Shown: positions 1 to 59,792 of the stretch, piece after piece
How positions within the stretch are numbered: the stretch's first letter is position 1
How the letters are laid out: each line of letters starts with the position of its first letter
From: a bacterium
Lineage (GTDB): Bacteria > Armatimonadota > UBA5829
Assembly: GCA_021373255.1 (NCBI GenBank)
Contig: JAJFTD010000029.1
Location: forward strand, 1-59,792
Reading direction: 5' to 3'
Length of the DNA stretch: 59,792 nt
Program-made: the position numbers and the translations under genes
The notes under the pieces: model-generated
Database searches by the model: none
What the model saw: the letters and a program-made list of their open reading frames with translations, nothing else
Told to the model about the DNA's origin: nothing

Positions 1-846
1 TGGCACGACCGTGAAGAGCGCGGATGCCACCCATTGGCGAGTTGCCTGATAAGTGATTGCCTGGAGAAAGGTTTGGACTACGATAGGGGTGGTGCTCGTT
101 ATAATTGGGTCGAGAACTCGTTTGTGGGTCTTGCAAACCTCGCGGACAGCATGATGGCGATAAAAATGCTGGTCTATGAACAGGGAGAGCTTTCACTCAA
201 TGAGTTCAGAACTGCATTAAAAGCAGACTATAAGGGCTATGAAGAGCTCCTCGCGCGTATAATCAACATTATTCCCAGCTACGGCTGCGACAATGACGAA
301 GTCGACGCAATAGTGGCTGAGTGGGCAGATTTCCTTGGAGAAACAACTGAGTCAAATGTTGTCGGCCTCCATCGCTATGTTCCGGGATTTTTCTGTTGGA
401 TTATGCACGGACTAATGGGCGCGCAAATGGGAGCGACCCCGGATGGGCGCAGGGCTGGTCTCGCTCTGGCTGATGGCGCTGGCGCGGCGCAGGGCAGGGA
501 AACATGTGGGCCAACCGCTGCCATTCTCTCTACAACTAAATGGAATCACATCAAGGCTATCGGAGGGGTAGTGCACAACCTCAAGCTGTCGAAGAATTCG
601 CTCAGCGGCGATAGCAACCAGAAAGCTCTGAAAAGCCTGATCGAGACATATCTTCGTAGGGGTGGATTCGAAATCCAGATCAATGCGGTGAGCGCCGATA
701 CCCTGCGCGATGCACAGTTACATCCCGAGGACTATGCGGACCTAGTCGTCCGTGTAGCAGGTTATTCCGACTACTTCACGCACCTGGACCCGGTCCTCCA
801 AGCGGAAGTCATAGCGAGAACAGAGCATGATGGCTTCGGTTCCTGA
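1..846 (+). CDS. Glycyl radical enzyme, C-terminal part (5' truncated by window edge)
   Basis: The frame is open from base 1, so the gene begins upstream and about 280 C-terminal residues are present. Family members (pyruvate formate-lyase, glycerol/diol dehydratase, choline lyase and relatives) use a glycyl radical to start radical chemistry on small substrates under anoxia. Two family signatures are visible: a GGARYN motif near the start, and the radical-bearing loop RVAGYSDYF followed by the typical ending QAEVIARTEHDGFG. The radical glycine is the G of VAGYS. The active-site cysteine region lies outside the window, so the substrate cannot be named. No activating enzyme is visible here; it may lie upstream. 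The gene converges with the histidine kinase on the other strand. Family assignment is secure, subfamily is not. Confidence 0.92.
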   Translation, partial: WHDREERGCHPLASCLISDCLEKGLDYDRGGARYNWVENSFVGLANLADSMMAIKMLVYEQGELSLNEFRTALKADYKGYEELLARIINIIPSYGCDNDEVDAIVAEWADFLGETTESNVVGLHRYVPGFFCWIMHGLMGAQMGATPDGRRAGLALADGAGAAQGRETCGPTAAILSTTKWNHIKAIGGVVHNLKLSKNSLSGDSNQKALKSLIETYLRRGGFEIQINAVSADTLRDAQLHPEDYADLVVRVAGYSDYFTHLDPVLQAEVIARTEHDGFGS

Positions 847-851
847 GCAAT

Positions 852-3125
852 TTATTGAGCATTCAAGGTCGGTGCATAAAGTGTGAATGCGGTGCCGAGG
901 TCTTTCTCACTGGATACGGTCAGGGTTGCGTTGATTGTCTCTACCATTGTGGCAACAATAGCCAGCCCTAGACCGAACCCGGTTGCTTTGTGCTTGCGCG
1001 GGTAATCGAGCTGTTGGAACTCGTCGAAGATAGTTTCCAAGTCAGATTGTGCGATACCCATTCCTGAATCCACAACTATGATCTCAGTTCCTTCAGTGTT
1101 ACTGGTCACCTTAATCTCGATCGTACCGCTTTCAGTGAATTTGACGGCGTTGGAAAGCAGGTTGGTAATAATGATGCTGAGTTTGTCGCCATCGTACATG
1201 CCCAAAGGCCTGTTTGTCGGCTGATCCACCAGCACATCGATGCCCTTTATCCGTGCCTGGGGTAAAATCGATGATATCGCTTTATCTATAATCAAGCAAG
1301 GATTGCATGCTCTTGGCCGAATAGCTACTGTGCCGCTCTTCAAGCGTGCGACTTCGAGAACTCCACTTACCAACTCCAACAGGTGATCCGAACTCGTCAT
1401 TACACGATGCAGCAGTGATTTCTGTTCATCGCTGATTGGCCCGGCCACACCTTCCAATAACATCGCAACATATCCCTTAACCGCAGTGAGAGGAGTTCTG
1501 ATTTCGTGAGTAACATTGTTAAGGAATTCACGCTGTAGCTCGTAAGCGCTTGCCAGGTCATCGTGAGCCTTCTGAAGGGCTCTAACCGCCATTACTCTTC
1601 CGGTAATATCGAATATGATGCCATCGATGTAAAGAGTATGTCCATCCGCGTCATACACAGCCTGGCCTTTCTCCATAACCCATTTTGAAGAACCGTCTGC
1701 GTGCACAACACGATACTCAACAACATAGTTTTTTCCTGACATCGCGCCAGCCTTAACAGCATCAGTGACACGTTGGGTATCTTCAGGGTGGATCACGCTG
1801 ACAAAGCTTCTTACTGCATTTCCAATGAACTCCATCGCAGGATAACCAGTTAGATCTTCTATCTCGTAGCTCAGATATTGCATAGTCAATTGCTCATCGT
1901 ATTTGCATCTGAATACGGCTCCGGGGATGTTGGCGACGAGTGTTCGGAAACGCTTTTCACTTTTTTTCAAGGCTTTACCAGCGAGTTTGTTTTCGGTGAT
2001 GTCGCGACCGACAGCCTGAATCTCGACCATATTGCCGCTGCTGTCCAGAATTGCACAATCTTCCCAGGCGAGCCAACGCCAGCCTTGAACCGTCATTGCG
2101 CGCTGTTCCATAGTGGCTCTATATGGAGGCTCATCTAACAATTCCATTGCAGCAAGCGTTGATGGCAAATCGTCTGTGTGGACAAGTGGGACGAAAGATG
2201 AGCCGATAAGTTCCTCAGCAGACTTACCAAACATTCTACAATAGGCATTGTTAACAAATGTGAACCGACCGTCAGGAGTGGTTCGCACAATCAGATCCTG
2301 TTGAGACTCAATCAAACCTCGATAACGTGTCTCGCTTCTTCGCAGAGCAGCCTCAGCCTTTTTTTGCTCGGAAATACCAGTGAAGATTGTGTTGACACAG
2401 CACCAGCCATCAACTTCACTGTAAACCGGCTGCCAAGAGAGTGAAACCCACATAGTGCTGCTGTCTTTGCGTATGAATCTGGTTTCGCAAGTTCCAGAAG
2501 TCGGATTGTCGGAAAATGCAAGGTCATAGCAACGGTGGGCTTCAGTTTCGTCGGGGTGAAATAGATTGATTTTCTGACAGAGCTCTTCAATAGAATAACC
2601 AGTGAGCTTGCTTGCCTTGCTGTTCACATACTTAATAGTACCATTATGATCGGTAAGCATGGCTCCCGCCGGCATCTGTTCGATTAAGGTCCGGTAGAGT
2701 CGTTCGGACCCACGTAGCGCCTCAAGATGCTTCTCGCGCTCAGTAACATCTTTAACGATCAATACTGACAGGATCGGCTCGCTCGGCCACCACGGCATTA
2801 TGCTTACTTCTACCCGCAACAGTTCGCCATTCTTGCATCTGCAATCATAGATAGCTGAGTCTGTAGGTGTGTCACCCGATATTCGACGAGCCAAACGTTC
2901 ATTGGCAATGGGCAGATATTCAGGAGTGACGAATAAAGTAGGCATTTTCCCGATTAATTCGTCTTTACTAGCACAGCCTAGAAGAAGAGCGGTGCGATCA
3001 TTGGCCTCGACAATTGTCGACCCTTGTATTGCGACAAGGGCATCATATGTGTTTCCAATTACAAAATCACGCAGAGCCTTCGGTATTTCGGGGTTGGGAT
3101 TATTCTTAGTATATTTGCTATTCAA
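852..3125 (-). CDS. Cytosolic multi-PAS sensor histidine kinase
   Basis: A 757-residue protein with no signal peptide or membrane segment, so probably a soluble sensor kinase. Four PAS/PAC units lie at about residues 15-135, 138-260, 262-385 and 388-512, joined by helical linkers. The HisKA domain follows with the phospho-acceptor histidine in NVTHEIRTPL near residue 540. The HATPase_c domain near residues 640-755 carries an N box (LLSNAVKF), a G1 box (VVDSGMGI) and a G2 motif (GFGLGLAIV). All catalytic motifs are present. No response regulator gene is adjacent, so this is an orphan kinase here. It converges on the glycyl radical enzyme gene with a 5-base gap. The ligand is unknown; PAS domains commonly bind heme, flavin or small metabolites. 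Confidence 0.93.
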   Translation of the reverse strand: MNSKYTKNNPNPEIPKALRDFVIGNTYDALVAIQGSTIVEANDRTALLLGCASKDELIGKMPTLFVTPEYLPIANERLARRISGDTPTDSAIYDCRCKNGELLRVEVSIMPWWPSEPILSVLIVKDVTEREKHLEALRGSERLYRTLIEQMPAGAMLTDHNGTIKYVNSKASKLTGYSIEELCQKINLFHPDETEAHRCYDLAFSDNPTSGTCETRFIRKDSSTMWVSLSWQPVYSEVDGWCCVNTIFTGISEQKKAEAALRRSETRYRGLIESQQDLIVRTTPDGRFTFVNNAYCRMFGKSAEELIGSSFVPLVHTDDLPSTLAAMELLDEPPYRATMEQRAMTVQGWRWLAWEDCAILDSSGNMVEIQAVGRDITENKLAGKALKKSEKRFRTLVANIPGAVFRCKYDEQLTMQYLSYEIEDLTGYPAMEFIGNAVRSFVSVIHPEDTQRVTDAVKAGAMSGKNYVVEYRVVHADGSSKWVMEKGQAVYDADGHTLYIDGIIFDITGRVMAVRALQKAHDDLASAYELQREFLNNVTHEIRTPLTAVKGYVAMLLEGVAGPISDEQKSLLHRVMTSSDHLLELVSGVLEVARLKSGTVAIRPRACNPCLIIDKAISSILPQARIKGIDVLVDQPTNRPLGMYDGDKLSIIITNLLSNAVKFTESGTIEIKVTSNTEGTEIIVVDSGMGIAQSDLETIFDEFQQLDYPRKHKATGFGLGLAIVATMVETINATLTVSSEKDLGTAFTLYAPTLNAQ

Positions 3126-3328
3126 TGAAATGACCTCGTTGCCAATGCCCGTTCTATCTTTTCACCTACTAGAATTTACGAGACCATTGCTCTGCTGTCA
3201 ATCAAAAAAACAAATTCGTGTGAGTGAATTTCAAATTATCTTGCCTGCAACGGCTAATACTGCTAGCATGATATAGTTCGGGTTAATCCCGCAGATGCAG
3301 ATAATACCTGGAGGTGCGATCGGCTGTT

Positions 3329-4093
3329 ATGCTTTTCTCAAAAGGAAACAAAGCCGCAGGCAACAAGCAGAACACCATTGTTGCTGTTGTAGCTATAGTG
3401 CTAATTCTCGGTGCCGGATTTATGGTTGCTCGGAATTTCATGGGCAGTTCTACCCCCAGTCCTACAGGACCGGAAGGAATGCCGTCTATGCCTATGGGAC
3501 CCGGTGGGCCACCTTCATCGCCAGGAATGCCGGGTGCGCCTGGAGCGCCATCGGCTGAACAGAGTGGTGCACCAGTAGGACCTCCAGGTGCACCAGCGCC
3601 TGCTGCTCCATCTCCAGCGCCCGCGCCGTCGTCTCCAAGCCCTGCTGCGCCTGCCGGTCCCAGTGCTGCCAAGCCTGCAGCAAAGGCTATTACGACAAAG
3701 AGCATGAAAGTTTTCAGCTCTGTGACTATCAATTATCCAGAGAAATGGAAAGTCGGAATAGCTCCGGGTAACACCGCAGCAATTTTTACAGACGGTAGTG
3801 CGACACTTGAGGTCCATTCGCCTAATCCTAAGGCGACATCAGCCCAGGAAATCGCACAATCAGCAATGAAATCGTTGCTTGCTGGCGGATCGGTGATAAG
3901 CAGTGGTACTGGTAAAGCTGGAGGACAGGATACATATTGGTACCAAGTCAGCCGTGGTGGTCAGAGAGTGCGTGTGGTCGGCGTAGACGGCCCCACTCGA
4001 ATCGTTCTCATCGAGCGTGCTCCAGCTAGCCGCTTTACAGGCTATGCAGGCGTATTTAGCCAGCTAGAAGAAAAGATAATGTTTTCAAAATGA
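3329..4093 (+). CDS. Membrane-anchored protein with Pro/Gly/Ala-rich linker
   Basis: Unrecognised family. An N-terminal membrane segment (about residues 15-33, VAVVAIVLILGAG) is followed by a low-complexity linker of roughly 90 residues rich in Pro, Gly, Ala and Ser (MPMGPGGPPSSPGMPG is typical). A globular C-terminal domain of about 120 residues begins near KVFSSVTINYPEKWKV. That domain resembles the small domains (PsbP/DUF1795-like) that begin with a 'YP..W' strand, which is inference only. The start ATG at 3329 is preferred over the GTG at 3314 because the GTG overlaps the ribosome site GGAGGTG at 3310-3316. The linker has imperfect collagen-like GxP triplets but no regular repeat. It probably acts outside the membrane, tethered by the N-terminus. 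Confidence 0.75.
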   Translation: MLFSKGNKAAGNKQNTIVAVVAIVLILGAGFMVARNFMGSSTPSPTGPEGMPSMPMGPGGPPSSPGMPGAPGAPSAEQSGAPVGPPGAPAPAAPSPAPAPSSPSPAAPAGPSAAKPAAKAITTKSMKVFSSVTINYPEKWKVGIAPGNTAAIFTDGSATLEVHSPNPKATSAQEIAQSAMKSLLAGGSVISSGTGKAGGQDTYWYQVSRGGQRVRVVGVDGPTRIVLIERAPASRFTGYAGVFSQLEEKIMFSK

Positions 4094-4127
4094 GACAAGA
4101 ATTCCCTTGCTTGCGTGGAGATATCCG

Positions 4128-4157
4128 TTGACTAAGAATGGGTAAGGATGCTATAAT
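4128..4157 (+). promoter_or_regulatory. Sigma-70-type promoter of tRNA-Leu
   Basis: TTGACT at 4128-4133 and a perfect TATAAT at 4152-4157 are separated by 18 bases. The tRNA 5' end lies 20 bases after the -10 box, as expected for a dedicated tRNA promoter. Confidence 0.85.
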
Positions 4158-4177
4158 ATCAACGCAATAAGGGAAAT

Positions 4178-4263
4178 GCCGAAGTGGCGGAATGGCAGAC
4201 GCGCATGGTTCAGGACCATGTGCCCGCAAGGGTGTGCGAGTTCGACTCTCGCCTTCGGCACCA
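4178..4263 (+). tRNA. tRNA-Leu (anticodon CAG)
   Basis: A class II tRNA with a 7-bp acceptor stem (GCCGAAG/CTTCGGC), discriminator A and an encoded CCA (4261-4263). The anticodon loop TTCAGGA holds CAG. A variable arm (TGCCCGCAAGGGTGT) and a TTCGACT T-loop are present. It is followed directly by a tyrosine recombinase gene, an arrangement typical of integration at the 3' end of tRNA genes. Confidence 0.97.
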
Positions 4264-4278
4264 TTGAGCTCAGAATTA

Positions 4279-4320
4279 AACCATGTGAGGTAGTGGATAA
4301 GCCAACTTCCTCACATGGTT
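4279..4320 (+). terminator. 12-bp hairpin after tRNA-Leu, possible terminator
   Basis: AACCATGTGAGG (4279-4290) and CCTCACATGGTT (4309-4320) form a perfect 12-bp inverted repeat with an 18-base loop, followed by the T-rich stretch CTTGTTTTG. It could terminate the tRNA transcript. The long loop and the position next to an integrase also fit a recombinase-binding or attachment-site element. I saw no second copy of the tRNA 3' end downstream. Confidence 0.5.
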
Positions 4321-4373
4321 CTTGTTTTGTACGAACTTCCTTGCATGGTTCGGCTGGCCTGTAAATCCACCAT

Positions 4374-5357
4374 ATGGAGATACAGGAAATGGCAACCGGA
4401 CAACTCATCAGAATCGATGCTTTCAACTCACTGGCGGAGGATATGTCAGCGGCAATCGAGGCTTTTCTCAGCTACTGTCAGTCGAAGAACCTGTCCAACA
4501 ACACCATCATCTACTACCGCTACAGGCTTGAGTCTTTTAGACGCTACATCGACAAGAATGCCCCCGGAACTACCCCACTGAATCTGAACGCTCCACTTAT
4601 CCGTGGCTTCATCGCCGACGAGTCCAAACGCAGCAGCCCGTCCACTGCCAACCACTCTGTGATAAGCCTCAAGGCATTCTTCAACTACCTGATAAAAGAC
4701 GGCTTCCTCGACCGGAGCCCGATGGCTGGCGTCGAGAAGTTGAAGCAGAGAAAGGCGATAATACAGACGTTCAGCTTGGAGCAGATTGAGGCATTACTCG
4801 CCACCTGCGAGAAGAGCTTCGCTGGAATCCGTGACCGAGCTATCGTCCTGCTGCTGCTCGACTGCGGCCTCAGGGCAAGTGAACTCTGCGACATCAAGCT
4901 TGACGATGTCAACTGGACTGAGCAGACGATTCTGATCTGCGGCAAGGGAGATAAGGAGAGGCTGATATCGTACGGTCAGACGGCTAGGTCGGCGCTATCC
5001 CAGTATCTCGCCCGCCGAGGAGAGCTCAACGTCAGAAACCTTTTCGTGTCCTGCTACGCTGAGCCCATAAATCGTTATCGATTGCTCGAGATGATCAAGG
5101 AGAGATGCTCTGCAGCCAATATCTCAGGGCTCCGGTGCAGCCCACATACTTTGCGCCACACCTTTGCCGTGCACTACCTGCGTAACGGCGGGGACGTATT
5201 CTCACTACAGAAGATACTTGGGCATTCAGACCTAGCGATGACCCGGCGCTACGTCGAGTTGTCGGAGATGGATGTGAGAGAAAAGCACCGGGCATACTCA
5301 CCTGCTGACAGGATTCGGGTGGCCAGTTCATCGGCGAGAAGAGAGAGATTGCGGTGA
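4374..5357 (+). CDS. Tyrosine recombinase / phage-type integrase
   Basis: A 327-residue XerC/XerD-like site-specific recombinase. The N-terminal SAM-like core-binding domain (about 20-110) is followed by the catalytic domain (about 130-310). Visible catalytic residues are the first Arg in DCGLRASELCD, the HxLR box HTLRHTF, the later His in LGHSDLAMTRRYVEL and the nucleophilic Tyr in RRYVEL. All are intact, so an active enzyme is likely. It starts about 110 bases after the tRNA-Leu gene, suggesting that it is the integrase of an element inserted at that tRNA. A second start at 4389 is possible. A frameshifted relative follows 60 bases downstream. Confidence 0.9.
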   Translation: MEIQEMATGQLIRIDAFNSLAEDMSAAIEAFLSYCQSKNLSNNTIIYYRYRLESFRRYIDKNAPGTTPLNLNAPLIRGFIADESKRSSPSTANHSVISLKAFFNYLIKDGFLDRSPMAGVEKLKQRKAIIQTFSLEQIEALLATCEKSFAGIRDRAIVLLLLDCGLRASELCDIKLDDVNWTEQTILICGKGDKERLISYGQTARSALSQYLARRGELNVRNLFVSCYAEPINRYRLLEMIKERCSAANISGLRCSPHTLRHTFAVHYLRNGGDVFSLQKILGHSDLAMTRRYVELSEMDVREKHRAYSPADRIRVASSSARRERLR

Positions 5358-5418
5358 ATAGATGTGATCGCCTCCCCACTGATTAGTCGCTAGCTTGCTG
5401 CTTTCGCTGTCAAACGGC

Positions 5419-6106
5419 ATGAACGAAAACACGGCATTGGCAAGGACAGGAACAGCAGTCGAAATCACTAAGAGGGCAGACAATCACCCTGCTGTGGTGT
5501 ATATTATGAGCCTTGCCCCTGGTTCTCGGCGCACGATGAAGGAAGCCACAGCGAGAGCACTGACCAACGGCCAACAAGATGCCATAACGCTTGATTGGCC
5601 GTCTCTGCGTCATCAGCACACAGCAGCCATTCGGGAGGAGTTGGCGTCGAAGTATGCACCAGCCACTGCAAACAAGATGCTGAGTGCCTTACGCGGGGTT
5701 CTGAAGGAGGCATGGCGGCTTGGGCTGATGACTGCCGAAGACTACCAATGCGCCGCCGATCTGAAAGCCGTCAAAGGTGAGAAACTACCTTGTGGCCGGG
5801 CACTATCCCATGGGGAAGTTCGTGCTCTATTTGAGGTATGCGCCAAAGATACTTCGGCTGCTGGTGTAAGAGACGCCGCCTTACTTGTAGTGCTGTATGG
5901 TGCCGGTGTGCGGAGATCGGAAGCGGCGGCATTGAAGCTGGAGGACTTCGACCAAGAGAGGTACTATCATTATCCGCTCTGGGAAAGGTAGTAAAGACCG
6001 CATTGTATACGCGACCAACGGAAGCCGTGATTCCTTGCCGCAAGTTGTGTTAACGCAAATGGAACATGTCAAGTTTGAGTTATGCGCGAGTGGCTGCTAT
6101 ACTTAG
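5419..6106 (+). pseudogene. Second tyrosine recombinase, frameshifted and truncated
   Basis: The first frame codes for a core-binding domain and the start of the catalytic domain, including the first catalytic Arg region (LYGAGVRRSEAAAL). At about 5955-5960 the family continuation, GTIIIRSGKGSKDR, moves to the next frame, so one base has been gained or lost. The shifted frame then stops at 6104-6106, before the HxxR box, the second His and the Tyr nucleophile. The gene therefore has both a frameshift and a missing 3' half. It lies between the intact recombinase and the UbiA operon, and is consistent with a decayed multi-recombinase mobile element. Confidence 0.85.
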
Positions 6107-6127
6107 CTGAGTTGGGAGGCTCACAAC

Positions 6128-7091
6128 ATGGCATTTGCACGTGCGTATATCAAGTCAACGCGTCTGTACTATGCGTTTGTCACGGGCATTGCCGGTTGGG
6201 TTGGTGTGTCGTCTTACCACTGGCTGATGCCTGGGCATGTGAACTACACCCGCAGCTCGATTATCCTGGCGATGCTCTTCCTGAGCTGGGGAATCAACCA
6301 GATATTCAACGACTACCTTGGCCTCCCGGAAGACCGAATCAACGCTCCCAACCGGCCGATGGTCACCGGCGAACTCAATGCCAAATGGTCCCTATGGCTA
6401 TCCAGTGCACTGCTTATTGGCGTGCTCATTGTTTCGTTCTACCTCAATCCCTGGTCACTCATTCCTGTGATTGCTGGAGTCCTGCTGAACATACTCTATG
6501 AATACGCCAAAGCCTGGTCTCTTATTGGCAATCTGATATTCGGGCTTTCGATCGCGATGTGCACAGCATACGGCTTCCTGGCTGCCGGTCCGAACCCGGA
6601 TCCTGTATTTACCTCCAATCGCATCTGCGCATTTGTTCTGGTGGCCATCCTCAACGGCTTGATGACTTACTACACCTATTTCAAGGATTATGAAGGCGAC
6701 AAGTCCGCAGGTAAGAGGACGTTTATCGTAAAGCACGGTCTGAAGGTGGCTAGGCAGGCGGGTATAGTCGGCGCGTTCCTTCCGACCCTGGGCTTATCTT
6801 CTCTTTCTATCCCTGGGATGGATGACCCTGAAGAACATACTCTTCAAGCAACAGTTTGTGTTCTGTGCGCTGATGACTATCTTTCTCCAGTTGTGGACGG
6901 CTGTGCTTTTCTACCGAAGTCCGGCGGGAGAACGAACGTACTTCGGCTTGGTTACGAATATTCGAGCCTGTGTGGCAGGCCAGATCACCCTTATTGCTAT
7001 CTTCAACGGCACTCTGGCGCTCTATCTGTTCTCCGCAAGCTATGTCTTCATCGGTTTCCTGTTTGACTTGTATAAAGACACGAAGGCATGA
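6128..7091 (+). pseudogene. UbiA-family prenyltransferase with one frameshift
   Basis: UbiA enzymes are polytopic membrane proteins that join an isoprenoid diphosphate to an aromatic or lipid acceptor. The first motif is visible as NQIFNDYLGLPEDRIN (N-D-x-x-x-D type) near residue 60. The second Asp-rich motif is seen as YFKDYEGDKSAGKRT near residue 195, followed by further hydrophobic segments. Near 6790-6815 the frame moves: the last two membrane segments (from FKQQFVFCALM to FIGFLFDLYKD) are read in another frame ending at 7091. The ribosome site GGGAGG precedes ATG 6128. Because the rest is well kept, a sequencing or assembly error is possible; otherwise the protein loses its C-terminal helices. 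It is the first gene of a co-directional operon. Confidence 0.85.
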
Positions 7092-8371
7092 GCCACTACA
7101 TTACGGGATTCGGCAAGTTCGTGATCTACACCAGAATCGCGTTGGATGTGGCAGTTCGATATGCGCTGCGTCCACGCAGTTTTGGATGGTCACCGGTGGC
7201 CTATGTCCGCTTCCTGAGGCGTGCTTTGTTTCTGCTCCTTGCGTTCAGGCACAACAAAGTCGTTCGCGTAAGAACCGGCTACAAGCTTCATCTATACCTG
7301 CCCGCATTCCCTACGCCTGCATTCTATTACGCCATAGAGAGCAAGCTGATAAGAACTCCTGCGAGAGCCATTACTGTCGTCTTCTCGATGACGAAAGCCT
7401 GTTCATATCACTGTGAGCACTGCTATCAGCGCAAAGATGCCGGCCCTGACCTCGAAGATGAACTGCTGTGCAAGACTGCGCGAGCCATTCAGGACAATGG
7501 TGTGGCGATGTTCGATATAGAGGGCGGAGAACCCCTCGTTCGATATGAAAGGCTTTTGAAGCTATTGCGGTCTCTTGACGCTCGTTCGGAAGTCTGGATC
7601 AACACCACCGGCGCACAGCTCACGCCGATAATGCTGAATGAGCTTAAGGACGCCGGGCTTTTCGGGCTGATGGTTTCCGTGCACTCACCCGATCCTGCCG
7701 TTCATGACGCGTTCACTGGAGTCCCAGGTTCATTCGATATTGCTTGTGATGCACTGAGACTGTGCAGGGAGGTGGGTGTTGCGGCGGCGGTCAACTGCGT
7801 GCTTTCCGAAGACGAGGCTCGCGGTGATGGTCTTGCAAGGCTTATGGATCTTGCGCGGGATCTGGATGCGGACTACGTCCAGCTCATTCATCCCAAACCT
7901 GCCGGCAAATGGCTTGGAAAGCAGGATGGCATGCTGCTTGATCCTGTGTTGATAGAGTCTCTTCGCAAAGAGCACGTTCGATACAACAGCTGCGCCATGC
8001 ACGATTACCCCTCGCTTGCGGCACAGGTGTTCGAGGAAGCGGAGTCGATCCTGGGATGCACGTGCGGTGGGATCGACAGGTTCTATGTGAATGCGACTGG
8101 TGAGGTCCAACCGTGCGAGTTCCTGAATCTCTCATTTGGCAACGTAAGGCACGAGCCGTTTGAGGATATTTATAGCCGAATGCGCAGCTTTTTCCAGAGG
8201 CCTTGCTCGGATTGGCTCTGCTGCACGCAAGCGCAGGCGATCGAAGAGCAGTTCCGGCAGCACGGTCTTTCGCAGACACCTCTTCCGAAGGAAGTCTCGA
8301 AGCAACTGGCTCGGGAATGGGACCGTGGCAAGCCCACACCTCTTTACAAAAGGCTGGGCATCTACAAGTGA
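7088..8371 (+). CDS. Radical SAM protein with SPASM-like C-terminus
   Basis: A 427-residue enzyme. The radical SAM cluster motif CSYHCEHC is near residue 110, after an unusual N-terminal part of about 100 residues containing a hydrophobic stretch (RALFLLLAF). The S-adenosylmethionine-binding GGEP motif is present as EGGEPLVRY. A Cys-rich C-terminal region (CTCGGIDRFYVN, GEVQPCEFLN, a Cys pair near DWLCC) resembles SPASM or twitch auxiliary-cluster domains. ATG 7088 overlaps the UbiA stop codon, and the gene's own stop overlaps the next start, so translation is coupled. In this operon it may install a C-H or C-C modification on a lipid or prenylated intermediate; that role is inference. The substrate is unknown. 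Confidence 0.85.
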   Translation: MSHYITGFGKFVIYTRIALDVAVRYALRPRSFGWSPVAYVRFLRRALFLLLAFRHNKVVRVRTGYKLHLYLPAFPTPAFYYAIESKLIRTPARAITVVFSMTKACSYHCEHCYQRKDAGPDLEDELLCKTARAIQDNGVAMFDIEGGEPLVRYERLLKLLRSLDARSEVWINTTGAQLTPIMLNELKDAGLFGLMVSVHSPDPAVHDAFTGVPGSFDIACDALRLCREVGVAAAVNCVLSEDEARGDGLARLMDLARDLDADYVQLIHPKPAGKWLGKQDGMLLDPVLIESLRKEHVRYNSCAMHDYPSLAAQVFEEAESILGCTCGGIDRFYVNATGEVQPCEFLNLSFGNVRHEPFEDIYSRMRSFFQRPCSDWLCCTQAQAIEEQFRQHGLSQTPLPKEVSKQLAREWDRGKPTPLYKRLGIYK

Positions 8372-9291
8372 GTTACCTGCTGATTATGAACCCGGGCTCG
8401 CGCTCAGGCAGGGGAAAACGGCTCTGGAAGACGTGGGAATCGGGTCTGGATCGAGTGGGTGCCGAATATGCATGTGTATTCACGGATGGGATTGGCTATG
8501 CCATTGAGTTGGCACGCACTGCTGAAGCTGATGTGGTAGTAGCAGTCGGTGGCGATGGCACGATCAACGAAGTGCTCGATGGCGTTATGCAATCAGGCAA
8601 ACCGAATCTGCAGATGGGCGTGCTGTATTCAGGCACCAGCCCTGACTTCTGCCGTTTCCACGGAATCCCGATCGATCCGAAACAAGCGGTAGATGCTCTT
8701 GTCTCGGGCCGAGTCAACAAGGTGGATGTAGCACGGATTACCTATCATGATGCTGCTGGCAAAGAGCGAGTTGCGCACTTTGGATGCAGCTGCAATGTAG
8801 GGATGGGTGCATCGGTCGCTCGATTTGCCAACAAGTGGCGCAAATACCTCGGTGATATCCCCGGGACCGGGCTGGGAGTCGTCTCTGCAATTGCACAGAA
8901 TGATAGGTTGGATGTAAGCGTGGAGATCGACGGGAACTCATTCGGACTAGCCGAAGTCAACAATCTGACCATAGCGAAGAACCCCTATATAGCTTCGGGC
9001 CTGAGACTGCAGCTTGATCTCGGTCCCGACGACGGCAAGCTTGCCATAGTGGGAATCCACGGCAAGGGCCGAGCTGGAATACTGCGAATGCTGCCGAAGT
9101 TCTATTCTGGTTCGGTTGCGATTGACAGGGGTGTCTTCGTTAGAGAGTGCAGTTCGGTTGTTGTGTCCTCCAGAGAGCCGAGGGAGATAGAGTTCGATGG
9201 CGACCCTCGTGGCTATCTGCCTGTCCGCATAGAGATACTGCCCAAAGCTTTGAATCTGATAGGCGGCAATTCAGAGGTTTATAGCAAATGA
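8368..9291 (+). CDS. Diacylglycerol/sphingoid-kinase family lipid kinase
   Basis: A 307-residue protein with the DAGK catalytic fold. It opens with the strand YLLIMNPGSRSGRGK, has the nucleotide-binding motif AVGGDGTINEVLDGV near residue 60, a substrate loop SGTSPDFCR near residue 90, and a C-terminal beta-rich half ending in EFDGDPRGYLPVRIE. The GTG start at 8368 is inside the stop codon of the radical SAM gene (GTGA overlap) and begins exactly at the conserved domain edge; longer upstream starts would add non-homologous residues. It probably phosphorylates a lipid alcohol made by this operon, near the membrane. Diacylglycerol, a sphingoid base or an unusual lipid are all possible. Confidence 0.88.
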   Translation: MSYLLIMNPGSRSGRGKRLWKTWESGLDRVGAEYACVFTDGIGYAIELARTAEADVVVAVGGDGTINEVLDGVMQSGKPNLQMGVLYSGTSPDFCRFHGIPIDPKQAVDALVSGRVNKVDVARITYHDAAGKERVAHFGCSCNVGMGASVARFANKWRKYLGDIPGTGLGVVSAIAQNDRLDVSVEIDGNSFGLAEVNNLTIAKNPYIASGLRLQLDLGPDDGKLAIVGIHGKGRAGILRMLPKFYSGSVAIDRGVFVRECSSVVVSSREPREIEFDGDPRGYLPVRIEILPKALNLIGGNSEVYSK

Positions 9292-9647
9292 CAAATAGGC
9301 TGCTTATTGTGACTGTTCTAGCAAATCTTCGTGAGCTGGCAGACGAGAACTACCAGAGGAGGGTTTGGACCTCGTCATCTGGTCCGGAGATGTCGTCTTT
9401 TGACGAAGATGTTTGCGGGTTGTTCGATGACAGCGGATTGGGCGATGAACTGGACAAACCCGGGCCTGTGTTCTCAGAAGTGATAGACCGGCATCTTCGC
9501 GTGCTGGACGCTAGACTCCAATCGATTGATGCTCGCTGTCATCCGTTGGAGGTCATCCAAGATCCGAGAATGGAGGAGGTACGGGCGCAAGCCAAGCATC
9601 TTCTGGATCTTTTCGCATTCGAGGGATATGATGTAGGAGCGAGTTGA
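9288..9647 (+). CDS. Small hypothetical protein, translationally coupled
   Basis: A 119-residue acidic protein of unrecognised family. ATG 9288 overlaps the stop of the lipid kinase gene (ATGA), so it is a genuine member of the operon. It is predicted largely helical, with no signal peptide, no Cys motif and no membrane segment. The C-terminal part (EEVRAQAKHLLDLFAFEGYD) may form an amphipathic helix. No function can be assigned from sequence. Confidence 0.65.
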   Translation: MTNRLLIVTVLANLRELADENYQRRVWTSSSGPEMSSFDEDVCGLFDDSGLGDELDKPGPVFSEVIDRHLRVLDARLQSIDARCHPLEVIQDPRMEEVRAQAKHLLDLFAFEGYDVGAS

Positions 9648-9655
9648 GGAGTCTC

Positions 9656-10025
9656 ATGAATGCAGTACTCAAGGAGTTAATTTCCCCAGATATAGACTTC
9701 AAGACATACTGGCCGAAGTTGGGGGCGATTTCGGCTTTTTGCTTGAAGCGACGATTGGCCAGATAACGCCGAAGGAGGCGATGACTTTCAGATATTCGTC
9801 TGCACTCCCAAGTGGCTCTTGAAACAATACAAGAAAGACGACCTTGTTTGGGGTCGTCACATGCTGATTGCTTTTGAATATAATCTGCAACGTATCAGGA
9901 AAAAGATCGAAGACTATTGCAGTCGGTGCACAGGTGACGAGTGGATGGAAATCGCCGCCAAAATCGCAATGGTCGGACAATGGGAGTTCGGGGAATACAA
10001 CGAACATGAATCTCAGAGTCATTGA
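9656..10025 (+). pseudogene. Imm8-like immunity protein gene with two frameshifts
   Basis: Three successive frames read as parts of one small protein. The first gives an N-terminus ending near DIDFKTYW. The second gives GDFGFLLEATIG at about 9721-9760. The third gives FQIFVCTPKWLLKQY, then GRHMLIAFEYN and a C-terminal TGDEWMEIAAKI ending at 10025. From memory, this order (FGFLL, then VCTPKWL, GRH, FEYN, TGDxW) matches the Imm8 family of polymorphic-toxin immunity proteins. The frame moves about at 9718 and again near 9770-9785. No toxin gene is seen beside it. It sits inside the lipid operon and probably no longer makes a functional product. Confidence 0.75.
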
Positions 10026-10155
10026 CCTGAAAGGCGAACCGAACTATGACACTATCAAAAAGAATCCAGACACTAGTTGTCCTGCTATCAGTTGCGGGGT
10101 TAGTTATGCTGTCAGTTCCATCCTGTGCCGGATATTGGAGCGATCTTTGCGAGAT

Positions 10156-11139
10156 ATGAGTGAATATGATATCATCCGCAGGTTCTCCGAAGCCTTCCGA
10201 CGCAGTCCGCTTCAGGAGAACGGCCTCTTCGAGTGTGATTCAGAACTCATTCGGATAGGGGATCAGCTCTGGGCGCTCACAATGGACGAGTTTACCCCCG
10301 AGGAGGATCTATTCACTTCCGACGATCCGGAAGCGCTTGGGGCGAATCTCGCCGTTGCAACGCTCAGCGATCTTCTCGCTGCCGGTGCAACTCCTGCGTG
10401 GTTTATGCACTCGGTTTCGCTGCCGAAAGCAGCCGATTCCACGTTCATATCCGGTCTATCGGCTGGCATTAGTTCGGTGCTGAGTGAGGCAAATTGCAGT
10501 CTTTGCGGCGGTGATATTGGGGGTGCAGATACATGGAGGTTCTGCGGATTCGCCATGGGAGCTGTGCAGGAGAACAAACCTCTGACGCGAATAATGCCGT
10601 GTGAACCCCAGACGCTATGGATAACCGGAACTCTCGGTGACGCAAACCTTGCGGCTCTATCAGGTTCACCGACGCCTCGCTTCGAGCTTTGGCTCGAGGA
10701 GGCTGAGGCCATACGTCGCTCAGCCACGGCCTGCATCGATACCAGCGGCGGATTCTTTGATGCATTGTGGATGCTGCACTCATTGAACCCTCATCTGCGA
10801 TTTGAAATCGATCTAGACAGGCTGCCGATTGCCCCCGGCGTCAGAGAAGCGGCACGTGCGGCGGGTTTTCCTGTGGAGGCGGCGCTGCTGGGCGGGGCGG
10901 GAGAGTATGAGTTGCTGTTCGCTCTTCCTGCTGGTCTGGTCAATCCGGGAATTGATGCAACGTATGTAGGCGCAGTTCAACCAGATTCTGAGCCGGGCAT
11001 AGTTATCTATCGAGATGGCAATCAGGTGAACAGAGTGATCCAACCGCCGCCGTGCCCGCGTGATGCCGCAACGATAGTAGATCATATCCAAGAAGTGATG
11101 GCGATGGCGCATCAGCTCGTTAGTGAGGCGATCGGCTGA
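10156..11139 (+). CDS. AIR synthase / thiamine-monophosphate kinase-like protein
   Basis: A 327-residue protein of the PurM/ThiL superfamily. N-terminal PurM-like domain: DELIRIGDQLWALTMDEF-type metal/nucleotide strand, then ANLAVATLSDLLAAGATP near residue 85, a classical superfamily motif, and GGDIGGADT. C-terminal domain: ACIDTSGGFFDALWML and GAGEYELLFALP, matching the ThiL-like D-x-SDGL and GxDYELLF motifs but with substitutions (CIDTSGGF, GEYELLF). Such changes suggest a substrate other than thiamine phosphate. ATG 10156 is chosen because the domain begins right after it; a longer frame extends upstream but overlaps the Imm8-like remnant. The stop overlaps the start of the next gene. Confidence 0.8.
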   Translation: MSEYDIIRRFSEAFRRSPLQENGLFECDSELIRIGDQLWALTMDEFTPEEDLFTSDDPEALGANLAVATLSDLLAAGATPAWFMHSVSLPKAADSTFISGLSAGISSVLSEANCSLCGGDIGGADTWRFCGFAMGAVQENKPLTRIMPCEPQTLWITGTLGDANLAALSGSPTPRFELWLEEAEAIRRSATACIDTSGGFFDALWMLHSLNPHLRFEIDLDRLPIAPGVREAARAAGFPVEAALLGGAGEYELLFALPAGLVNPGIDATYVGAVQPDSEPGIVIYRDGNQVNRVIQPPPCPRDAATIVDHIQEVMAMAHQLVSEAIG

Positions 11140-12350
11140 TGGAATTCAGGAATGTGCTGTTTACCGAACTGAAGCTGCGCAATATGACTCTGCCGAACCG
11201 GATCATTCGCTCAGCGACATATGAGGGCTGGGGAGAGGCCGACGGCACACCCAAGCCGGAACTCGCCGATGTGTATTCGGAGCTTGCGCGCGGTGGGGTT
11301 GGCACCATTATTACGGGTTTCGCGTTCGTCTCCAAGGTCGGGCGGGCCATGCATCCGGGGCAGTGCGGGATCGATTCAGACGACAAGATCGGCCCGTGGC
11401 GCCGGATTATCGCGAAAGTGCGGGAGGCAAATCCGGACGTCAAGCTGGTTATGCAGATAGCTCACACAGGGCGACAAACCCGCCGGCAGGTTACCGGCCA
11501 GCCTGTTGTCGGTGCGTCGGATAGGCCGTGCACTTACTTCAGACAGCACCCTCGTGTCCTCGATGACAATTCGATTCTGGATATCATCAATGACTTTGCT
11601 TACGCTGCGTATCGCGCAATAAGAGCTGGCTTTGATGCTGTGCAGATACACGCGGCGCACGGCTATCTGATCCACCAGTTCCTCTCTTCCTGGACCAATG
11701 CGCGAACCGACAGATGGGCGGATCGTCCGCTCCTTCTCGAAAAGGTGATCTCAGCCGTGCGCTCCAAGTGCGGATACGACTTTCCCATACTCGTGAAGCT
11801 GAGCGCGGCGGAGGACAGGTCACCCGGCATTCGAGTTGAAGACACCATCGAGACCGCAAAGCGTTTGGAGAAGCTCGAAATAGACGCTGTCGAAATAAGC
11901 TACGGCACAATGGAGTATGCCCTAAATATTATCCGGGGTGCGGTCCCAATCGATGCGGTCCTGAGAGTCAATCCTATGTTCAATCGCATACCGGGTTTGC
12001 TGAAGAGTTTCTGGAAGAAGTTCTGCGCTCCGGCCTATCTTCGGAAGTTCATCCCCTTTGAAGAGGACTACAACCTGCAGAGTGCGTCGCGCATCTGGAG
12101 CGAAACCGAACTGCCCGTTATCTGCGTCGGCGGCATTCGAACATTGGAGAGTATGGTCGGCATTATCGATAGCTTTGGTATAGATGCCATTGCACTGTGC
12201 CGTCCGCTCATATGCGAACCGGATATTCCCAGGAAGATCCTGAGCGGTGAGTTCACCAAGTCGAAGTGCACCAACTGTAATCTCTGCACGATTTACTGCG
12301 ACAGCCAGCAGCCTCTTCGCTGCTACCAAAAGAAAGGAAACGCACAGTGA
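11139..12350 (+). CDS. NADH:flavin oxidoreductase (Old Yellow Enzyme family)
   Basis: A 403-residue FMN-dependent TIM-barrel reductase. Visible motifs include LPNRIIRSATYEGWG at the first barrel strand, MQIAHTGRQT, the catalytic pair region VQIHAAHGYLIHQFLS near residue 170, and CVGGIRT near the phosphate site. The C-terminus carries a Cys group (CTNCNLCTIYC), recalling the 4Fe-4S-binding Cys cluster of 2,4-dienoyl-CoA reductase-type members, but the long C-terminal FAD/NADPH domain is absent. It likely reduces an activated C=C bond in the pathway encoded by the operon. Start codon overlaps the previous stop, and its end overlaps the next start by four bases. Confidence 0.9.
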   Translation: MEFRNVLFTELKLRNMTLPNRIIRSATYEGWGEADGTPKPELADVYSELARGGVGTIITGFAFVSKVGRAMHPGQCGIDSDDKIGPWRRIIAKVREANPDVKLVMQIAHTGRQTRRQVTGQPVVGASDRPCTYFRQHPRVLDDNSILDIINDFAYAAYRAIRAGFDAVQIHAAHGYLIHQFLSSWTNARTDRWADRPLLLEKVISAVRSKCGYDFPILVKLSAAEDRSPGIRVEDTIETAKRLEKLEIDAVEISYGTMEYALNIIRGAVPIDAVLRVNPMFNRIPGLLKSFWKKFCAPAYLRKFIPFEEDYNLQSASRIWSETELPVICVGGIRTLESMVGIIDSFGIDAIALCRPLICEPDIPRKILSGEFTKSKCTNCNLCTIYCDSQQPLRCYQKKGNAQ

Positions 12351-13609
12351 AAGCTGCTGACACAAAGCCAGGCCAATTTGAAGACTTCCTGCCAAACGGA
12401 GACGGTGCAGAGCTCTTTGCCAAAGTCGATGCGCTGGCCAATCTCCTAGATTCAACCAGTATCGATTACATAGGGGGCTTGGGTCTGGAAGTAATCGGAC
12501 CGATTGGACCTCGGACGCTGATTCGAGAGCCGGACGGTGAGACCCACCCAGTCATTATGCTGGGCTCAAATTCATATCTATCGCTCACCACGCATCCTAG
12601 AGTCGTCGCGGCAGCAAAGGAAGCATGCGATAGATATGGTTACGGAATGGGTGCGGTCTCGCTCTACTCCGGCACCACCGATCTGCACAGGGATCTTGAG
12701 CGCCGCATCGCCGAATTCTACAAAACAGAAGACGCGATCATCATCCCGTGCGGATACTCGGCGAATGTGGGCGTTATTTCATGTCTCTGCGGTCCCGGTG
12801 ATGTAATCATCTGCGACGCATACAATCACGCTTCCATATTTGACGGTTGCAAGCTCTCCGGTGCGGATGTGAAAGTCTATCTTCATCGCAACATGAAGCA
12901 TCTGGAGAGAATCCTGAAGTCTCTCTCCGATTCGCAGGCCGGCCGACTTATCATAACTGACGGTGTCTTCTCGATGGATGGCGACATCGCGCCGCTCGAT
13001 GAGATAGTTGACTTGGCCAAGCGCTACGGGGCGCGGGTGATGGTGGATGATGCGCACGGGGTTGGTGTCGTAGGTCCCACCGGCCGAGGCAGTGCTGAAG
13101 CGTACGGTTGTATGGATAGAATCGACATTAACCTCGGCACGCTGAGTAAGACCCCAGGTGCGGTCGGTGGTTACTGCGCAGGCAGTGCCCGCCTGATCCA
13201 GTATCTGCGCTTCTACACCCGAACCTACTTCTTCTCCACAAGCCTCCCACCGCCGGTGGTCGCGGGCCTTAACGAGGTCTTCAAGCTCCTTATAGAAGAC
13301 GCCGCAGGGCGGGAAGAACTCTGGCACAATGTCCAATATATGCGAGATGGTCTCAAGTCCCTGGGCTTTGATACGGGCAACACACAGTCCGCGATCATAC
13401 CGATAATGGTCGGGGACGAGGGGAAACTCGGGCGGTTCAACAACGACTTGAGGCGTGGCGGCTTATACACCAATGTCGTGACGTATCCTGCTGTTCGCCG
13501 CAAGGAATGTCATCTTCGCTTGTGTGTGATGAACTCCCTTACAAAACAAGATATGGATCAGGCGCTTTCGATTCTGGGAGAACTCGGCAAGAAGCACGGT
13601 ATCATATAG
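12347..13609 (+). CDS. Alpha-oxoamine synthase (PLP, class II aminotransferase fold)
   Basis: A 420-residue PLP enzyme of the family that includes 8-amino-7-oxononanoate synthase, KBL, ALA synthase and serine palmitoyltransferase. These condense an amino acid with an acyl thioester, losing CO2. Visible signatures: NSYLSLTTHPRV near residue 70, GYGMGAVSLYSGTTDLH near residue 100, the cofactor His region DAYNHASI, the cofactor Asp in MVDDAHGVGVVG, and the Schiff-base Lys in LGTLSKTPGAVGGY near residue 267. The N-terminal extension of about 65 residues and the lipid-kinase and SDR neighbours resemble serine palmitoyltransferase-type enzymes more than biotin synthesis. No other biotin gene is present. 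A sphingoid-like product is plausible but not shown. Confidence 0.9.
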   Translation: MKAADTKPGQFEDFLPNGDGAELFAKVDALANLLDSTSIDYIGGLGLEVIGPIGPRTLIREPDGETHPVIMLGSNSYLSLTTHPRVVAAAKEACDRYGYGMGAVSLYSGTTDLHRDLERRIAEFYKTEDAIIIPCGYSANVGVISCLCGPGDVIICDAYNHASIFDGCKLSGADVKVYLHRNMKHLERILKSLSDSQAGRLIITDGVFSMDGDIAPLDEIVDLAKRYGARVMVDDAHGVGVVGPTGRGSAEAYGCMDRIDINLGTLSKTPGAVGGYCAGSARLIQYLRFYTRTYFFSTSLPPPVVAGLNEVFKLLIEDAAGREELWHNVQYMRDGLKSLGFDTGNTQSAIIPIMVGDEGKLGRFNNDLRRGGLYTNVVTYPAVRRKECHLRLCVMNSLTKQDMDQALSILGELGKKHGII

Positions 13610-14644
13610 ATGAAGCACGCATTTATCACCGGAGCCGCCGGGTTCATAGGCGGATATGCGGTTCGAGAGTTTGTCGAGCAGGGCTGGCATGTATTCGCCC
13701 TTGTTCACAGAAAGACTTCAGCAGTCCTTGATGAGTTGGCAGCATCGGGCAGTGTAACCATTGTGCAAGGTGATCTCAGCGACTTCGCAGAGTTGGAGCG
13801 TGACCTCCGCGAGCAACTGGAGAGCCGAGGAGTCATGCTCGATGCTATAGTGCACTGTGCGGGACGAGCCTCCGATGTCGGCAGGCGCGACGAGTTTCGC
13901 AGAACAAACTTCGAATCAGTCCAGAATCTCAGTGGCATTGTCGAGCACCTAGATGTTGGCCAGTTTGTGTTCGTATCCACTACAGACGTCTATGGTCTGC
14001 GTAACTTCAACGGTGAGTCTGAAGATGAACTTCCGCTGCAGGATAATATCCGAAACCCATACCCGGAGTTCAAGATTGCAGCGGAGGAGTGGATCCTAAA
14101 GACGCTTCCGCCGGAGCGCTACTCAATTATCCGCCCCACAGCCGTATGGGGAGTGGGCGACCCAACGCTCACACCGAGAATTGTGAGCTTTCTCAAATCG
14201 TCTCCTTGGATCATCCACTTTGGCAAGTGGCAAGGCAGCAATCGCTGGCCGCTAGCTCACGTCCGCAACGTTGCAACTGCCATCTACCTCGCCGCAACCT
14301 TACAGGAGGCGGCAGGCTCGGCGGTAAACGTGCTGGATAGCGAGATCACCACGATTGAGGAGTTCTACCGCATCGTCGCATCAGTATATCTGCCTGAGAA
14401 GAGATTGAGGAGCGTTACACTGCCGATGTGGATTGGGAAGGCGTTTGGCACAGTCGTCTCGAGCATCTCGAATACGCTGAACCTAGATCACCCGTTCACC
14501 GATCCATCCCTGTATGCCCTCTATTCCGTGGCAAGTAACCTCGACTTCAGCAATGAAAGGTTCTTGCATCTGCTCAAACGCGGAAATCGACGCATTGTAA
14601 GCAGAGACGAAGGGGTGGATGAGCTTCGAAGTAAGTCATCGTGA
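13610..14644 (+). CDS. NAD(P)-dependent epimerase/dehydratase (extended SDR)
   Basis: A 344-residue Rossmann protein. The N-terminal nucleotide motif is GAAGFIGGYAVREF, followed by an NNAG-equivalent IVHCAGRASDVG, the catalytic Ser/Thr region VFVSTTDVYG, and the YxxxK motif as YPEFKIAAE near residue 145. A substrate-domain motif RPTAVWGVGDPT follows. The C-terminus has a hydrophobic stretch that could touch the membrane. It starts at the base after the alpha-oxoamine synthase stop, so it should act on that pathway. A 3-keto-lipid reductase like bacterial CerR of ceramide synthesis is one option; a 3-beta-hydroxysteroid-dehydrogenase-like role is another. It overlaps the convergent propeller gene by 9 bases. 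Confidence 0.85.
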   Translation: MKHAFITGAAGFIGGYAVREFVEQGWHVFALVHRKTSAVLDELAASGSVTIVQGDLSDFAELERDLREQLESRGVMLDAIVHCAGRASDVGRRDEFRRTNFESVQNLSGIVEHLDVGQFVFVSTTDVYGLRNFNGESEDELPLQDNIRNPYPEFKIAAEEWILKTLPPERYSIIRPTAVWGVGDPTLTPRIVSFLKSSPWIIHFGKWQGSNRWPLAHVRNVATAIYLAATLQEAAGSAVNVLDSEITTIEEFYRIVASVYLPEKRLRSVTLPMWIGKAFGTVVSSISNTLNLDHPFTDPSLYALYSVASNLDFSNERFLHLLKRGNRRIVSRDEGVDELRSKSS

Positions 14645-16084
14645 TGCGGGCAGGAACCATATACCGGTGCGGGTGCCGACCCACGTGCCATTCTCACATG
14701 CACAGATAGCTTGCGCTTCCGATATGCGTGGGTCCAGTCGATGCACTGCCCCATCGGATGCTCTTTGCCAAACCTCCGAGCGAGTCGTGGCAAGTATACT
14801 CCCAGATGCATCTGATCTCAGGTCGGTGATCTCAGTGTTGCCGATGCCAGGCACGCTCAGCCAGTGATTCCCATCTTTAGTGAATAGCCCGCTAACAAAT
14901 GTTCCTGCGTAAACCGTATTTCCGGCACAGGCGATGCACTTTATCCAGTCATCGGTGAGTCCATTTCTCTCATCATGCATGCGAACTGTCTTGCTTGTGC
15001 GGTCGATCTCTGCGAGCCCACGTCCTTGGGTGCCAATCCAGATTGTGTCTTTCTGAGGTAGTATGGCAGTAATTGCACAGCCTTGGAGCTCAGGAAATTT
15101 TAGATGGTGCGTCCACGTCTTTCCATCAAACTCGCTCCATCCGCCCCACTGGGCGGCGTAGAGGCGTTCGCTGTCGGATGCGATCGCCGAGACCTGCTTG
15201 CGGGGCAGGTTTGCGCAGATGTCTTTGGTCCATTTATCGCCGTCCCTGCGGTCGACCTTTCCATCCCCATGCCTGATATATAGCGATCCCCCGAACTTGA
15301 CCATTTGCCTGGGAGCGTTGGATGACATCTCGGGCCGCGATATGTGCCGCCACTCGTCTTTGGTTAGGACCACGAGCCCTTCTTCGAGCGTGCTGAAGTA
15401 TACATTCCCTTGATATTCTGCAATGCACTGGATGTTGTGGCTATATGGTTCGTTCGGCTGCAGGTGCTGAGTCCAAACCTTGCCATCGTATTCCCAAACA
15501 CCCTCATCTCGTGTACCGAGCCATATTGCATTGTCTTTTGAAGTTATTGCTGTTATTTCGCGAGCTTTTGCCGGCAGGTCGATATCCAGGCGGGTCCAAT
15601 GGTCATCAATATATTCATACAGACAATCGCCAAACATTGCATTAATGGCTCGCCCATCAGCACTGCATCGTGCGCTGACGTGCGAGCCTGTGTGCGATGA
15701 CGGTTCGATTGCTGGGGTGGGGTGACCATAGGGAAATACTGTGACTTTGGACGTCATCTGAACCATCTGTTTTGCGGTCCACTTTCCACCGGACCACTCA
15801 GATGATATTTTCGGGAAGTCCACAAGGACCTTTTCAGGTTGAAGATATATGTTGATTCTGCGGGCTTCGTTTGATGGTAACCCATCTTCCACTGTAAACT
15901 TCCGCCATGACCCGTCGGCATTTCGGCACAATACTCCGCCGCGTGTTGCTACCCACAGCGCGCCGTTCGCGGAAAACGCCATGTCCACCACGTAGCGCGT
16001 ACTTGTGAAGACTGCGGGCTCTTCAGCCGGCAGGATACCTGGGACGAGGATCAGGAGCAAGACTGGGATAAGCCAGCGCATCAT
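14636..16084 (-). CDS. Exported two-component-regulator-type beta-propeller protein
   Basis: A 482-residue protein with a signal peptide (WLIPVLLLILVPGILPAEE). The rest is made of repeated propeller blades with the pattern 'IWIGTxxxGLxxxD' (GALWVATRGGVLC, AIWLGTRDEGVWEY, TIWIGTQGRGLAEI, GTWVGTRTGIWFL). Such blades usually form the periplasmic ligand-binding part of hybrid two-component systems, but no kinase domain follows. ATG 16084 overlaps the stop of the upstream VIT-domain gene (ATGA), so translation is coupled. Probably a secreted or periplasmic binding protein; ligand unknown. It is the last gene of the minus-strand cluster. Confidence 0.85.
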   Translation of the reverse strand: MMRWLIPVLLLILVPGILPAEEPAVFTSTRYVVDMAFSANGALWVATRGGVLCRNADGSWRKFTVEDGLPSNEARRINIYLQPEKVLVDFPKISSEWSGGKWTAKQMVQMTSKVTVFPYGHPTPAIEPSSHTGSHVSARCSADGRAINAMFGDCLYEYIDDHWTRLDIDLPAKAREITAITSKDNAIWLGTRDEGVWEYDGKVWTQHLQPNEPYSHNIQCIAEYQGNVYFSTLEEGLVVLTKDEWRHISRPEMSSNAPRQMVKFGGSLYIRHGDGKVDRRDGDKWTKDICANLPRKQVSAIASDSERLYAAQWGGWSEFDGKTWTHHLKFPELQGCAITAILPQKDTIWIGTQGRGLAEIDRTSKTVRMHDERNGLTDDWIKCIACAGNTVYAGTFVSGLFTKDGNHWLSVPGIGNTEITDLRSDASGSILATTRSEVWQRASDGAVHRLDPRISEAQAICACENGTWVGTRTGIWFLPASR

Positions 16085-19000
16085 TTGGACCTCGCTTCCA
16101 CGGTTATGGTCGTGCGGTTGTGTGCGCTGTCCGTAAGCACGTATGATACGGCGAATGCCGCGCCTCTGTAGTCGTTTGGAATCGTGGCAACTGCATAGAA
16201 CTTGCCCGGTTTGATCGATGACCTCATTTCCACCCGTTCCCCCCACGGCAGCAGCGCCGTGGCTCTTGCAGTATCACTACCTGCGATCTCCAGCCTGATC
16301 TTGTCGGTAACAATCGCAGTCGCGATGCCTGTGGGTGGGGTGACGTCCACATTGTAGCTGAGCCGCATCTCTTTGCGGGTGCCATTATTTAATACCACTA
16401 TCACTGTAATGGAATACTGACCCTCGGCTGCATACGATGGTATATCAAATCGCGCTTCCCACTTGCGGGTGTCGGCGTTACGCTCTAGCGTCTTGATTTC
16501 ACCATCAGGCATGATCGCAATGACACGCAGGGCATTGGCCGGTGCGTCCACAGAGATAAGTGGGTCGCCCCAACGTGCGTACATTTCCATCTGTTCTATC
16601 TGCTTATTGAAGTTGGCTGCAATCTGATTCTGGCGCTCTTGTAACTGCGCAATATTCTTTGGATCACCCGATGAATGCGCGGTTTGCATTTGTTTTGTGA
16701 GTGCAACTGATTCTATGCGCAGGCTTATTGTTTTGTCGAGTAGAGAACTGTAAGGATCTAAGAATGAGGAGTTATAGATGCTGTGCTTCGGATCCTTGAC
16801 TAGATAGAGCGTTGCAAGTGACTTGTAATGCTTAGCAAGGCGCTCAAGCCTGGCCTTGTTTGGCGTTTTCCTCTGCATCTCTGCAATAATGGTGTGCTGG
16901 AGAGGCACAAGCGCGTACCACAGGCCGTATTCATCATGACTTTCAATCACGCTTTGAGCGGAGACGTTCATAAGGCGTGCGCCAGCTTGCATTTTCTTCA
17001 GGAGTGAAGCCAAATATGCCGCGTCCTGATTGTCTCGGTATTTCGCGCGAGTGTAGTCCCAGGCAAGATCATCTATTTCCTCTTTGATCATATCGCGCAG
17101 TTGCACTTTGGCGTCAATGGAAAGCTGTGCGCAGAGTGTGTGGTATTTGGCGCTGATTGCTCTGGCGGGTTTTGAGTCTCCTTTGCCATCGATTAGGAGC
17201 TTTGCCAAGTCAGAACCTACTTGGTACATCTTATCGTTTTTGATCTGCCTCTCGGCTTCCAGAATGCTCTGGGTAGCTGACCTGCCCGACCGAACTTCCA
17301 GCCGTCTCATCTCCATTCTGAGATTGGCCATAACATGCTTATCAGGCTGCGACTTATGTTGTTCTGCTACTAAGCTTTGCGCTAGGTCGGCCAACTTGTA
17401 AGCTGCAGAATCACCGAACGTTTTCGTTTCACTCGTCTGAGATACGCGGCTCAGTATCTGCAGTTGTTTGGCCAACATTTGGCCATCGGGTGTCGACTCT
17501 TTACCCTGAGCCACGGCTTCTGCCAGCTTCTCCGCGACTTCTTGCGTCGCGTTCCTGATGTCCTCAGTGAGTTCCATTTGGAGGTCAACTTCTGCCTCCT
17601 TAGCAGCCGACGCAAGTTCTGTCTGCAGCTTTCCAACGATGGCTTCAGCATTACCGCCATCACGAATCAACGCCGGCAGATTGTAGCATGTCTCTCTCAG
17701 GTAACCTTCTATGGCAAATCTCAAATATAACTTGACTGGTGAATCACCATACCCATACTTTGCCAATTCATTACGCACTTCCTGTGCTTTGGGACTGTCT
17801 GCCTGGTCGATTTTCAGAATGTCCAGGAGTTGGTATGCGAGCTGATTCGGGTCCGTGACGCGGTCTTCCTTCTTCTCTTTCTTTTCCTGGTAGCGTTCAT
17901 ACGCGTCTCGTAAGTAGCTATCAGACAATTCACCTGTCGAGGCTGCTAACTGTTCAAGACGGCTCTTAAGTGTCGCGATATTCGATTTGCCAGGTGCATT
18001 ACCATACTCGAGTTCGGTTATTCTATATGCAAGTTCATCCATCAAGTCACTTGAAAAGGTGGGATGCCCCTTTGAGTATTCGATCCCGAACAGGCGGGCC
18101 AGCCGGTTATGCTGTGCAGTTGCATCTTTCCCATCAGCCACAGTCTTGATCATTTCTTCTTCGATGCTGTAGATAATGTCGTAGGCGCGGTTGGTCAATT
18201 CCTCTCTAGGATCCAGCCCAGCCTTTTTGCACAGATTGTTGAGTTGGCCGGTTAGGCGCTTGCCCTGCTTGCTGTCTTCTTTCCCCAGTTTTATCAGGTC
18301 GATCAAAGGGGACGCAAGAGCATCGATCTTTTCACGATACTCATTTTGCCTGTAAGACTTCATCTCCTCCTTCGGCACTGCCAGCCATGAGGTGAACTTG
18401 CTGGGCATTCCGAACCGCTTGCTGATGCCAACTACTGCCGCCCGGCTTGACTTCCTACAGCTCAATTGCTCAATCCTTGCAGCTGCCCATAGGCTGGTTG
18501 CGAGGCTGTTCGACTTGGATGCTGACCTGAATGTGACTGGTGCTGAGTACGTTAACCGGCCCGAGGGTGACTTGCCCCGCAGTGTGACAGTCGCCTCTCC
18601 GGCACCCTTATAACGGCCGTAAATAGTTAGCGACTCATAAGCTTTCACGCTGGAAAAGCGGGTGGGGCAAACGTCGTAAGTCCTCACACCATCTACAGAC
18701 ACGCTTGGGCTTGTGAGTGAATGGTCGGGAGTCAAAGCCAGAGCGAAGTAGCCATCCTTACTACCTGAACGCGCAGCATAGAGAGATGCGTTCATCTTCG
18801 CAGGCCTGCGGACAATCCGCACATTCAAATCTTTCGGTGGCGTATAGTTCTCACCAGAAAGCTTGATAATGTAGCCACCCGTATGGCGTTGTGCTGGAAT
18901 GCCGTAGTTGGTGAACACATTCGCGATACCGGCATCCGGCTTGACTCGAATAATGACGTCGATGGAGTCCAGAGGGTCGAGAGCACCTTTGCCGAATATT

Positions 19001-19506
19001 GGGAGAGTGTAGAGTGCGCCGCTTTCGTCTGACGGCAGCACCTGCACGGTATGTATCTCGACTTTGAGGTCGTTGTTAGGGCGCACAGGGAATATGCGGG
19101 CTCGGAACGTGTTCTTGCCCGTCATCTCAATCAGCGCCGGGTCGCGGCTCCAAGAATAGGCAATAGTCTCGTAGATCTTCTTTGCCTCTTCCTTCTCCAC
19201 AACCCGTGCAACCACTTTCTCGTCGCCTGCCCAATATGCGAAATAGGTGGCTACCGCTCCCTTGGGCAGCTCATACATGAACTCGGCTTCCATCTGCGAT
19301 GAAGATTCGTTCTGAAAAACCAGGTTCAACGTGGTAGTTGCAAACTGACCGGAGATAGTCACATCCGCTGACACAGACCTGGTGCACAAGGGCATAGAGT
19401 TCCCGCCGGCCGGTTTCAGAAGCACGCGGGCTATTGATGGGGATTCACAAAAGACTATACTGGCCAGTATGAGCAATCCAAGCATGAATCTGTTCAAAAT
19501 CATCAC
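16081..19506 (-). CDS. Exported VIT-domain protein with long helical region
   Basis: A 1141-residue protein. A signal peptide (FMLGLLILASIVFC) is followed by a VIT domain at about residues 35-165. Its signatures are the strand FATTTLNLVFQNESS, then EAEFMYELPKGAVATYFAYW and EKEEAKKIYE. In inter-alpha-trypsin-like proteins a VWA domain follows; I see no MIDAS DxSxS motif, so the VWA seems absent. From about 330 to 990 the protein is highly charged and helical, with coiled-coil-like stretches (KEEDSKQ-type, LERLAKHYKSLATLY). The last 130 residues look like Ig-like beta domains (ALRVIAIMPDGEIK, YSITVIVVLNNG). Likely a periplasmic or surface scaffold. Confidence 0.82.
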   Translation of the reverse strand: MMILNRFMLGLLILASIVFCESPSIARVLLKPAGGNSMPLCTRSVSADVTISGQFATTTLNLVFQNESSSQMEAEFMYELPKGAVATYFAYWAGDEKVVARVVEKEEAKKIYETIAYSWSRDPALIEMTGKNTFRARIFPVRPNNDLKVEIHTVQVLPSDESGALYTLPIFGKGALDPLDSIDVIIRVKPDAGIANVFTNYGIPAQRHTGGYIIKLSGENYTPPKDLNVRIVRRPAKMNASLYAARSGSKDGYFALALTPDHSLTSPSVSVDGVRTYDVCPTRFSSVKAYESLTIYGRYKGAGEATVTLRGKSPSGRLTYSAPVTFRSASKSNSLATSLWAAARIEQLSCRKSSRAAVVGISKRFGMPSKFTSWLAVPKEEMKSYRQNEYREKIDALASPLIDLIKLGKEDSKQGKRLTGQLNNLCKKAGLDPREELTNRAYDIIYSIEEEMIKTVADGKDATAQHNRLARLFGIEYSKGHPTFSSDLMDELAYRITELEYGNAPGKSNIATLKSRLEQLAASTGELSDSYLRDAYERYQEKKEKKEDRVTDPNQLAYQLLDILKIDQADSPKAQEVRNELAKYGYGDSPVKLYLRFAIEGYLRETCYNLPALIRDGGNAEAIVGKLQTELASAAKEAEVDLQMELTEDIRNATQEVAEKLAEAVAQGKESTPDGQMLAKQLQILSRVSQTSETKTFGDSAAYKLADLAQSLVAEQHKSQPDKHVMANLRMEMRRLEVRSGRSATQSILEAERQIKNDKMYQVGSDLAKLLIDGKGDSKPARAISAKYHTLCAQLSIDAKVQLRDMIKEEIDDLAWDYTRAKYRDNQDAAYLASLLKKMQAGARLMNVSAQSVIESHDEYGLWYALVPLQHTIIAEMQRKTPNKARLERLAKHYKSLATLYLVKDPKHSIYNSSFLDPYSSLLDKTISLRIESVALTKQMQTAHSSGDPKNIAQLQERQNQIAANFNKQIEQMEMYARWGDPLISVDAPANALRVIAIMPDGEIKTLERNADTRKWEARFDIPSYAAEGQYSITVIVVLNNGTRKEMRLSYNVDVTPPTGIATAIVTDKIRLEIAGSDTARATALLPWGERVEMRSSIKPGKFYAVATIPNDYRGAAFAVSYVLTDSAHNRTTITVEARSK

Positions 19507-19572
19507 CTCAATATGAAGAGACGTGACACAGACTGCATGCTTGACCGTGTCATGTGGTATTCTTTTACCCAG

Positions 19573-20658
19573 CTAATAAGGTGGCAGCAGGCGCCTGAAA
19601 CCATGCCCCAAGACAACGGCAAGGAAGAACGCGTTGCGCGCAAGCACGAAAGGCGCCGCTGGACGAATTGGCTTCTGAGCTATTCCACCGTTGATGACTT
19701 CGTAGAGCTGACGCCCGAGCTTCTCCATCCATACAACGCTGCACGGCCACTCCATAAGCTCTTGCAACCAAATGTCTGGAATACCTTCAACTCCAACACC
19801 AGCACCCACTATGGCACCTGCGATAGCTGCTGTGGTATCCGTATCTCCACCGCATTCAATCAAGCCGGTAATCGCTGAGGCATAGTCGTCTGGATGCCTG
19901 AACCACGCGTGGAGAACGGCGGGGACAGTAGCGTAGATATATCCGCTAATCCCTTTCTCCCAACCCATTGCAGCGGCAAATGATGCCGTTGTCTCACCCG
20001 CATTAGCGCTTGCTGCTGCTTTGGCTATCAGATTCAGGAGTTCATTACTTCCCGATTCATTGGATACGAGGTCTGAAAGATATTCCAGGTAATGGGCTGG
20101 CACGTCATCTTCCGCGTGATGTGCTGTGGAGTAGTAGGCGGCAGCAGCTACTGCCAGTGCACCGAGTTCGGCTTTTGGATCAGTGTGCGTTATCCGAGTT
20201 GAGGCACGGACCAGCGATCTCATGCGATCCGGGTCGTTGCCAAAGCAGACGCCGATGATAGCACTTCTCATAGCCGGTCCGTTGCCTGCCGAGAAGACTC
20301 CGGATTTCTCAATGGGAAACCCAACGAGAAGCTTGGCGATTGCTCTCGCAGTAGCCATACCAGTCCCGGCTGGCACACTCAGGAGCCAAGTCTTTAGCAG
20401 ACTAGAGAGGATACGTGAGAACTCATCGACATCGCCCGCAGAAGCTGCCACTGCCTGGGCAACCATGCAAGTATGTTCAGTGTCGTCAGAGACCATTCCA
20501 CGTCCGAACAGGAATCTGTGCCTGTCCAGTGGTGGTTTCAGCTTTTGCAGCCTGCGCTTCGGGATCCCCTCATATGGCAAGCCTATTGCGTCTCCCACGG
20601 CGGTACCAAGAATGCAGCCGGTGATTGATTGCTGCAGAATGTTGTCAGCTTGCTGCAT
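19573..20658 (-). CDS. ADP-ribosylglycohydrolase (cytosolic)
   Basis: A 361-residue ARH-fold hydrolase that removes ADP-ribose from protein, nucleic acid or small-molecule acceptors using a binuclear Mg2+ site. Metal-ligand motifs are intact: GTAVGDAIGLPYEG near the N-terminus, SDDTEHTCMV near residue 60, and ECGGDTDTTAAIAGA near residue 285. No signal peptide is present, so it should act in the cytosol. ATG 20658 is chosen because GAGGTGG lies 6-8 bases upstream; an earlier in-frame start at 20667 overlaps that site. It lies 57 bases after the HEAT protein gene. No ADP-ribosyltransferase is visible nearby. The presence in a cluster with RNA-repair remnants is suggestive only. Confidence 0.9.
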   Translation of the reverse strand: MQQADNILQQSITGCILGTAVGDAIGLPYEGIPKRRLQKLKPPLDRHRFLFGRGMVSDDTEHTCMVAQAVAASAGDVDEFSRILSSLLKTWLLSVPAGTGMATARAIAKLLVGFPIEKSGVFSAGNGPAMRSAIIGVCFGNDPDRMRSLVRASTRITHTDPKAELGALAVAAAAYYSTAHHAEDDVPAHYLEYLSDLVSNESGSNELLNLIAKAAASANAGETTASFAAAMGWEKGISGYIYATVPAVLHAWFRHPDDYASAITGLIECGGDTDTTAAIAGAIVGAGVGVEGIPDIWLQELMEWPCSVVWMEKLGRQLYEVINGGIAQKPIRPAAPFVLARNAFFLAVVLGHGFRRLLPPY

Positions 20659-20715
20659 GAAAACCACCTCTATAGGATATCAAGGCCATCATAGAATCAC
20701 CTCGTCACTGCCAAC

Positions 20716-22500
20716 TTATTCACGTGCACATCGAATCTTAAGCCTCCGGATTGACGTTGATGCTGCCACCCGGATTTGTCTATTCTTGCCATTGAGCAGG
20801 GCTTCCAAGCTCTCAATCGAGCTCTTGTCGCCGATCTTACCAAGCGCCCGCACCGCGTATAGGCGCACTACACTGGACCGGTCGCGAAGTGCGAGTACCA
20901 ACAGATCAACGGCGTGGGGATGGGAAATGAAGTGCAGCTTCATTACCACCCTGGTTCGCTGCTTCTCATTGCCAGACTTCAGCTCGGAGCCAAGATAAGC
21001 AAAGCCCGAGTCATGCCCAAGCTTCGCCAATTCGGCGGCTGCGTCAATAGCACTTTCATCGCCTAATATCATCACCGATTCGACTGCTTCGACTGCCTTT
21101 TGCGTCCCGATTCGTGCCAAAGCACTCAGCACGTATGATCGCATTGACGAACTGGTAGCTTCGGAGGTAAGCAGTTCCATTAGCGGCATCACGGCATTCG
21201 GACTTTTTGATTCGCCGAGTGCTTGAACAACGCTGCATACCTGCTGCTTATCACCTGATCTAAGCACATTCAGCAGATACCGAACTCCTCTTTCGTCGCC
21301 GAGTTGAGCCAGCGATGACGCAGCAGTTCTGGCTACGGATGCATCTCCCAACGTCGTGGCTAGTGGCTCGATAGCCCAAGTGTCGCCCAACTTGCCAAGG
21401 GCTTTCGCAGCCGCATTTCGGATGTGGCGATTCATGTCCTCATCTCTGTAGACATCCGGATTGATCCCGATCTTTATCGGCTGCATTCTGGGTTCTATTT
21501 GGAGCAGTGCAAGCAGCGGATCGATTGCACGCTGATCACCTATGGATGCAAGTGCAAATGCAGCAGATCGCGCTACTCCAGGATCATCATCTGACAAAAA
21601 CTTAACAAGAGAATCAGCGGCACGGGAATCCCTGAGTGTTCCAAGGGATCCGGCAGCAAGGTTTCGCTTGAGATGATCTGAGCAGCGCAGCATTGCAATA
21701 AGGGGCTCTATTGCCTGTTCAGGAGCGAGTTTGATGAGAGCTCTGGCTGCAGATGATCGCACGTAGAGATTGTCAGTGGTTTTCAAAATGTCGATCAGCG
21801 GCGTCACCGCATGAGAGTCGCCTATATTGCCAAGGGCGTCAGCGGCAGCCTTTGCTAGATTGCCACGTTCACTATGCAACGCCTCAATGAGCGAATCCAC
21901 GGCTTCCGTAATGGCCAGAACACCAAGTGATCCGGCGGCGGACGCCGCAACTCGTTCTGCTGGATCACTCAGCGCAAGGATGAGAACCTGTGTGCTATCC
22001 ACCCCACCGATCCAACGCATAGCACGTGCCGCTGCAGAACAGACTCTCTCGTCGGCGTCGTTCATAGCTGCTGTGACCAAAACAAATGAGCGCTCGTCCC
22101 CCTGGCGCTGCAAGCCATAGATGGCATTTTGCCTTACTTCGGGTTCTTCATCGCGGATGGCTTCAGCTAACAAACCTGCTACCCGCGGATCATCAATCTC
22201 GGCCAAAGCAAATGCGGCAAAACTACGGAAATGACACTCCGGGTCGTGCAGGCCATCGGCGAGTGCATCGATTGCTCGTGGGTCATTGATGGCATGCGCT
22301 AGAAAGTCCGTAGGGCTGCCACCTGCATATATGCCGAGCCATCTTGCCTGTTGGAGCTCATCCCACTGGTGCGCTGTTTGCAGAAGAATAGCTGTAGAAG
22401 ATCCGCCAGCTTCTTTCAGAATCTTGTAGCCTTCTACGCTCCGTTCCTTGTCATCACTGACTAGATCCCAGGCTGCAACTATGATTTGATCTTCATTCAT
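20716..22500 (-). CDS. Cytosolic HEAT-repeat protein (PBS-lyase type repeats)
   Basis: A 594-residue protein built almost wholly of about 15 short HEAT repeats of 30-32 residues. The repeats match the pattern 'DPRAVEPLIxALxDxxxxVRxxAAxALGxIGD', for example SHAVTPLIDIL, RAIDPLLALL and WAIEPLATTL. There is no signal peptide, unlike the two other HEAT proteins in the cluster. The first 70 residues are non-repeat. Such solenoids bind proteins or act like phycobilin-lyase scaffolds; none of the catalytic lyase features can be assigned. Its ATG overlaps the stop of the PQQ-type propeller gene by four bases. Confidence 0.9.
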   Translation of the reverse strand: MNEDQIIVAAWDLVSDDKERSVEGYKILKEAGGSSTAILLQTAHQWDELQQARWLGIYAGGSPTDFLAHAINDPRAIDALADGLHDPECHFRSFAAFALAEIDDPRVAGLLAEAIRDEEPEVRQNAIYGLQRQGDERSFVLVTAAMNDADERVCSAAARAMRWIGGVDSTQVLILALSDPAERVAASAAGSLGVLAITEAVDSLIEALHSERGNLAKAAADALGNIGDSHAVTPLIDILKTTDNLYVRSSAARALIKLAPEQAIEPLIAMLRCSDHLKRNLAAGSLGTLRDSRAADSLVKFLSDDDPGVARSAAFALASIGDQRAIDPLLALLQIEPRMQPIKIGINPDVYRDEDMNRHIRNAAAKALGKLGDTWAIEPLATTLGDASVARTAASSLAQLGDERGVRYLLNVLRSGDKQQVCSVVQALGESKSPNAVMPLMELLTSEATSSSMRSYVLSALARIGTQKAVEAVESVMILGDESAIDAAAELAKLGHDSGFAYLGSELKSGNEKQRTRVVMKLHFISHPHAVDLLVLALRDRSSVVRLYAVRALGKIGDKSSIESLEALLNGKNRQIRVAASTSIRRLKIRCARE

Positions 22501-23663
22501 TTTGAGCTTGCTCTGCCCCGTTCTTTCTGCAGCAATCGGGCCATGCGGAAACGGTAGAGCGCATCGTCGCTCGCCACCAATATGCCGTCTCGTAACAATG
22601 TGATCGGACAGTAGGAGAGGTAATTATCAGTATTCCAGTTCCAGACCTGCTTACCTAATGTATTGAATGCCAGAAGATGTGGTTCTGCACCGGCGATCAC
22701 TTGCCCCGAGTCGACCGCCAATGAATAGTTCATGGGCTCATCTTCTGGTGAGATTATAGCTGGGTCTTTCTCGTGGGGAAGTTTGATATTCCAACGCTGT
22801 AGGCCATCTGATATGCCAATGGCGTATACGCGGCCGGTGTAGGTTCCTACAAGTGCCATATCCTTGAACAACAGTGGCATCCCGAATTCAATGCAATCAT
22901 TAGCGTTCTTGATGTTGAATGTCCAAGCGAGCGTGCCACTATGAGGATCCAATGCATAGATGCTCCCGCCACATACTGTGAAGTATATGTGCTGTGCATC
23001 AGCCGCAAGCCCATGTACCAGTGCGTCATCCCGGCTGTCAATCTTAGCCTTATGCCGCCACAGAACGTTGCCGGTTCTTGGGTTGATGCTGAGAACCTTA
23101 CCATCGGCTGTGCCGACGTACATCCTGTCCTTTCTGAACAGCGGATTGCACGACATCCCGACAGTGCATGGCGTGTAATTCGGGTGCGGTTCGGCCCCTA
23201 TGTCCGATTTCCAACGAACTTTGCATATTCGAGTGTCAAGTGCTGTTAGAACGCCATCTTCCAATTCGCAGTAAAGTGTATTGTCATGCACGGCAAGCAG
23301 AGCCGAATCGCCACTCTTTGGAATGCTCCACAGAAGTTTTCCTGTTCTCGGGTGACGCGCCACAATCTTGCCTTCGGTATCTATATACAAATTGTTGCTG
23401 TCGAAAACCGCATTTAGATCATAGGACCCTGATTTCTCATTCTTCCACAGGCTGTGTCCGCGTGCCAAATCTACTGCGCCATACGCATACGCAGCAGAGT
23501 AAAAGATAGTGTCCTTTGATGCCACATAGTGCAACAAGTTTCCTTCCGTCTTGAATCCCCACGCTTTAACAAATGGCGGGTGAATGGCGGTCGCACCGTA
23601 GGCAGCAACAACAGCAAGCTGACAGATCACAACAAGAACTACAGACTTCAGAACCCGGTTCAT
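22497..23663 (-). CDS. Exported PQQ-like beta-propeller protein
   Basis: A 388-residue protein with a signal peptide (LKSVVLVVICQLAVVAAYG). About seven blades contain the PQQ/WD-like pattern 'VYALDxxTGxxxWxxx': TALDTRICKVRWK, LSINPRTGNVLWRH, YALDPHSGTLAWTF and YAIGISDGLQRWN. The ATG at 23663 follows a GGAGGGATGG ribosome site; an upstream in-frame ATG lies within that site. Alcohol-dehydrogenase catalytic features are missing, so this is a structural or binding propeller like BamB rather than a quinoprotein enzyme. It starts 25 bases after the broken pnkp gene and is coupled to the HEAT gene that follows. Confidence 0.88.
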   Translation of the reverse strand: MNRVLKSVVLVVICQLAVVAAYGATAIHPPFVKAWGFKTEGNLLHYVASKDTIFYSAAYAYGAVDLARGHSLWKNEKSGSYDLNAVFDSNNLYIDTEGKIVARHPRTGKLLWSIPKSGDSALLAVHDNTLYCELEDGVLTALDTRICKVRWKSDIGAEPHPNYTPCTVGMSCNPLFRKDRMYVGTADGKVLSINPRTGNVLWRHKAKIDSRDDALVHGLAADAQHIYFTVCGGSIYALDPHSGTLAWTFNIKNANDCIEFGMPLLFKDMALVGTYTGRVYAIGISDGLQRWNIKLPHEKDPAIISPEDEPMNYSLAVDSGQVIAGAEPHLLAFNTLGKQVWNWNTDNYLSYCPITLLRDGILVASDDALYRFRMARLLQKERGRASSK

Positions 23664-23688
23664 TTTCCATCCCTCCACAGTAAGAATG

Positions 23689-24998
23689 TTACAACCTTGG
23701 ATCTACCGGCTCGCTTTCGAGTGCCAGAACCCCGAACACACACTCGTGCACTCGCCTGAGTGGCTCTTTGCGAACAAACCTCTCCAGGCTCTCTACACCG
23801 AGCACAAACTCGCGGATGGCCAGGAAGCGCTTGGCGGCTAGGGCGCGCGAGCGCAGCCGCTCCAGGTTCTCGAGCGCAGTATACTCCAGTCCGTGGATAA
23901 TACGCAGGTATTCGCGACCGCGGCATTTCACAGCCGGCTGCGAAAGTCCCTTGCGCCCGCGAGTGACGAAGTCCATCGGCTTGACCACCATTCCCACGCC
24001 GCCGGAGCCGGTAAGTTCCTCCCACCAGCGGACGCCGTCTTCCTGGCTCTCAGGATCGGTCACATTGACCACTTTGTAAGGCGTGGCGAGGAGCAGCGAG
24101 TTGCCGTTATCCAAAGCGCGGCAGACCTTAGCCAGCGTCTCCATGTGCCAGATGCGATCCTTGTCTACATGAGCTCCACTCTCTGTTGACAGTATATGGA
24201 ACGGTGCGAGCTTGTAGTCTTCGATGCTCGACACCGGCCAGCAGTATTGTTGATAAGCGTCTACGTACTGACCGGCTATATCTCTTCGACTGCCGAAGCG
24301 ATCAAGCAGTTCCGACACCTCCGCGCCATTACCTGAGGCGGCTTCCAGGACCGCAACAGCCTCGCCAAGCGCCGCCTGCGATGCCGCGCCGACAGCAGAG
24401 TATTGCGACTTCAGTAATTCCTGAGCTTTCGCCGACCACGGCATTAACTCGCAGTCCAGGCAGACCCAGTCGGTGACAAACTCCTCAGAGGCTGCCGCTC
24501 TATCTCGACTTCGGCCGCTTCCTCGGGCGATTTTAGCTCGAATACATGTCTGAACCCTTCGCGTTTGAGGTAACACAGCGACTTCTTGAGCTGCGCACTC
24601 TGCTGGCGGATGACGTGCGGGCCAAAGTCGCGGTCGGAGCGCTCTCGATTGCGGTCATGGCAGATCCTCTCATTGATATTGAGGGCTATCGCCACCGGCA
24701 AGCAGTGATACTCCCGCGCAAGCGCAACCAGCGGCTTTCGCGCCTCCGGCTGTACATTGGTCGCATCAACCACAGTCAGCTTACCAGCCGCAAGGCGCTT
24801 TGCCGCTATGAAGTGCAGTATCTCGAAGGCGTCCTTGGTTGCGGCCTGGTCGTTCTCGTCATCAGAAACCAGCGCGCGGCAAGAGTCAGACGACAGCACC
24901 TCCGTCAGTTTGAACTGCGCCCGCGCAAAGCTCGATTTTCCGCAACCCGATGGGCCTATGAGGACCACCAGGGCTAGTTCAGGGATTGTTAGCTTCAT
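23689..24998 (-). pseudogene. pnkp: Pnkp RNA-repair enzyme with large internal deletion
   Basis: Bacterial Pnkp is a three-domain RNA end-healing and sealing enzyme of about 850 residues: kinase, metallophosphatase, ligase. Here the 5' kinase domain is present (P-loop GPSGCGKSSFA near residue 15, then VVDATNVQPEARK and RNRERSDRDFG) up to ERQPL. At about 24490 the sequence jumps, out of frame, into the late ligase region (TDWVCLDCELMPWS), then WHMETLAKVCRAL, GGVGMVVKPMDFV and a normal C-terminus ending at 23689. Roughly 400 residues are missing, including the phosphatase and the ligase nucleotidyl-Lys motif. The kinase frame ends at 24444. A ribosome site AAGGAG precedes ATG 24998, so a lone kinase could still be made. 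Confidence 0.9.
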
Positions 24999-25037
24999 AT
25001 TACTCCTTCAACACTTTCCCCACAGCCCGCCAAGGCC

Positions 25038-27215
25038 TTAGTATCCCATTTCCAGATCAAACTCGTTGCCCTGGGCTACCCAGTAAGCAATCCACCGATA
25101 ATAAGCACAGCCAAAGTCCTGGCCGGTGATTTCCCGCAGTGCATCTAGTTTCATACGGCGCGAGCGTGCGTGCTCTTCATCCGAGACATGCTCAAAAGTG
25201 CTCAGGCTTATGTCCCCACCCAGTGTTTGAAGTATTGGTGCAACAGCGCTCTTGTCTTTCAACTTGCCGGCAGCGCTGACTGCGTATGGAAACAGATCCA
25301 TGCTTCTTTCCTCATCGGATTCGTCCGGCACGAGGACATGCATCATTGCATCGGCTCCCCTCTTGTCGCCCAGTTGAGAGAGTGCTAAGCCCGCGCACTC
25401 GCGAATCCTGCGATCCGGATCCTTGAGCATTGCACCAAGAGCATCGGCAATCTCTGGGTTTGGCGAAATGGCAGCAGCATACGCCGCGACCCTGCGTACT
25501 TTCAGGTCCTTGTCTTTGAGCATAGCCGCGGTAGCTGCGATCCCCTTGGCGTCGTGTTGTTCTATGAGAGCTCCGATCACTGACTCTACAACGCTCTTGT
25601 TCTCATCGCCCAGCGCGGACACGAGGGGATCAACCGCGCGGGCATCGCGCACCTTCTGAAAATACCTCGCTGCTGCCAACCTGACGGATGGCTGGGAATC
25701 CTTGAGCTTGGGAATCATCAGGCTAACGCCATCACTGCCGTAGGCCGCTAGAGCACCGATTATCTGATCCTGAATGGGTCCGTTAGCTGGCTTCAGAAGA
25801 GCGATGATTGCGCCGATCGCCTCTGGGTCCTTGATCTGTGTCAATGCCGTCAGAACCTCGGATCTGCGGTCTTTCTTTGCAAGCAAGGCTGCCAGGTGTT
25901 TTGTCGCTCTGCGGTCACCTAGCTGCCCCAGAACTCCGATAACCTCGGAGACCAGATGCTCGTCCTTATCGGACAGAATGGACACGTAGAATGGCAGCAG
26001 GCGCGGGTTTCTCGCGAAGACAAGCACCCAAGCGACGTTCGTTCTAGACTTGTTTTTTGGATTCCTTGCGGCTTTCACCAGAATGTCAAGCGCAGTCGCG
26101 TTGTCCGAACCTGCCAGAGCCTCCATAGCGACCTCAACGGCCCTCGTGTTGGGATCGTTCAGCAACCGGATAAGTGCCTTAATAGCTTTGGGGCTGTTCG
26201 AGGCAGCGAGTTCCTCTGCTGCCGACAAGGCCGGATGCAAATCCTCGTCCTCACCATGGGCTTTTCTCACTTCGGCTACCAGCCCCGCCATCGCTTTGTC
26301 ATCGAGAACAACGCCATCCTTGAGCGACCTAAGCTGTGAATCGATATAAGGATTGCTCATCCCACGCAATCCATCATACAGAGTTGCCCGGTCCTTTCGG
26401 GATTTATTTCCGGCAGCCGCGATGAGCTTATCAAGAATATTTCTGTCCTGGGAGTTGCCGAGAATGCACAGCGCTGTCCAACTGGTGTCCTCTTCAGAAC
26501 TGAGCGCGATGTCGAGAACCGCCTGTGCCAGGGTCGCATCCCTGAGGATGTCGGGCAGCTTTGCTTTCCCCTTCTCGCTGTCATCCAAGTACGAGAGCAT
26601 GGAGAGGGCAATTCGCTGCATGGTCTTGTCCGGCGACTTCATCTTCGCCACAGCCCAATCCAGAGCCGCGGATTCACCTTTGGCTGTGAAGATGATCTCT
26701 GCAGCGTCAAAGCAGGGGTTTCCGTATGCCGACTTCGCTCCTTTGTGCGCGAGCATCCCCACAAGGGCATCAACGGCAGCATCGCCCTGGGTGACCAAAG
26801 CGTACTCCGCTGAAAGAAAGAGGTAGTCATCCTGCGGGTTGTTCAGCACTGCCTTCAGTGGCTCAACTGCCCTTGGGTCAACAATATGGACAAACCCCAT
26901 CGCGGCATTCATTCGCACGGACATCGCCTTGTCAGTCAGGGCAGCGATCAGAGGTTCCACTGCGCGCTTGTCCCTGGTTTGGCCCAGGGCTCCGGCCGCA
27001 ATCGCTCTGGTGTCCTTGCTGTCGTCCTGAATCATTTTCAGAAGCCAGCCCATCTCTTCGTCCGATGCGGGCGGATAGTTGCGGTCGCCCTCGGTGGCAT
27101 AAATGCCGCCCATGTAGAAGAATGGTGCCGAATAATCGTGAGCGAGCGCGGTCCCAGGCGATAGTCCGATGAACAAGATAGCTATTGCCAAATTACCAAG
27201 CTGAGATCGAGTCAT
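25038..27215 (-). CDS. Exported HEAT-repeat protein
   Basis: A 725-residue protein with a signal peptide (LAIAILFIGLSPGTALA). After a short Tyr/Gly-rich segment, HEAT repeats fill residues about 55-660 (RAVEPLIAALTDKAMSV, RAVEPLKAVLNN, RAVDPLVSALGDE). The C-terminal 40 residues form a separate motif, REITGQDFGCAYYRWIAYW, which resembles the end of the neighbouring larger HEAT protein (VTGQHFGQDAGKWISW). This points to a common ancestor. Start overlaps the previous gene's stop by four bases. The role is likely a periplasmic binding scaffold; no catalytic motif is seen. Confidence 0.9.
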   Translation of the reverse strand: MTRSQLGNLAIAILFIGLSPGTALAHDYSAPFFYMGGIYATEGDRNYPPASDEEMGWLLKMIQDDSKDTRAIAAGALGQTRDKRAVEPLIAALTDKAMSVRMNAAMGFVHIVDPRAVEPLKAVLNNPQDDYLFLSAEYALVTQGDAAVDALVGMLAHKGAKSAYGNPCFDAAEIIFTAKGESAALDWAVAKMKSPDKTMQRIALSMLSYLDDSEKGKAKLPDILRDATLAQAVLDIALSSEEDTSWTALCILGNSQDRNILDKLIAAAGNKSRKDRATLYDGLRGMSNPYIDSQLRSLKDGVVLDDKAMAGLVAEVRKAHGEDEDLHPALSAAEELAASNSPKAIKALIRLLNDPNTRAVEVAMEALAGSDNATALDILVKAARNPKNKSRTNVAWVLVFARNPRLLPFYVSILSDKDEHLVSEVIGVLGQLGDRRATKHLAALLAKKDRRSEVLTALTQIKDPEAIGAIIALLKPANGPIQDQIIGALAAYGSDGVSLMIPKLKDSQPSVRLAAARYFQKVRDARAVDPLVSALGDENKSVVESVIGALIEQHDAKGIAATAAMLKDKDLKVRRVAAYAAAISPNPEIADALGAMLKDPDRRIRECAGLALSQLGDKRGADAMMHVLVPDESDEERSMDLFPYAVSAAGKLKDKSAVAPILQTLGGDISLSTFEHVSDEEHARSRRMKLDALREITGQDFGCAYYRWIAYWVAQGNEFDLEMGY

Positions 27216-29854
27216 TCTGCGTCTCCTGTCTTCACGGCTGCTTGCTTCTCTGATTTGCGCCAGCTAATCCATTTGCCCGCATCCTGACCGAAGTGCTGTC
27301 CGGTCACAGCGGCGAGAGCGGGGAAGATGGCCATTTGAACCTCATCGACCTCAGTAGGCTTGAAGTAGCCGATTTGTTGGCTGCCATCCTCCTGGGTCGT
27401 CATCGAGGTCAGTATTACCGGCGAGAACGATTGGCAGTTATAGAGCAGAATATCGTAGATGATCTTTGCGGAAGACTCGCACTTGATCTTCGACAGAGCA
27501 GCCGCTACTGGTGCACCATAGTGGTCCTGGTGTTCGTAGTAGATTCTGGCCAGATAATCCACGCATCTCGGGTCGGCCAAGTCTCCCATGGCATCGACAA
27601 GCTTCCGAGTTTTGCCGCTGTCAACCCACAGGAGACGCACAATCGGTGCGTAAGCTCGCTTATCACCAAGCTTGGCGAGCGCGAATGCGGCTTCGTTACT
27701 CATCTTTGAACGATCGGCGAGAGCGTCGGCGGCACGAGGATCACGCATCTCACCAAGAGCGACAGCCGCTTTGGTCCACTGGCTGACGAACGGGCTGTTC
27801 AGTAGTTTCATCAGATATTGATAGACGCGCTCATCATGAATGCTGCCAAGAGCGCCGGTGATCGACGAGTCCCTATCGGACTCGTTCTGAGCGGCCTCGA
27901 TCAGCAACGGCACAGTTTCCGGTTCGCCAATGTGGGCAATGGCAATCGCAGCAGTCTTGCTGACATAATCGGCCCTGGACTTGTCCTTGACCTTGGGATC
28001 GGCCATCAGACTCTTAAGCGGCTCAACAGCCGCTTTGTCCTTGATCTCTCCGAGCAGCAGGGCAGCATCGACTTTGACTTTGATATTGGGGCTCTTCAGC
28101 AACTCTAACAAGCGAGGGAGCGCAGTGGCCCTTGCTGCCATTCTAGACAGAGCGTCAAACTCAAAGCTGTAACGTCTGTCGACTCCGTCCCGGTCTCCGC
28201 CCTGGCCAGAAATACTTCCGCCCAGGCATGATGCGACAGCTTCGGCGGCCTTCGGGCCATCAATTCGCGACAATGCGAACACAACGGCCTTGTGGAAGTC
28301 CGGATCAGTGTCCTTGATCTTGCCCAACAGTATGTCAAGAGCTTCTGCATCTTTCGCGTCGCCGACCACCACTGCCGCGCCTGTGCGAACGCCTGAGTTC
28401 TTGTCATTAAGAAGCTGAATGACGTAATTGGACACAGTCTCATATCGTCCCAACCGCTGCATCGCCCGCGCCGCGGTTATCGCCAACCGGCCACCCTTTT
28501 TCACCTTTTCTTCTAGGGGTTTACAGGCGCGCTCGTCACCAATAAAACCAAGCAGGTATGCCGCGTTATTCTGTACATCAGGATTCTTATCGTCCATCAG
28601 GCTGATCAAAGGCTCAACCGTGTCTTTGTCCTTCATGCCTTTAATGAAATGTATCGCACGTTGGCAGATTTCAGGGTCCGGGTTTCTCACACTGGCGACC
28701 AGCTTTGGAATATCGACAGAACCGAACGATGGAGGATTAAGATACTCGCGCTTACTCATCTCACGCTGGAATCTGCGTTCACCGACAAATTCATTGATAG
28801 ATTCCATTTCCACGGATCGCGGTAGATCGTAATAGACCTTGTTCTCTTCCTCCCTCCCGGACCTCTTGCTTACCACAGCCAGGACGGCATTATCGGCTTG
28901 ATCGTCATTGAAGCTCAAAAGGCACTGAATCGCAATAGCTCGAACTGCAGGACTCTTGTCCTCTAGCGCTGCCACCAACTGTGGCACAGCCTCCGGATCT
29001 GATATCTGAAACAGCGCCTGTGCCGCATCCTGGGCGATGTCATCGCTCTTAATCACGCGGATCAGGGTCGGAACGGAATGAGCATCGCCTATTAGTCCGA
29101 TCGCCTGAGCAGCGGCCGATCTGACCTGGGCATCCTTATCGTTTAACACAATGTCCGTGAAGTTATCGAGCAACTCGGGGTCACGCAGCTTCGAAAGATA
29201 CCCCACCGCGCACGTCCTTACATAGTTGTTTTCGTCTTTGAGCAGTCGCTTCATGATCTGGGTAGCGCGTGGGTCCACCACATTCGTCATAGACGTCGCT
29301 GCCAGCCGCACTTCAGGATTCGGGTCGTTCAGAGCATTCAGCGCAGGCTGAAGACCACGCTCGTCCATCCATGCAAGGAGCAAGACTGCGGCGTGGGCCC
29401 GCACCAGGGGATTCCGATCATCCAGAGACGCCGCCAGTTTGTCACGGAGAGCCGGACCGCGCTCACGGATCACCCTGGTAGCATTCCAGCGAAGTTCTCT
29501 ATTCTCTGCCCCAAAGAGCTGTATTAAGCAACCGGTGTCCAGGTTTTTCATCTTACTGCTGAGCACTGAGACAATCTCGTCACTCGCATCTTCGTCGATG
29601 GAGGTGTCTTTGAGAAGCGTGAGCAACGCCTGGAAAACTCCGGGGTCTTTGGATCTTCTGAGGGCATCCAAAGCTTCATAGCGTTGATCAATATCGCCAT
29701 TTCTGTAAAGCTTTATATAGTCATCCACGGTTGTTTGCAGCTTGACTGATGACTTGGCCGGTTGTCTGGCCGGAGGTTTCGCCGATATGGCCGGCGAACA
29801 CAATGTGCAACACACGAGTACGACCAGTAAGAGCAACCTTCCCAACTGTCCCAT
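27212..29854 (-). CDS. Large exported HEAT-repeat protein
   Basis: An 880-residue protein with a signal peptide (GRLLLLVVLVCCTLCSPAISA), in which a Cys near the cleavage region could make it a lipoprotein, though no clear lipobox is seen. About 20 HEAT repeats follow (SVPTLIRVIKSDDIAQ, AVPQLVAALEDKSPAV, TVEPLISLMDDKNPDV). An insertion between repeats near residue 340 is charged. The C-terminal segment VTGQHFGQDAGKWISW is shared in pattern with the next HEAT protein. It starts 12 bases after the end of hen1, which argues that both are on one transcript. Function unknown. Confidence 0.9.
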   Translation of the reverse strand: MGQLGRLLLLVVLVCCTLCSPAISAKPPARQPAKSSVKLQTTVDDYIKLYRNGDIDQRYEALDALRRSKDPGVFQALLTLLKDTSIDEDASDEIVSVLSSKMKNLDTGCLIQLFGAENRELRWNATRVIRERGPALRDKLAASLDDRNPLVRAHAAVLLLAWMDERGLQPALNALNDPNPEVRLAATSMTNVVDPRATQIMKRLLKDENNYVRTCAVGYLSKLRDPELLDNFTDIVLNDKDAQVRSAAAQAIGLIGDAHSVPTLIRVIKSDDIAQDAAQALFQISDPEAVPQLVAALEDKSPAVRAIAIQCLLSFNDDQADNAVLAVVSKRSGREEENKVYYDLPRSVEMESINEFVGERRFQREMSKREYLNPPSFGSVDIPKLVASVRNPDPEICQRAIHFIKGMKDKDTVEPLISLMDDKNPDVQNNAAYLLGFIGDERACKPLEEKVKKGGRLAITAARAMQRLGRYETVSNYVIQLLNDKNSGVRTGAAVVVGDAKDAEALDILLGKIKDTDPDFHKAVVFALSRIDGPKAAEAVASCLGGSISGQGGDRDGVDRRYSFEFDALSRMAARATALPRLLELLKSPNIKVKVDAALLLGEIKDKAAVEPLKSLMADPKVKDKSRADYVSKTAAIAIAHIGEPETVPLLIEAAQNESDRDSSITGALGSIHDERVYQYLMKLLNSPFVSQWTKAAVALGEMRDPRAADALADRSKMSNEAAFALAKLGDKRAYAPIVRLLWVDSGKTRKLVDAMGDLADPRCVDYLARIYYEHQDHYGAPVAAALSKIKCESSAKIIYDILLYNCQSFSPVILTSMTTQEDGSQQIGYFKPTEVDEVQMAIFPALAAVTGQHFGQDAGKWISWRKSEKQAAVKTGDAE

Positions 29855-29866
29855 TGTTATATCTCC

Positions 29867-31205
29867 TTATCTGATTACTAAATCGTTACCATTGTTCTCA
29901 AACACTGCCATCTGTGTCGGCGACCCAACGTCGGCATCCTCCGGCCCCACCGGCAGAAACCGCACACTGTAGCCAAACCGCTCGCCGATGCTGTTTGCCC
30001 ACGATTTGAACTCCTCGCGGGTCCACTCGAACCGGTGATCCCGATGGCGCATCTTCCCCGCGGGCAAGCTCTCCCACTTCATGTTATACTCGACGTTAGG
30101 AGTCGTCAGAACCACCGTTCCAGGTTTTGCGAACTCGAAAAGCACCCTCTCGAACGCTGCAAGGCGCGCAAGGTCCATGTGCTCTATTACCTCAATCACA
30201 ACGGCCGCATCGTAGCCTTCCAACCGTTTGTCCCGGTAAATCAACGACCCGTGCAGGAGCTTCACGCGCTCGCGCTGCATTGGGGCCATCTGATACAGAC
30301 GAAGTCTGTCCTGTGCCTTCTCAAGAGTCCGATATGACACGTCCACAACTACTATCTCGACGAACTCCTTGTCCTTGAGAAGTGAGCCGATCAGTTTTCC
30401 TTCGCCACAGCCGAGATCCAGCACTCGCTTTGCGCCGGCGGATCTGAGCGCGGCGACAACCGCGCCCATCCTTTGCTCGTTGAGGCTGATGCGCTCCTCG
30501 ATCACCCATTCTTCCTGGGCGGCGGCTTCTTGGACTTCGTCCGGGTCGGGCGTATCCTCTTCCATTAGCTGTGCCATAGCCTGGCTCATCAGGTTCCGGC
30601 GGTGCCGTAGGTAGCGATTCACGATCAGGTCATTTTCGGGATGAGACGAAAGCCAATCTCCGCCGTGCTTGAGGAGCTTCTCGACCTTATCCTCACCGGC
30701 CCAGTAGTGCTTCTCATTATCCAAAACCGGAATCAGAACGTAGAGATGCGTGAACAACTCACTCAGCCGACACCGAGTAGCCCAGCGGCTCGAAAAGGCG
30801 CCGAAGTAGATCCTCTCCACCGCGACACGGGATCACTGAGAGCTTCGCTACAAGCGGAATCTCCATATCGGCAAGTTCGAGCTTGCCGGAGCATCTGCCG
30901 CCCATCGCGGTTCCGAAGACGCGAGAGATGGCTTTGCTCATAAACGACGATGCCACATAGGGCCTCTCGTTCACATACTGCTCGAGTGCAAAGCTCTCCG
31001 GTCCGCTCTTCCGGCTGCGAACGAGGGCCACCGGATCGACATCCAGCAGCAGCGCCGCAGTGCATCGATCCTCCGTCGCCTCGGGATAGAAAACAGGCGC
31101 CTGTCCGAATGCCAGTTCGAACGACTGCGCTCTTGCCGGATTCTTGTGCAAAAGGTAACCAAGATCGGTGGCTGGTGAATGAGTTGTTGTGATAGTTAGA
31201 AGCAT
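29867..31205 (-). pseudogene. hen1: Hen1 RNA 3'-end 2'-O-methyltransferase with small internal deletion
   Basis: Bacterial Hen1 marks repaired RNA 3' ends with a 2'-O-methyl group, working with Pnkp. The N-terminal domain is read from ATG 31205 (MLLTITTTHSPATDLGYL, then MSKAISRVFGTAM and CRGGEDLLRRLFEPLGY) and stops at 30759. The linker and methyltransferase domain resume in another frame from about 30780 (RLSELFTHLYVLIPVLDN) to 29867. The junction lacks roughly 25-30 residues that family members normally have between FEPLGY and RLSEL. The methyltransferase domain looks complete: VLDLGCGEGKL, the Mg2+-binding VIEVIEHMD, and the His-rich HRDHRFEWT. So only the join is broken. The C-terminal half alone might still be made from an internal start. 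Confidence 0.9.
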
Positions 31206-31964
31206 ATAATCTAATTTGTGCCAGGGCCCCATGATTCCTGCTTCTAACCGAATGACGAAGCAGTGAAATAAGAGGAATGCTTGTGGTCTGTGGAGAATGA
31301 AGAAAGGATGCAGGCAAGCATAGGTATAGTATTTGCCCTGCATAATTCATTGCTATGTAATGCAAAGCCGCGCTATTCTTTCCATAGCTATATTGTCTGA
31401 GTTCGGGTTGATTTTATTTGTTAGTCATTCGATCCTAAAGAGTTTCACCATTAATGAAGCGATTAACCCGCCTGTGGATATTTAAAAGAGAGGCTCTTTC
31501 TTCTCCATTTCGTTTTGTATTTCCCAGACTGTAGATGATATCTCTGGATAATCGATACCGGGAAGCAATAGCAAATGCGTGAGATTAGTCAGTTCGGTAA
31601 CCTTTTGAGTTGACCAGGGGTAAGTGACGCAGAAATCTTGTATGGATCTATATAAAAGAATGCCCAAATACTGTTTTTATCCTCGCTGCTTTGAGCTACT
31701 TGGAACGTACCACTGTAAATTACACAGACATCCACAGCAGAAAAGAATATACGTTATCCCCAATGATGAATACCCCACAGCCTTCGTAGCAATAGCCTAT
31801 CTCAAGTACATTATGCCGGTGTAGGAAATTCGGTCTACTATTTCGTATGAGCGAATATGCATAATATATGCTCGGTATGGAGTAGATACTAACACGAATC
31901 TACTATATTATAAAATTGCAAAGCTGAGATAAATTAGCTCGCTAAAACATATAGGGTGTAAATT
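31206..31964. other. AT-rich intergenic region with a possible gene fragment
   Basis: This 760-base stretch lies between hen1 and a secreted hydrolase gene on the other strand. It is visibly AT-richer than the flanking clusters. A 61-codon minus-strand frame at 31482-31667 (ending QNEMEKKEPLF) has a protein-like composition, but has no convincing ribosome site and no recognised family. It may be the tail of a lost gene. The rest shows no gene, tRNA or repeat that I can support. Promoters for the two divergent flanking genes should lie here, but no clear sigma-70 box pair was found. Confidence 0.4.
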
Positions 31965-33212
31965 ATGGATTTATCAATTATCAAACTTACTAGATTAAGC
32001 ATCTCGTTGATCGGCCTTTCACTGCTTGCGTCTGTTGCATTGGCTGATATTCCCGTAAATTGCGATCAGTCATCTCATGACCAGCAGATAAGATTTCTGG
32101 CCACAAACAAAGATATTTATGAGAACAAAGTTTATGGCGCTTGGTTTGGCAAACTCATCGGCCTGATTGCAGGACAACCGGTGGAGGGCGGAACCAGGCA
32201 GAACATTGAAGCCATCGCCAGAAGGCTTGATGCTTATCCAATCAGATGGTATTTCCCACCTAGTTATGAGAACTTCAAACCCTTCCTTAGAGGAAACTTC
32301 ACCTCATCACCGTCTAATGATGACTCAGACTTTCTAGTTGTATCACTTCTGGCACTGCGAGAACATGGGATAAACCTGACATCGAAGAACATCGCTGAGG
32401 CTTGGGTCAAGTATAGTTCAGGTGGATGCACTGCTGAAGGTGTGGCACTCGCAAACTTTAATAAAGGAATCTGGCCACCTGAGTCCGCTACTACAGAAAA
32501 TCCATACTCAGAATGGATCGGTGCCCAGATGCGAGCTGATATATGGGGAATGATTGCCCCTGGATTGCCTGGTGTTGCAGCGGATTATGCCGAACGTGAT
32601 GCAAAGATTTCTCATACAGGCAATGGGATATACGCTGAACGCTACATAGCAGCAGTGATCAGCCTTGCGATGGTGGAGACAGATTGCAAGAAAATACTTC
32701 AGGATGCTCTGGATGTTATACCTGCTGACTGCCGATATGCCAACGCTGTAAAAGATGTGATCAAATGGCACGACCAATGTGCCACATGGGGCGAGGCCTG
32801 GGATTTGATGGATGCCAAATATGGCTTCCTGAAAGATGGCTCGCGCACTGCACAGTTTGCTGAAAAAAAGTATCTAACCGGCCTTTATGCGAATTGGTGC
32901 GATATGAAATGGGTGTACGCTGACATTAATGGAGCATCGGTAGCATTGGCGCTTCTGTATGGCGATGGCGACTTCACAAAAACAGTGGGCATAGCAGTAA
33001 TGAGCGGCTACGACTGTGACTGTAATGCCGGGACTGTAGGCGCTATTCTGGGTGCAATGTGGGGAGAAAAAGCCATTCCAACAAAATGGAAAGCCCCTCT
33101 GAATGATACCTACAATACCAGTGTTAAGGTAGATAACAAATCTTTGAAGATCAGCGCACTTGCGGAAGAGACTGCACGTTATGGCTTGAAAGTTTTGGCT
33201 TCCAAGAAATAG
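31965..33212 (+). CDS. Secreted ADP-ribosylglycohydrolase-fold protein
   Basis: A 415-residue protein with a signal peptide (LSISLIGLSLLASVALADI). The mature part has the ARH fold: VYGAWFGKLIGLIAGQPVEG at the first metal-binding helix, SPSNDDSDFLVV in place of the usual DDT motif, and GYDCDCNAGTVGAILGAMWG in place of GGDTDT. The Asp ligands are mostly kept, so an active metal hydrolase is possible. The export signal and altered motifs suggest a substrate outside the cytosol, perhaps a glycoside rather than ADP-ribose (inference). It differs strongly from the cytosolic ARH at 19.6-20.7 kb. It is flanked by a glycoside hydrolase gene on the opposite strand. Confidence 0.85.
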   Translation: MDLSIIKLTRLSISLIGLSLLASVALADIPVNCDQSSHDQQIRFLATNKDIYENKVYGAWFGKLIGLIAGQPVEGGTRQNIEAIARRLDAYPIRWYFPPSYENFKPFLRGNFTSSPSNDDSDFLVVSLLALREHGINLTSKNIAEAWVKYSSGGCTAEGVALANFNKGIWPPESATTENPYSEWIGAQMRADIWGMIAPGLPGVAADYAERDAKISHTGNGIYAERYIAAVISLAMVETDCKKILQDALDVIPADCRYANAVKDVIKWHDQCATWGEAWDLMDAKYGFLKDGSRTAQFAEKKYLTGLYANWCDMKWVYADINGASVALALLYGDGDFTKTVGIAVMSGYDCDCNAGTVGAILGAMWGEKAIPTKWKAPLNDTYNTSVKVDNKSLKISALAEETARYGLKVLASKK

Positions 33213-33760
33213 CACCTAATCATCGCAGAATTCGGCAGGCATATCGTTTTTGTTTGCTGGCATTGAGGAGAGAAATGGTAATCATTAAATCTTATCCATT
33301 ACTGGAATAGAATGGCGGTTGTGTTTCCTATCGCAATCGGTCTTGCGCTTGTAAAATGACTTACAGTACTAAATCTTCCAGAAAATAACTGTCCAACGAG
33401 CTTCATCATCTGCCAAACACTGCTTTCCCCACCGCCCTCACGGTCCCATAATCAGAACTATATAACCCTAATCCAAGTTGTTCGCCAAGCAAATTGTATA
33501 GCCTTTCCTTCGCCGGACTCCAATTGAGAAATATTGTTCTATACTAAATTGTAATAGACAAGCTGTTTACGGAAAATACAACTCGTTATAGAGATTATGT
33601 TTATGACAGTGTCAGTAAAAATGCAATCCCTGGTGCGACAATCAATTGGCAGCTACTATCTTGAAAACGTTGACCGTGCATACGGTATCAAGGTTATCAA
33701 TGTGCGCATAGGAACAAAAGACGGCACGACAGTTTTCAACTTCCGATGCTTTTTAGTGAT
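33213..33760. other. Intergenic region, possible short transcript
   Basis: AT-rich stretch with no recognised gene. A 70-codon plus-strand frame (33597-33809) runs through the terminator hairpin at its end, so it is unlikely to be a real protein as read. Because a strong terminator lies 550 bases after the nearest upstream plus-strand gene, the 33.55-33.79 kb part may hold a small RNA or a short decayed gene. No conserved structure could be recognised. Confidence 0.3.
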
Positions 33761-33797
33761 GTGCGAGGCCTTGTCTTTTCAAGGCCTCGCACTTTTT
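33761..33797 (+). terminator. Strong rho-independent terminator
   Basis: A perfect 13-bp stem, GTGCGAGGCCTTG (33761-33773) with CAAGGCCTCGCAC (33780-33792), a 6-base loop and five T residues. It ends plus-strand transcripts. It lies 39 bases before the stop of the convergent glycoside hydrolase gene. Confidence 0.9.
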
Positions 33798-33835
33798 ATG
33801 ATATTATAGCTCCAGAGAAAATGCATACAATAGCT

Positions 33836-35443
33836 TTATAGTGTTTCATTCCCATAACGATATGTGGTGAGAACCGTTATGCTTAGAGGCTTCAATGAAA
33901 CTGTATCGTGACCATTAAGAATAACATCTTCTCCGATGTTGATTTTCTCACAGGCATCGGGTGTAACATATAGCGTCCTGAATTTTCTGGTAGAATTGAT
34001 TCCATCTAGCTTTAATTTAGCAGGACGTTCGCTGTCATTGACCAACAGAAGAGTAATATCCCCACCTTTTATGGCTGTTGTTAAGAAAACACGAGGCTGG
34101 TTGTTTTCATCCACGCATCCAGTGACATGGCTGTTGACTATATCTGATCCGTTTTTGATGTATTTCATCATCAAAGCCATCGGATAATAGATTAGCTTAT
34201 TAGGTATAAAGTGACGCTTGTTATCGGGGTCCATCACCAGCATGTGCCATGGGTGGTCTTTGTGTGTGTTGTTGAATACCCAATAGCCATATGCCTTGCC
34301 GCCATTGTTGAAGAGCTGGATTGCTTCCTCTGCAACATAGAGTCGATACAAATAGTTGCCGGGGTCACAGACCTGTGTTCCTACTTCACCTAATATAAAC
34401 GGCCTCTTGCTCTCTTTGATTGCAGGGAGCATAACTGAATTAACCATAGAATCCCGAATAGTGCCATGCGCTAGCGGAATATTCAATCCTTTCATATACT
34501 CCGGGCGGGAATAATAGTCATGGAATGAAACAATATCTATGTTCTGCCCAGCGAGTTTCATCAACTTAGCCACACTGTGATCTCCACTGCCTTCGTGGTT
34601 CCAAAAAACCGAACCGTCAAGTCCGATAATCTTCACTTTATCCCGAATACCGAGACGTACTAATTGTTCGCCAAGAGAATTGTAGATGCCGCTTAAGGTT
34701 CCATAGTAGTTGGATAATTGTTCGGGTTCGTTGTAAACAGATATTCCCTTAACACATTGATAGTGCTTCTCGTTTGTAAGATGATACATGATTGCAGCCA
34801 AAGACTCGGTATACTCATCAATATTTTCTACCCCAAGCCACCTATGGCGTTTGACCTTGCCATTGCTCAATTTGGCTTCTTCAGAAAGCATCCAGTTTTC
34901 GTTATTAGGGCAAAACGTTCCCGGACCTGCGCCCCAATTACCCAGCATTACGTATATGTTTCTTTTCTCCCACTCATCAAGAATGCGATACATCGCGTCC
35001 ATGTACATAGTATTATTTTTGCACTCTGGATGCTTGGTTGAGAAACCGGGAGAAAACGCAAATCCATCGTTCAAGTTTAATTCTCGAGGCTTATCATTAT
35101 CATTTACTGGTTCCCACTGGGTTACGCCAACTTCAAAGCGAACAAATTGAAAACCTGCAAAATCCATCAGATTATTGAAGTTAGCCCATTCGACCTTATC
35201 ATCCATAAGCGGAATCTGTTGAGCCCAAGTATAGCCGTCGGTCAAATGTGTGTAGGTATAATCGCTGAATGCAAAATTAACTCCGCCACCTATGATTTTA
35301 GGATTTATTATATTGCGTATGCTGACAACAGCTTCTCCAGTTAGTGGCGGTTGTGTGGATTTTGCTGAACTCTCGCTACACACCCCTGACGCAACAAACC
35401 CTACAACGACAAGTAAACAGAGCCATTGAATTCTTGATAACAT
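33836..35443 (-). CDS. Secreted glycoside hydrolase, clan GH-A-like
   Basis: A 535-residue protein with a signal peptide (IQWLCLLVVVGFVASGVC). The start ATG 35443 follows GGAGGATAAG; an upstream extension is not supported. The barrel carries the clan GH-A pattern: FQFVRFEVGVTQWEP early, an acid/base candidate Glu in GISVYNEPEQL near residue 235, and a nucleophile candidate Glu in RPFILGEVGTQV near residue 345. About 150 C-terminal residues form a beta-sandwich (ITLLLVNDSERPAKLKL), common in xylanases and related enzymes. It likely cleaves a plant or microbial polysaccharide outside the cell. The exact GH family is uncertain. Confidence 0.8.
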   Translation of the reverse strand: MLSRIQWLCLLVVVGFVASGVCSESSAKSTQPPLTGEAVVSIRNIINPKIIGGGVNFAFSDYTYTHLTDGYTWAQQIPLMDDKVEWANFNNLMDFAGFQFVRFEVGVTQWEPVNDNDKPRELNLNDGFAFSPGFSTKHPECKNNTMYMDAMYRILDEWEKRNIYVMLGNWGAGPGTFCPNNENWMLSEEAKLSNGKVKRHRWLGVENIDEYTESLAAIMYHLTNEKHYQCVKGISVYNEPEQLSNYYGTLSGIYNSLGEQLVRLGIRDKVKIIGLDGSVFWNHEGSGDHSVAKLMKLAGQNIDIVSFHDYYSRPEYMKGLNIPLAHGTIRDSMVNSVMLPAIKESKRPFILGEVGTQVCDPGNYLYRLYVAEEAIQLFNNGGKAYGYWVFNNTHKDHPWHMLVMDPDNKRHFIPNKLIYYPMALMMKYIKNGSDIVNSHVTGCVDENNQPRVFLTTAIKGGDITLLLVNDSERPAKLKLDGINSTRKFRTLYVTPDACEKINIGEDVILNGHDTVSLKPLSITVLTTYRYGNETL

Positions 35444-35725
35444 CTTATCCTCCATACAAATTAACGAGTGCAATGTCAAATGACAAGGCACCAAGATCTG
35501 CAATGTATGTATCTGTTCTAGGCGACAGTGATTGTATCCTTCACTTATTAAATAAGAGAGTCGCATAACGTAGGTTATAGGATAAGTCTAGATACAGTGC
35601 AAGAGTTGGTGAGGAAACATTAAATGATGGGGGTACCAATCATCCAAGTTCTAGAACAGTAATATTCCATGCAGGCATAGACTTCAGTCACTGTGGTCAG
35701 GTAGAATAAACTGGAGATTAATAAT

Positions 35726-38700
35726 ATGCCCTCATGCTTTCCTGCTGGTTTCCATCCGGCTATTGAGAAATGGTTTGTAGAAAAGTTCGGTCAGCCAACC
35801 CAACCGCAAAAGCTGGGATGGCCTCTTATTGACCGTGGTATAAACACCCTTATCCTCGCACCGACTGGTTCCGGTAAGACACTTGCGGCATTCCTTGCAG
35901 GTATAAATAGAGTCATTCTTGATCTCGTATCCGGTCAAAACACTGAGGGTGGGGTAGAGATTCTCTATATTTCACCTCTAAAGGCTCTTAACTATGACAT
36001 CGAGCGTAACCTCGCGTCCCCGCTTCTCGAGATTAACAAAACGGCAAAAGCTATCGATTACCAGATACCTGAAATCACGACTGCCGTTCGTACCGGCGAC
36101 ACCCCTGCAAATGAGCGCAGAAAAATGCTCAAAAAGCCTCCGCATATCCTGATTACAACCCCAGAATCACTTCACATTATGCTCACATCATCCGCGCGAA
36201 AGATCCTTGAGACGGTGCGATATGTGATTGTGGACGAAATCCATGCCCTCTGTCCGAACAAGCGGGGTGTCTTTCTATCGGTTCTTTTGGAAAGGCTTGA
36301 GAATGTATGCATGAACTCGCCTGTCAGAATCGGGCTTTCAGCGACGCAAAAACCGCTTTCAGAAGTAGCTCGTTTTCTAGGAGGGTTTGATAATAATGGT
36401 GAGCCGCGTCACGTCGAAATTGTCGATACAGGTATACGCAGACAGGTGGATCTGAAAGTCGTTTGCACATGCGAAGATCTGCGACATCCTGAAGACGGCT
36501 CCGTATGGCCCTCGATATATCGCAGGCTGCTGGATCTTGTTCACTCGCACAAGTCGACTATTATATTCGCAAACACGCGGCGGATTGTCGAAAAAATCAC
36601 TCTTGGAGTAAATGATCTGGCAGGTGAGGAGATTGTAAAACCTCATCACGGAAGCGTATCTGCCAGCATCCGACGAATTACGGAGACTGCGCTTAAGGAT
36701 GGCACACTAAAGGGAGTTGTGGCGACCGGAACACTCGAGCTTGGAATCGATATGGGCGCGGTCGAACTTGTGTGCCAGGTTGAATCTCCAAAGGAGGTCT
36801 CGCGTGGTCTACAGAGAGTTGGACGTGCAGGACATGTTCACACAGCGGTAAGCAAAGGCCGGGTGATCGCGAAGACTAATCCCGATCTGGTTGAGGCTGT
36901 AAGTATTGCTGAGGGTATGCTTGAAGGAGATGTTGAGCCGATTAGTGTGCCTAAGAATTGCCTCGATATTCTTGCCCAGCAGATCGTTGCGATGGCTGCA
37001 ATTGAGGATACTAATTGGGAGGATGTCTATCGCACCATTAAACGCACATATACTTTCCGAGAGCTTTCGGAGGAGGCGTTTAATCTGACGCTTCAGCTTG
37101 TGACGGGCAGGTATCCGTCCAAAGCATTCAAAGATCTCAGAGCAAGAGTGTCTCTCGATCGGGTTACAGGTCGTATATCACCTCTGCCTGGCTCGCAGCG
37201 GCTGGTGATAGCAAACGGTGGCGCGATTCCTGACACAGGTGAGTATGGTGTTTATCTTGCAGATGCACATGTGAAAATCGGAGAGCTTGACGAGGAGTTT
37301 GTTTACGAATCTCGTGAGGGTGACACGTTTTCACTTGGCACGAACAATTGGAAGATTCAAAAAATTGATGCCGACAAAGTAATTGTCTCGCATAGCTCAC
37401 CAATTCAAGCGCGGATGCCGTTTTGGCGGGGTGAAAGTGTCCCCAGGTCGGCTCGCTCAGGCAGAAGAATGGGCGAGATGCTGCGGAAGATCGCAGAGAT
37501 GGGTGAAGACGCTCGGGAATGGGTGCTTGAAAACTTGCCAGTGGATATGAGGTCAGCAGCCAATCTTTGCGACTTTGTAAAAGTGCAAACCGGGCTCACA
37601 GACGACTCAGGGCTCCCGACCGATAAACGAATTGTGCTGGAAAGTTTTATTGACGAACTCGGCAGTACGCGACTCGCGCTCTTAAGTGTTTTCGGAGGGA
37701 GAATCCATCACGCTCTACGAATCGCATTCTCCGCACTTATGAAAAAAGAACTAGGTGTAATTCCAGAGACAGTCAGCGGCGATAATGGGATTCTTTTCAA
37801 ATTGCCTGAGGGTGATGCTCAACCTCCATTTGGGTTATTCAAAAAACTCACGCCGGAACTTGCGTATGAGTTAATAGCTGAAGATTTACCAGACACAGCT
37901 CTTTTCGGCCTGCGATTCAGGCAAAACGCTGCACGGGCGTTGTTATTGCCGGGGCCTGGTGTCGGCAAGCGAACTCCACTCTGGCTCCAGCGTCTCAAAT
38001 CGAAGGACTTGTTGCACATAGCCAAGTCATTTGATGGTTTTCCGATAGTCGTGGAAACGCTGAGGGAATGCTTACAGGATTATCTGGAAATAAGCGAGCT
38101 TCAAGAAATACTCCGGCAAGTGCAATCTGGCGAGATCGAGTTGAGTATAGTCGAACGGCAGTTACCATCTCCTTTCACGTCAACAATGCTCTTCGATTTC
38201 CAGATGATATATCAATACGAGTGGGATACTCCAAAGACCTTAAGCAAAAAGAGAAATGCTCCATCTGAACGCAGGCTAGTCGATGAGTTGGTTGACGGTA
38301 AAGTCAATCGAATGCTTGATGAGCGGGCAATATCTGATCTGGATAATCAGCTTCAATGCAGGGGAGAACGCAGCCGTGCTCGAACAGCGGAAGAGTTATA
38401 CGAACTCGTAAGGCAGTTGGGAGATATTCCCGAAGAGGATGCCAATTCCAGATGCACCGAACCAGAGATGCTGGATGCATTGATCGAGGAAGGCAGGCTC
38501 GTACGAGTAACTTTTTCCAATGCAAAGCACCCTGATAAGTTAGTAGCATGCGATTATCTGGACGAATATCTACAAGCTACATCAAATGATGATCAGCGAT
38601 ATCTAGCTCTTGCCGGTATCATCGAAAGGCATATATCGAACAGGGGAGTTGTGATTTCATCCGATATTTCCCCAACCTATGGCTTGCCTATAGAGTTTGT

Positions 38701-40162
38701 AGCGAATATTGTAAAAGGAATTGCTCAACAAGGCGGCCTTATAGAAATCCCGCCTGCACCTGATACGCAAGAACCGCGCTGGGTAAATCCCGACAACCTC
38801 GAAATAATCTACAGGCGCACCCTTGCAATGCAAAAGCTGGAAGCAAAACCAGCCTCCCCTGAGCAATATCAGGCTTTTTTACTCAAATGGCAGCATTTGC
38901 ACCCCGATAGCAAACTCCATGGCCAGGATGGCGTTCGCACAGCACTCCGGCAGCTAGAGGCGACTAGAATACCTTATAGTGTGTGGGAGCCGGATATTCT
39001 TGCAAGAAGAGTGGGGGATTTCAGAGCTGAACATATAGATAATTTGTGCAATTCGGCTGAATTCATTTGGGTCGGTGAATCGGCAAATACAAAGAAACCA
39101 GGCAGCGTCGCATTTCTTGCGAGAGAAGGTCTTCAGGAACTCTACTCGATTATATTCAAAGATAAATCTAATGATAGTGCTTCCGAACAGAGAAACGCCA
39201 TCTACCAGGCACTAAAGAACCGCGGAGCATCTTTTGCCATTGATCTTGTCCTCGATACAGGGCTCGATTCGCGTATTGTGCAGGGTGTTTTGTGGGAGAT
39301 GATCTGGTCGGGAGATGTTACGCACGACTATTTCAAAACTCTCAGATCCGGCAAACCGCCTGTTATATCGCCTCAAAGACACGATCAATTTTCTACAAAA
39401 GTGGTCGACAAACGGCAGTTCTATCGTGCAAGGTCTCGCATAGCCAGGACATTTACAAATCCACCCAGTGCAAATCCGGGGAGGTGGGTGCTTCTTTCGT
39501 CATTATGTAATTACAACGTCAATGAACAGGATTCGCTTGAAATCTACGCAAGGATTCTGTTAGAGCGATACGGTATTGTTGCGAAAGAGCTTGTGTATAG
39601 GACAGGCGAGATTGATATTGTGTGGAACGACCTTTATGAGATATATAAGCGAATGGAGCTATCAGGCGAGATCGAGCGTGGATATTTTGTAGATGGGCTT
39701 GGCGGTGCGCAGTTCGGGTTGCCTGAAGCTGTGGATGTGTTGCTTGGCAGGTCAAGGGTGGGGTTTATCAGTTCCAGTGCTGATGATTACCCGATACTTG
39801 TTAATTCCTGTGATCCTGCGTATTTATACTCGGCAGCAGGGCCATTTGACGTCAGCTCTTTCCGAATGAACAGATTGACTTCAAATTATGCGGTTCTCTT
39901 CGGTGGTCAGCCCGTGCTCACGCTTGAACTCGGTTCCGGCACACTGAGGATGAGAGAAGATACCAATAAAGACGACATGCCTAAATTCGTATCTGCTCTC
40001 ACCCAGCTTATAAACAGCCCATGGCCTATTCGACCATACCGTAAAGTAGAAATAGCATCATTCGATACTCAGCCTATAATAAACAGTCCAATAGATGCTG
40101 TTTTACGCTCTTGTGGTTTTGAAGAGGAAAACAACAAACTTGTGCTCAGAAGCATCAGTTAA
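35726..40162 (+). CDS. lhr: Lhr-type large superfamily 2 helicase
   Basis: A 1478-residue protein, close to the length of full Lhr (about 1500). Motifs in order: Q-like WPLI, Walker A APTGSGKTLAAF near residue 48, TTPESLHIML (motif Ib region), DExH box VDEIHAL near residue 165, SAT-like GLSATQKPL (motif III), FANTRR (motif IV), ATGTLELGIDMG (motif V) and QRVGRAGH (motif VI). A winged-helix and beta-barrel region and the large Lhr C-terminal part follow. Lhr proteins are 3'-5' DNA helicases linked to DNA repair and crosslink resistance. Ribosome site GGAG precedes ATG 35726. The gene stands alone and ends one base before the convergent MATE gene. Confidence 0.93.
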   Translation: MPSCFPAGFHPAIEKWFVEKFGQPTQPQKLGWPLIDRGINTLILAPTGSGKTLAAFLAGINRVILDLVSGQNTEGGVEILYISPLKALNYDIERNLASPLLEINKTAKAIDYQIPEITTAVRTGDTPANERRKMLKKPPHILITTPESLHIMLTSSARKILETVRYVIVDEIHALCPNKRGVFLSVLLERLENVCMNSPVRIGLSATQKPLSEVARFLGGFDNNGEPRHVEIVDTGIRRQVDLKVVCTCEDLRHPEDGSVWPSIYRRLLDLVHSHKSTIIFANTRRIVEKITLGVNDLAGEEIVKPHHGSVSASIRRITETALKDGTLKGVVATGTLELGIDMGAVELVCQVESPKEVSRGLQRVGRAGHVHTAVSKGRVIAKTNPDLVEAVSIAEGMLEGDVEPISVPKNCLDILAQQIVAMAAIEDTNWEDVYRTIKRTYTFRELSEEAFNLTLQLVTGRYPSKAFKDLRARVSLDRVTGRISPLPGSQRLVIANGGAIPDTGEYGVYLADAHVKIGELDEEFVYESREGDTFSLGTNNWKIQKIDADKVIVSHSSPIQARMPFWRGESVPRSARSGRRMGEMLRKIAEMGEDAREWVLENLPVDMRSAANLCDFVKVQTGLTDDSGLPTDKRIVLESFIDELGSTRLALLSVFGGRIHHALRIAFSALMKKELGVIPETVSGDNGILFKLPEGDAQPPFGLFKKLTPELAYELIAEDLPDTALFGLRFRQNAARALLLPGPGVGKRTPLWLQRLKSKDLLHIAKSFDGFPIVVETLRECLQDYLEISELQEILRQVQSGEIELSIVERQLPSPFTSTMLFDFQMIYQYEWDTPKTLSKKRNAPSERRLVDELVDGKVNRMLDERAISDLDNQLQCRGERSRARTAEELYELVRQLGDIPEEDANSRCTEPEMLDALIEEGRLVRVTFSNAKHPDKLVACDYLDEYLQATSNDDQRYLALAGIIERHISNRGVVISSDISPTYGLPIEFVANIVKGIAQQGGLIEIPPAPDTQEPRWVNPDNLEIIYRRTLAMQKLEAKPASPEQYQAFLLKWQHLHPDSKLHGQDGVRTALRQLEATRIPYSVWEPDILARRVGDFRAEHIDNLCNSAEFIWVGESANTKKPGSVAFLAREGLQELYSIIFKDKSNDSASEQRNAIYQALKNRGASFAIDLVLDTGLDSRIVQGVLWEMIWSGDVTHDYFKTLRSGKPPVISPQRHDQFSTKVVDKRQFYRARSRIARTFTNPPSANPGRWVLLSSLCNYNVNEQDSLEIYARILLERYGIVAKELVYRTGEIDIVWNDLYEIYKRMELSGEIERGYFVDGLGGAQFGLPEAVDVLLGRSRVGFISSSADDYPILVNSCDPAYLYSAAGPFDVSSFRMNRLTSNYAVLFGGQPVLTLELGSGTLRMREDTNKDDMPKFVSALTQLINSPWPIRPYRKVEIASFDTQPIINSPIDAVLRSCGFEEENNKLVLRSIS

Positions 40163-41605
40163 CTATATATCTGCTTGCTCATGGAATGCTTCGTGGGCAG
40201 GCATCATATCCGTCCCAGGATCGTGTATTACTTTTATCTCTCGCCACTTACCACTGCGATAGCGAAGATAAAATACAAAACTGAACAGCAGAATCCACGA
40301 TATCATTGTTACCCAGGCTACTTCCGCAGAAGTGTGTATCACTTTGAATAGAACAAACAATATAGCAACCATCAACCAATGAAGACACACAGATACACTC
40401 ATCGCCCAGAATGTATCTCCAGCACCGCGAAGTGCTCCAGTAAATGCAACCATCATCGCCTCAGAGAACACATAAACCGCTATCAGGCGCACCATGAAAA
40501 GTGTCAATGGTAATGCTTTTGTAAAGACAGCATCATTGACTTCAGGCCGGAATATATTGATCAGCGAATAAGGAACAAGCACAAACAAAGCAAACATAAT
40601 GATAGAGAATACTGAACCGATCTTTATCCCCGACATCGCTGCGTTATGCGCCTTATCCGGTTGTCTTGCCCCCATATACCGGCCTACCAGGCTTGTTACC
40701 GCGATCTCTATTCCAATCAATGGAATGAAAGCCACCATGTCCCAGTTGAATGTCACTGTGGCGGCGGTTGCGACTATCTGCCCCTGTGTGTCGAAGAGGG
40801 TGACCATCACAGTAAATGCACCAAGGTTCAGGAAGAATTCCAGCCCTGCCGGATACCCGAACCTCAACAGCTTTCGCATGACATCGAAGTCAAACCTAAA
40901 TGAATCCCTGACATCGTATTCCCTGTGAGTTTTTCCGAAAAAGTAAGCTGCAGCCAATATCAGTAGTCCGCACACTCCTCCAGTGATCGTCCCATATGCC
41001 GATCCTCGGATGCCCATGGAGTGAACGCCGAAATGACCCAGGACAAGCACATAATTTACCCCGATATTTACTACCATTGCGACCAGGGATGCGACCATAA
41101 CTATTCTAGTTCTGCCGATACCGGAAAAGAAACAACTGAATACAGAACGCAGTAAACCAACAATGGATGCATATATCAAAATATTGAAAAATATCGTCTG
41201 CGGGACAAGCTGTTCGGGCGCAATCCCTGAAGCGCGAAATGCTGATCTTACCAATGGAGCGAATAACAGTATTATTGGATAAGCCAGCACAGCAATTATT
41301 GCTGTCTGTGTTATAACCACAGGGCAATTGCGCTTCTGCCCGGAACCGAGAAACTGTGCAACCAAAGCGGTGCCATATCCTATCAGCCCCAGGAAAAAGG
41401 TATTCATTAAAAAGCTCATTAACCCACCGCAGAGGGCAGCGTTCATCTGCGCTGTGCCTAGCTTTGAAAGGAACAACCTATCGGTAAAAGTCATTACTGT
41501 ATCACATGCACTTGATGCCATCATTGGTAGTGCTATGATCAGTAATTCCCCAACACTGCCGGGTGAATGCTCTGCACTTTTCTTTTGTAAAACTTCTGTC
41601 GACAA
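40163..41605 (-). CDS. MATE-family efflux transporter
   Basis: A 480-residue polytopic membrane protein with about 12 hydrophobic segments in two halves. N-terminal family features are ELLIIALPMMASSACDTVMTFTDRLFLSKLG and the second-half equivalent near AALRGAGDTFWAM. MATE proteins export cationic drugs or metabolites by Na+ or H+ antiport. The gene follows the PAS/ATPase sensor gene by 156 bases on the same strand. It converges with lhr with no spacing. The substrate is unknown. Confidence 0.92.
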   Translation of the reverse strand: MSTEVLQKKSAEHSPGSVGELLIIALPMMASSACDTVMTFTDRLFLSKLGTAQMNAALCGGLMSFLMNTFFLGLIGYGTALVAQFLGSGQKRNCPVVITQTAIIAVLAYPIILLFAPLVRSAFRASGIAPEQLVPQTIFFNILIYASIVGLLRSVFSCFFSGIGRTRIVMVASLVAMVVNIGVNYVLVLGHFGVHSMGIRGSAYGTITGGVCGLLILAAAYFFGKTHREYDVRDSFRFDFDVMRKLLRFGYPAGLEFFLNLGAFTVMVTLFDTQGQIVATAATVTFNWDMVAFIPLIGIEIAVTSLVGRYMGARQPDKAHNAAMSGIKIGSVFSIIMFALFVLVPYSLINIFRPEVNDAVFTKALPLTLFMVRLIAVYVFSEAMMVAFTGALRGAGDTFWAMSVSVCLHWLMVAILFVLFKVIHTSAEVAWVTMISWILLFSFVFYLRYRSGKWREIKVIHDPGTDMMPAHEAFHEQADI

Positions 41606-41761
41606 TATCTGTTCCTTTCAATATTGCATTACAATGTTGCTAGTCGGGTATTGCAAATATTTCAGTTTGTGTGTTTCATGCCAACACAGTTCTTCTACAT
41701 TTTTAAGCGTTTATCCTCTGGAATTCTGAGTGAGTGCCAGTTTCAGAAAGCAGATAAGATG

Positions 41762-43591
41762 CTATTCAGAAGCTATGCCGTCCCATGTATCAGGGATATT
41801 ATCGAGTGTAATTACATTTTCTTCTTTAATGTATTTCACCAGCACAACATCAGTGCCATTCTTGTCTGTCTTCAGGAGTATTCGACTTGCCATTTGTAGC
41901 ATAATCGAATATCCAAGGCCCATAGAGGGTTTTGTGGAGAAGCCACGGAGGAGGACTGCTCTAGGAAGAATTAGCGACTCGATACCTGGCCCATTATCAG
42001 AGACTGCCACCCAGACTGACCGGTCATCCGCACCTACATATACATGCCCGTATCCGGCGTGCTTAACGACATTCGCCATAGCCTCGCTGACTGCAATAAT
42101 GAAATCATTGAGCCAATCCCCAGAAAACCCATGCTCTTCAAGGAAACGCACCGTCGTTTGTCGTATGAGCCCCACCTCAGAAGGTGAGTTAAGGACTGTC
42201 TTGATTTGGGCTGCATCGATATAGGGTTCAACGTCGATTTCATCACTTATCCGAAGTTTACCATCAGTGGCATTAAGGATTGTCTCGCGATAGAATGCCC
42301 GTTTTTCTTCTTCAGCACGTTTGCGTTCTGTAATATCACGTATGATGACCTGAAGCATAGTTTTTCCATGCAGTTCAATTGAATGAAGACTGTTCTCGGC
42401 ATCAAATGGTGTATCATCACAACGTATATGCTGCCACTCAAACGTCTGAGGGGTTCCTGACAAGGCAGCGTCTATTAAGCAGAGTGTCTCTTCTTTCGAT
42501 TCACGTCCATCCGGCTGCTGTGGCGGATTAAATGCGTGAATTGTCTGCCCAATGATCTGATCTTTTTCCGAACAGCCAAATATCGTCAACGCGCTACCGT
42601 TGCAGTCCAGGAAGCAGTCATAATCCATCAGCAGGATGGCATCATCAGCCGATTCAAACAGAGTCCTGAATTTTTCCTCACTTTCCCGCATTACTGATTC
42701 TGCTTCCCTGCGTTCAGCCTCCTTTTGATCAATTTGGCCACCGATGCGGCTTGCAAGTGAAGCGACGATAACTCCAACTAGAAAAAGTGTAAATACAGCA
42801 AAGAGAGCTGTTGCAAGAGCCGGATTAGTACGGAAATGGGAGACAAAGTAGAAGCCCATCCATCCCTGTGCAATCAGTATCGCAAGAGTAAGAGGCAGGA
42901 ACGTCCTCAGCAGGAGCGCACGCACTGACTTGCCTACGAACTGTTGGACCACCCAGTTGTCGGTGCCAACAGAAGCTAGCAATCCAATTCCAAGAAAAAG
43001 GAATGCTATTGCCGCCAGCAAAGCCATCGGCAGCATTGGGTTCACTCCGTAGAGCAACGGACTTCCGTAACCATAACCAATTATCACCACCACAGCAATA
43101 GTAATAGTTACAAGTATCAGAGATGCTGCGATATTTCTGACCAACAGACTTTCACGTTGAATCACAAGCATTAGAATGGCTATCTCGTTCAACACAAACG
43201 TGAACGCTGATATTGGTGCCATACGTAAATCTACATAGCGTGCACGCTGACCGGCTGGGATCAGTATATACTCGAGGTGTAGATCAAATCCGAAAATATG
43301 CTGAAGTAGCAAGAATGCATCAGCGATGAACACGAGTGTGGTAACCACACCTGCAAACCAACGTGCATATAGATTATTTGGCCGGAGAGTATAGATGAAT
43401 ACTGATAAAGCCAGCAGAATGAATGAGTAAACAGCACTCGGAGCAATTGGAACAAAGCCCATACCCAGCGTGGCGAATCCCCACACGTTTATATGTAAAC
43501 CGACAAGGCCTACTAAAGCCGTTATGCCGGACAGGGATGTGAATATCAACACCAGATACTTGAGCCGATCTGACAAGGTCAGAGAAACCAT
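41762..43591 (-). CDS. Membrane sensor with PAS domain and RsbW-type ATPase
   Basis: About 609 residues from ATG 43591; starts at 43618 and 43681 are also possible, but the first membrane helix (LKYLVLIFTSLSGITALV) begins just after the chosen one. Eight hydrophobic segments span the first 310 residues. A PAS domain with a C-terminal PAC segment follows (FRTLFESADDAILLMDY near residue 330). The last 140 residues are a HATPase_c_2 domain of the RsbW/anti-sigma type (AVSEAMANVVKHA, SDNGPGIESL and KPSMGLGYSIM). There is no HisKA histidine box. It probably phosphorylates or binds a partner such as an anti-anti-sigma factor, which is not encoded nearby. Confidence 0.85.
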   Translation of the reverse strand: MVSLTLSDRLKYLVLIFTSLSGITALVGLVGLHINVWGFATLGMGFVPIAPSAVYSFILLALSVFIYTLRPNNLYARWFAGVVTTLVFIADAFLLLQHIFGFDLHLEYILIPAGQRARYVDLRMAPISAFTFVLNEIAILMLVIQRESLLVRNIAASLILVTITIAVVVIIGYGYGSPLLYGVNPMLPMALLAAIAFLFLGIGLLASVGTDNWVVQQFVGKSVRALLLRTFLPLTLAILIAQGWMGFYFVSHFRTNPALATALFAVFTLFLVGVIVASLASRIGGQIDQKEAERREAESVMRESEEKFRTLFESADDAILLMDYDCFLDCNGSALTIFGCSEKDQIIGQTIHAFNPPQQPDGRESKEETLCLIDAALSGTPQTFEWQHIRCDDTPFDAENSLHSIELHGKTMLQVIIRDITERKRAEEEKRAFYRETILNATDGKLRISDEIDVEPYIDAAQIKTVLNSPSEVGLIRQTTVRFLEEHGFSGDWLNDFIIAVSEAMANVVKHAGYGHVYVGADDRSVWVAVSDNGPGIESLILPRAVLLRGFSTKPSMGLGYSIMLQMASRILLKTDKNGTDVVLVKYIKEENVITLDNIPDTWDGIASE

Positions 43592-43777
43592 CACTTTCAC
43601 CACTCTCGGGAGGTACATAAAACCGCAGTGCTGCAGAGAACTTGATTCACAATTACCCATTGATATGTTTATGGTTAACATTGTGTAAGATATCGAGAGG
43701 TAGATGGATTTGTTACTGTGGGTGAAAGTGAATCAGTAGTAATTAGAGAGATACGATTGTATAGTCAAATGCATTGT

Positions 43778-43874
43778 TGGCGGGGATGTGTGGGAATCGA
43801 ACCCACCCGGCGCCTTATTCAGACGTCACACAGGTTTTGAAGACCAGGCGAGCCACCAGACCCGAACCACCCCC
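43778..43874 (-). tRNA. selC: tRNA-Sec (anticodon TCA)
   Basis: On the minus strand the anticodon loop reads CTTCAAA with TCA. The gene is long (94 bases plus encoded CCA), with discriminator G and an extended variable arm (loop TGAATAA) typical of tRNA-Sec. The 8-base acceptor GGGGGTGG pairs with ACATCCCC except for one G-T wobble and a terminal G-A mismatch. The T arm is GTGGG TTCGATT CCCAC. It faces away from the Sec genes, and has its own promoter. Presence of selA, selD and selB within 8 kb makes the call firm. Confidence 0.94.
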
Positions 43875-43893
43875 ATATTTAGCCTTCTTACTC

Positions 43894-43922
43894 ATTCTAT
43901 ACGGCTTATTTCGCAAAGTCAA
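43894..43922 (-). promoter_or_regulatory. Promoter of tRNA-Sec
   Basis: On the minus strand TTGACT (43917-43922) and TAGAAT (43894-43899) are 17 bases apart. The tRNA 5' end follows 20 bases after the -10 box, matching the spacing seen for tRNA-Leu at 4.1 kb. Confidence 0.8.
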
Positions 43923-43958
43923 CAACTCGATCTGGGTAGAATCCTAGAAAAACTATGC

Positions 43959-43987
43959 TTGACAACTATTGCAAGGCGGCATAAAGT
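43959..43987 (+). promoter_or_regulatory. Promoter of the selenocysteine gene run
   Basis: TTGACA (43959-43964), a 17-base spacer and TAAAGT (43982-43987) on the plus strand, 70 bases before the first gene of the run (44057). Together with the tRNA-Sec promoter it forms a divergent pair about 37 bases apart. Confidence 0.65.
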
Positions 43988-44056
43988 TATATTATTGAAA
44001 ATGGCATTTCATTAAGACATGTCGAGTATATCGAATATCCAGGGGAGTTTTTAGCA

Positions 44057-44470
44057 GTGCGGAAGAAAAACATTCGACACACGTTAAGATTGCTGGGCAT
44101 CGTTGTGCTGGTGACTCTGTCTGCTGGGATGATCTGCTATTCTGCGCATTCTGTTCGCTACCCGGTTGATGGTGTTCCGACAAGCGAACTAACCATAACT
44201 GATCTCAGCTTGACTCACAGTATAGAGCGTAGTTCTGATGGTGAATTGACGAACCCTTATGCCGAAGAGACCATGCTTCCGGCGCAGCCGATATTCGTTG
44301 TTGCTTCAGCTACTCCTTTAGAACATATGAGCCTGATATCAGCTTTTCAACAGGATTCGGTGCAGGATTTGGCAGCAAAGAAAGCCAAGCCCAAAAAGCC
44401 ATCGCCTAAGAAGCCGTCACCAAAGAAACCAAAAAAGAAACCTGGAAATGGCAAAGCGTGCCCCACTTGA
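44057..44470 (+). CDS. Small exported or anchored protein with Lys/Pro tail
   Basis: A 137-residue protein of unknown family, starting at GTG 44057 after a GGGGAG ribosome site. A single N-terminal hydrophobic segment (LLGIVVLVTLSAGMICYS) acts as a signal or anchor. The middle is polar. The C-terminus is a basic repeat tract built of KKPSPKKPSPKKPKKKPG, ending in a single Cys (GKACPT). Such tails often bind nucleic acid, polyanions or the cell wall. It ends 24 bases before the NapH-like gene and probably shares its transcript, which gives a hint of a redox or envelope role. Confidence 0.65.
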   Translation: MRKKNIRHTLRLLGIVVLVTLSAGMICYSAHSVRYPVDGVPTSELTITDLSLTHSIERSSDGELTNPYAEETMLPAQPIFVVASATPLEHMSLISAFQQDSVQDLAAKKAKPKKPSPKKPSPKKPKKKPGNGKACPT

Positions 44471-44493
44471 ATTTAGCCTGAGGAAAGTTGGTT

Positions 44494-45327
44494 ATGGGGT
44501 CCATAATCACACGAGCAAAGAAAATCCGAATATGGCGCAGGCTTACTCAGTCGTCTGCTTTGATATTGCTGAACCTCCAGTTTCTCAATATCTGGTTCGC
44601 GAATCTGCAGCTTACTGGATGTCGCGTAGCCTGTTCTCCTGTGTTTTATTGCCACTCCTGCCCCTGGGCCACAATGGCGTGCCCGTTGGGTGTGCTTGTC
44701 AACTTCTCACGGCTTCAGATATTCCCATTCATCACACTAGGGATATTGGGACTGGTAGGAACGTTTGGCGGAAGGCTTGTATGCGGTTGGTTGTGTCCCT
44801 TCGGCCTGCTTCAAGACATACTCCACAAGATCCCGACGCCCAAGTTTTCAATTCCATCTAGACTTACTTATACAAAATACGTGGTGCTGGTAGTCTTTGT
44901 GCTTGCAGTGCCGTTTTTCTGGCCTAATGCACCTTACACATTCTGTGACGGCTGTCCCTCAGGTGTTCTCGAATCGACTATTCCGTGGGCATCTGTGGCA
45001 CACTGGCATGCAACTCCTGGAATCTTCAACGGGTTTACTGCAAGGTTCTTTATCAGAATGTCTATTCTCCTGGCAACACTTATATTCTCTGTGCTTGTGT
45101 CACGAGGATTCTGCCGTATTTTCTGCCCGTTGGGCGCGATTTTCGGGCTTTTCAACAGGTTCTCGCTGTTCCGCTTCAATCTGGCGCACGAGAAGTGCAA
45201 CAACTGCGGCGTATGCAGCAAGCTATGCCCGGTAGATATAGATCCAATTGCTCAGATGAACACAGCCGAGTGCATTCGCTGCAATGAGTGCACAATCAAC
45301 AAACACATCGAAATGGGAACCAAGTAG
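44494..45327 (+). CDS. NapH-like membrane 4Fe-4S protein
   Basis: A 277-residue protein with about five membrane segments. It has the conserved CxxxxxxPCP-type Cys motifs of the NapH/CcoG/NosR group, here CHSCPWATMACPLG and CGWLCPFGLLQD, with CDGCPSG and CRIFCPLGAIFG in later loops. Two C-terminal ferredoxin-type clusters are visible: CNNCGVCSKLCPVDI and CIRCNECTI. Such proteins move electrons from the quinol pool to exported or membrane enzymes. ATG 44494 is chosen since GAGGAAAG lies 8 bases upstream. It ends just before selA. In this neighbourhood it could supply electrons to a selenium-containing or extracytoplasmic redox protein; this is inference. Confidence 0.88.
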   Translation: MGSIITRAKKIRIWRRLTQSSALILLNLQFLNIWFANLQLTGCRVACSPVFYCHSCPWATMACPLGVLVNFSRLQIFPFITLGILGLVGTFGGRLVCGWLCPFGLLQDILHKIPTPKFSIPSRLTYTKYVVLVVFVLAVPFFWPNAPYTFCDGCPSGVLESTIPWASVAHWHATPGIFNGFTARFFIRMSILLATLIFSVLVSRGFCRIFCPLGAIFGLFNRFSLFRFNLAHEKCNNCGVCSKLCPVDIDPIAQMNTAECIRCNECTINKHIEMGTK

Positions 45328-45329
45328 GA

Positions 45330-46754
45330 ATGACATTGGAATCTAACATACTTAGAATGCTTCCGTCGGTAGAGGAATTGATGAACACCCCGGAAGTCGC
45401 GCAGCTAGCGGAAGAGCACGACCGTGATTTAGTGGTCCATGCTGCCCGATCTGTGATTGATTCGACAAGATCAGAGATAATCAAGTCTGGCCAACTAGAT
45501 AAAGCCGAGGAAATAGTTTCGCTCAAGAGCATCAGCTCTCGGGTGGTGTCTTGTGTGGAAGCAAAATTCTCTCCTTCACTGCGTTGGGCGATCAATGCTG
45601 CCGGGATTATTTTGCATACGGGGCTTGGCCGTGCAGTAATGTCCGAAAAGGCCATTGAGGCTGTAAACGATGTCATAAAGGGTTATTGCACGCTCGCCAC
45701 AGACATCGAAAAAGGGCAGCGCTGCTCCCGTGATGTTCACTTCAGCGACTTGCTTTGTGAAATCACCGGAGCCGAAGCAGCCACTGCCGCAAACAACAAC
45801 GCCGCTGCGACTATGCTTGTTCTAAACACCCTCGCAAAAGGTAAAGAAGTCATCATCTCACGTGGCCAGCTTGTCGAGATCGGCGGATCATTCCGAATGC
45901 CGGATGTGATGGAGTCCAGTGGAGCCATTATGCGGGAAGTCGGCACCACCAACAAGACCCACCTCAGAGACTACGCAGCAGCCATCAACGAGAACACCGG
46001 TGCGATCCTCCGTGTGCACATGAGCAATTACCGTATAGTCGGCTTCTTTGAAGAACCCTCGATTGAAGACATGGCAAAACTGGCAAGGGAGCATGGGTTG
46101 CCCATAATTGATGATTTAGGGAGCGGCGCGCTATTCGATCTCAGAGAATTCGGCCTTGAAAGCGAGCCAATGGTCCGTGACAGCATCAAAGAAGGAGTCG
46201 ATGTCGCCTGCTTCAGTGGTGACAAGCTCATCGGTGGTCCACAAGCAGGCATAATGGTGGGTAAGGCCAATGTCATACGCCACATAAAGAAAAATCCACT
46301 GGCTAGAGCCCTACGTATAGGCAAAATGGAAGTTGCAGCCCTTGAGGCTACGTTACGCCTATTCCTTGAACCCGGCAAGCTCAAACAAACACATCCAACA
46401 TACAGGATGCTTTCTCTAACTGTAGACGAGATCCAGACACGAGCGCAAGCCGTAGCAAATCATCTACTCGATTCCATTTCCGACCACGCCGAAATATCAG
46501 TTATCGACGGCAGTTCTCAGGTCGGCAGTGGCTCAGTGCCGGCAGAGATGATGCCTACCAGGTTATTGGGTGTAAGACCTATATCGATGTCCGCAGACGC
46601 ACTGGCAAGGAAATTGCGCCGTAGCAGCCCACCTATATTCGCCCGAATTCACCAAGAGGCAGTTCTGTTCGATTTCCGTACTATTCAGCCGAACGAAGAC
46701 GAGTTGGTGGAAAGGGCTCTTCGGGAGATTCTGGTAACTGTCACGCTCGATTGA
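45330..46754 (+). CDS. selA: L-seryl-tRNA(Sec) selenium transferase
   Basis: A 474-residue PLP enzyme that converts Ser-tRNA(Sec) to Sec-tRNA(Sec) with selenophosphate. N-terminal domain LPSVEELMNTPEV is family-typical, followed by NAAGIILHTGLGRAVMSE near residue 90, then NNNAAATMLVLNTLA and the LPIIDDLGSGALFDL cofactor Asp motif. The PLP-binding Lys lies in CFSGDKLIGGPQAG near residue 295, then KKNPLARALRIGKM. The length is normal. ATG 45330 follows AAGTAGGA; longer upstream starts lie in the previous gene. It is in the same direction as selD and selB. Confidence 0.97.
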   Translation: MTLESNILRMLPSVEELMNTPEVAQLAEEHDRDLVVHAARSVIDSTRSEIIKSGQLDKAEEIVSLKSISSRVVSCVEAKFSPSLRWAINAAGIILHTGLGRAVMSEKAIEAVNDVIKGYCTLATDIEKGQRCSRDVHFSDLLCEITGAEAATAANNNAAATMLVLNTLAKGKEVIISRGQLVEIGGSFRMPDVMESSGAIMREVGTTNKTHLRDYAAAINENTGAILRVHMSNYRIVGFFEEPSIEDMAKLAREHGLPIIDDLGSGALFDLREFGLESEPMVRDSIKEGVDVACFSGDKLIGGPQAGIMVGKANVIRHIKKNPLARALRIGKMEVAALEATLRLFLEPGKLKQTHPTYRMLSLTVDEIQTRAQAVANHLLDSISDHAEISVIDGSSQVGSGSVPAEMMPTRLLGVRPISMSADALARKLRRSSPPIFARIHQEAVLFDFRTIQPNEDELVERALREILVTVTLD

Positions 46755-46778
46755 TTGCTGGTATAAGGAGAATCGAAT

Positions 46779-48251
46779 ATGAAAATACACCATGTGCTTT
46801 GCTCCATCGCTTTATTATTCTTCATTGGGGCCGTTCCCAGCATTGCCGCCATTGAAGATGAGCAGGGTGGTTGGCACAAGGTCCAGAGTTCCGGCGTTGT
46901 TATTGAGTTCCAAGATGGATTAGGACCACTCGCCCGACAGCTCATGCCTGAAGCCATAAAACTTGCACAGGATGGCCCTCAAGCCCAACGCGAGCGTGAG
47001 ATCAACAAGCTAATGATGAGGAAGAATGAGATACTCCGGTTCGTCGCAGCTCAGTTGGACCTTGCGAAACCGAACAAAGAGTCAATTAATTACTTTAATA
47101 GTATCGGGCAGGTGATGACCGCGTTTCCCGGTCCCAGGCATATAAGACTCTGGCATACACAGATGCTAAGGGATGCTGTTAAGGTAGGGGATGGGGTTCC
47201 GTGCGTCATATACAACCCCGAAAGTGATCAGTTCGACACTCTCTTTCATGCGAAGATGTTTAATGGGATTGTGTTTGCCCCGGCTCCGTTGTCTATCCCA
47301 ATCGACGTGAGTTTTGCAAAGCCACAGTTGGATCAAGCTCTCGAATACCTTAATGCCCAACAGAAAAAAGTTGATCTGAACTCGACCAGACACGCTTTCT
47401 TCCATGAGATAACTGAAATAATGATCATTACGAGCACGCCTCTCAAGGGATGCTGCTTCCGCCGGTGGATCTGTGATGGTATGGCCGATTATGTCGGTGA
47501 ACTGTGCCTGGGTAGGTTCGTGGGCAAGTCGGTCATGAAAAAATATATGGAAGACCAGGTATTACGCATAAATGAGTTTGCCTCACTGCGCGAGCAAGTG
47601 GATCTCGTGGGTTGGAGGGCTGTGGAGTGGGAAAACGAGCTTCCAAATAAGATGAGAAGTGAACTAATTGACCCTCACTATACTTTCGCGGCATACGAAA
47701 TACGAGAACTGGTAAAGCGACACGGCCCAGATGTACTTCCAAAGATATTTAGAGAGATACGCAAGGTGAGAGCCGATGGAGGTCAAATGATCCTTGATGC
47801 TATCTCGAAGGTTACATGTGAGGACTTTGCTGCTCGACTCTCGGCATACGGAGCTAAAAATAACGACGAATTCAAAGGTATTGGATTCTTTCAGTTTCAA
47901 GTATTCTACCTTTTAGGAGATAATACTGCACCGATTACCAATGGCACTGAAGTACCATTAATCACAGATGGAGAGCATGGTATCGCGGGCTCGGTCTTTG
48001 TTGATACATTGAATTATCCACTGGAGGTAAAGTGGGAAGTCTCGGGTGCTTCCAATAGAAAATGGGTCGGTGGCAGAAAGGAGAAGTCAAATATAGTGTC
48101 CGAAGATGAATATCCACTTATACAATATGTAATGTCGGAGTTGTTTTCTTCCGGCAAGCTCAAGCCAGGGGATAACACCCTGTCGCTCTATCTGCAGGGC
48201 AAGTTAGCTAAGCAAGTGAAATTCAAGTTGGTTCCTGCGTCTGGATCATAA
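46779..48251 (+). CDS. Exported protein with degenerate peptidase-MA-like motif
   Basis: A 490-residue protein between selA and selD. A signal peptide (VLCSIALLFFIGAVPSIAA) is clear. Near residue 210 the segment AFFHEITEIMI resembles the HExxH zinc motif of gluzincin peptidases, but the second His is Glu. About 20 residues further, ICDGMADYVGEL resembles the 'EGxAxY' third-ligand helix, with Asp replacing Glu. So the fold may be kept while zinc chemistry is altered or lost. The C-terminal 110 residues look like a beta-sandwich. It is unrelated to Sec synthesis in any known way. Ribosome site AAGGAG precedes the ATG. Confidence 0.72.
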   Translation: MKIHHVLCSIALLFFIGAVPSIAAIEDEQGGWHKVQSSGVVIEFQDGLGPLARQLMPEAIKLAQDGPQAQREREINKLMMRKNEILRFVAAQLDLAKPNKESINYFNSIGQVMTAFPGPRHIRLWHTQMLRDAVKVGDGVPCVIYNPESDQFDTLFHAKMFNGIVFAPAPLSIPIDVSFAKPQLDQALEYLNAQQKKVDLNSTRHAFFHEITEIMIITSTPLKGCCFRRWICDGMADYVGELCLGRFVGKSVMKKYMEDQVLRINEFASLREQVDLVGWRAVEWENELPNKMRSELIDPHYTFAAYEIRELVKRHGPDVLPKIFREIRKVRADGGQMILDAISKVTCEDFAARLSAYGAKNNDEFKGIGFFQFQVFYLLGDNTAPITNGTEVPLITDGEHGIAGSVFVDTLNYPLEVKWEVSGASNRKWVGGRKEKSNIVSEDEYPLIQYVMSELFSSGKLKPGDNTLSLYLQGKLAKQVKFKLVPASGS

Positions 48252-48301
48252 TTTCGGCATTTAGCTACCTGCAGCCCCAAGAATTTGAAAGGTATCTATA
48301 C

Positions 48302-49900
48302 GTGATCGACCTCGAAAAAAGAAAAAGGATAATGCAGCGCTCAGTCAAGCTCGGCCATTGCATTTGCAACCCCAAGCAAGGGTGCCCGTGCATCGTATTC
48401 AAGACAAAAGACGTCTGCCCATGTGCTGGGGAGCGCCTTGAACAGGCAGTCGAGGATGTGGCTCTGACCACATTGGTCGAAAAAGCTGGCTGCGCCTCTA
48501 AGATAAACCAAAACGATCTGAAGAAGGTTCTCACTGGTCTTCCTGAAATATCGAATCCCAATGTGCTGGTCGGGACAAACACATGTGATGATGCCGGTGT
48601 TTATAAGTTAAGCGATGAGATGGCCCTTGTTCAGACCGTGGATGTCTTTACTCCCAGCGTTGACGACCCTTACACATTTGGTCAAATTGCAGCGGCTAAT
48701 TCTCTGAGTGATGTATACGCGATGGGTGGCGAACCCTTAACGGCGCTGTCGGTGATCGGGTTTCCGATTGAGACTCTGAGCCACCGTGTTATGACCCAGA
48801 TGCTCCGCGGCGGGATGGACAAGATGACAGAAGCCGGGGTGGCAATAGTAGGCGGCCACAGCATCAACGACAAAGAGCCCAAGTTCGGCTATGCTGTCAC
48901 TGGCGTTGTAAACCCGTCGAGAATAATAACCAATGCCAAGGCGCGCCCTGGCGACCTGCTGGTGCTGACCAAGCCGCTTGGTGTCGGCATCATCAGCTTC
49001 GCCGGACAAATGGGCATGGCTTCACCATCGGTGTTGGATGCGGCCGCCAGTTCCATGACCGAGCTCAATAAAGCAGCCGCAGAAGTGATGCTGAAAGTCG
49101 GGGTGGAGGCGGCGACTGATGTGACTGGTTTCGGCCTGCTCGGGCACCTGGGCGAGATGGCGACCCAAAGCGGAGTAACGGCGGAGATTTACTTCGATCA
49201 GGTTCCTGTATTCGATGAAGTGATGGACTACGTATCGCGCGGAGTTATTTCAGGAGGAGTTGAGCGCAATAAGGAGCATTCGTCCAAATTGGTAGTTGCC
49301 GATGCTGATATCACAGAAGAGATGGCATGCGTACTCTATGATCCTCAGACTTCTGGTGGTCTATTAATCGCAGTGCCAGAGGATAAAGTCGAGGCGTTAC
49401 TTAATAGTCTGCTCGATCGTGGAAACAGGCACGCATGCGTTATCGGAAGATTACTGCCTGAATCAGAGGCGCGCGTATTGCTCAAGACAACAGCCTTCGG
49501 CTCATTCCGAGAACAGAATTTGCAAGACACGGGGTTAAGGGAGGAAAACACTATGGACAAAATCAAGACTGATGGATGCTGCTGCTCAAACGCGGAGACT
49601 GATGGCAATGGTCACCTGCCCGGCCTTGCGACTGCCACGAGTCAGGACACACAGAAGATGATGGGCGCATTTATGAACTCGGTCTATGCTGAAGGTGCTA
49701 TCACCTCCCGGAATAAGGAACTTCTTGCAATCGCTTTATCCGTGCTGTCGAAATGCGAGCCATGTGTCAAAATCCACATCAATGAAGCGAAATCTATGGG
49801 TGTCAGCGAAGATGAGATAAGTGAGGCTATCTGGATGGCGATATCCTTTGGCGGCGCACCTGTGATGATGTTCTATCGTTCTATTACGGAGAAAGCCTGA
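48302..49900 (+). CDS. selD: Selenophosphate synthase with Cys-rich N-terminus and in-frame AhpD-like domain
   Basis: A 532-residue reading frame. Residues 1-45 form an unusual Cys-rich segment (GHCICNPKQGCPC, then VCPCAGE). The SelD core spans about 60-400: active Cys-Lys motif KAGCASKINQ (the second Cys of the usual GCxCK is Ser), the ATP-binding DDAGVY, then TVDVFTP, DVYAMGG and GGHSIND. After residue 415 the frame runs on into an AhpD/carboxymuconolactone-decarboxylase-like domain with a CxxC (LSKCEPCVKIH). An ATG at 49553 has a strong ribosome site (AAGGGAGG) 8 bases upstream, so the 115-residue AhpD part may also be made alone. The N-terminal start could be GTG 48302 or ATG 48332. Confidence 0.92.
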   Translation: MIDLEKRKRIMQRSVKLGHCICNPKQGCPCIVFKTKDVCPCAGERLEQAVEDVALTTLVEKAGCASKINQNDLKKVLTGLPEISNPNVLVGTNTCDDAGVYKLSDEMALVQTVDVFTPSVDDPYTFGQIAAANSLSDVYAMGGEPLTALSVIGFPIETLSHRVMTQMLRGGMDKMTEAGVAIVGGHSINDKEPKFGYAVTGVVNPSRIITNAKARPGDLLVLTKPLGVGIISFAGQMGMASPSVLDAAASSMTELNKAAAEVMLKVGVEAATDVTGFGLLGHLGEMATQSGVTAEIYFDQVPVFDEVMDYVSRGVISGGVERNKEHSSKLVVADADITEEMACVLYDPQTSGGLLIAVPEDKVEALLNSLLDRGNRHACVIGRLLPESEARVLLKTTAFGSFREQNLQDTGLREENTMDKIKTDGCCCSNAETDGNGHLPGLATATSQDTQKMMGAFMNSVYAEGAITSRNKELLAIALSVLSKCEPCVKIHINEAKSMGVSEDEISEAIWMAISFGGAPVMMFYRSITEKA

Positions 49901-49904
49901 TAGA

Positions 49905-51851
49905 ATGCGTGTAGAAAACAGCCACGCAATAATAGGCACCGCAGGCCACATAGATCATGGCAAGACTGCCTTGATTAAGGCTCTTACTGGTATTGATGTA
50001 GATACCCTCGCCGAAGAAAAGCGCCGTGGAATTACCATCGAACTCGGCTTCGCATTTCTCGACGCACCTGTCCTTGATAAGGAGATCATCTTTATAGATG
50101 TGCCTGGCCACGAAAAGCTCATCAAGACAATGGTTGCCGGAGCAAGCAACATAGATGCCGTGTTGTTCGTCATTGCAGCCGACGATGGAATCAACGTGCA
50201 GACCCGAGAGCATTTCGATATCCTCCAGCTCCTCGCTATCGAGAATGGGGTCATCGCGCTGACAAAATCTGATTTAGTAGACAAAGATCACATCAGCGCC
50301 GTCATCAATGACATCAGAAATCTAGTTGCCGGGACATTCCTGGAAAGCGCGCCGATTATACCTGTCTCATCCGTCACAGGCGAAGGTGTAGAAGAGATAA
50401 AAGCCGCGCTTGTAAAAGCGGCTAGCAAGATACGCAAACGCCGAGACACCGGCATTTTCAGAATGCCCATAGACAGAGCATTTACCATGCAGGGGTTCGG
50501 AACCGTAATTGCCGGCACCATATTATCCGGGCAGGTAAATGTTGGAGACAAGATCGAGATATTGCCTGATGGGCTCACAACCCGTGTCCGTGGGATTCAG
50601 GTTCATGCAAAAAGCATTCAGGAATCGCACATCGGCATTCGCACCGCCATTAATTTGCAAGATATAAAGAAAGAACAGCTTCGACGAGGCCAGACTGCAG
50701 TAATGCCGGGCTCCGTATCTCCGACCACCCGGTTGGATGCACAATTTCATCTCCTGCTCAGTTGCAGCGAAGACCTGAAGAATAGAACGAGAATCCGTCT
50801 TCACATCGCCGCAGATGAGGTGATAGGGCGGCTCATCCTGCTTGATAGTGATAGGTTGTCGCCTGGTCAGACGGCAGTCGTTCAATTCGTGCTGGAATCG
50901 CCCACTGTTGCGCTGCCAAAGGATCGCTATGTTATTCGTACGTTCTCATCTCTGATGACAATCGGAGGTGGCGTTATCCTGGACGCGCAGCCCAAGTCGC
51001 ACAAACGTTTCGACACATTCGCAGTAGACGCGCTGCGGAAGCTAAAAGGCGGGATTAATGATGTTGTAGAGCAGGCCTTTGTAAAATCAGGCGTTGTCCC
51101 ATTAAGTGTTGCAGAGGTTGCCGGTTCGATAGGTGAAAGTGAGGATGAGGTCGTTGAAGTTGTGCAACAATTGCTGGATGAAGAGAAACTTTTCAAAATT
51201 ACTCCCAAAGCTGCAGAAGATGTCGTCGACATCAGACGCGGCAAGTTTATCTCTGCCGAAACATATTCTGCACTAGTCGATAAGCTGCTCGCCATTCTCG
51301 AAAACTATTACACAAATAACCCTTATCGGGTGTTCATGCCATCGTCCGAACTCCAATCTCGATTCTGTAAATTGGCTGATAAGCAGGTCTATATCGCTAT
51401 TATTAGCAATCTCAGTGAGCAGGATGTTCTGCGTGCGATGGGTGTAAAGATCGGGAAAAAAGATAGGCAGCCACAGTGGCAGCCAGGTGAGCATGACCTT
51501 GCTGAAAAGATAGAGAAGATTTTCGAGAACGAGTGCTACTCAACAAAACCGGAAGATGAACTGCAAGGCGAATTGAAGATCAAGCTCAATGTATTTGAAA
51601 ACATCATGACTGCCTTAGCTGACCAGGGGCTGCTTGTCAGGTTGGGGGATAGAGTTACTTATCACAAAAAGCATCTTCAGTCTGCGCGGGAGTTCGTAAC
51701 AGGCTATATCCGAGAGAATGGCAGCATCACCGCTCCCGAATTGCGTGACAAGCTGGGCGTTACTCGCAAATATGCAGTTGCGATACTCGAATATCTCGAT
51801 AATACACAAGTTACCCGGAGACTTGGAGATAAACGTGTGCTCAAATCTTAG
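49905..51851 (+). CDS. selB: Selenocysteine-specific elongation factor
   Basis: A 648-residue GTPase that brings Sec-tRNA(Sec) to UGA codons marked by a SECIS element. GTPase motifs: G1 GTAGHIDHGKTALIKAL, G2 RRGITIELGFAFL, G3 DVPGHEKLIKTM, G4 ALTKSDLVDKD. Domains II and III follow (MQGFGTVIAGTILSG). The C-terminal 250 residues contain the winged-helix repeats that bind the SECIS RNA, ending with AVAILEYLDNTQVTRRLGDKR. Length matches bacterial SelB. It starts 4 bases after selD and completes the Sec decoding set. Confidence 0.97.
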   Translation: MRVENSHAIIGTAGHIDHGKTALIKALTGIDVDTLAEEKRRGITIELGFAFLDAPVLDKEIIFIDVPGHEKLIKTMVAGASNIDAVLFVIAADDGINVQTREHFDILQLLAIENGVIALTKSDLVDKDHISAVINDIRNLVAGTFLESAPIIPVSSVTGEGVEEIKAALVKAASKIRKRRDTGIFRMPIDRAFTMQGFGTVIAGTILSGQVNVGDKIEILPDGLTTRVRGIQVHAKSIQESHIGIRTAINLQDIKKEQLRRGQTAVMPGSVSPTTRLDAQFHLLLSCSEDLKNRTRIRLHIAADEVIGRLILLDSDRLSPGQTAVVQFVLESPTVALPKDRYVIRTFSSLMTIGGGVILDAQPKSHKRFDTFAVDALRKLKGGINDVVEQAFVKSGVVPLSVAEVAGSIGESEDEVVEVVQQLLDEEKLFKITPKAAEDVVDIRRGKFISAETYSALVDKLLAILENYYTNNPYRVFMPSSELQSRFCKLADKQVYIAIISNLSEQDVLRAMGVKIGKKDRQPQWQPGEHDLAEKIEKIFENECYSTKPEDELQGELKIKLNVFENIMTALADQGLLVRLGDRVTYHKKHLQSAREFVTGYIRENGSITAPELRDKLGVTRKYAVAILEYLDNTQVTRRLGDKRVLKS

Positions 51852-51885
51852 TCATCAGAATCTTGCTGTAGGGGAGACAAACTTT

Positions 51886-52172
51886 ATGATGAGCATTAGC
51901 GGGATCGGTTTGAATGATGTTCAGGCTGTCTACAGCGGCCCGGAAGGTGATCTGTGGGAGCTAATTATGGGCCGACAGGTGCACATCGGTGGTTTCAAGT
52001 CATCAATGGACCTTATTGAGAAAGCTGGTATAGGTTCGCTTCAGATGCCCTGAGAATCATCGGCTATAACTCCGATTTATTCCAATATCTGGCAGGCGAG
52101 ATGGTGTTCGCCCAGTAACTCGCCCACGCAGGAAAGATCATTCAGGGACTTTTCGTTACCCGAAAGATATAA
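51886..52172 (+). pseudogene. SAM methyltransferase remnant, both ends kept and middle lost
   Basis: The first ~50 codons from ATG 51886 (ribosome site GGGGAG) give a typical N-terminus, with GLNDVQAVYSGPEGDLWE and GRQVHIGGFKSSMDLIEKAG. From 52041, in another frame, the C-terminus follows: DALRIIGYNSDLFQYLAGE, then an in-frame TAA, then LAHAGKIIQGLFVTRKI and a stop at 52170-52172. From memory, class I SAM methyltransferases of the dimethylglycine/sarcosine type found near selB have these two ends separated by about 180 residues containing the SAM-binding core. That core is gone. It is a decayed gene with an internal deletion, a frame change and a stop. Confidence 0.8.
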
Positions 52173-52187
52173 GAAAAAGAGGAAAAG

Positions 52188-53450
52188 ATGAGCAAATGCA
52201 GCGGTGACAAGCAGGTTAAGGCCAAAAATTGCGATCCGTGTTCTCCTCCCAGCGTTGACTGCTGCTCCAGTGCAGTCACCACAGAGCAGAACGATAGCCC
52301 GACATTGTGGTTTGAGAACATGATCGATAATTGCTACGACTACGCTATCGATGCGAAGTCAAACAGCAGACCGATTGTAGGCATTATGTGTGAGTATGCC
52401 CCCCGAGAGCTTATAATGGCTGCGGGAGGTGTCCCCGTTTGCTTGTGCGGCGGATCTGCAAAGACTATTCCTGCGGCTGAAGATTACCTGCCTGCCAATC
52501 TATGCCCACTCATCAAATCTACATTCGGTTACCACATCACCAAAACAAATCCGTTCCTCGAAATGGCTGATCTCGTTGTCGCAGAGACCACATGCGACGG
52601 CAAGAAAAAGATGTTCGAGCTGATGGCTGAGACCAAAGCCGTTCATCTGATGGAATTGCCGCAGAAGCAAGACGATAGCGAAGCTTTCGAGCATTGGGTA
52701 ACTGAGATACATAAGCTCAAGGCTGAATTGGAGACTCGTTTCGATGTGCAGATCACTCCTGAGAAAATTCGTGAAGCAAGCCGAATAATGAACCGAGAAA
52801 GGAATCTTCGCCGTGGGCTTGCCGGGTTGATGAAAGCAGATGCGCCGCCCTTGACCGGACGCCAGCTTCTTAACTTCAAAAGCATCATCTCCGGCATCCC
52901 CACAGACTTGGAGAAATACGAAGAAGCAGCGGAGATTCTTCGTAGTCATTCGCGCAATGGCGACATGTCTTCCCGTGTTCGAGTCCTGCTGACGGGTGTT
53001 CCGGTGGTCCACGGCGCGGAACGGGTAGTCGACATCATTGAAGAAAGCGGCGGTCTTATAGTGTGCATGGAGAACTGCACGGGCCTAAAGCCCATTTTGG
53101 AGGATGTGGATCTCAATGCCGCCGATCCTATTCGCGCTCTCGCAAAGAAGTATTTTCACATCCACTGTGCTGTGATGACCCGCAACACCCGCCGTATTGA
53201 TTACCTCCGCGCACTAACCGCCGAGTATCGAGCAGAGTGTGTCATCGACCTCGTATGGCAGGCATGCGTCACCTATGATATTGAATCTTACCAGGTTCGG
53301 CGGCTCGCGGAGCAGGAATTGCATGTTCCTTATCTGCGCATCGAGACAGACTACTCACCATCAGACTCCGCGCGAATAGCCGTTAGAGTAGAAGCACTCT
53401 TTGAAACGCTTCGCAGTAGCTATCGCACTGGACAGCCGTGCCGGAAATGA
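52188..53450 (+). CDS. 2-hydroxyacyl-CoA dehydratase D-component-like / double-cubane protein
   Basis: A 420-residue Fe-S protein of the HgdB/FldB/BcrC family. The N-terminal 30 residues are Cys-rich (KNCDPCSPP, VDCCSS). The conserved core holds PRELIMAAGGVPVCLCG, then CPLIKSTFGY and ADLVVAETTCDGKKKMFE, which provide cluster ligands. Further Cys lie in GGLIVCMENCTG and at VWQACVTYD. Because it is a single subunit with its own activase, it fits the double-cubane cluster protein type, which can reduce small difficult substrates, more than a two-subunit dehydratase. The substrate cannot be named. Ribosome site GAGGAAAAG precedes ATG 52188. Confidence 0.9.
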   Translation: MSKCSGDKQVKAKNCDPCSPPSVDCCSSAVTTEQNDSPTLWFENMIDNCYDYAIDAKSNSRPIVGIMCEYAPRELIMAAGGVPVCLCGGSAKTIPAAEDYLPANLCPLIKSTFGYHITKTNPFLEMADLVVAETTCDGKKKMFELMAETKAVHLMELPQKQDDSEAFEHWVTEIHKLKAELETRFDVQITPEKIREASRIMNRERNLRRGLAGLMKADAPPLTGRQLLNFKSIISGIPTDLEKYEEAAEILRSHSRNGDMSSRVRVLLTGVPVVHGAERVVDIIEESGGLIVCMENCTGLKPILEDVDLNAADPIRALAKKYFHIHCAVMTRNTRRIDYLRALTAEYRAECVIDLVWQACVTYDIESYQVRRLAEQELHVPYLRIETDYSPSDSARIAVRVEALFETLRSSYRTGQPCRK

Positions 53451-53558
53451 AGAAGCATTATTGCCGAATTGCGACGGCTTTTCTTTACGGTTGATCCATG
53501 TCCTACTCGTTACACGCTTGAGTGCACTTATAGAAATTGCAATCGGACGGAGGAGAAG

Positions 53559-54332
53559 ATGATCGCAGTTGGAGTAGACGCAGGGTCCAGAGCCATTAAG
53601 ATCGTGTTGATGGACTCGGACACTCGGAGCATATTGGCCACAGGGTTAGTGAAGCAAGGTGTTAACAGTGATGAGCTGACCTCGCATCTTCTGGATTGTC
53701 TTCTTAATGAGTGTGCCCTTAACAGAGATGACATTGGTTATGTTGTCGCAACCGGCTACGCACGAAATCGTATCAGTATCGCTGACACGACCATAACTGA
53801 AATCACCTGCCACGCTTGCGGTGTCCATCACGTGGTTCCAGACGCACGGACAGTTGTTGAGATAGGTGGCCAGGACAGTAAATTCCTCCACCTAGACCCT
53901 ACTGGAGCCGTCCATGATTTCGCGATGAACGATCGGTGTGCAGCCGGCACCGGCCGGTTCCTTGAGGTCGTTTCCGAGCGCCTTGGGGTGGGGCTCGAGG
54001 ACCTGGGCCAAATGTCGGCTAGAAGCAGCAATCCAGCGGTTATCAGCAGCATGTGTATTGTCTTCGCTGAAACAGAGATCATCGGGCTTCTCTCCGCTGG
54101 TGCTGCGCCTGAGGACATCGTCGCAGGCGTTCAGAACGCTATAGTCACCCGCGTTGCCAGCATGGCTGGAAGAAGCATCACACCCCCCGTGGTTTTCACC
54201 GGTGGCGTGGCATTAGTTCCGGGAATGAGCCAGGCATTGGAAAGACTCATCGGCCAAAGCGTAACCGTCGCCCCCAACCCGCAGATGACAGGCGCACTTG
54301 GGGCCGCAATCCTCGCATCAAAGCAGGCATAG
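53559..54332 (+). CDS. ATP-dependent activase of the dehydratase family (BadF/HgdC type)
   Basis: A 257-residue ASKHA-fold ATPase. It begins GVDAGSRAIKIVLMD, a phosphate-binding loop, then VVATGYARNRI and EITCHACGVHHV. The 4Fe-4S ligand Cys residues of the homodimer are in ITCHACG and in NDRCAAGTGRFLEVV. GGQDSKFLHLD and VVFTGGVALVPGM are further family motifs. It transfers one high-potential electron to its partner protein with ATP hydrolysis. ATG 53559 follows GGAGGAG; upstream in-frame codons back to the previous UGA are rejected. The partner is the adjacent upstream gene. Confidence 0.93.
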   Translation: MIAVGVDAGSRAIKIVLMDSDTRSILATGLVKQGVNSDELTSHLLDCLLNECALNRDDIGYVVATGYARNRISIADTTITEITCHACGVHHVVPDARTVVEIGGQDSKFLHLDPTGAVHDFAMNDRCAAGTGRFLEVVSERLGVGLEDLGQMSARSSNPAVISSMCIVFAETEIIGLLSAGAAPEDIVAGVQNAIVTRVASMAGRSITPPVVFTGGVALVPGMSQALERLIGQSVTVAPNPQMTGALGAAILASKQA

Positions 54333-54554
54333 TTAAATATATCTGCAAAGACTGAGAATATACAACTTTTGATGGATATATATAACAAGCAATTACATAA
54401 ATTACTTTGTAATAATTCTATATGCCTAGAAGGAATATTGAAACTTGGCGAGCAAGTGTAAACTTGTTAAATAAGAATTGCTGAGTCGCACGCGTCTGTT
54501 CGAGCATTACGATGAGAACTAACCCACTTCTCGTTTACAAGAAGGAGAGTGCGT

Positions 54555-57224
54555 ATGAGTAGGTTCATTGCTGTACTTATTGTCGCGTTGGCACTTATTA
54601 CGCTGGCGTCACCGTTGTTTGCGGAAGACACAGCCACTCCGGCAGCTTCAGACATCTTCCTGTCTGGTACAGTTATTGACAAAAATGGAAAACCAGTTGC
54701 TAAAGCCAAGCTTACAGTGCAGGTTTACACACAAGGCAAGGAAAAGTCTGAGGACCTCGTTTCGGACAAAGCAGGTAAGTTCAAGTCCACGCTAGCACTT
54801 GATCCAAAGAGCCCTTATGCATCGATCTTAGCATTGGCGGATGGCTATTGCAGCTCAAGACAATACATCTCCCAACAGAATATATCCAATGCAACCATCA
54901 CTCTCTGGCCGGGCTACACTTTAATAGGGAAGATTGTAGATGAGAAGGGCCGATTGCTTGCAGGCGCGAAGGTCGATCTGAATGGCTGTTATGCTTATGC
55001 CAATAATAGCAGCGTCCATGCTGAGTTGCCAGATAAGCTCAGATCAGTGGTAATCGGCAAAGACGGGGTATTCAAGTTTAGCAATCTTCCTTACCCAGAT
55101 GATTTTGAGTACATTGATGCAAATATATCTGTTTCCGCACCTGGACGCGCGCTGATCCACAAGAGCATACAGAAAGATGCCATGCGCGAAGTCGTTAAAA
55201 TTATTGATCCACTTGAGTGCAAACTTGACGGCACGCTCTATCTTCCTGGAAAAACAGGTTTTGCCCCTGAGGGAACCGGAATAGTAATTCAAGTTCCGGT
55301 AGACCGGGGTTCTGAGTCTAGGAGCACAAATGTCGGAAAAGACGGTACATTCCACTTTACCCAGCTTCCTCCAGGAAAAGTCAATGTGATGCTTTCTGGA
55401 AATTACCGTGGCCAGGGGAAAAGCGAGCCAATGGCGTGGGCGCTTCCAGCCGTGATGGATGTTGCCCTCTCTCACAAGCAAGCAAAGAACATTGAACTCG
55501 TGATGGTGCCCGGTGCCCTGATAAAGGGAAAGATTTTGGACAAAGCCACAGGAAATGGTGTGGCGTCCGCGCGTCTCTCAATAAACCACCCCGGCAGGCC
55601 TGAAAACACTTTCCCCGACAATGCTGCTACCGATGATAAGGGTGAGTTCAACATCCGCGTGGTAGATGGGCAAACAACTATAACCGTAGACGGGGTTGAT
55701 GGTCAGCCGAGAATCTGGTTCCAATATGATGAGAGACCTACCATAAATGTAAATGTGGCTGAGGGTGAAGAGAAGTCAGATGTGGCGCTCAAGATCGATC
55801 TTAATCAGAACAATGAATGTTCATGGGATGTTCAGAGTAAACCTGTTCCGCATGATTTTGAACTCAAGCCTGGTACCTATGACTTGGTATGGGATCCTGA
55901 TGTCGATTGCTCGGACGCTGTCTATATATCAAGAAAGTATGAAGGCGACAAAGTCAATGGTATTGTAAAGAAGCTTCCAGAGTTGGCCTCTACCAAGGCT
56001 AAACGCCTGGCATATCCGCTGGATGGCTCAGAAAACGATGGTCTTCTTTTTGTCGTCATCGATGAATCTAAAGGCACCGGTAAAGGTTGGGATACCGCAT
56101 ACATTGATATGAACCGCAACGGAGACCTTACTGATGATGAGCCAGTTCATTTTATAATTCGTAAAAATTACAACATGGTGAAAACTGACTGGTTTACCGC
56201 GCAGGCCCACCAGGGTCTCAGTGAAGGAGATCGGACAGATCATCCGATGCAGATAAGGCTCGAGATATACGGAGATCCAAACAATCTGTATGTCCAGATT
56301 CAGCGAAAGGGCGCATGGAAGGGCACTATAGACTCTAACAAGGGAATGGTTAATTGCATAGCAGCAGATACGACTTCAAATGGTGTATGCAGCGACCTTG
56401 GAGATATAAACGATAGATTAGATTGTAAATGCATCGGTGACTCAATCTTTGTCGACCTCAACGGATTCGGCAGGGTTGTAGCGACAAGCTGGAGCCCGCA
56501 TTGTATAGATCTCAATAAGATCACAAAAGTAGCTGATAGCTTCTACATAATAAAAGTAAGCCCTGTTGGTAATAGAATAACTGTGGAGCCATATACCGGT
56601 GATCTAGGCCAGTTAGTCGTGCGGGGTGTAAATATACAAGGTCGCAGAGCATCTACTGAAAGCATGAGCGTGATAAGTAAGACAGGATATTACTCGTTTA
56701 GTAATTGCGATAATAGGCCCATCACCTTACCGGCAGGTAAATACAACATCTCCTCATGCGAGATGACTCTCGATACTCCAAACAAGTTAAACGTAACTTG
56801 TAGCCCCGATTCATCAGTGACGATTGATGCTGACAAAATGTCGATGGTTACCATCGCTGGTAAGCTCTCGCTTGCGATTAATCTTGCTGATAAAGAATTG
56901 ATCCTAAAGCCTGGAGTATCAAATACCATCAGTTGGGACATCAAAGTTGGAGGCAAGACAACCGTCAGTGCTTTTGGTGATAGTAACCAGTCAAATCCAC
57001 CGAAAGTGAAATTCCTTAAGAACGGAAAGCTATTATATACCACCACAGCGGGCTATACTTGAGGCGGCGGATGCAGGTACGTCGTTGGCGTGCCGTCCAT
57101 TAAGCCCGGAAAGTATACGATTCAACTATCATTCAACACTAAGAGCCCGCTGGGCGTATTGACGTCAAAGAGAGAGTTCATAATAGAGGACACAAAGAAA
57201 AAGAAGGATAATCAGAAGCATTAA
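54555..57224 (+). CDS. Secreted multidomain protein, candidate selenoprotein (UGA at 57060)
   Basis: An 889-residue product if the UGA at 57060-57062 is read as Sec, or 835 residues if it stops there. A signal peptide (FIAVLIVALALITLASPLFA) is followed by several carboxypeptidase-regulatory-like beta domains (FLSGTVIDKNGKPVAKAKL, LIGKIVDEKGRLLAGAKV, LIKGKILDKATGNGVASA). An EF-hand-like loop DMNRNGDLTDDE lies near residue 518. The last domain reads KNGKLLYTTTAGYT, then UGA, then GGGCRYVVGVP and IKPGKYTIQLSF, ending at TAA 57222-57224. The 53 codons after UGA look like the missing strands of the same beta domain. Start ATG 54555 follows AAGGAG by 7 bases. Family unknown; it may bind or oxidise a ligand outside the cytosol. 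Confidence 0.7.
57063..57098 (+). promoter_or_regulatory. Possible bacterial SECIS stem-loop
   Basis: Directly after the UGA, GGCGGC (57063-57068) can pair with GCCG-T-CC (57092-57098). Inside, ATGC (57071-57074) pairs with GCGT (57088-57091), or GATG (57070-57073) with CGTC (57080-57083) giving the loop CAGGTA. Both foldings place GGU (57076-57078) in the loop, as in bacterial SECIS elements. The GGU is 13 bases after UGA, slightly closer than the usual range. Supports, but does not prove, Sec insertion. Confidence 0.5.
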
Positions 57225-57261
57225 AAGCGAGCAAATAGTCTAAACAATCTAATATAGAATC

Positions 57262-57298
57262 AAGAGAACCCCCCAGCAAAACCGGGGGTTCTCTTTTT
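57262..57298 (+). terminator. Rho-independent terminator of the Sec-island transcript
   Basis: AGAGAACCCCC (57263-57273) pairs with GGGGGTTCTCT (57284-57294), with a 10-base loop and a T tract to 57298. It lies 37 bases after the TAA that ends the extended frame and about 200 bases after the UGA, which fits a longer coding region. Confidence 0.9.
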
Positions 57299-57313
57299 AC
57301 AATAGTATGGGTG

Positions 57314-58381
57314 CTATCTCGGCCATCTCAGATGAACCGGCAGCATCTTAGGATACGCAATATGCGGCTCACTCTGATACCAGTAGGCAACCGATGCGAT
57401 ATCGTCCTGCAGCGGCTGGAACTTGCCATTTGGCCACCAACCAAGCGCCTGAATGGTTACCTTCAGATCAGAATCGAATCTTATCGGATCAAGAATGTGC
57501 CAGCGATACAAACCATGCATTATCACCTGATTCTCTTTATGGATGCACAGCGGATACCCCAGGAAGTTTGTGCAGTATGTTTTTTCTTGTCCATCCGGTC
57601 CATAAAAACACCACGCTCCACCGAAGTAGTCTTCGGTTCCAGTTCCACAGATAGTCGGATACTCGATGTCGCCATCAATATAGAACTTGGCTTCGCCCTC
57701 TCCCCACCAACCGTTGGAGAGTTGCGTCCATGCGAGATATGTGCCGACGTAATGGCCTTTTCCTTTAATCCCATCGACAATCACATGCTCAGGATAATCA
57801 ATGGATGTTACCGACCTTCTCCACTGGGCATGGAAATAGGCTTCTGCGTCGTCTACATCTCGAAGTTCATAATCGACCTGAAAGAAGAAACCAACTATGT
57901 CTTTTCCGTGCTGATTTTCTATTTCTATTCTAGCTCTTTTTCTAAATGGCATTGGCCAATATGAGTTGAACGCACCTCTGGGATTAACTGCAATCGGCAT
58001 TGAATTAACGTATGTTGCAACTGCATGCCCGCAGCAGAAGAAGTCTCCGAAAGGAACTTCAACAGACGGTATATCTTCATCATCCCAATACATGCGGATT
58101 ATTATATCTCGAAACACCTTCTCTTCATTTGTCATCCAGATGTGCGTGATTGCTCCCGGCCCTTCGATATCGGCAATAGTCGTTTTTGAACCTTGAGCAA
58201 GAGTGATGCATGGCTGAACTTTCCAACTCTTACCCAGCATTGAAGCTGCATTGTTTTCATCAGGAATTGCTTGTGCGCCAGCGCCTTTAGCACCGGTAGG
58301 ATTCTCTGCACATATACTTCGGCTCTTCGCATTAGAGAGCCTGGCAATGCCGAACATTTTGCAATTGTTTGGATCTATCAA
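57314..58381 (-). CDS. GH172 (DUF2961) family glycoside hydrolase
   Basis: A 355-residue protein of the DUF2961/GH172 family, whose characterised members act on alpha-D-fructofuranoside or alpha-D-arabinofuranoside linkages. Visible family motifs: SRSICAENPTGAKGAG near residue 18, GPGAITHIWMT near residue 74, then MYWDDEDIPSVEVPFGDFF, NPRGAFNSYWPMPF and the late GTGTEDYFGGAWCFY near residue 245. No signal peptide is seen, so it may act in the cytosol. It is divergent from an AraC-type regulator 175 bases away, which probably controls it. Confidence 0.92.
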   Translation of the reverse strand: MIDPNNCKMFGIARLSNAKSRSICAENPTGAKGAGAQAIPDENNAASMLGKSWKVQPCITLAQGSKTTIADIEGPGAITHIWMTNEEKVFRDIIIRMYWDDEDIPSVEVPFGDFFCCGHAVATYVNSMPIAVNPRGAFNSYWPMPFRKRARIEIENQHGKDIVGFFFQVDYELRDVDDAEAYFHAQWRRSVTSIDYPEHVIVDGIKGKGHYVGTYLAWTQLSNGWWGEGEAKFYIDGDIEYPTICGTGTEDYFGGAWCFYGPDGQEKTYCTNFLGYPLCIHKENQVIMHGLYRWHILDPIRFDSDLKVTIQALGWWPNGKFQPLQDDIASVAYWYQSEPHIAYPKMLPVHLRWPR

Positions 58382-58556
58382 TTGATTATCTCCCTCGAAA
58401 ATAGTATATTTTCGTCCCTTCGCGATGAGCCTGGCAGCGGCGCGGCACGCGCTGCGAGAAGGTTCATCGGCGATTCCTTTGCTTATGGCTCAAAATCAAA
58501 TACTCCGCCACAGAGTCTAATTTGTCCAATTATATGTGTCTCTTTGACCCATTGAA

Positions 58557-59420
58557 ATGGTAGATGTTATGCGATATTTGTTGTATCCTATGATTATTAT
58601 GCAGCGGATCAAACAGTTTTTCTCCACATATCCAATAAACACTGAAGAGCTAAGCATACACGCTATAGGAGTCCAAGAGGGCATGCGCCCGGTAATTGTC
58701 GACAGACCCGGCGGCACGGGTGATTGGCTCTTCATGTTCTTTTATGAGAACAATACTATTGTAAACCGGAGCGAGCAGCCGGAGAATACTATGATAATAT
58801 GGGATCCGCAGCACGGCCACTATTACGGTAGGCAAGACATCCCCTGGAGGCATTCCTGGCTACACTGCGACGGTAATTGCATTGCTCCTATTCTTTCACA
58901 ATGTGCCATCCCCAAAAACGAGCCATTACACACAAGCGGTCCTGAGATATTTGAACGATATCTAATTGATATATACAGAGAAGTTACTTTCTTTTTGACC
59001 CCCGAACCGCACATAGTGAGAAACATTCTGCAGAACTTGGCATATGAGATCGCAAGAGATATTCGTGGAGGTAATGAGGGTTTTGTAATACCGCCGGAGT
59101 TTCTGGCTGTGAAGCAACATATATCTGAGCACTTTAATGAATCGATGAGCTTGTCCAGCCTTGCCGAGATGACTAATCTCTCAGTGCCACACTTCTGCTG
59201 CCTCTTCAAGCGCTTCTTCAAGCAACCTCCTATAGAGATGTTAATAGATTCACGAATGAGCCATGCTGTTTACCTTTTACGAGACGTCAGCCTCTCTATC
59301 ACGGAGGTAGCTCGTAGGGTGGGGTATTTGGATATCTACCAGTTTTCCAAGCTCTTTAAAAATCGATACAGTGAATCTCCTCGGCGCACGAGAGAACGGC
59401 TAACACGTAGGAATAAGTGA
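58557..59420 (+). CDS. AraC-family transcription regulator
   Basis: A 287-residue regulator. The N-terminal 160 residues form a cupin-like effector domain (VDRPGGTGDWLFMFFY, then NTMIIWDPQHGHYYG). The C-terminal 100 residues carry the two helix-turn-helix motifs: MSLSSLAEMTNLSVPHFCCL and SITEVARRVGYLDIYQFSK, with the typical end FKNRYSESPRRTRE. Divergent placement beside the GH172 gene suggests a local sugar-responsive switch. The start could also be the in-frame ATG a few codons further. Confidence 0.9.
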   Translation: MVDVMRYLLYPMIIMQRIKQFFSTYPINTEELSIHAIGVQEGMRPVIVDRPGGTGDWLFMFFYENNTIVNRSEQPENTMIIWDPQHGHYYGRQDIPWRHSWLHCDGNCIAPILSQCAIPKNEPLHTSGPEIFERYLIDIYREVTFFLTPEPHIVRNILQNLAYEIARDIRGGNEGFVIPPEFLAVKQHISEHFNESMSLSSLAEMTNLSVPHFCCLFKRFFKQPPIEMLIDSRMSHAVYLLRDVSLSITEVARRVGYLDIYQFSKLFKNRYSESPRRTRERLTRRNK

Positions 59421-59599
59421 TTATCTGCAAAAAATAAGCGATACAAGCTAGCATTATAACGGCGTAATAGATACAATTATTATGTCGGCTTGTGAGTTCA
59501 TAGCATTGTTATAATGATAGTATATCGGCAATAGTCAAGTACCTCGCAAGTTATAATCAAAACAACTTGTATAGAAATTTACTTTACAAGATATTCTAC

Positions 59600-59614
59600 G
59601 AGCCTTTCAGGCTC
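59600..59614. other. Short hairpin upstream of the last gene
   Basis: GAGCCT-TTC-AGGCTC is a perfect 6-bp inverted repeat with a 3-base loop, 28 bases before the start of the final partial gene. It has no T tract, so it is not a terminator on its own. It could be an operator or 5' leader structure. Confidence 0.35.
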
Positions 59615-59642
59615 CGGCTATACAGGATTAGGAGACAGGTAA

Positions 59643-59792
59643 TTGGATCTTATTGATAAGTTGTCCCGTTCGCTCGATAGGTTGAATATCGAGCTTGATT
59701 TTGCGGAAGGTTTTCTGAAGCAGCGTTCCGACGCTGAGTGTGAGGCTGAGGTTAAGGCAGTCAGGCAGATGGTAGCACAGCGGGCTGATAGC
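59643..59792 (+). CDS. Start of an unrecognised gene, cut by window end
   Basis: An open frame of 50 codons reaches the last base. It begins at TTG 59643 after AGGAGACAGG, a good ribosome site. The peptide is acidic and probably helical (LDLIDKLSRSLDRLNIEL, then EAEVKAVRQMVAQRA). No domain can be named from this length. Gene identity depends on sequence beyond the window. Confidence 0.6.
   Translation, partial: MDLIDKLSRSLDRLNIELDFAEGFLKQRSDAECEAEVKAVRQMVAQRADS

Follow-up and report, generated by a model that had tools for sequence, protein, structure and literature searches.

The locus and its gene content

The window, by which we mean the whole stretch of 59,792 nucleotides of DNA that was analysed, carries genes for the synthesis and insertion of selenocysteine (Sec) and, downstream of these, a long gene with an in-frame UGA codon (Table 1). 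A preliminary description had pointed out that the frame stays open for 53 codons beyond this UGA, closes with TAA and is followed by a strong terminator, and that the residue order would be Sec-Gly-Gly-Gly-Cys, all of which is confirmed in the sequence; it had also placed selA, selB, selC and selD within 14 kb, and we find them within approximately 13.3 kb. An alternative in-frame start, GTG, lies at 54549, and an AAGGAG motif stands about 7 nt 5' of the ATG. Given its signal peptide, the protein would be expected to reside outside the cytoplasm. Its N-terminal half matches PF13620 in three stretches (E 2e-22), while the middle region, which has no match in Pfam or NCBIfam, contains a motif that is conserved in two of our alignments (A2 and A5). 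The hairpin of the terminator-like element is palindromic and so could serve both strands, and a minus-strand match was also found.

Table 1 Features of the window that relate to the putative selenoprotein gene
Feature	Position	Strand	Basis and remarks
tRNA-Sec (selC)	43782..43874	-	Rfam RF01852, 67.4 bits; ARAGORN
NapH/MauN-like membrane ferredoxin	44488..45327	+	also in sel islands of G005, G034, G102
selA	45288..46754	+	TIGR00474, 561.6 bits
selD with C-terminal AhpD/CMD domain	48302..49900	+	TIGR00476, E 2.8e-115; PF02627
selB	49905..51851	+	TIGR00475, 350 bits; lineage common to G005, G015, G276, G139, G115
Double-cubane-cluster reductase	52188..53450	+	NF040772, 420.6 bits
Activase	53469..54332	+	TIGR00241
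Putative selenoprotein gene	54555..57224	+	889 residues from ATG, through UGA 57060 to TAA 57222
Predicted signal peptide MSRFIAVLIVALALITLASPLFA	54555..54623	+	by eye from sequence; relatives have similar leaders
N-terminal half, CarboxypepD_reg (transthyretin-like) repeats	54650..55850 (approximate limits)	+	Pfam PF13620
Middle all-beta region	55836..56860	+	motif DESKGxGKGYDTAYxDxNRNGDLTDD; AF2 model
C-terminal Ig-like/E-set domain with Sec loop	56862..57203	+	model residues 343-455
UGA, putative selenocysteine codon	57060..57062	+	residue 836 from ATG; TGA in all Sec-type homologs
Cys codon of U-G-G-G-C motif	57072..57074	+	Cys at U+4 in 50/68 unique copies
Coding extension after UGA	57063..57224	+	53 codons plus TAA (57222-57224)
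Putative bSECIS hairpin GGUACGUC-GUU-GGCGUGCC	57076..57094	+	8 bp, 3-nt loop with initial G
Intrinsic-terminator-like hairpin and T-run	57262..57295	+	-20.9 kcal/mol, z -5.9

The reductase and activase genes sit just upstream of the Sec gene, and a role for this pair in selenium metabolism is possible and remains untested. The SelD protein has a Cys-rich N-terminus, and its fusion to an AhpD domain follows the same arrangement in the other sel islands that we read. Three further coding regions lie among these genes. Between selA and selD, an exported-looking protein of 490 residues (46779-48251) has no Pfam or NCBIfam match. Beside the NapH-like gene, a small protein (44057-44470) starts with a hydrophobic segment near its N-terminus and is rich in Lys and Pro at its C-terminus, with a counterpart at the equivalent place in genome G005 (L141:12305-12778). 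Finally, positions 51886-52160 hold the remnant of a DVU_1556-like methyltransferase, in which a large internal deletion has left the start and the final ~45 residues, now in different frames; an intact counterpart is present in the sel island of G005 (L141:3462-4265).

Conservation of the UGA codon and of the hairpin that follows it

Full-length relatives of the protein were recovered at 38-41% identity (E to 3.7e-183). When the 151 nearest genomes were read through stops, long relatives appeared at 33-41% identity, and most matches contained exactly one internal TGA. This TGA falls at residue 838 of P0001 (836 from the ATG) in 10/10 Sec copies examined from other genomes of the class, and the alignment extends beyond it. 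Within the collection of named genomes, the closer relatives are Armatimonadota metagenome-assembled genomes (MAGs), and the more distant ones, from Phycisphaerae, Pirellulales, Verrucomicrobia and Lentisphaerae, also have TGA at this column (e.g. MPFG-U-GGTCGYTWRVP). The check proposed in the preliminary description, that relatives should have UGA or Cys at the column, was therefore met, and none of the outcomes that would have refuted the proposal occurred: similarity continues past the UGA rather than ending there, and a sense codon misread at 57060 could not account for the TGA that independent genomes from three phyla have at this column.

The extent of the family became apparent from searches with an 85-position profile built on the Sec domain (A3), which returned 40 TGA-bearing matches in 23/291 genomes of Armatimonadota, 53 in 32/294 genomes of Planctomycetota and 13 in 7/338 genomes of Verrucomicrobiota, making 106 matches in 62 genomes of three phyla. 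Apart from TGA, the 106 matches contained one internal stop, a TAA accompanied by TGA in the same match, and no TAG. The codon was confirmed directly as TGA for those matches that were made into loci, and for the remainder we rely on the stop count of the search tool. One Lentisphaerae genome also possesses a family member, and up to seven copies occur per genome. Several motif branches can be distinguished (UGGTCxYSWRVP, UGFTC, UGGGGWASVKP, the latter of ~220 residues, and GGCUGGG). The U column and the residues that follow it are among the most conserved positions, and usually 39-58 residues follow the UGA in most copies.

Some copies depart from the common architecture. The Sec domain is followed by ankyrin-like repeats in L116:1588-2208, by apparent transmembrane segments in L046:3530-5848 and by an H-X9-DG-type tail in L099:247-2148. 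In L130 and L133, from a planctomycetotal branch, Cys stands immediately 5' of Sec (GGCUGGG) and there is none at U+4; L124 has CC where this branch has CU, and is possibly a Cys version of it.

Bacterial SECIS (bSECIS) elements have been described as stems of 4-16 bp with a loop of 3-9 nt containing an early G, situated 16-37 nt from the UGA and with a folding energy of -7.5 kcal/mol or below (PMC13188914). The hairpin of the window satisfies these rules (8 bp, loop GUU, 21 nt after the UGA, -11.4 kcal/mol). However, taken singly its fold is not significant (z about -0.5 to -1.8), and without homologs this hairpin and the open stretch around it would be weak evidence; the case consequently shifts to the homologs. 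In an alignment of 19 post-UGA sequences the hairpin lies in register, with six core pairs standard in 19/19 and compensatory changes at five of them; 87.5% of core cells are paired, compared to 23-54% when the partner strand is slid, and the covariation score was matched by 0/500 shuffles. Pairing that might be imposed by the encoded peptide was controlled for by resampling synonymous codons. Under this control the mean best bSECIS-type hairpin across 68 unique copies reaches -8.35 kcal/mol, against -3.58 +/- 0.34 in resampled sequences, and the strict -7.5 kcal/mol rule is passed by 69% of copies and 14% of controls. With the register fixed, the proportion of core cells that pair in 31 held-out copies is 73% versus 54 +/- 3%, a weaker result than that of the free-register test because the UGF-type branch uses a shifted register. 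The strict scorer finds no hairpin in a few copies (e.g. L133 and L138). Most homologs without Sec lack a comparable hairpin in the right place; two of them, L096 and L127, do reach energies of -8.5 and -9.2, but at other positions.

The distribution of the Sec machinery follows the same codon. The domain is present in 29 Armatimonadota genomes; tRNA-Sec or selB occurs in every one of the 23 that contain TGA copies, compared to 3/6 of those with only non-TGA copies (Fisher p ~0.005, computed by hand), and some of the MAGs with TGA copies lack one of the two genes. The other three of these six (G125, G264, G279) lack both tRNA-Sec and selB, and have Cys at the UGA column. The copy in G125 (L087, CGGVC; HFGCGGVCEYSGRV) is the cleanest of these, and the only clean residue-for-residue replacement of Sec by Cys in an otherwise typical motif. 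Both L096 and L106 are also Cys homologs from genomes without selB and tRNA-Sec, and Cys likewise occupies the column in L124, L127 and L135 of Planctomycetota. We reached seven distant genomes by locus, and in one of these (G295, a fragmented MAG with a TGA copy) neither Sec gene was detected at the cut-offs used.

The homologs exceed what chance would produce, because all Sec-type relatives have their TGA at this one column, similarity continues beyond it and the hairpin covaries. Judging from these comparisons, the UGA at 57060 is almost certainly decoded as selenocysteine, although no mass spectrometry, selenium labelling or other proof at the level of the protein is available.

Fold of the Sec domain and its relation to known selenoproteins

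The preliminary description had inferred a beta-sandwich around the UGA, and structure prediction supports this. An AlphaFold2 model built from an alignment of 12 sequences predicts that the C-terminal 462 residues are all-beta (pLDDT 86.7, pTM 0.81), with a last domain that VIA-align assigns as Ig-like/E-set (Z 9.2 to SGBP-B, and 8.6 to the C-terminal domain of galactose oxidase). In this model the U-G-G-G-C motif is placed on a loop of the Ig-like domain, and the loop (residues 409-412) is its least certain part, with pLDDT below 50. When the C-terminal domain was modelled alone (pLDDT 83.4), VIA-align gave no Z above 7.5, and a Foldseek search with the whole model returned generic Ig and complement matches only. 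An Ig-like fold by itself implies no function.

Most known selenoproteins have the thioredoxin fold. Those with the UxxC motif (Trx, TlpA-like and DsbA/DsbG-like proteins) resemble the present family in that Sec is followed closely by Cys and that many are exported redox proteins, yet the family differs in its all-beta Ig-like domain and its U-x3-C spacing. A closer likeness may be sought in DUF1573 (PF07610), a listed bacterial selenoprotein family whose domain is Ig-like and often exported. However, its motif is UGC rather than UGGxC, the Sec of the window's protein sits in another domain, close to the C-terminal end, and PF07610 gave no match in 18 copies up to E 0.5-1. The N-terminal domain of DsbD provides a further parallel, being an Ig-fold domain with redox-active Cys residues outside the cytoplasm; the analogy is functional only, as we found no sequence match, and the absence of DsbD among the fold matches listed by VIA-align excludes nothing. 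The recently predicted selenoprotein ribbon_DG_selen (NF049953, hypothetical protein DG) has the motif GUxG, and the motif string here also reads G-U-x-G, but a whole-genome search with its model found nothing at the gene itself (C121:54549-57224) and only below-cut-off matches elsewhere.

More generally, we found no model for the Sec-bearing domain in NCBIfam 20.0 (June 2026) or Pfam-A when 18 copies were scanned, nor in NCBIfam for ten more proteins; these scans recovered only the N-terminal repeats and weak MG2 or PKD matches below cut-off. A 2026 review lists 119 selenoprotein families (PMC13188914, Table 1), none of which combines this motif with this fold, although candidates without names in a survey of groundwater MAGs that it cites (Deng et al.) may overlap with ours. 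For the relevant taxa and terms, the deep-Sep study (PMC12013277) contains no matching family, and the main text of a paper on planctomycete selenoproteins (PMC4807772) names other families; our negative result for the literature covers open-access papers only. The earlier suggestion of an undescribed selenoprotein therefore stands in so far as no family in NCBIfam, Pfam or the review corresponds to it, but what was taken for a single candidate belongs to a large family. By sequence, this appears to be a large group of exported Ig-like selenoproteins that the catalogues searched do not cover. Annotation truncated at the UGA has hidden the family in roughly one in ten of the sampled genomes of Armatimonadota and Planctomycetota, and its profile is a new one for finding selenoproteins in metagenomes.

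Possible function and the selenium gene island

We propose that SelA, SelB, SelD and tRNA-Sec, encoded 3-13 kb upstream, would decode the UGA at 57060, with the hairpin at 57076-57094 directing Sec insertion as a bSECIS. The predicted product is an exported all-beta protein of 889 residues, whose Ig-like last domain would expose a Sec-Gly-Gly-Gly-Cys loop, and in which Sec and the downstream Cys could form a reversible selenenylsulfide and lend the protein thiol/selenol redox activity outside the cytoplasm. We hold this account as a whole (Sec decoding by this machinery via the bSECIS, an exported Ig-like product, membership of a large family) with high confidence, the redox step being included as an inference. 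Considered separately, the reversible Sec-Cys selenenylsulfide and the extracytoplasmic redox activity that it would give are supported less well, and we lean towards them only slightly, in the absence of biochemical data on any member. The Gly-Gly followed by Cys after Sec suggests that the loop is flexible enough for a selenenylsulfide to form, and it is this arrangement, together with the signal peptide, that favours redox chemistry. The Sec-Cys pair raised in the preliminary description is indeed typical: 50/68 unique copies have Cys at U+4, and the number rises to 56/68 when positions U+4 to U+6 are all allowed. Nevertheless, Cys is missing from these positions in 12/68, among them the close relatives L029 and L030, and a selenenylsulfide therefore cannot be general. 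The evidence base is wholly genomic, and consists mostly of MAGs.

The main rival to a redox function is metal binding in the envelope, in which Sec, aided by Cys and groups nearby, would coordinate a soft metal (copper or mercury, for example) and there would be no dithiol-type redox chemistry. Sec is retained in copies that have no Cys, and the weak fold matches of the domain include CopC (Z 6.8) and FetP/FtrA-P19 (Z up to 6.9), which are copper proteins of the periplasm. However, these proteins share the Ig-like fold at VIA-align Z values (6.5-6.9) within the range of common Ig-like arrangements, they contain no Sec, their copper ligands are not conserved in A3, and no conserved set of His or Met accompanies Sec in that profile; we consider metal binding unlikely. 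Somewhat less likely still is that the UGA acts as a selenium-dependent switch, yielding a useful short secreted protein at low selenium and the full domain at high selenium. Decoding of UGA is always in competition with termination, and the codon lies near the C-terminus in most copies, yet a stop at this point would deprive the Ig-like domain of its last strands and probably cause it to misfold, and the residues beyond the U column are too well conserved to fit easily with this idea. That the UGA is an ordinary stop, or marks a pseudogene, followed by a decayed remnant or chance similarity, could appeal to the shortness of the extension and the unexceptional hairpin of the window alone, but is ruled out by conservation as TGA across the 106 matches, similarity on both sides of the codon and compensatory changes in the RNA. 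Reading of UGA as Trp, or as some other residue, through an altered code or a suppressor tRNA, would equally leave the frame open, and is ruled out in turn by the TGA codons that end other genes in these genomes, by the bSECIS-like hairpin, by the presence of tRNA-Sec and selB, and by the Cys, not Trp, found at the column where both are lacking.

Returning to Sec decoding, the genes around the codon recur in other genomes. In G005 the order is NapH-like gene, small protein, two Sec genes, selA, selD, selB, methyltransferase and double-cubane protein, and the window carries the same set, but with the Sec gene after the activase. The Sec genes stand immediately 5' of selA-selD-selB in G115 and G139, and near the sel genes on the same contig in G276, G034, G102 and G143. 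G005, G276 and G102 likewise have the double-cubane reductase in their sel islands, and the island of G102 also has the activase. In a SelB tree, the SelB of the window groups with those of the five genomes given in Table 1, apart from a second SelB of the same assembly. On account of this recurrent gene order and SelB clade, the island resembles a unit that has a SelB lineage to itself, although the link is not strict, as G016 has a TGA copy and the other SelB type. No shared gene neighbourhood was found in two loci from outside Armatimonadota (L044 and L048). The family may explain why many of these bacteria retain Sec, since several have its genes in the sel operon. We can suggest only tentatively, as a possibility that we would not at present favour, that a dedicated selenium module has this family as its main client, the module comprising the separate SelB lineage, the AhpD-fused SelD, the NapH-like ferredoxin, the double-cubane reductase and the exported Ig-like selenoproteins, and forming an envelope seleno-redox system without a thioredoxin-fold component.

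The contig of the window may be mis-binned or partly transferred, which would leave our inference about the gene unaffected. A large helicase (35726-40162) is 83% identical to its counterpart in G015, from another family, and 69% identical to that in G004, from the same genus. The second selB of the assembly (G000:C194:3309-5174; L148:3282-5192) is 37% identical to that of the window and groups with those of genus relatives, and one tRNA-Sec was found in this assembly with two selB genes.
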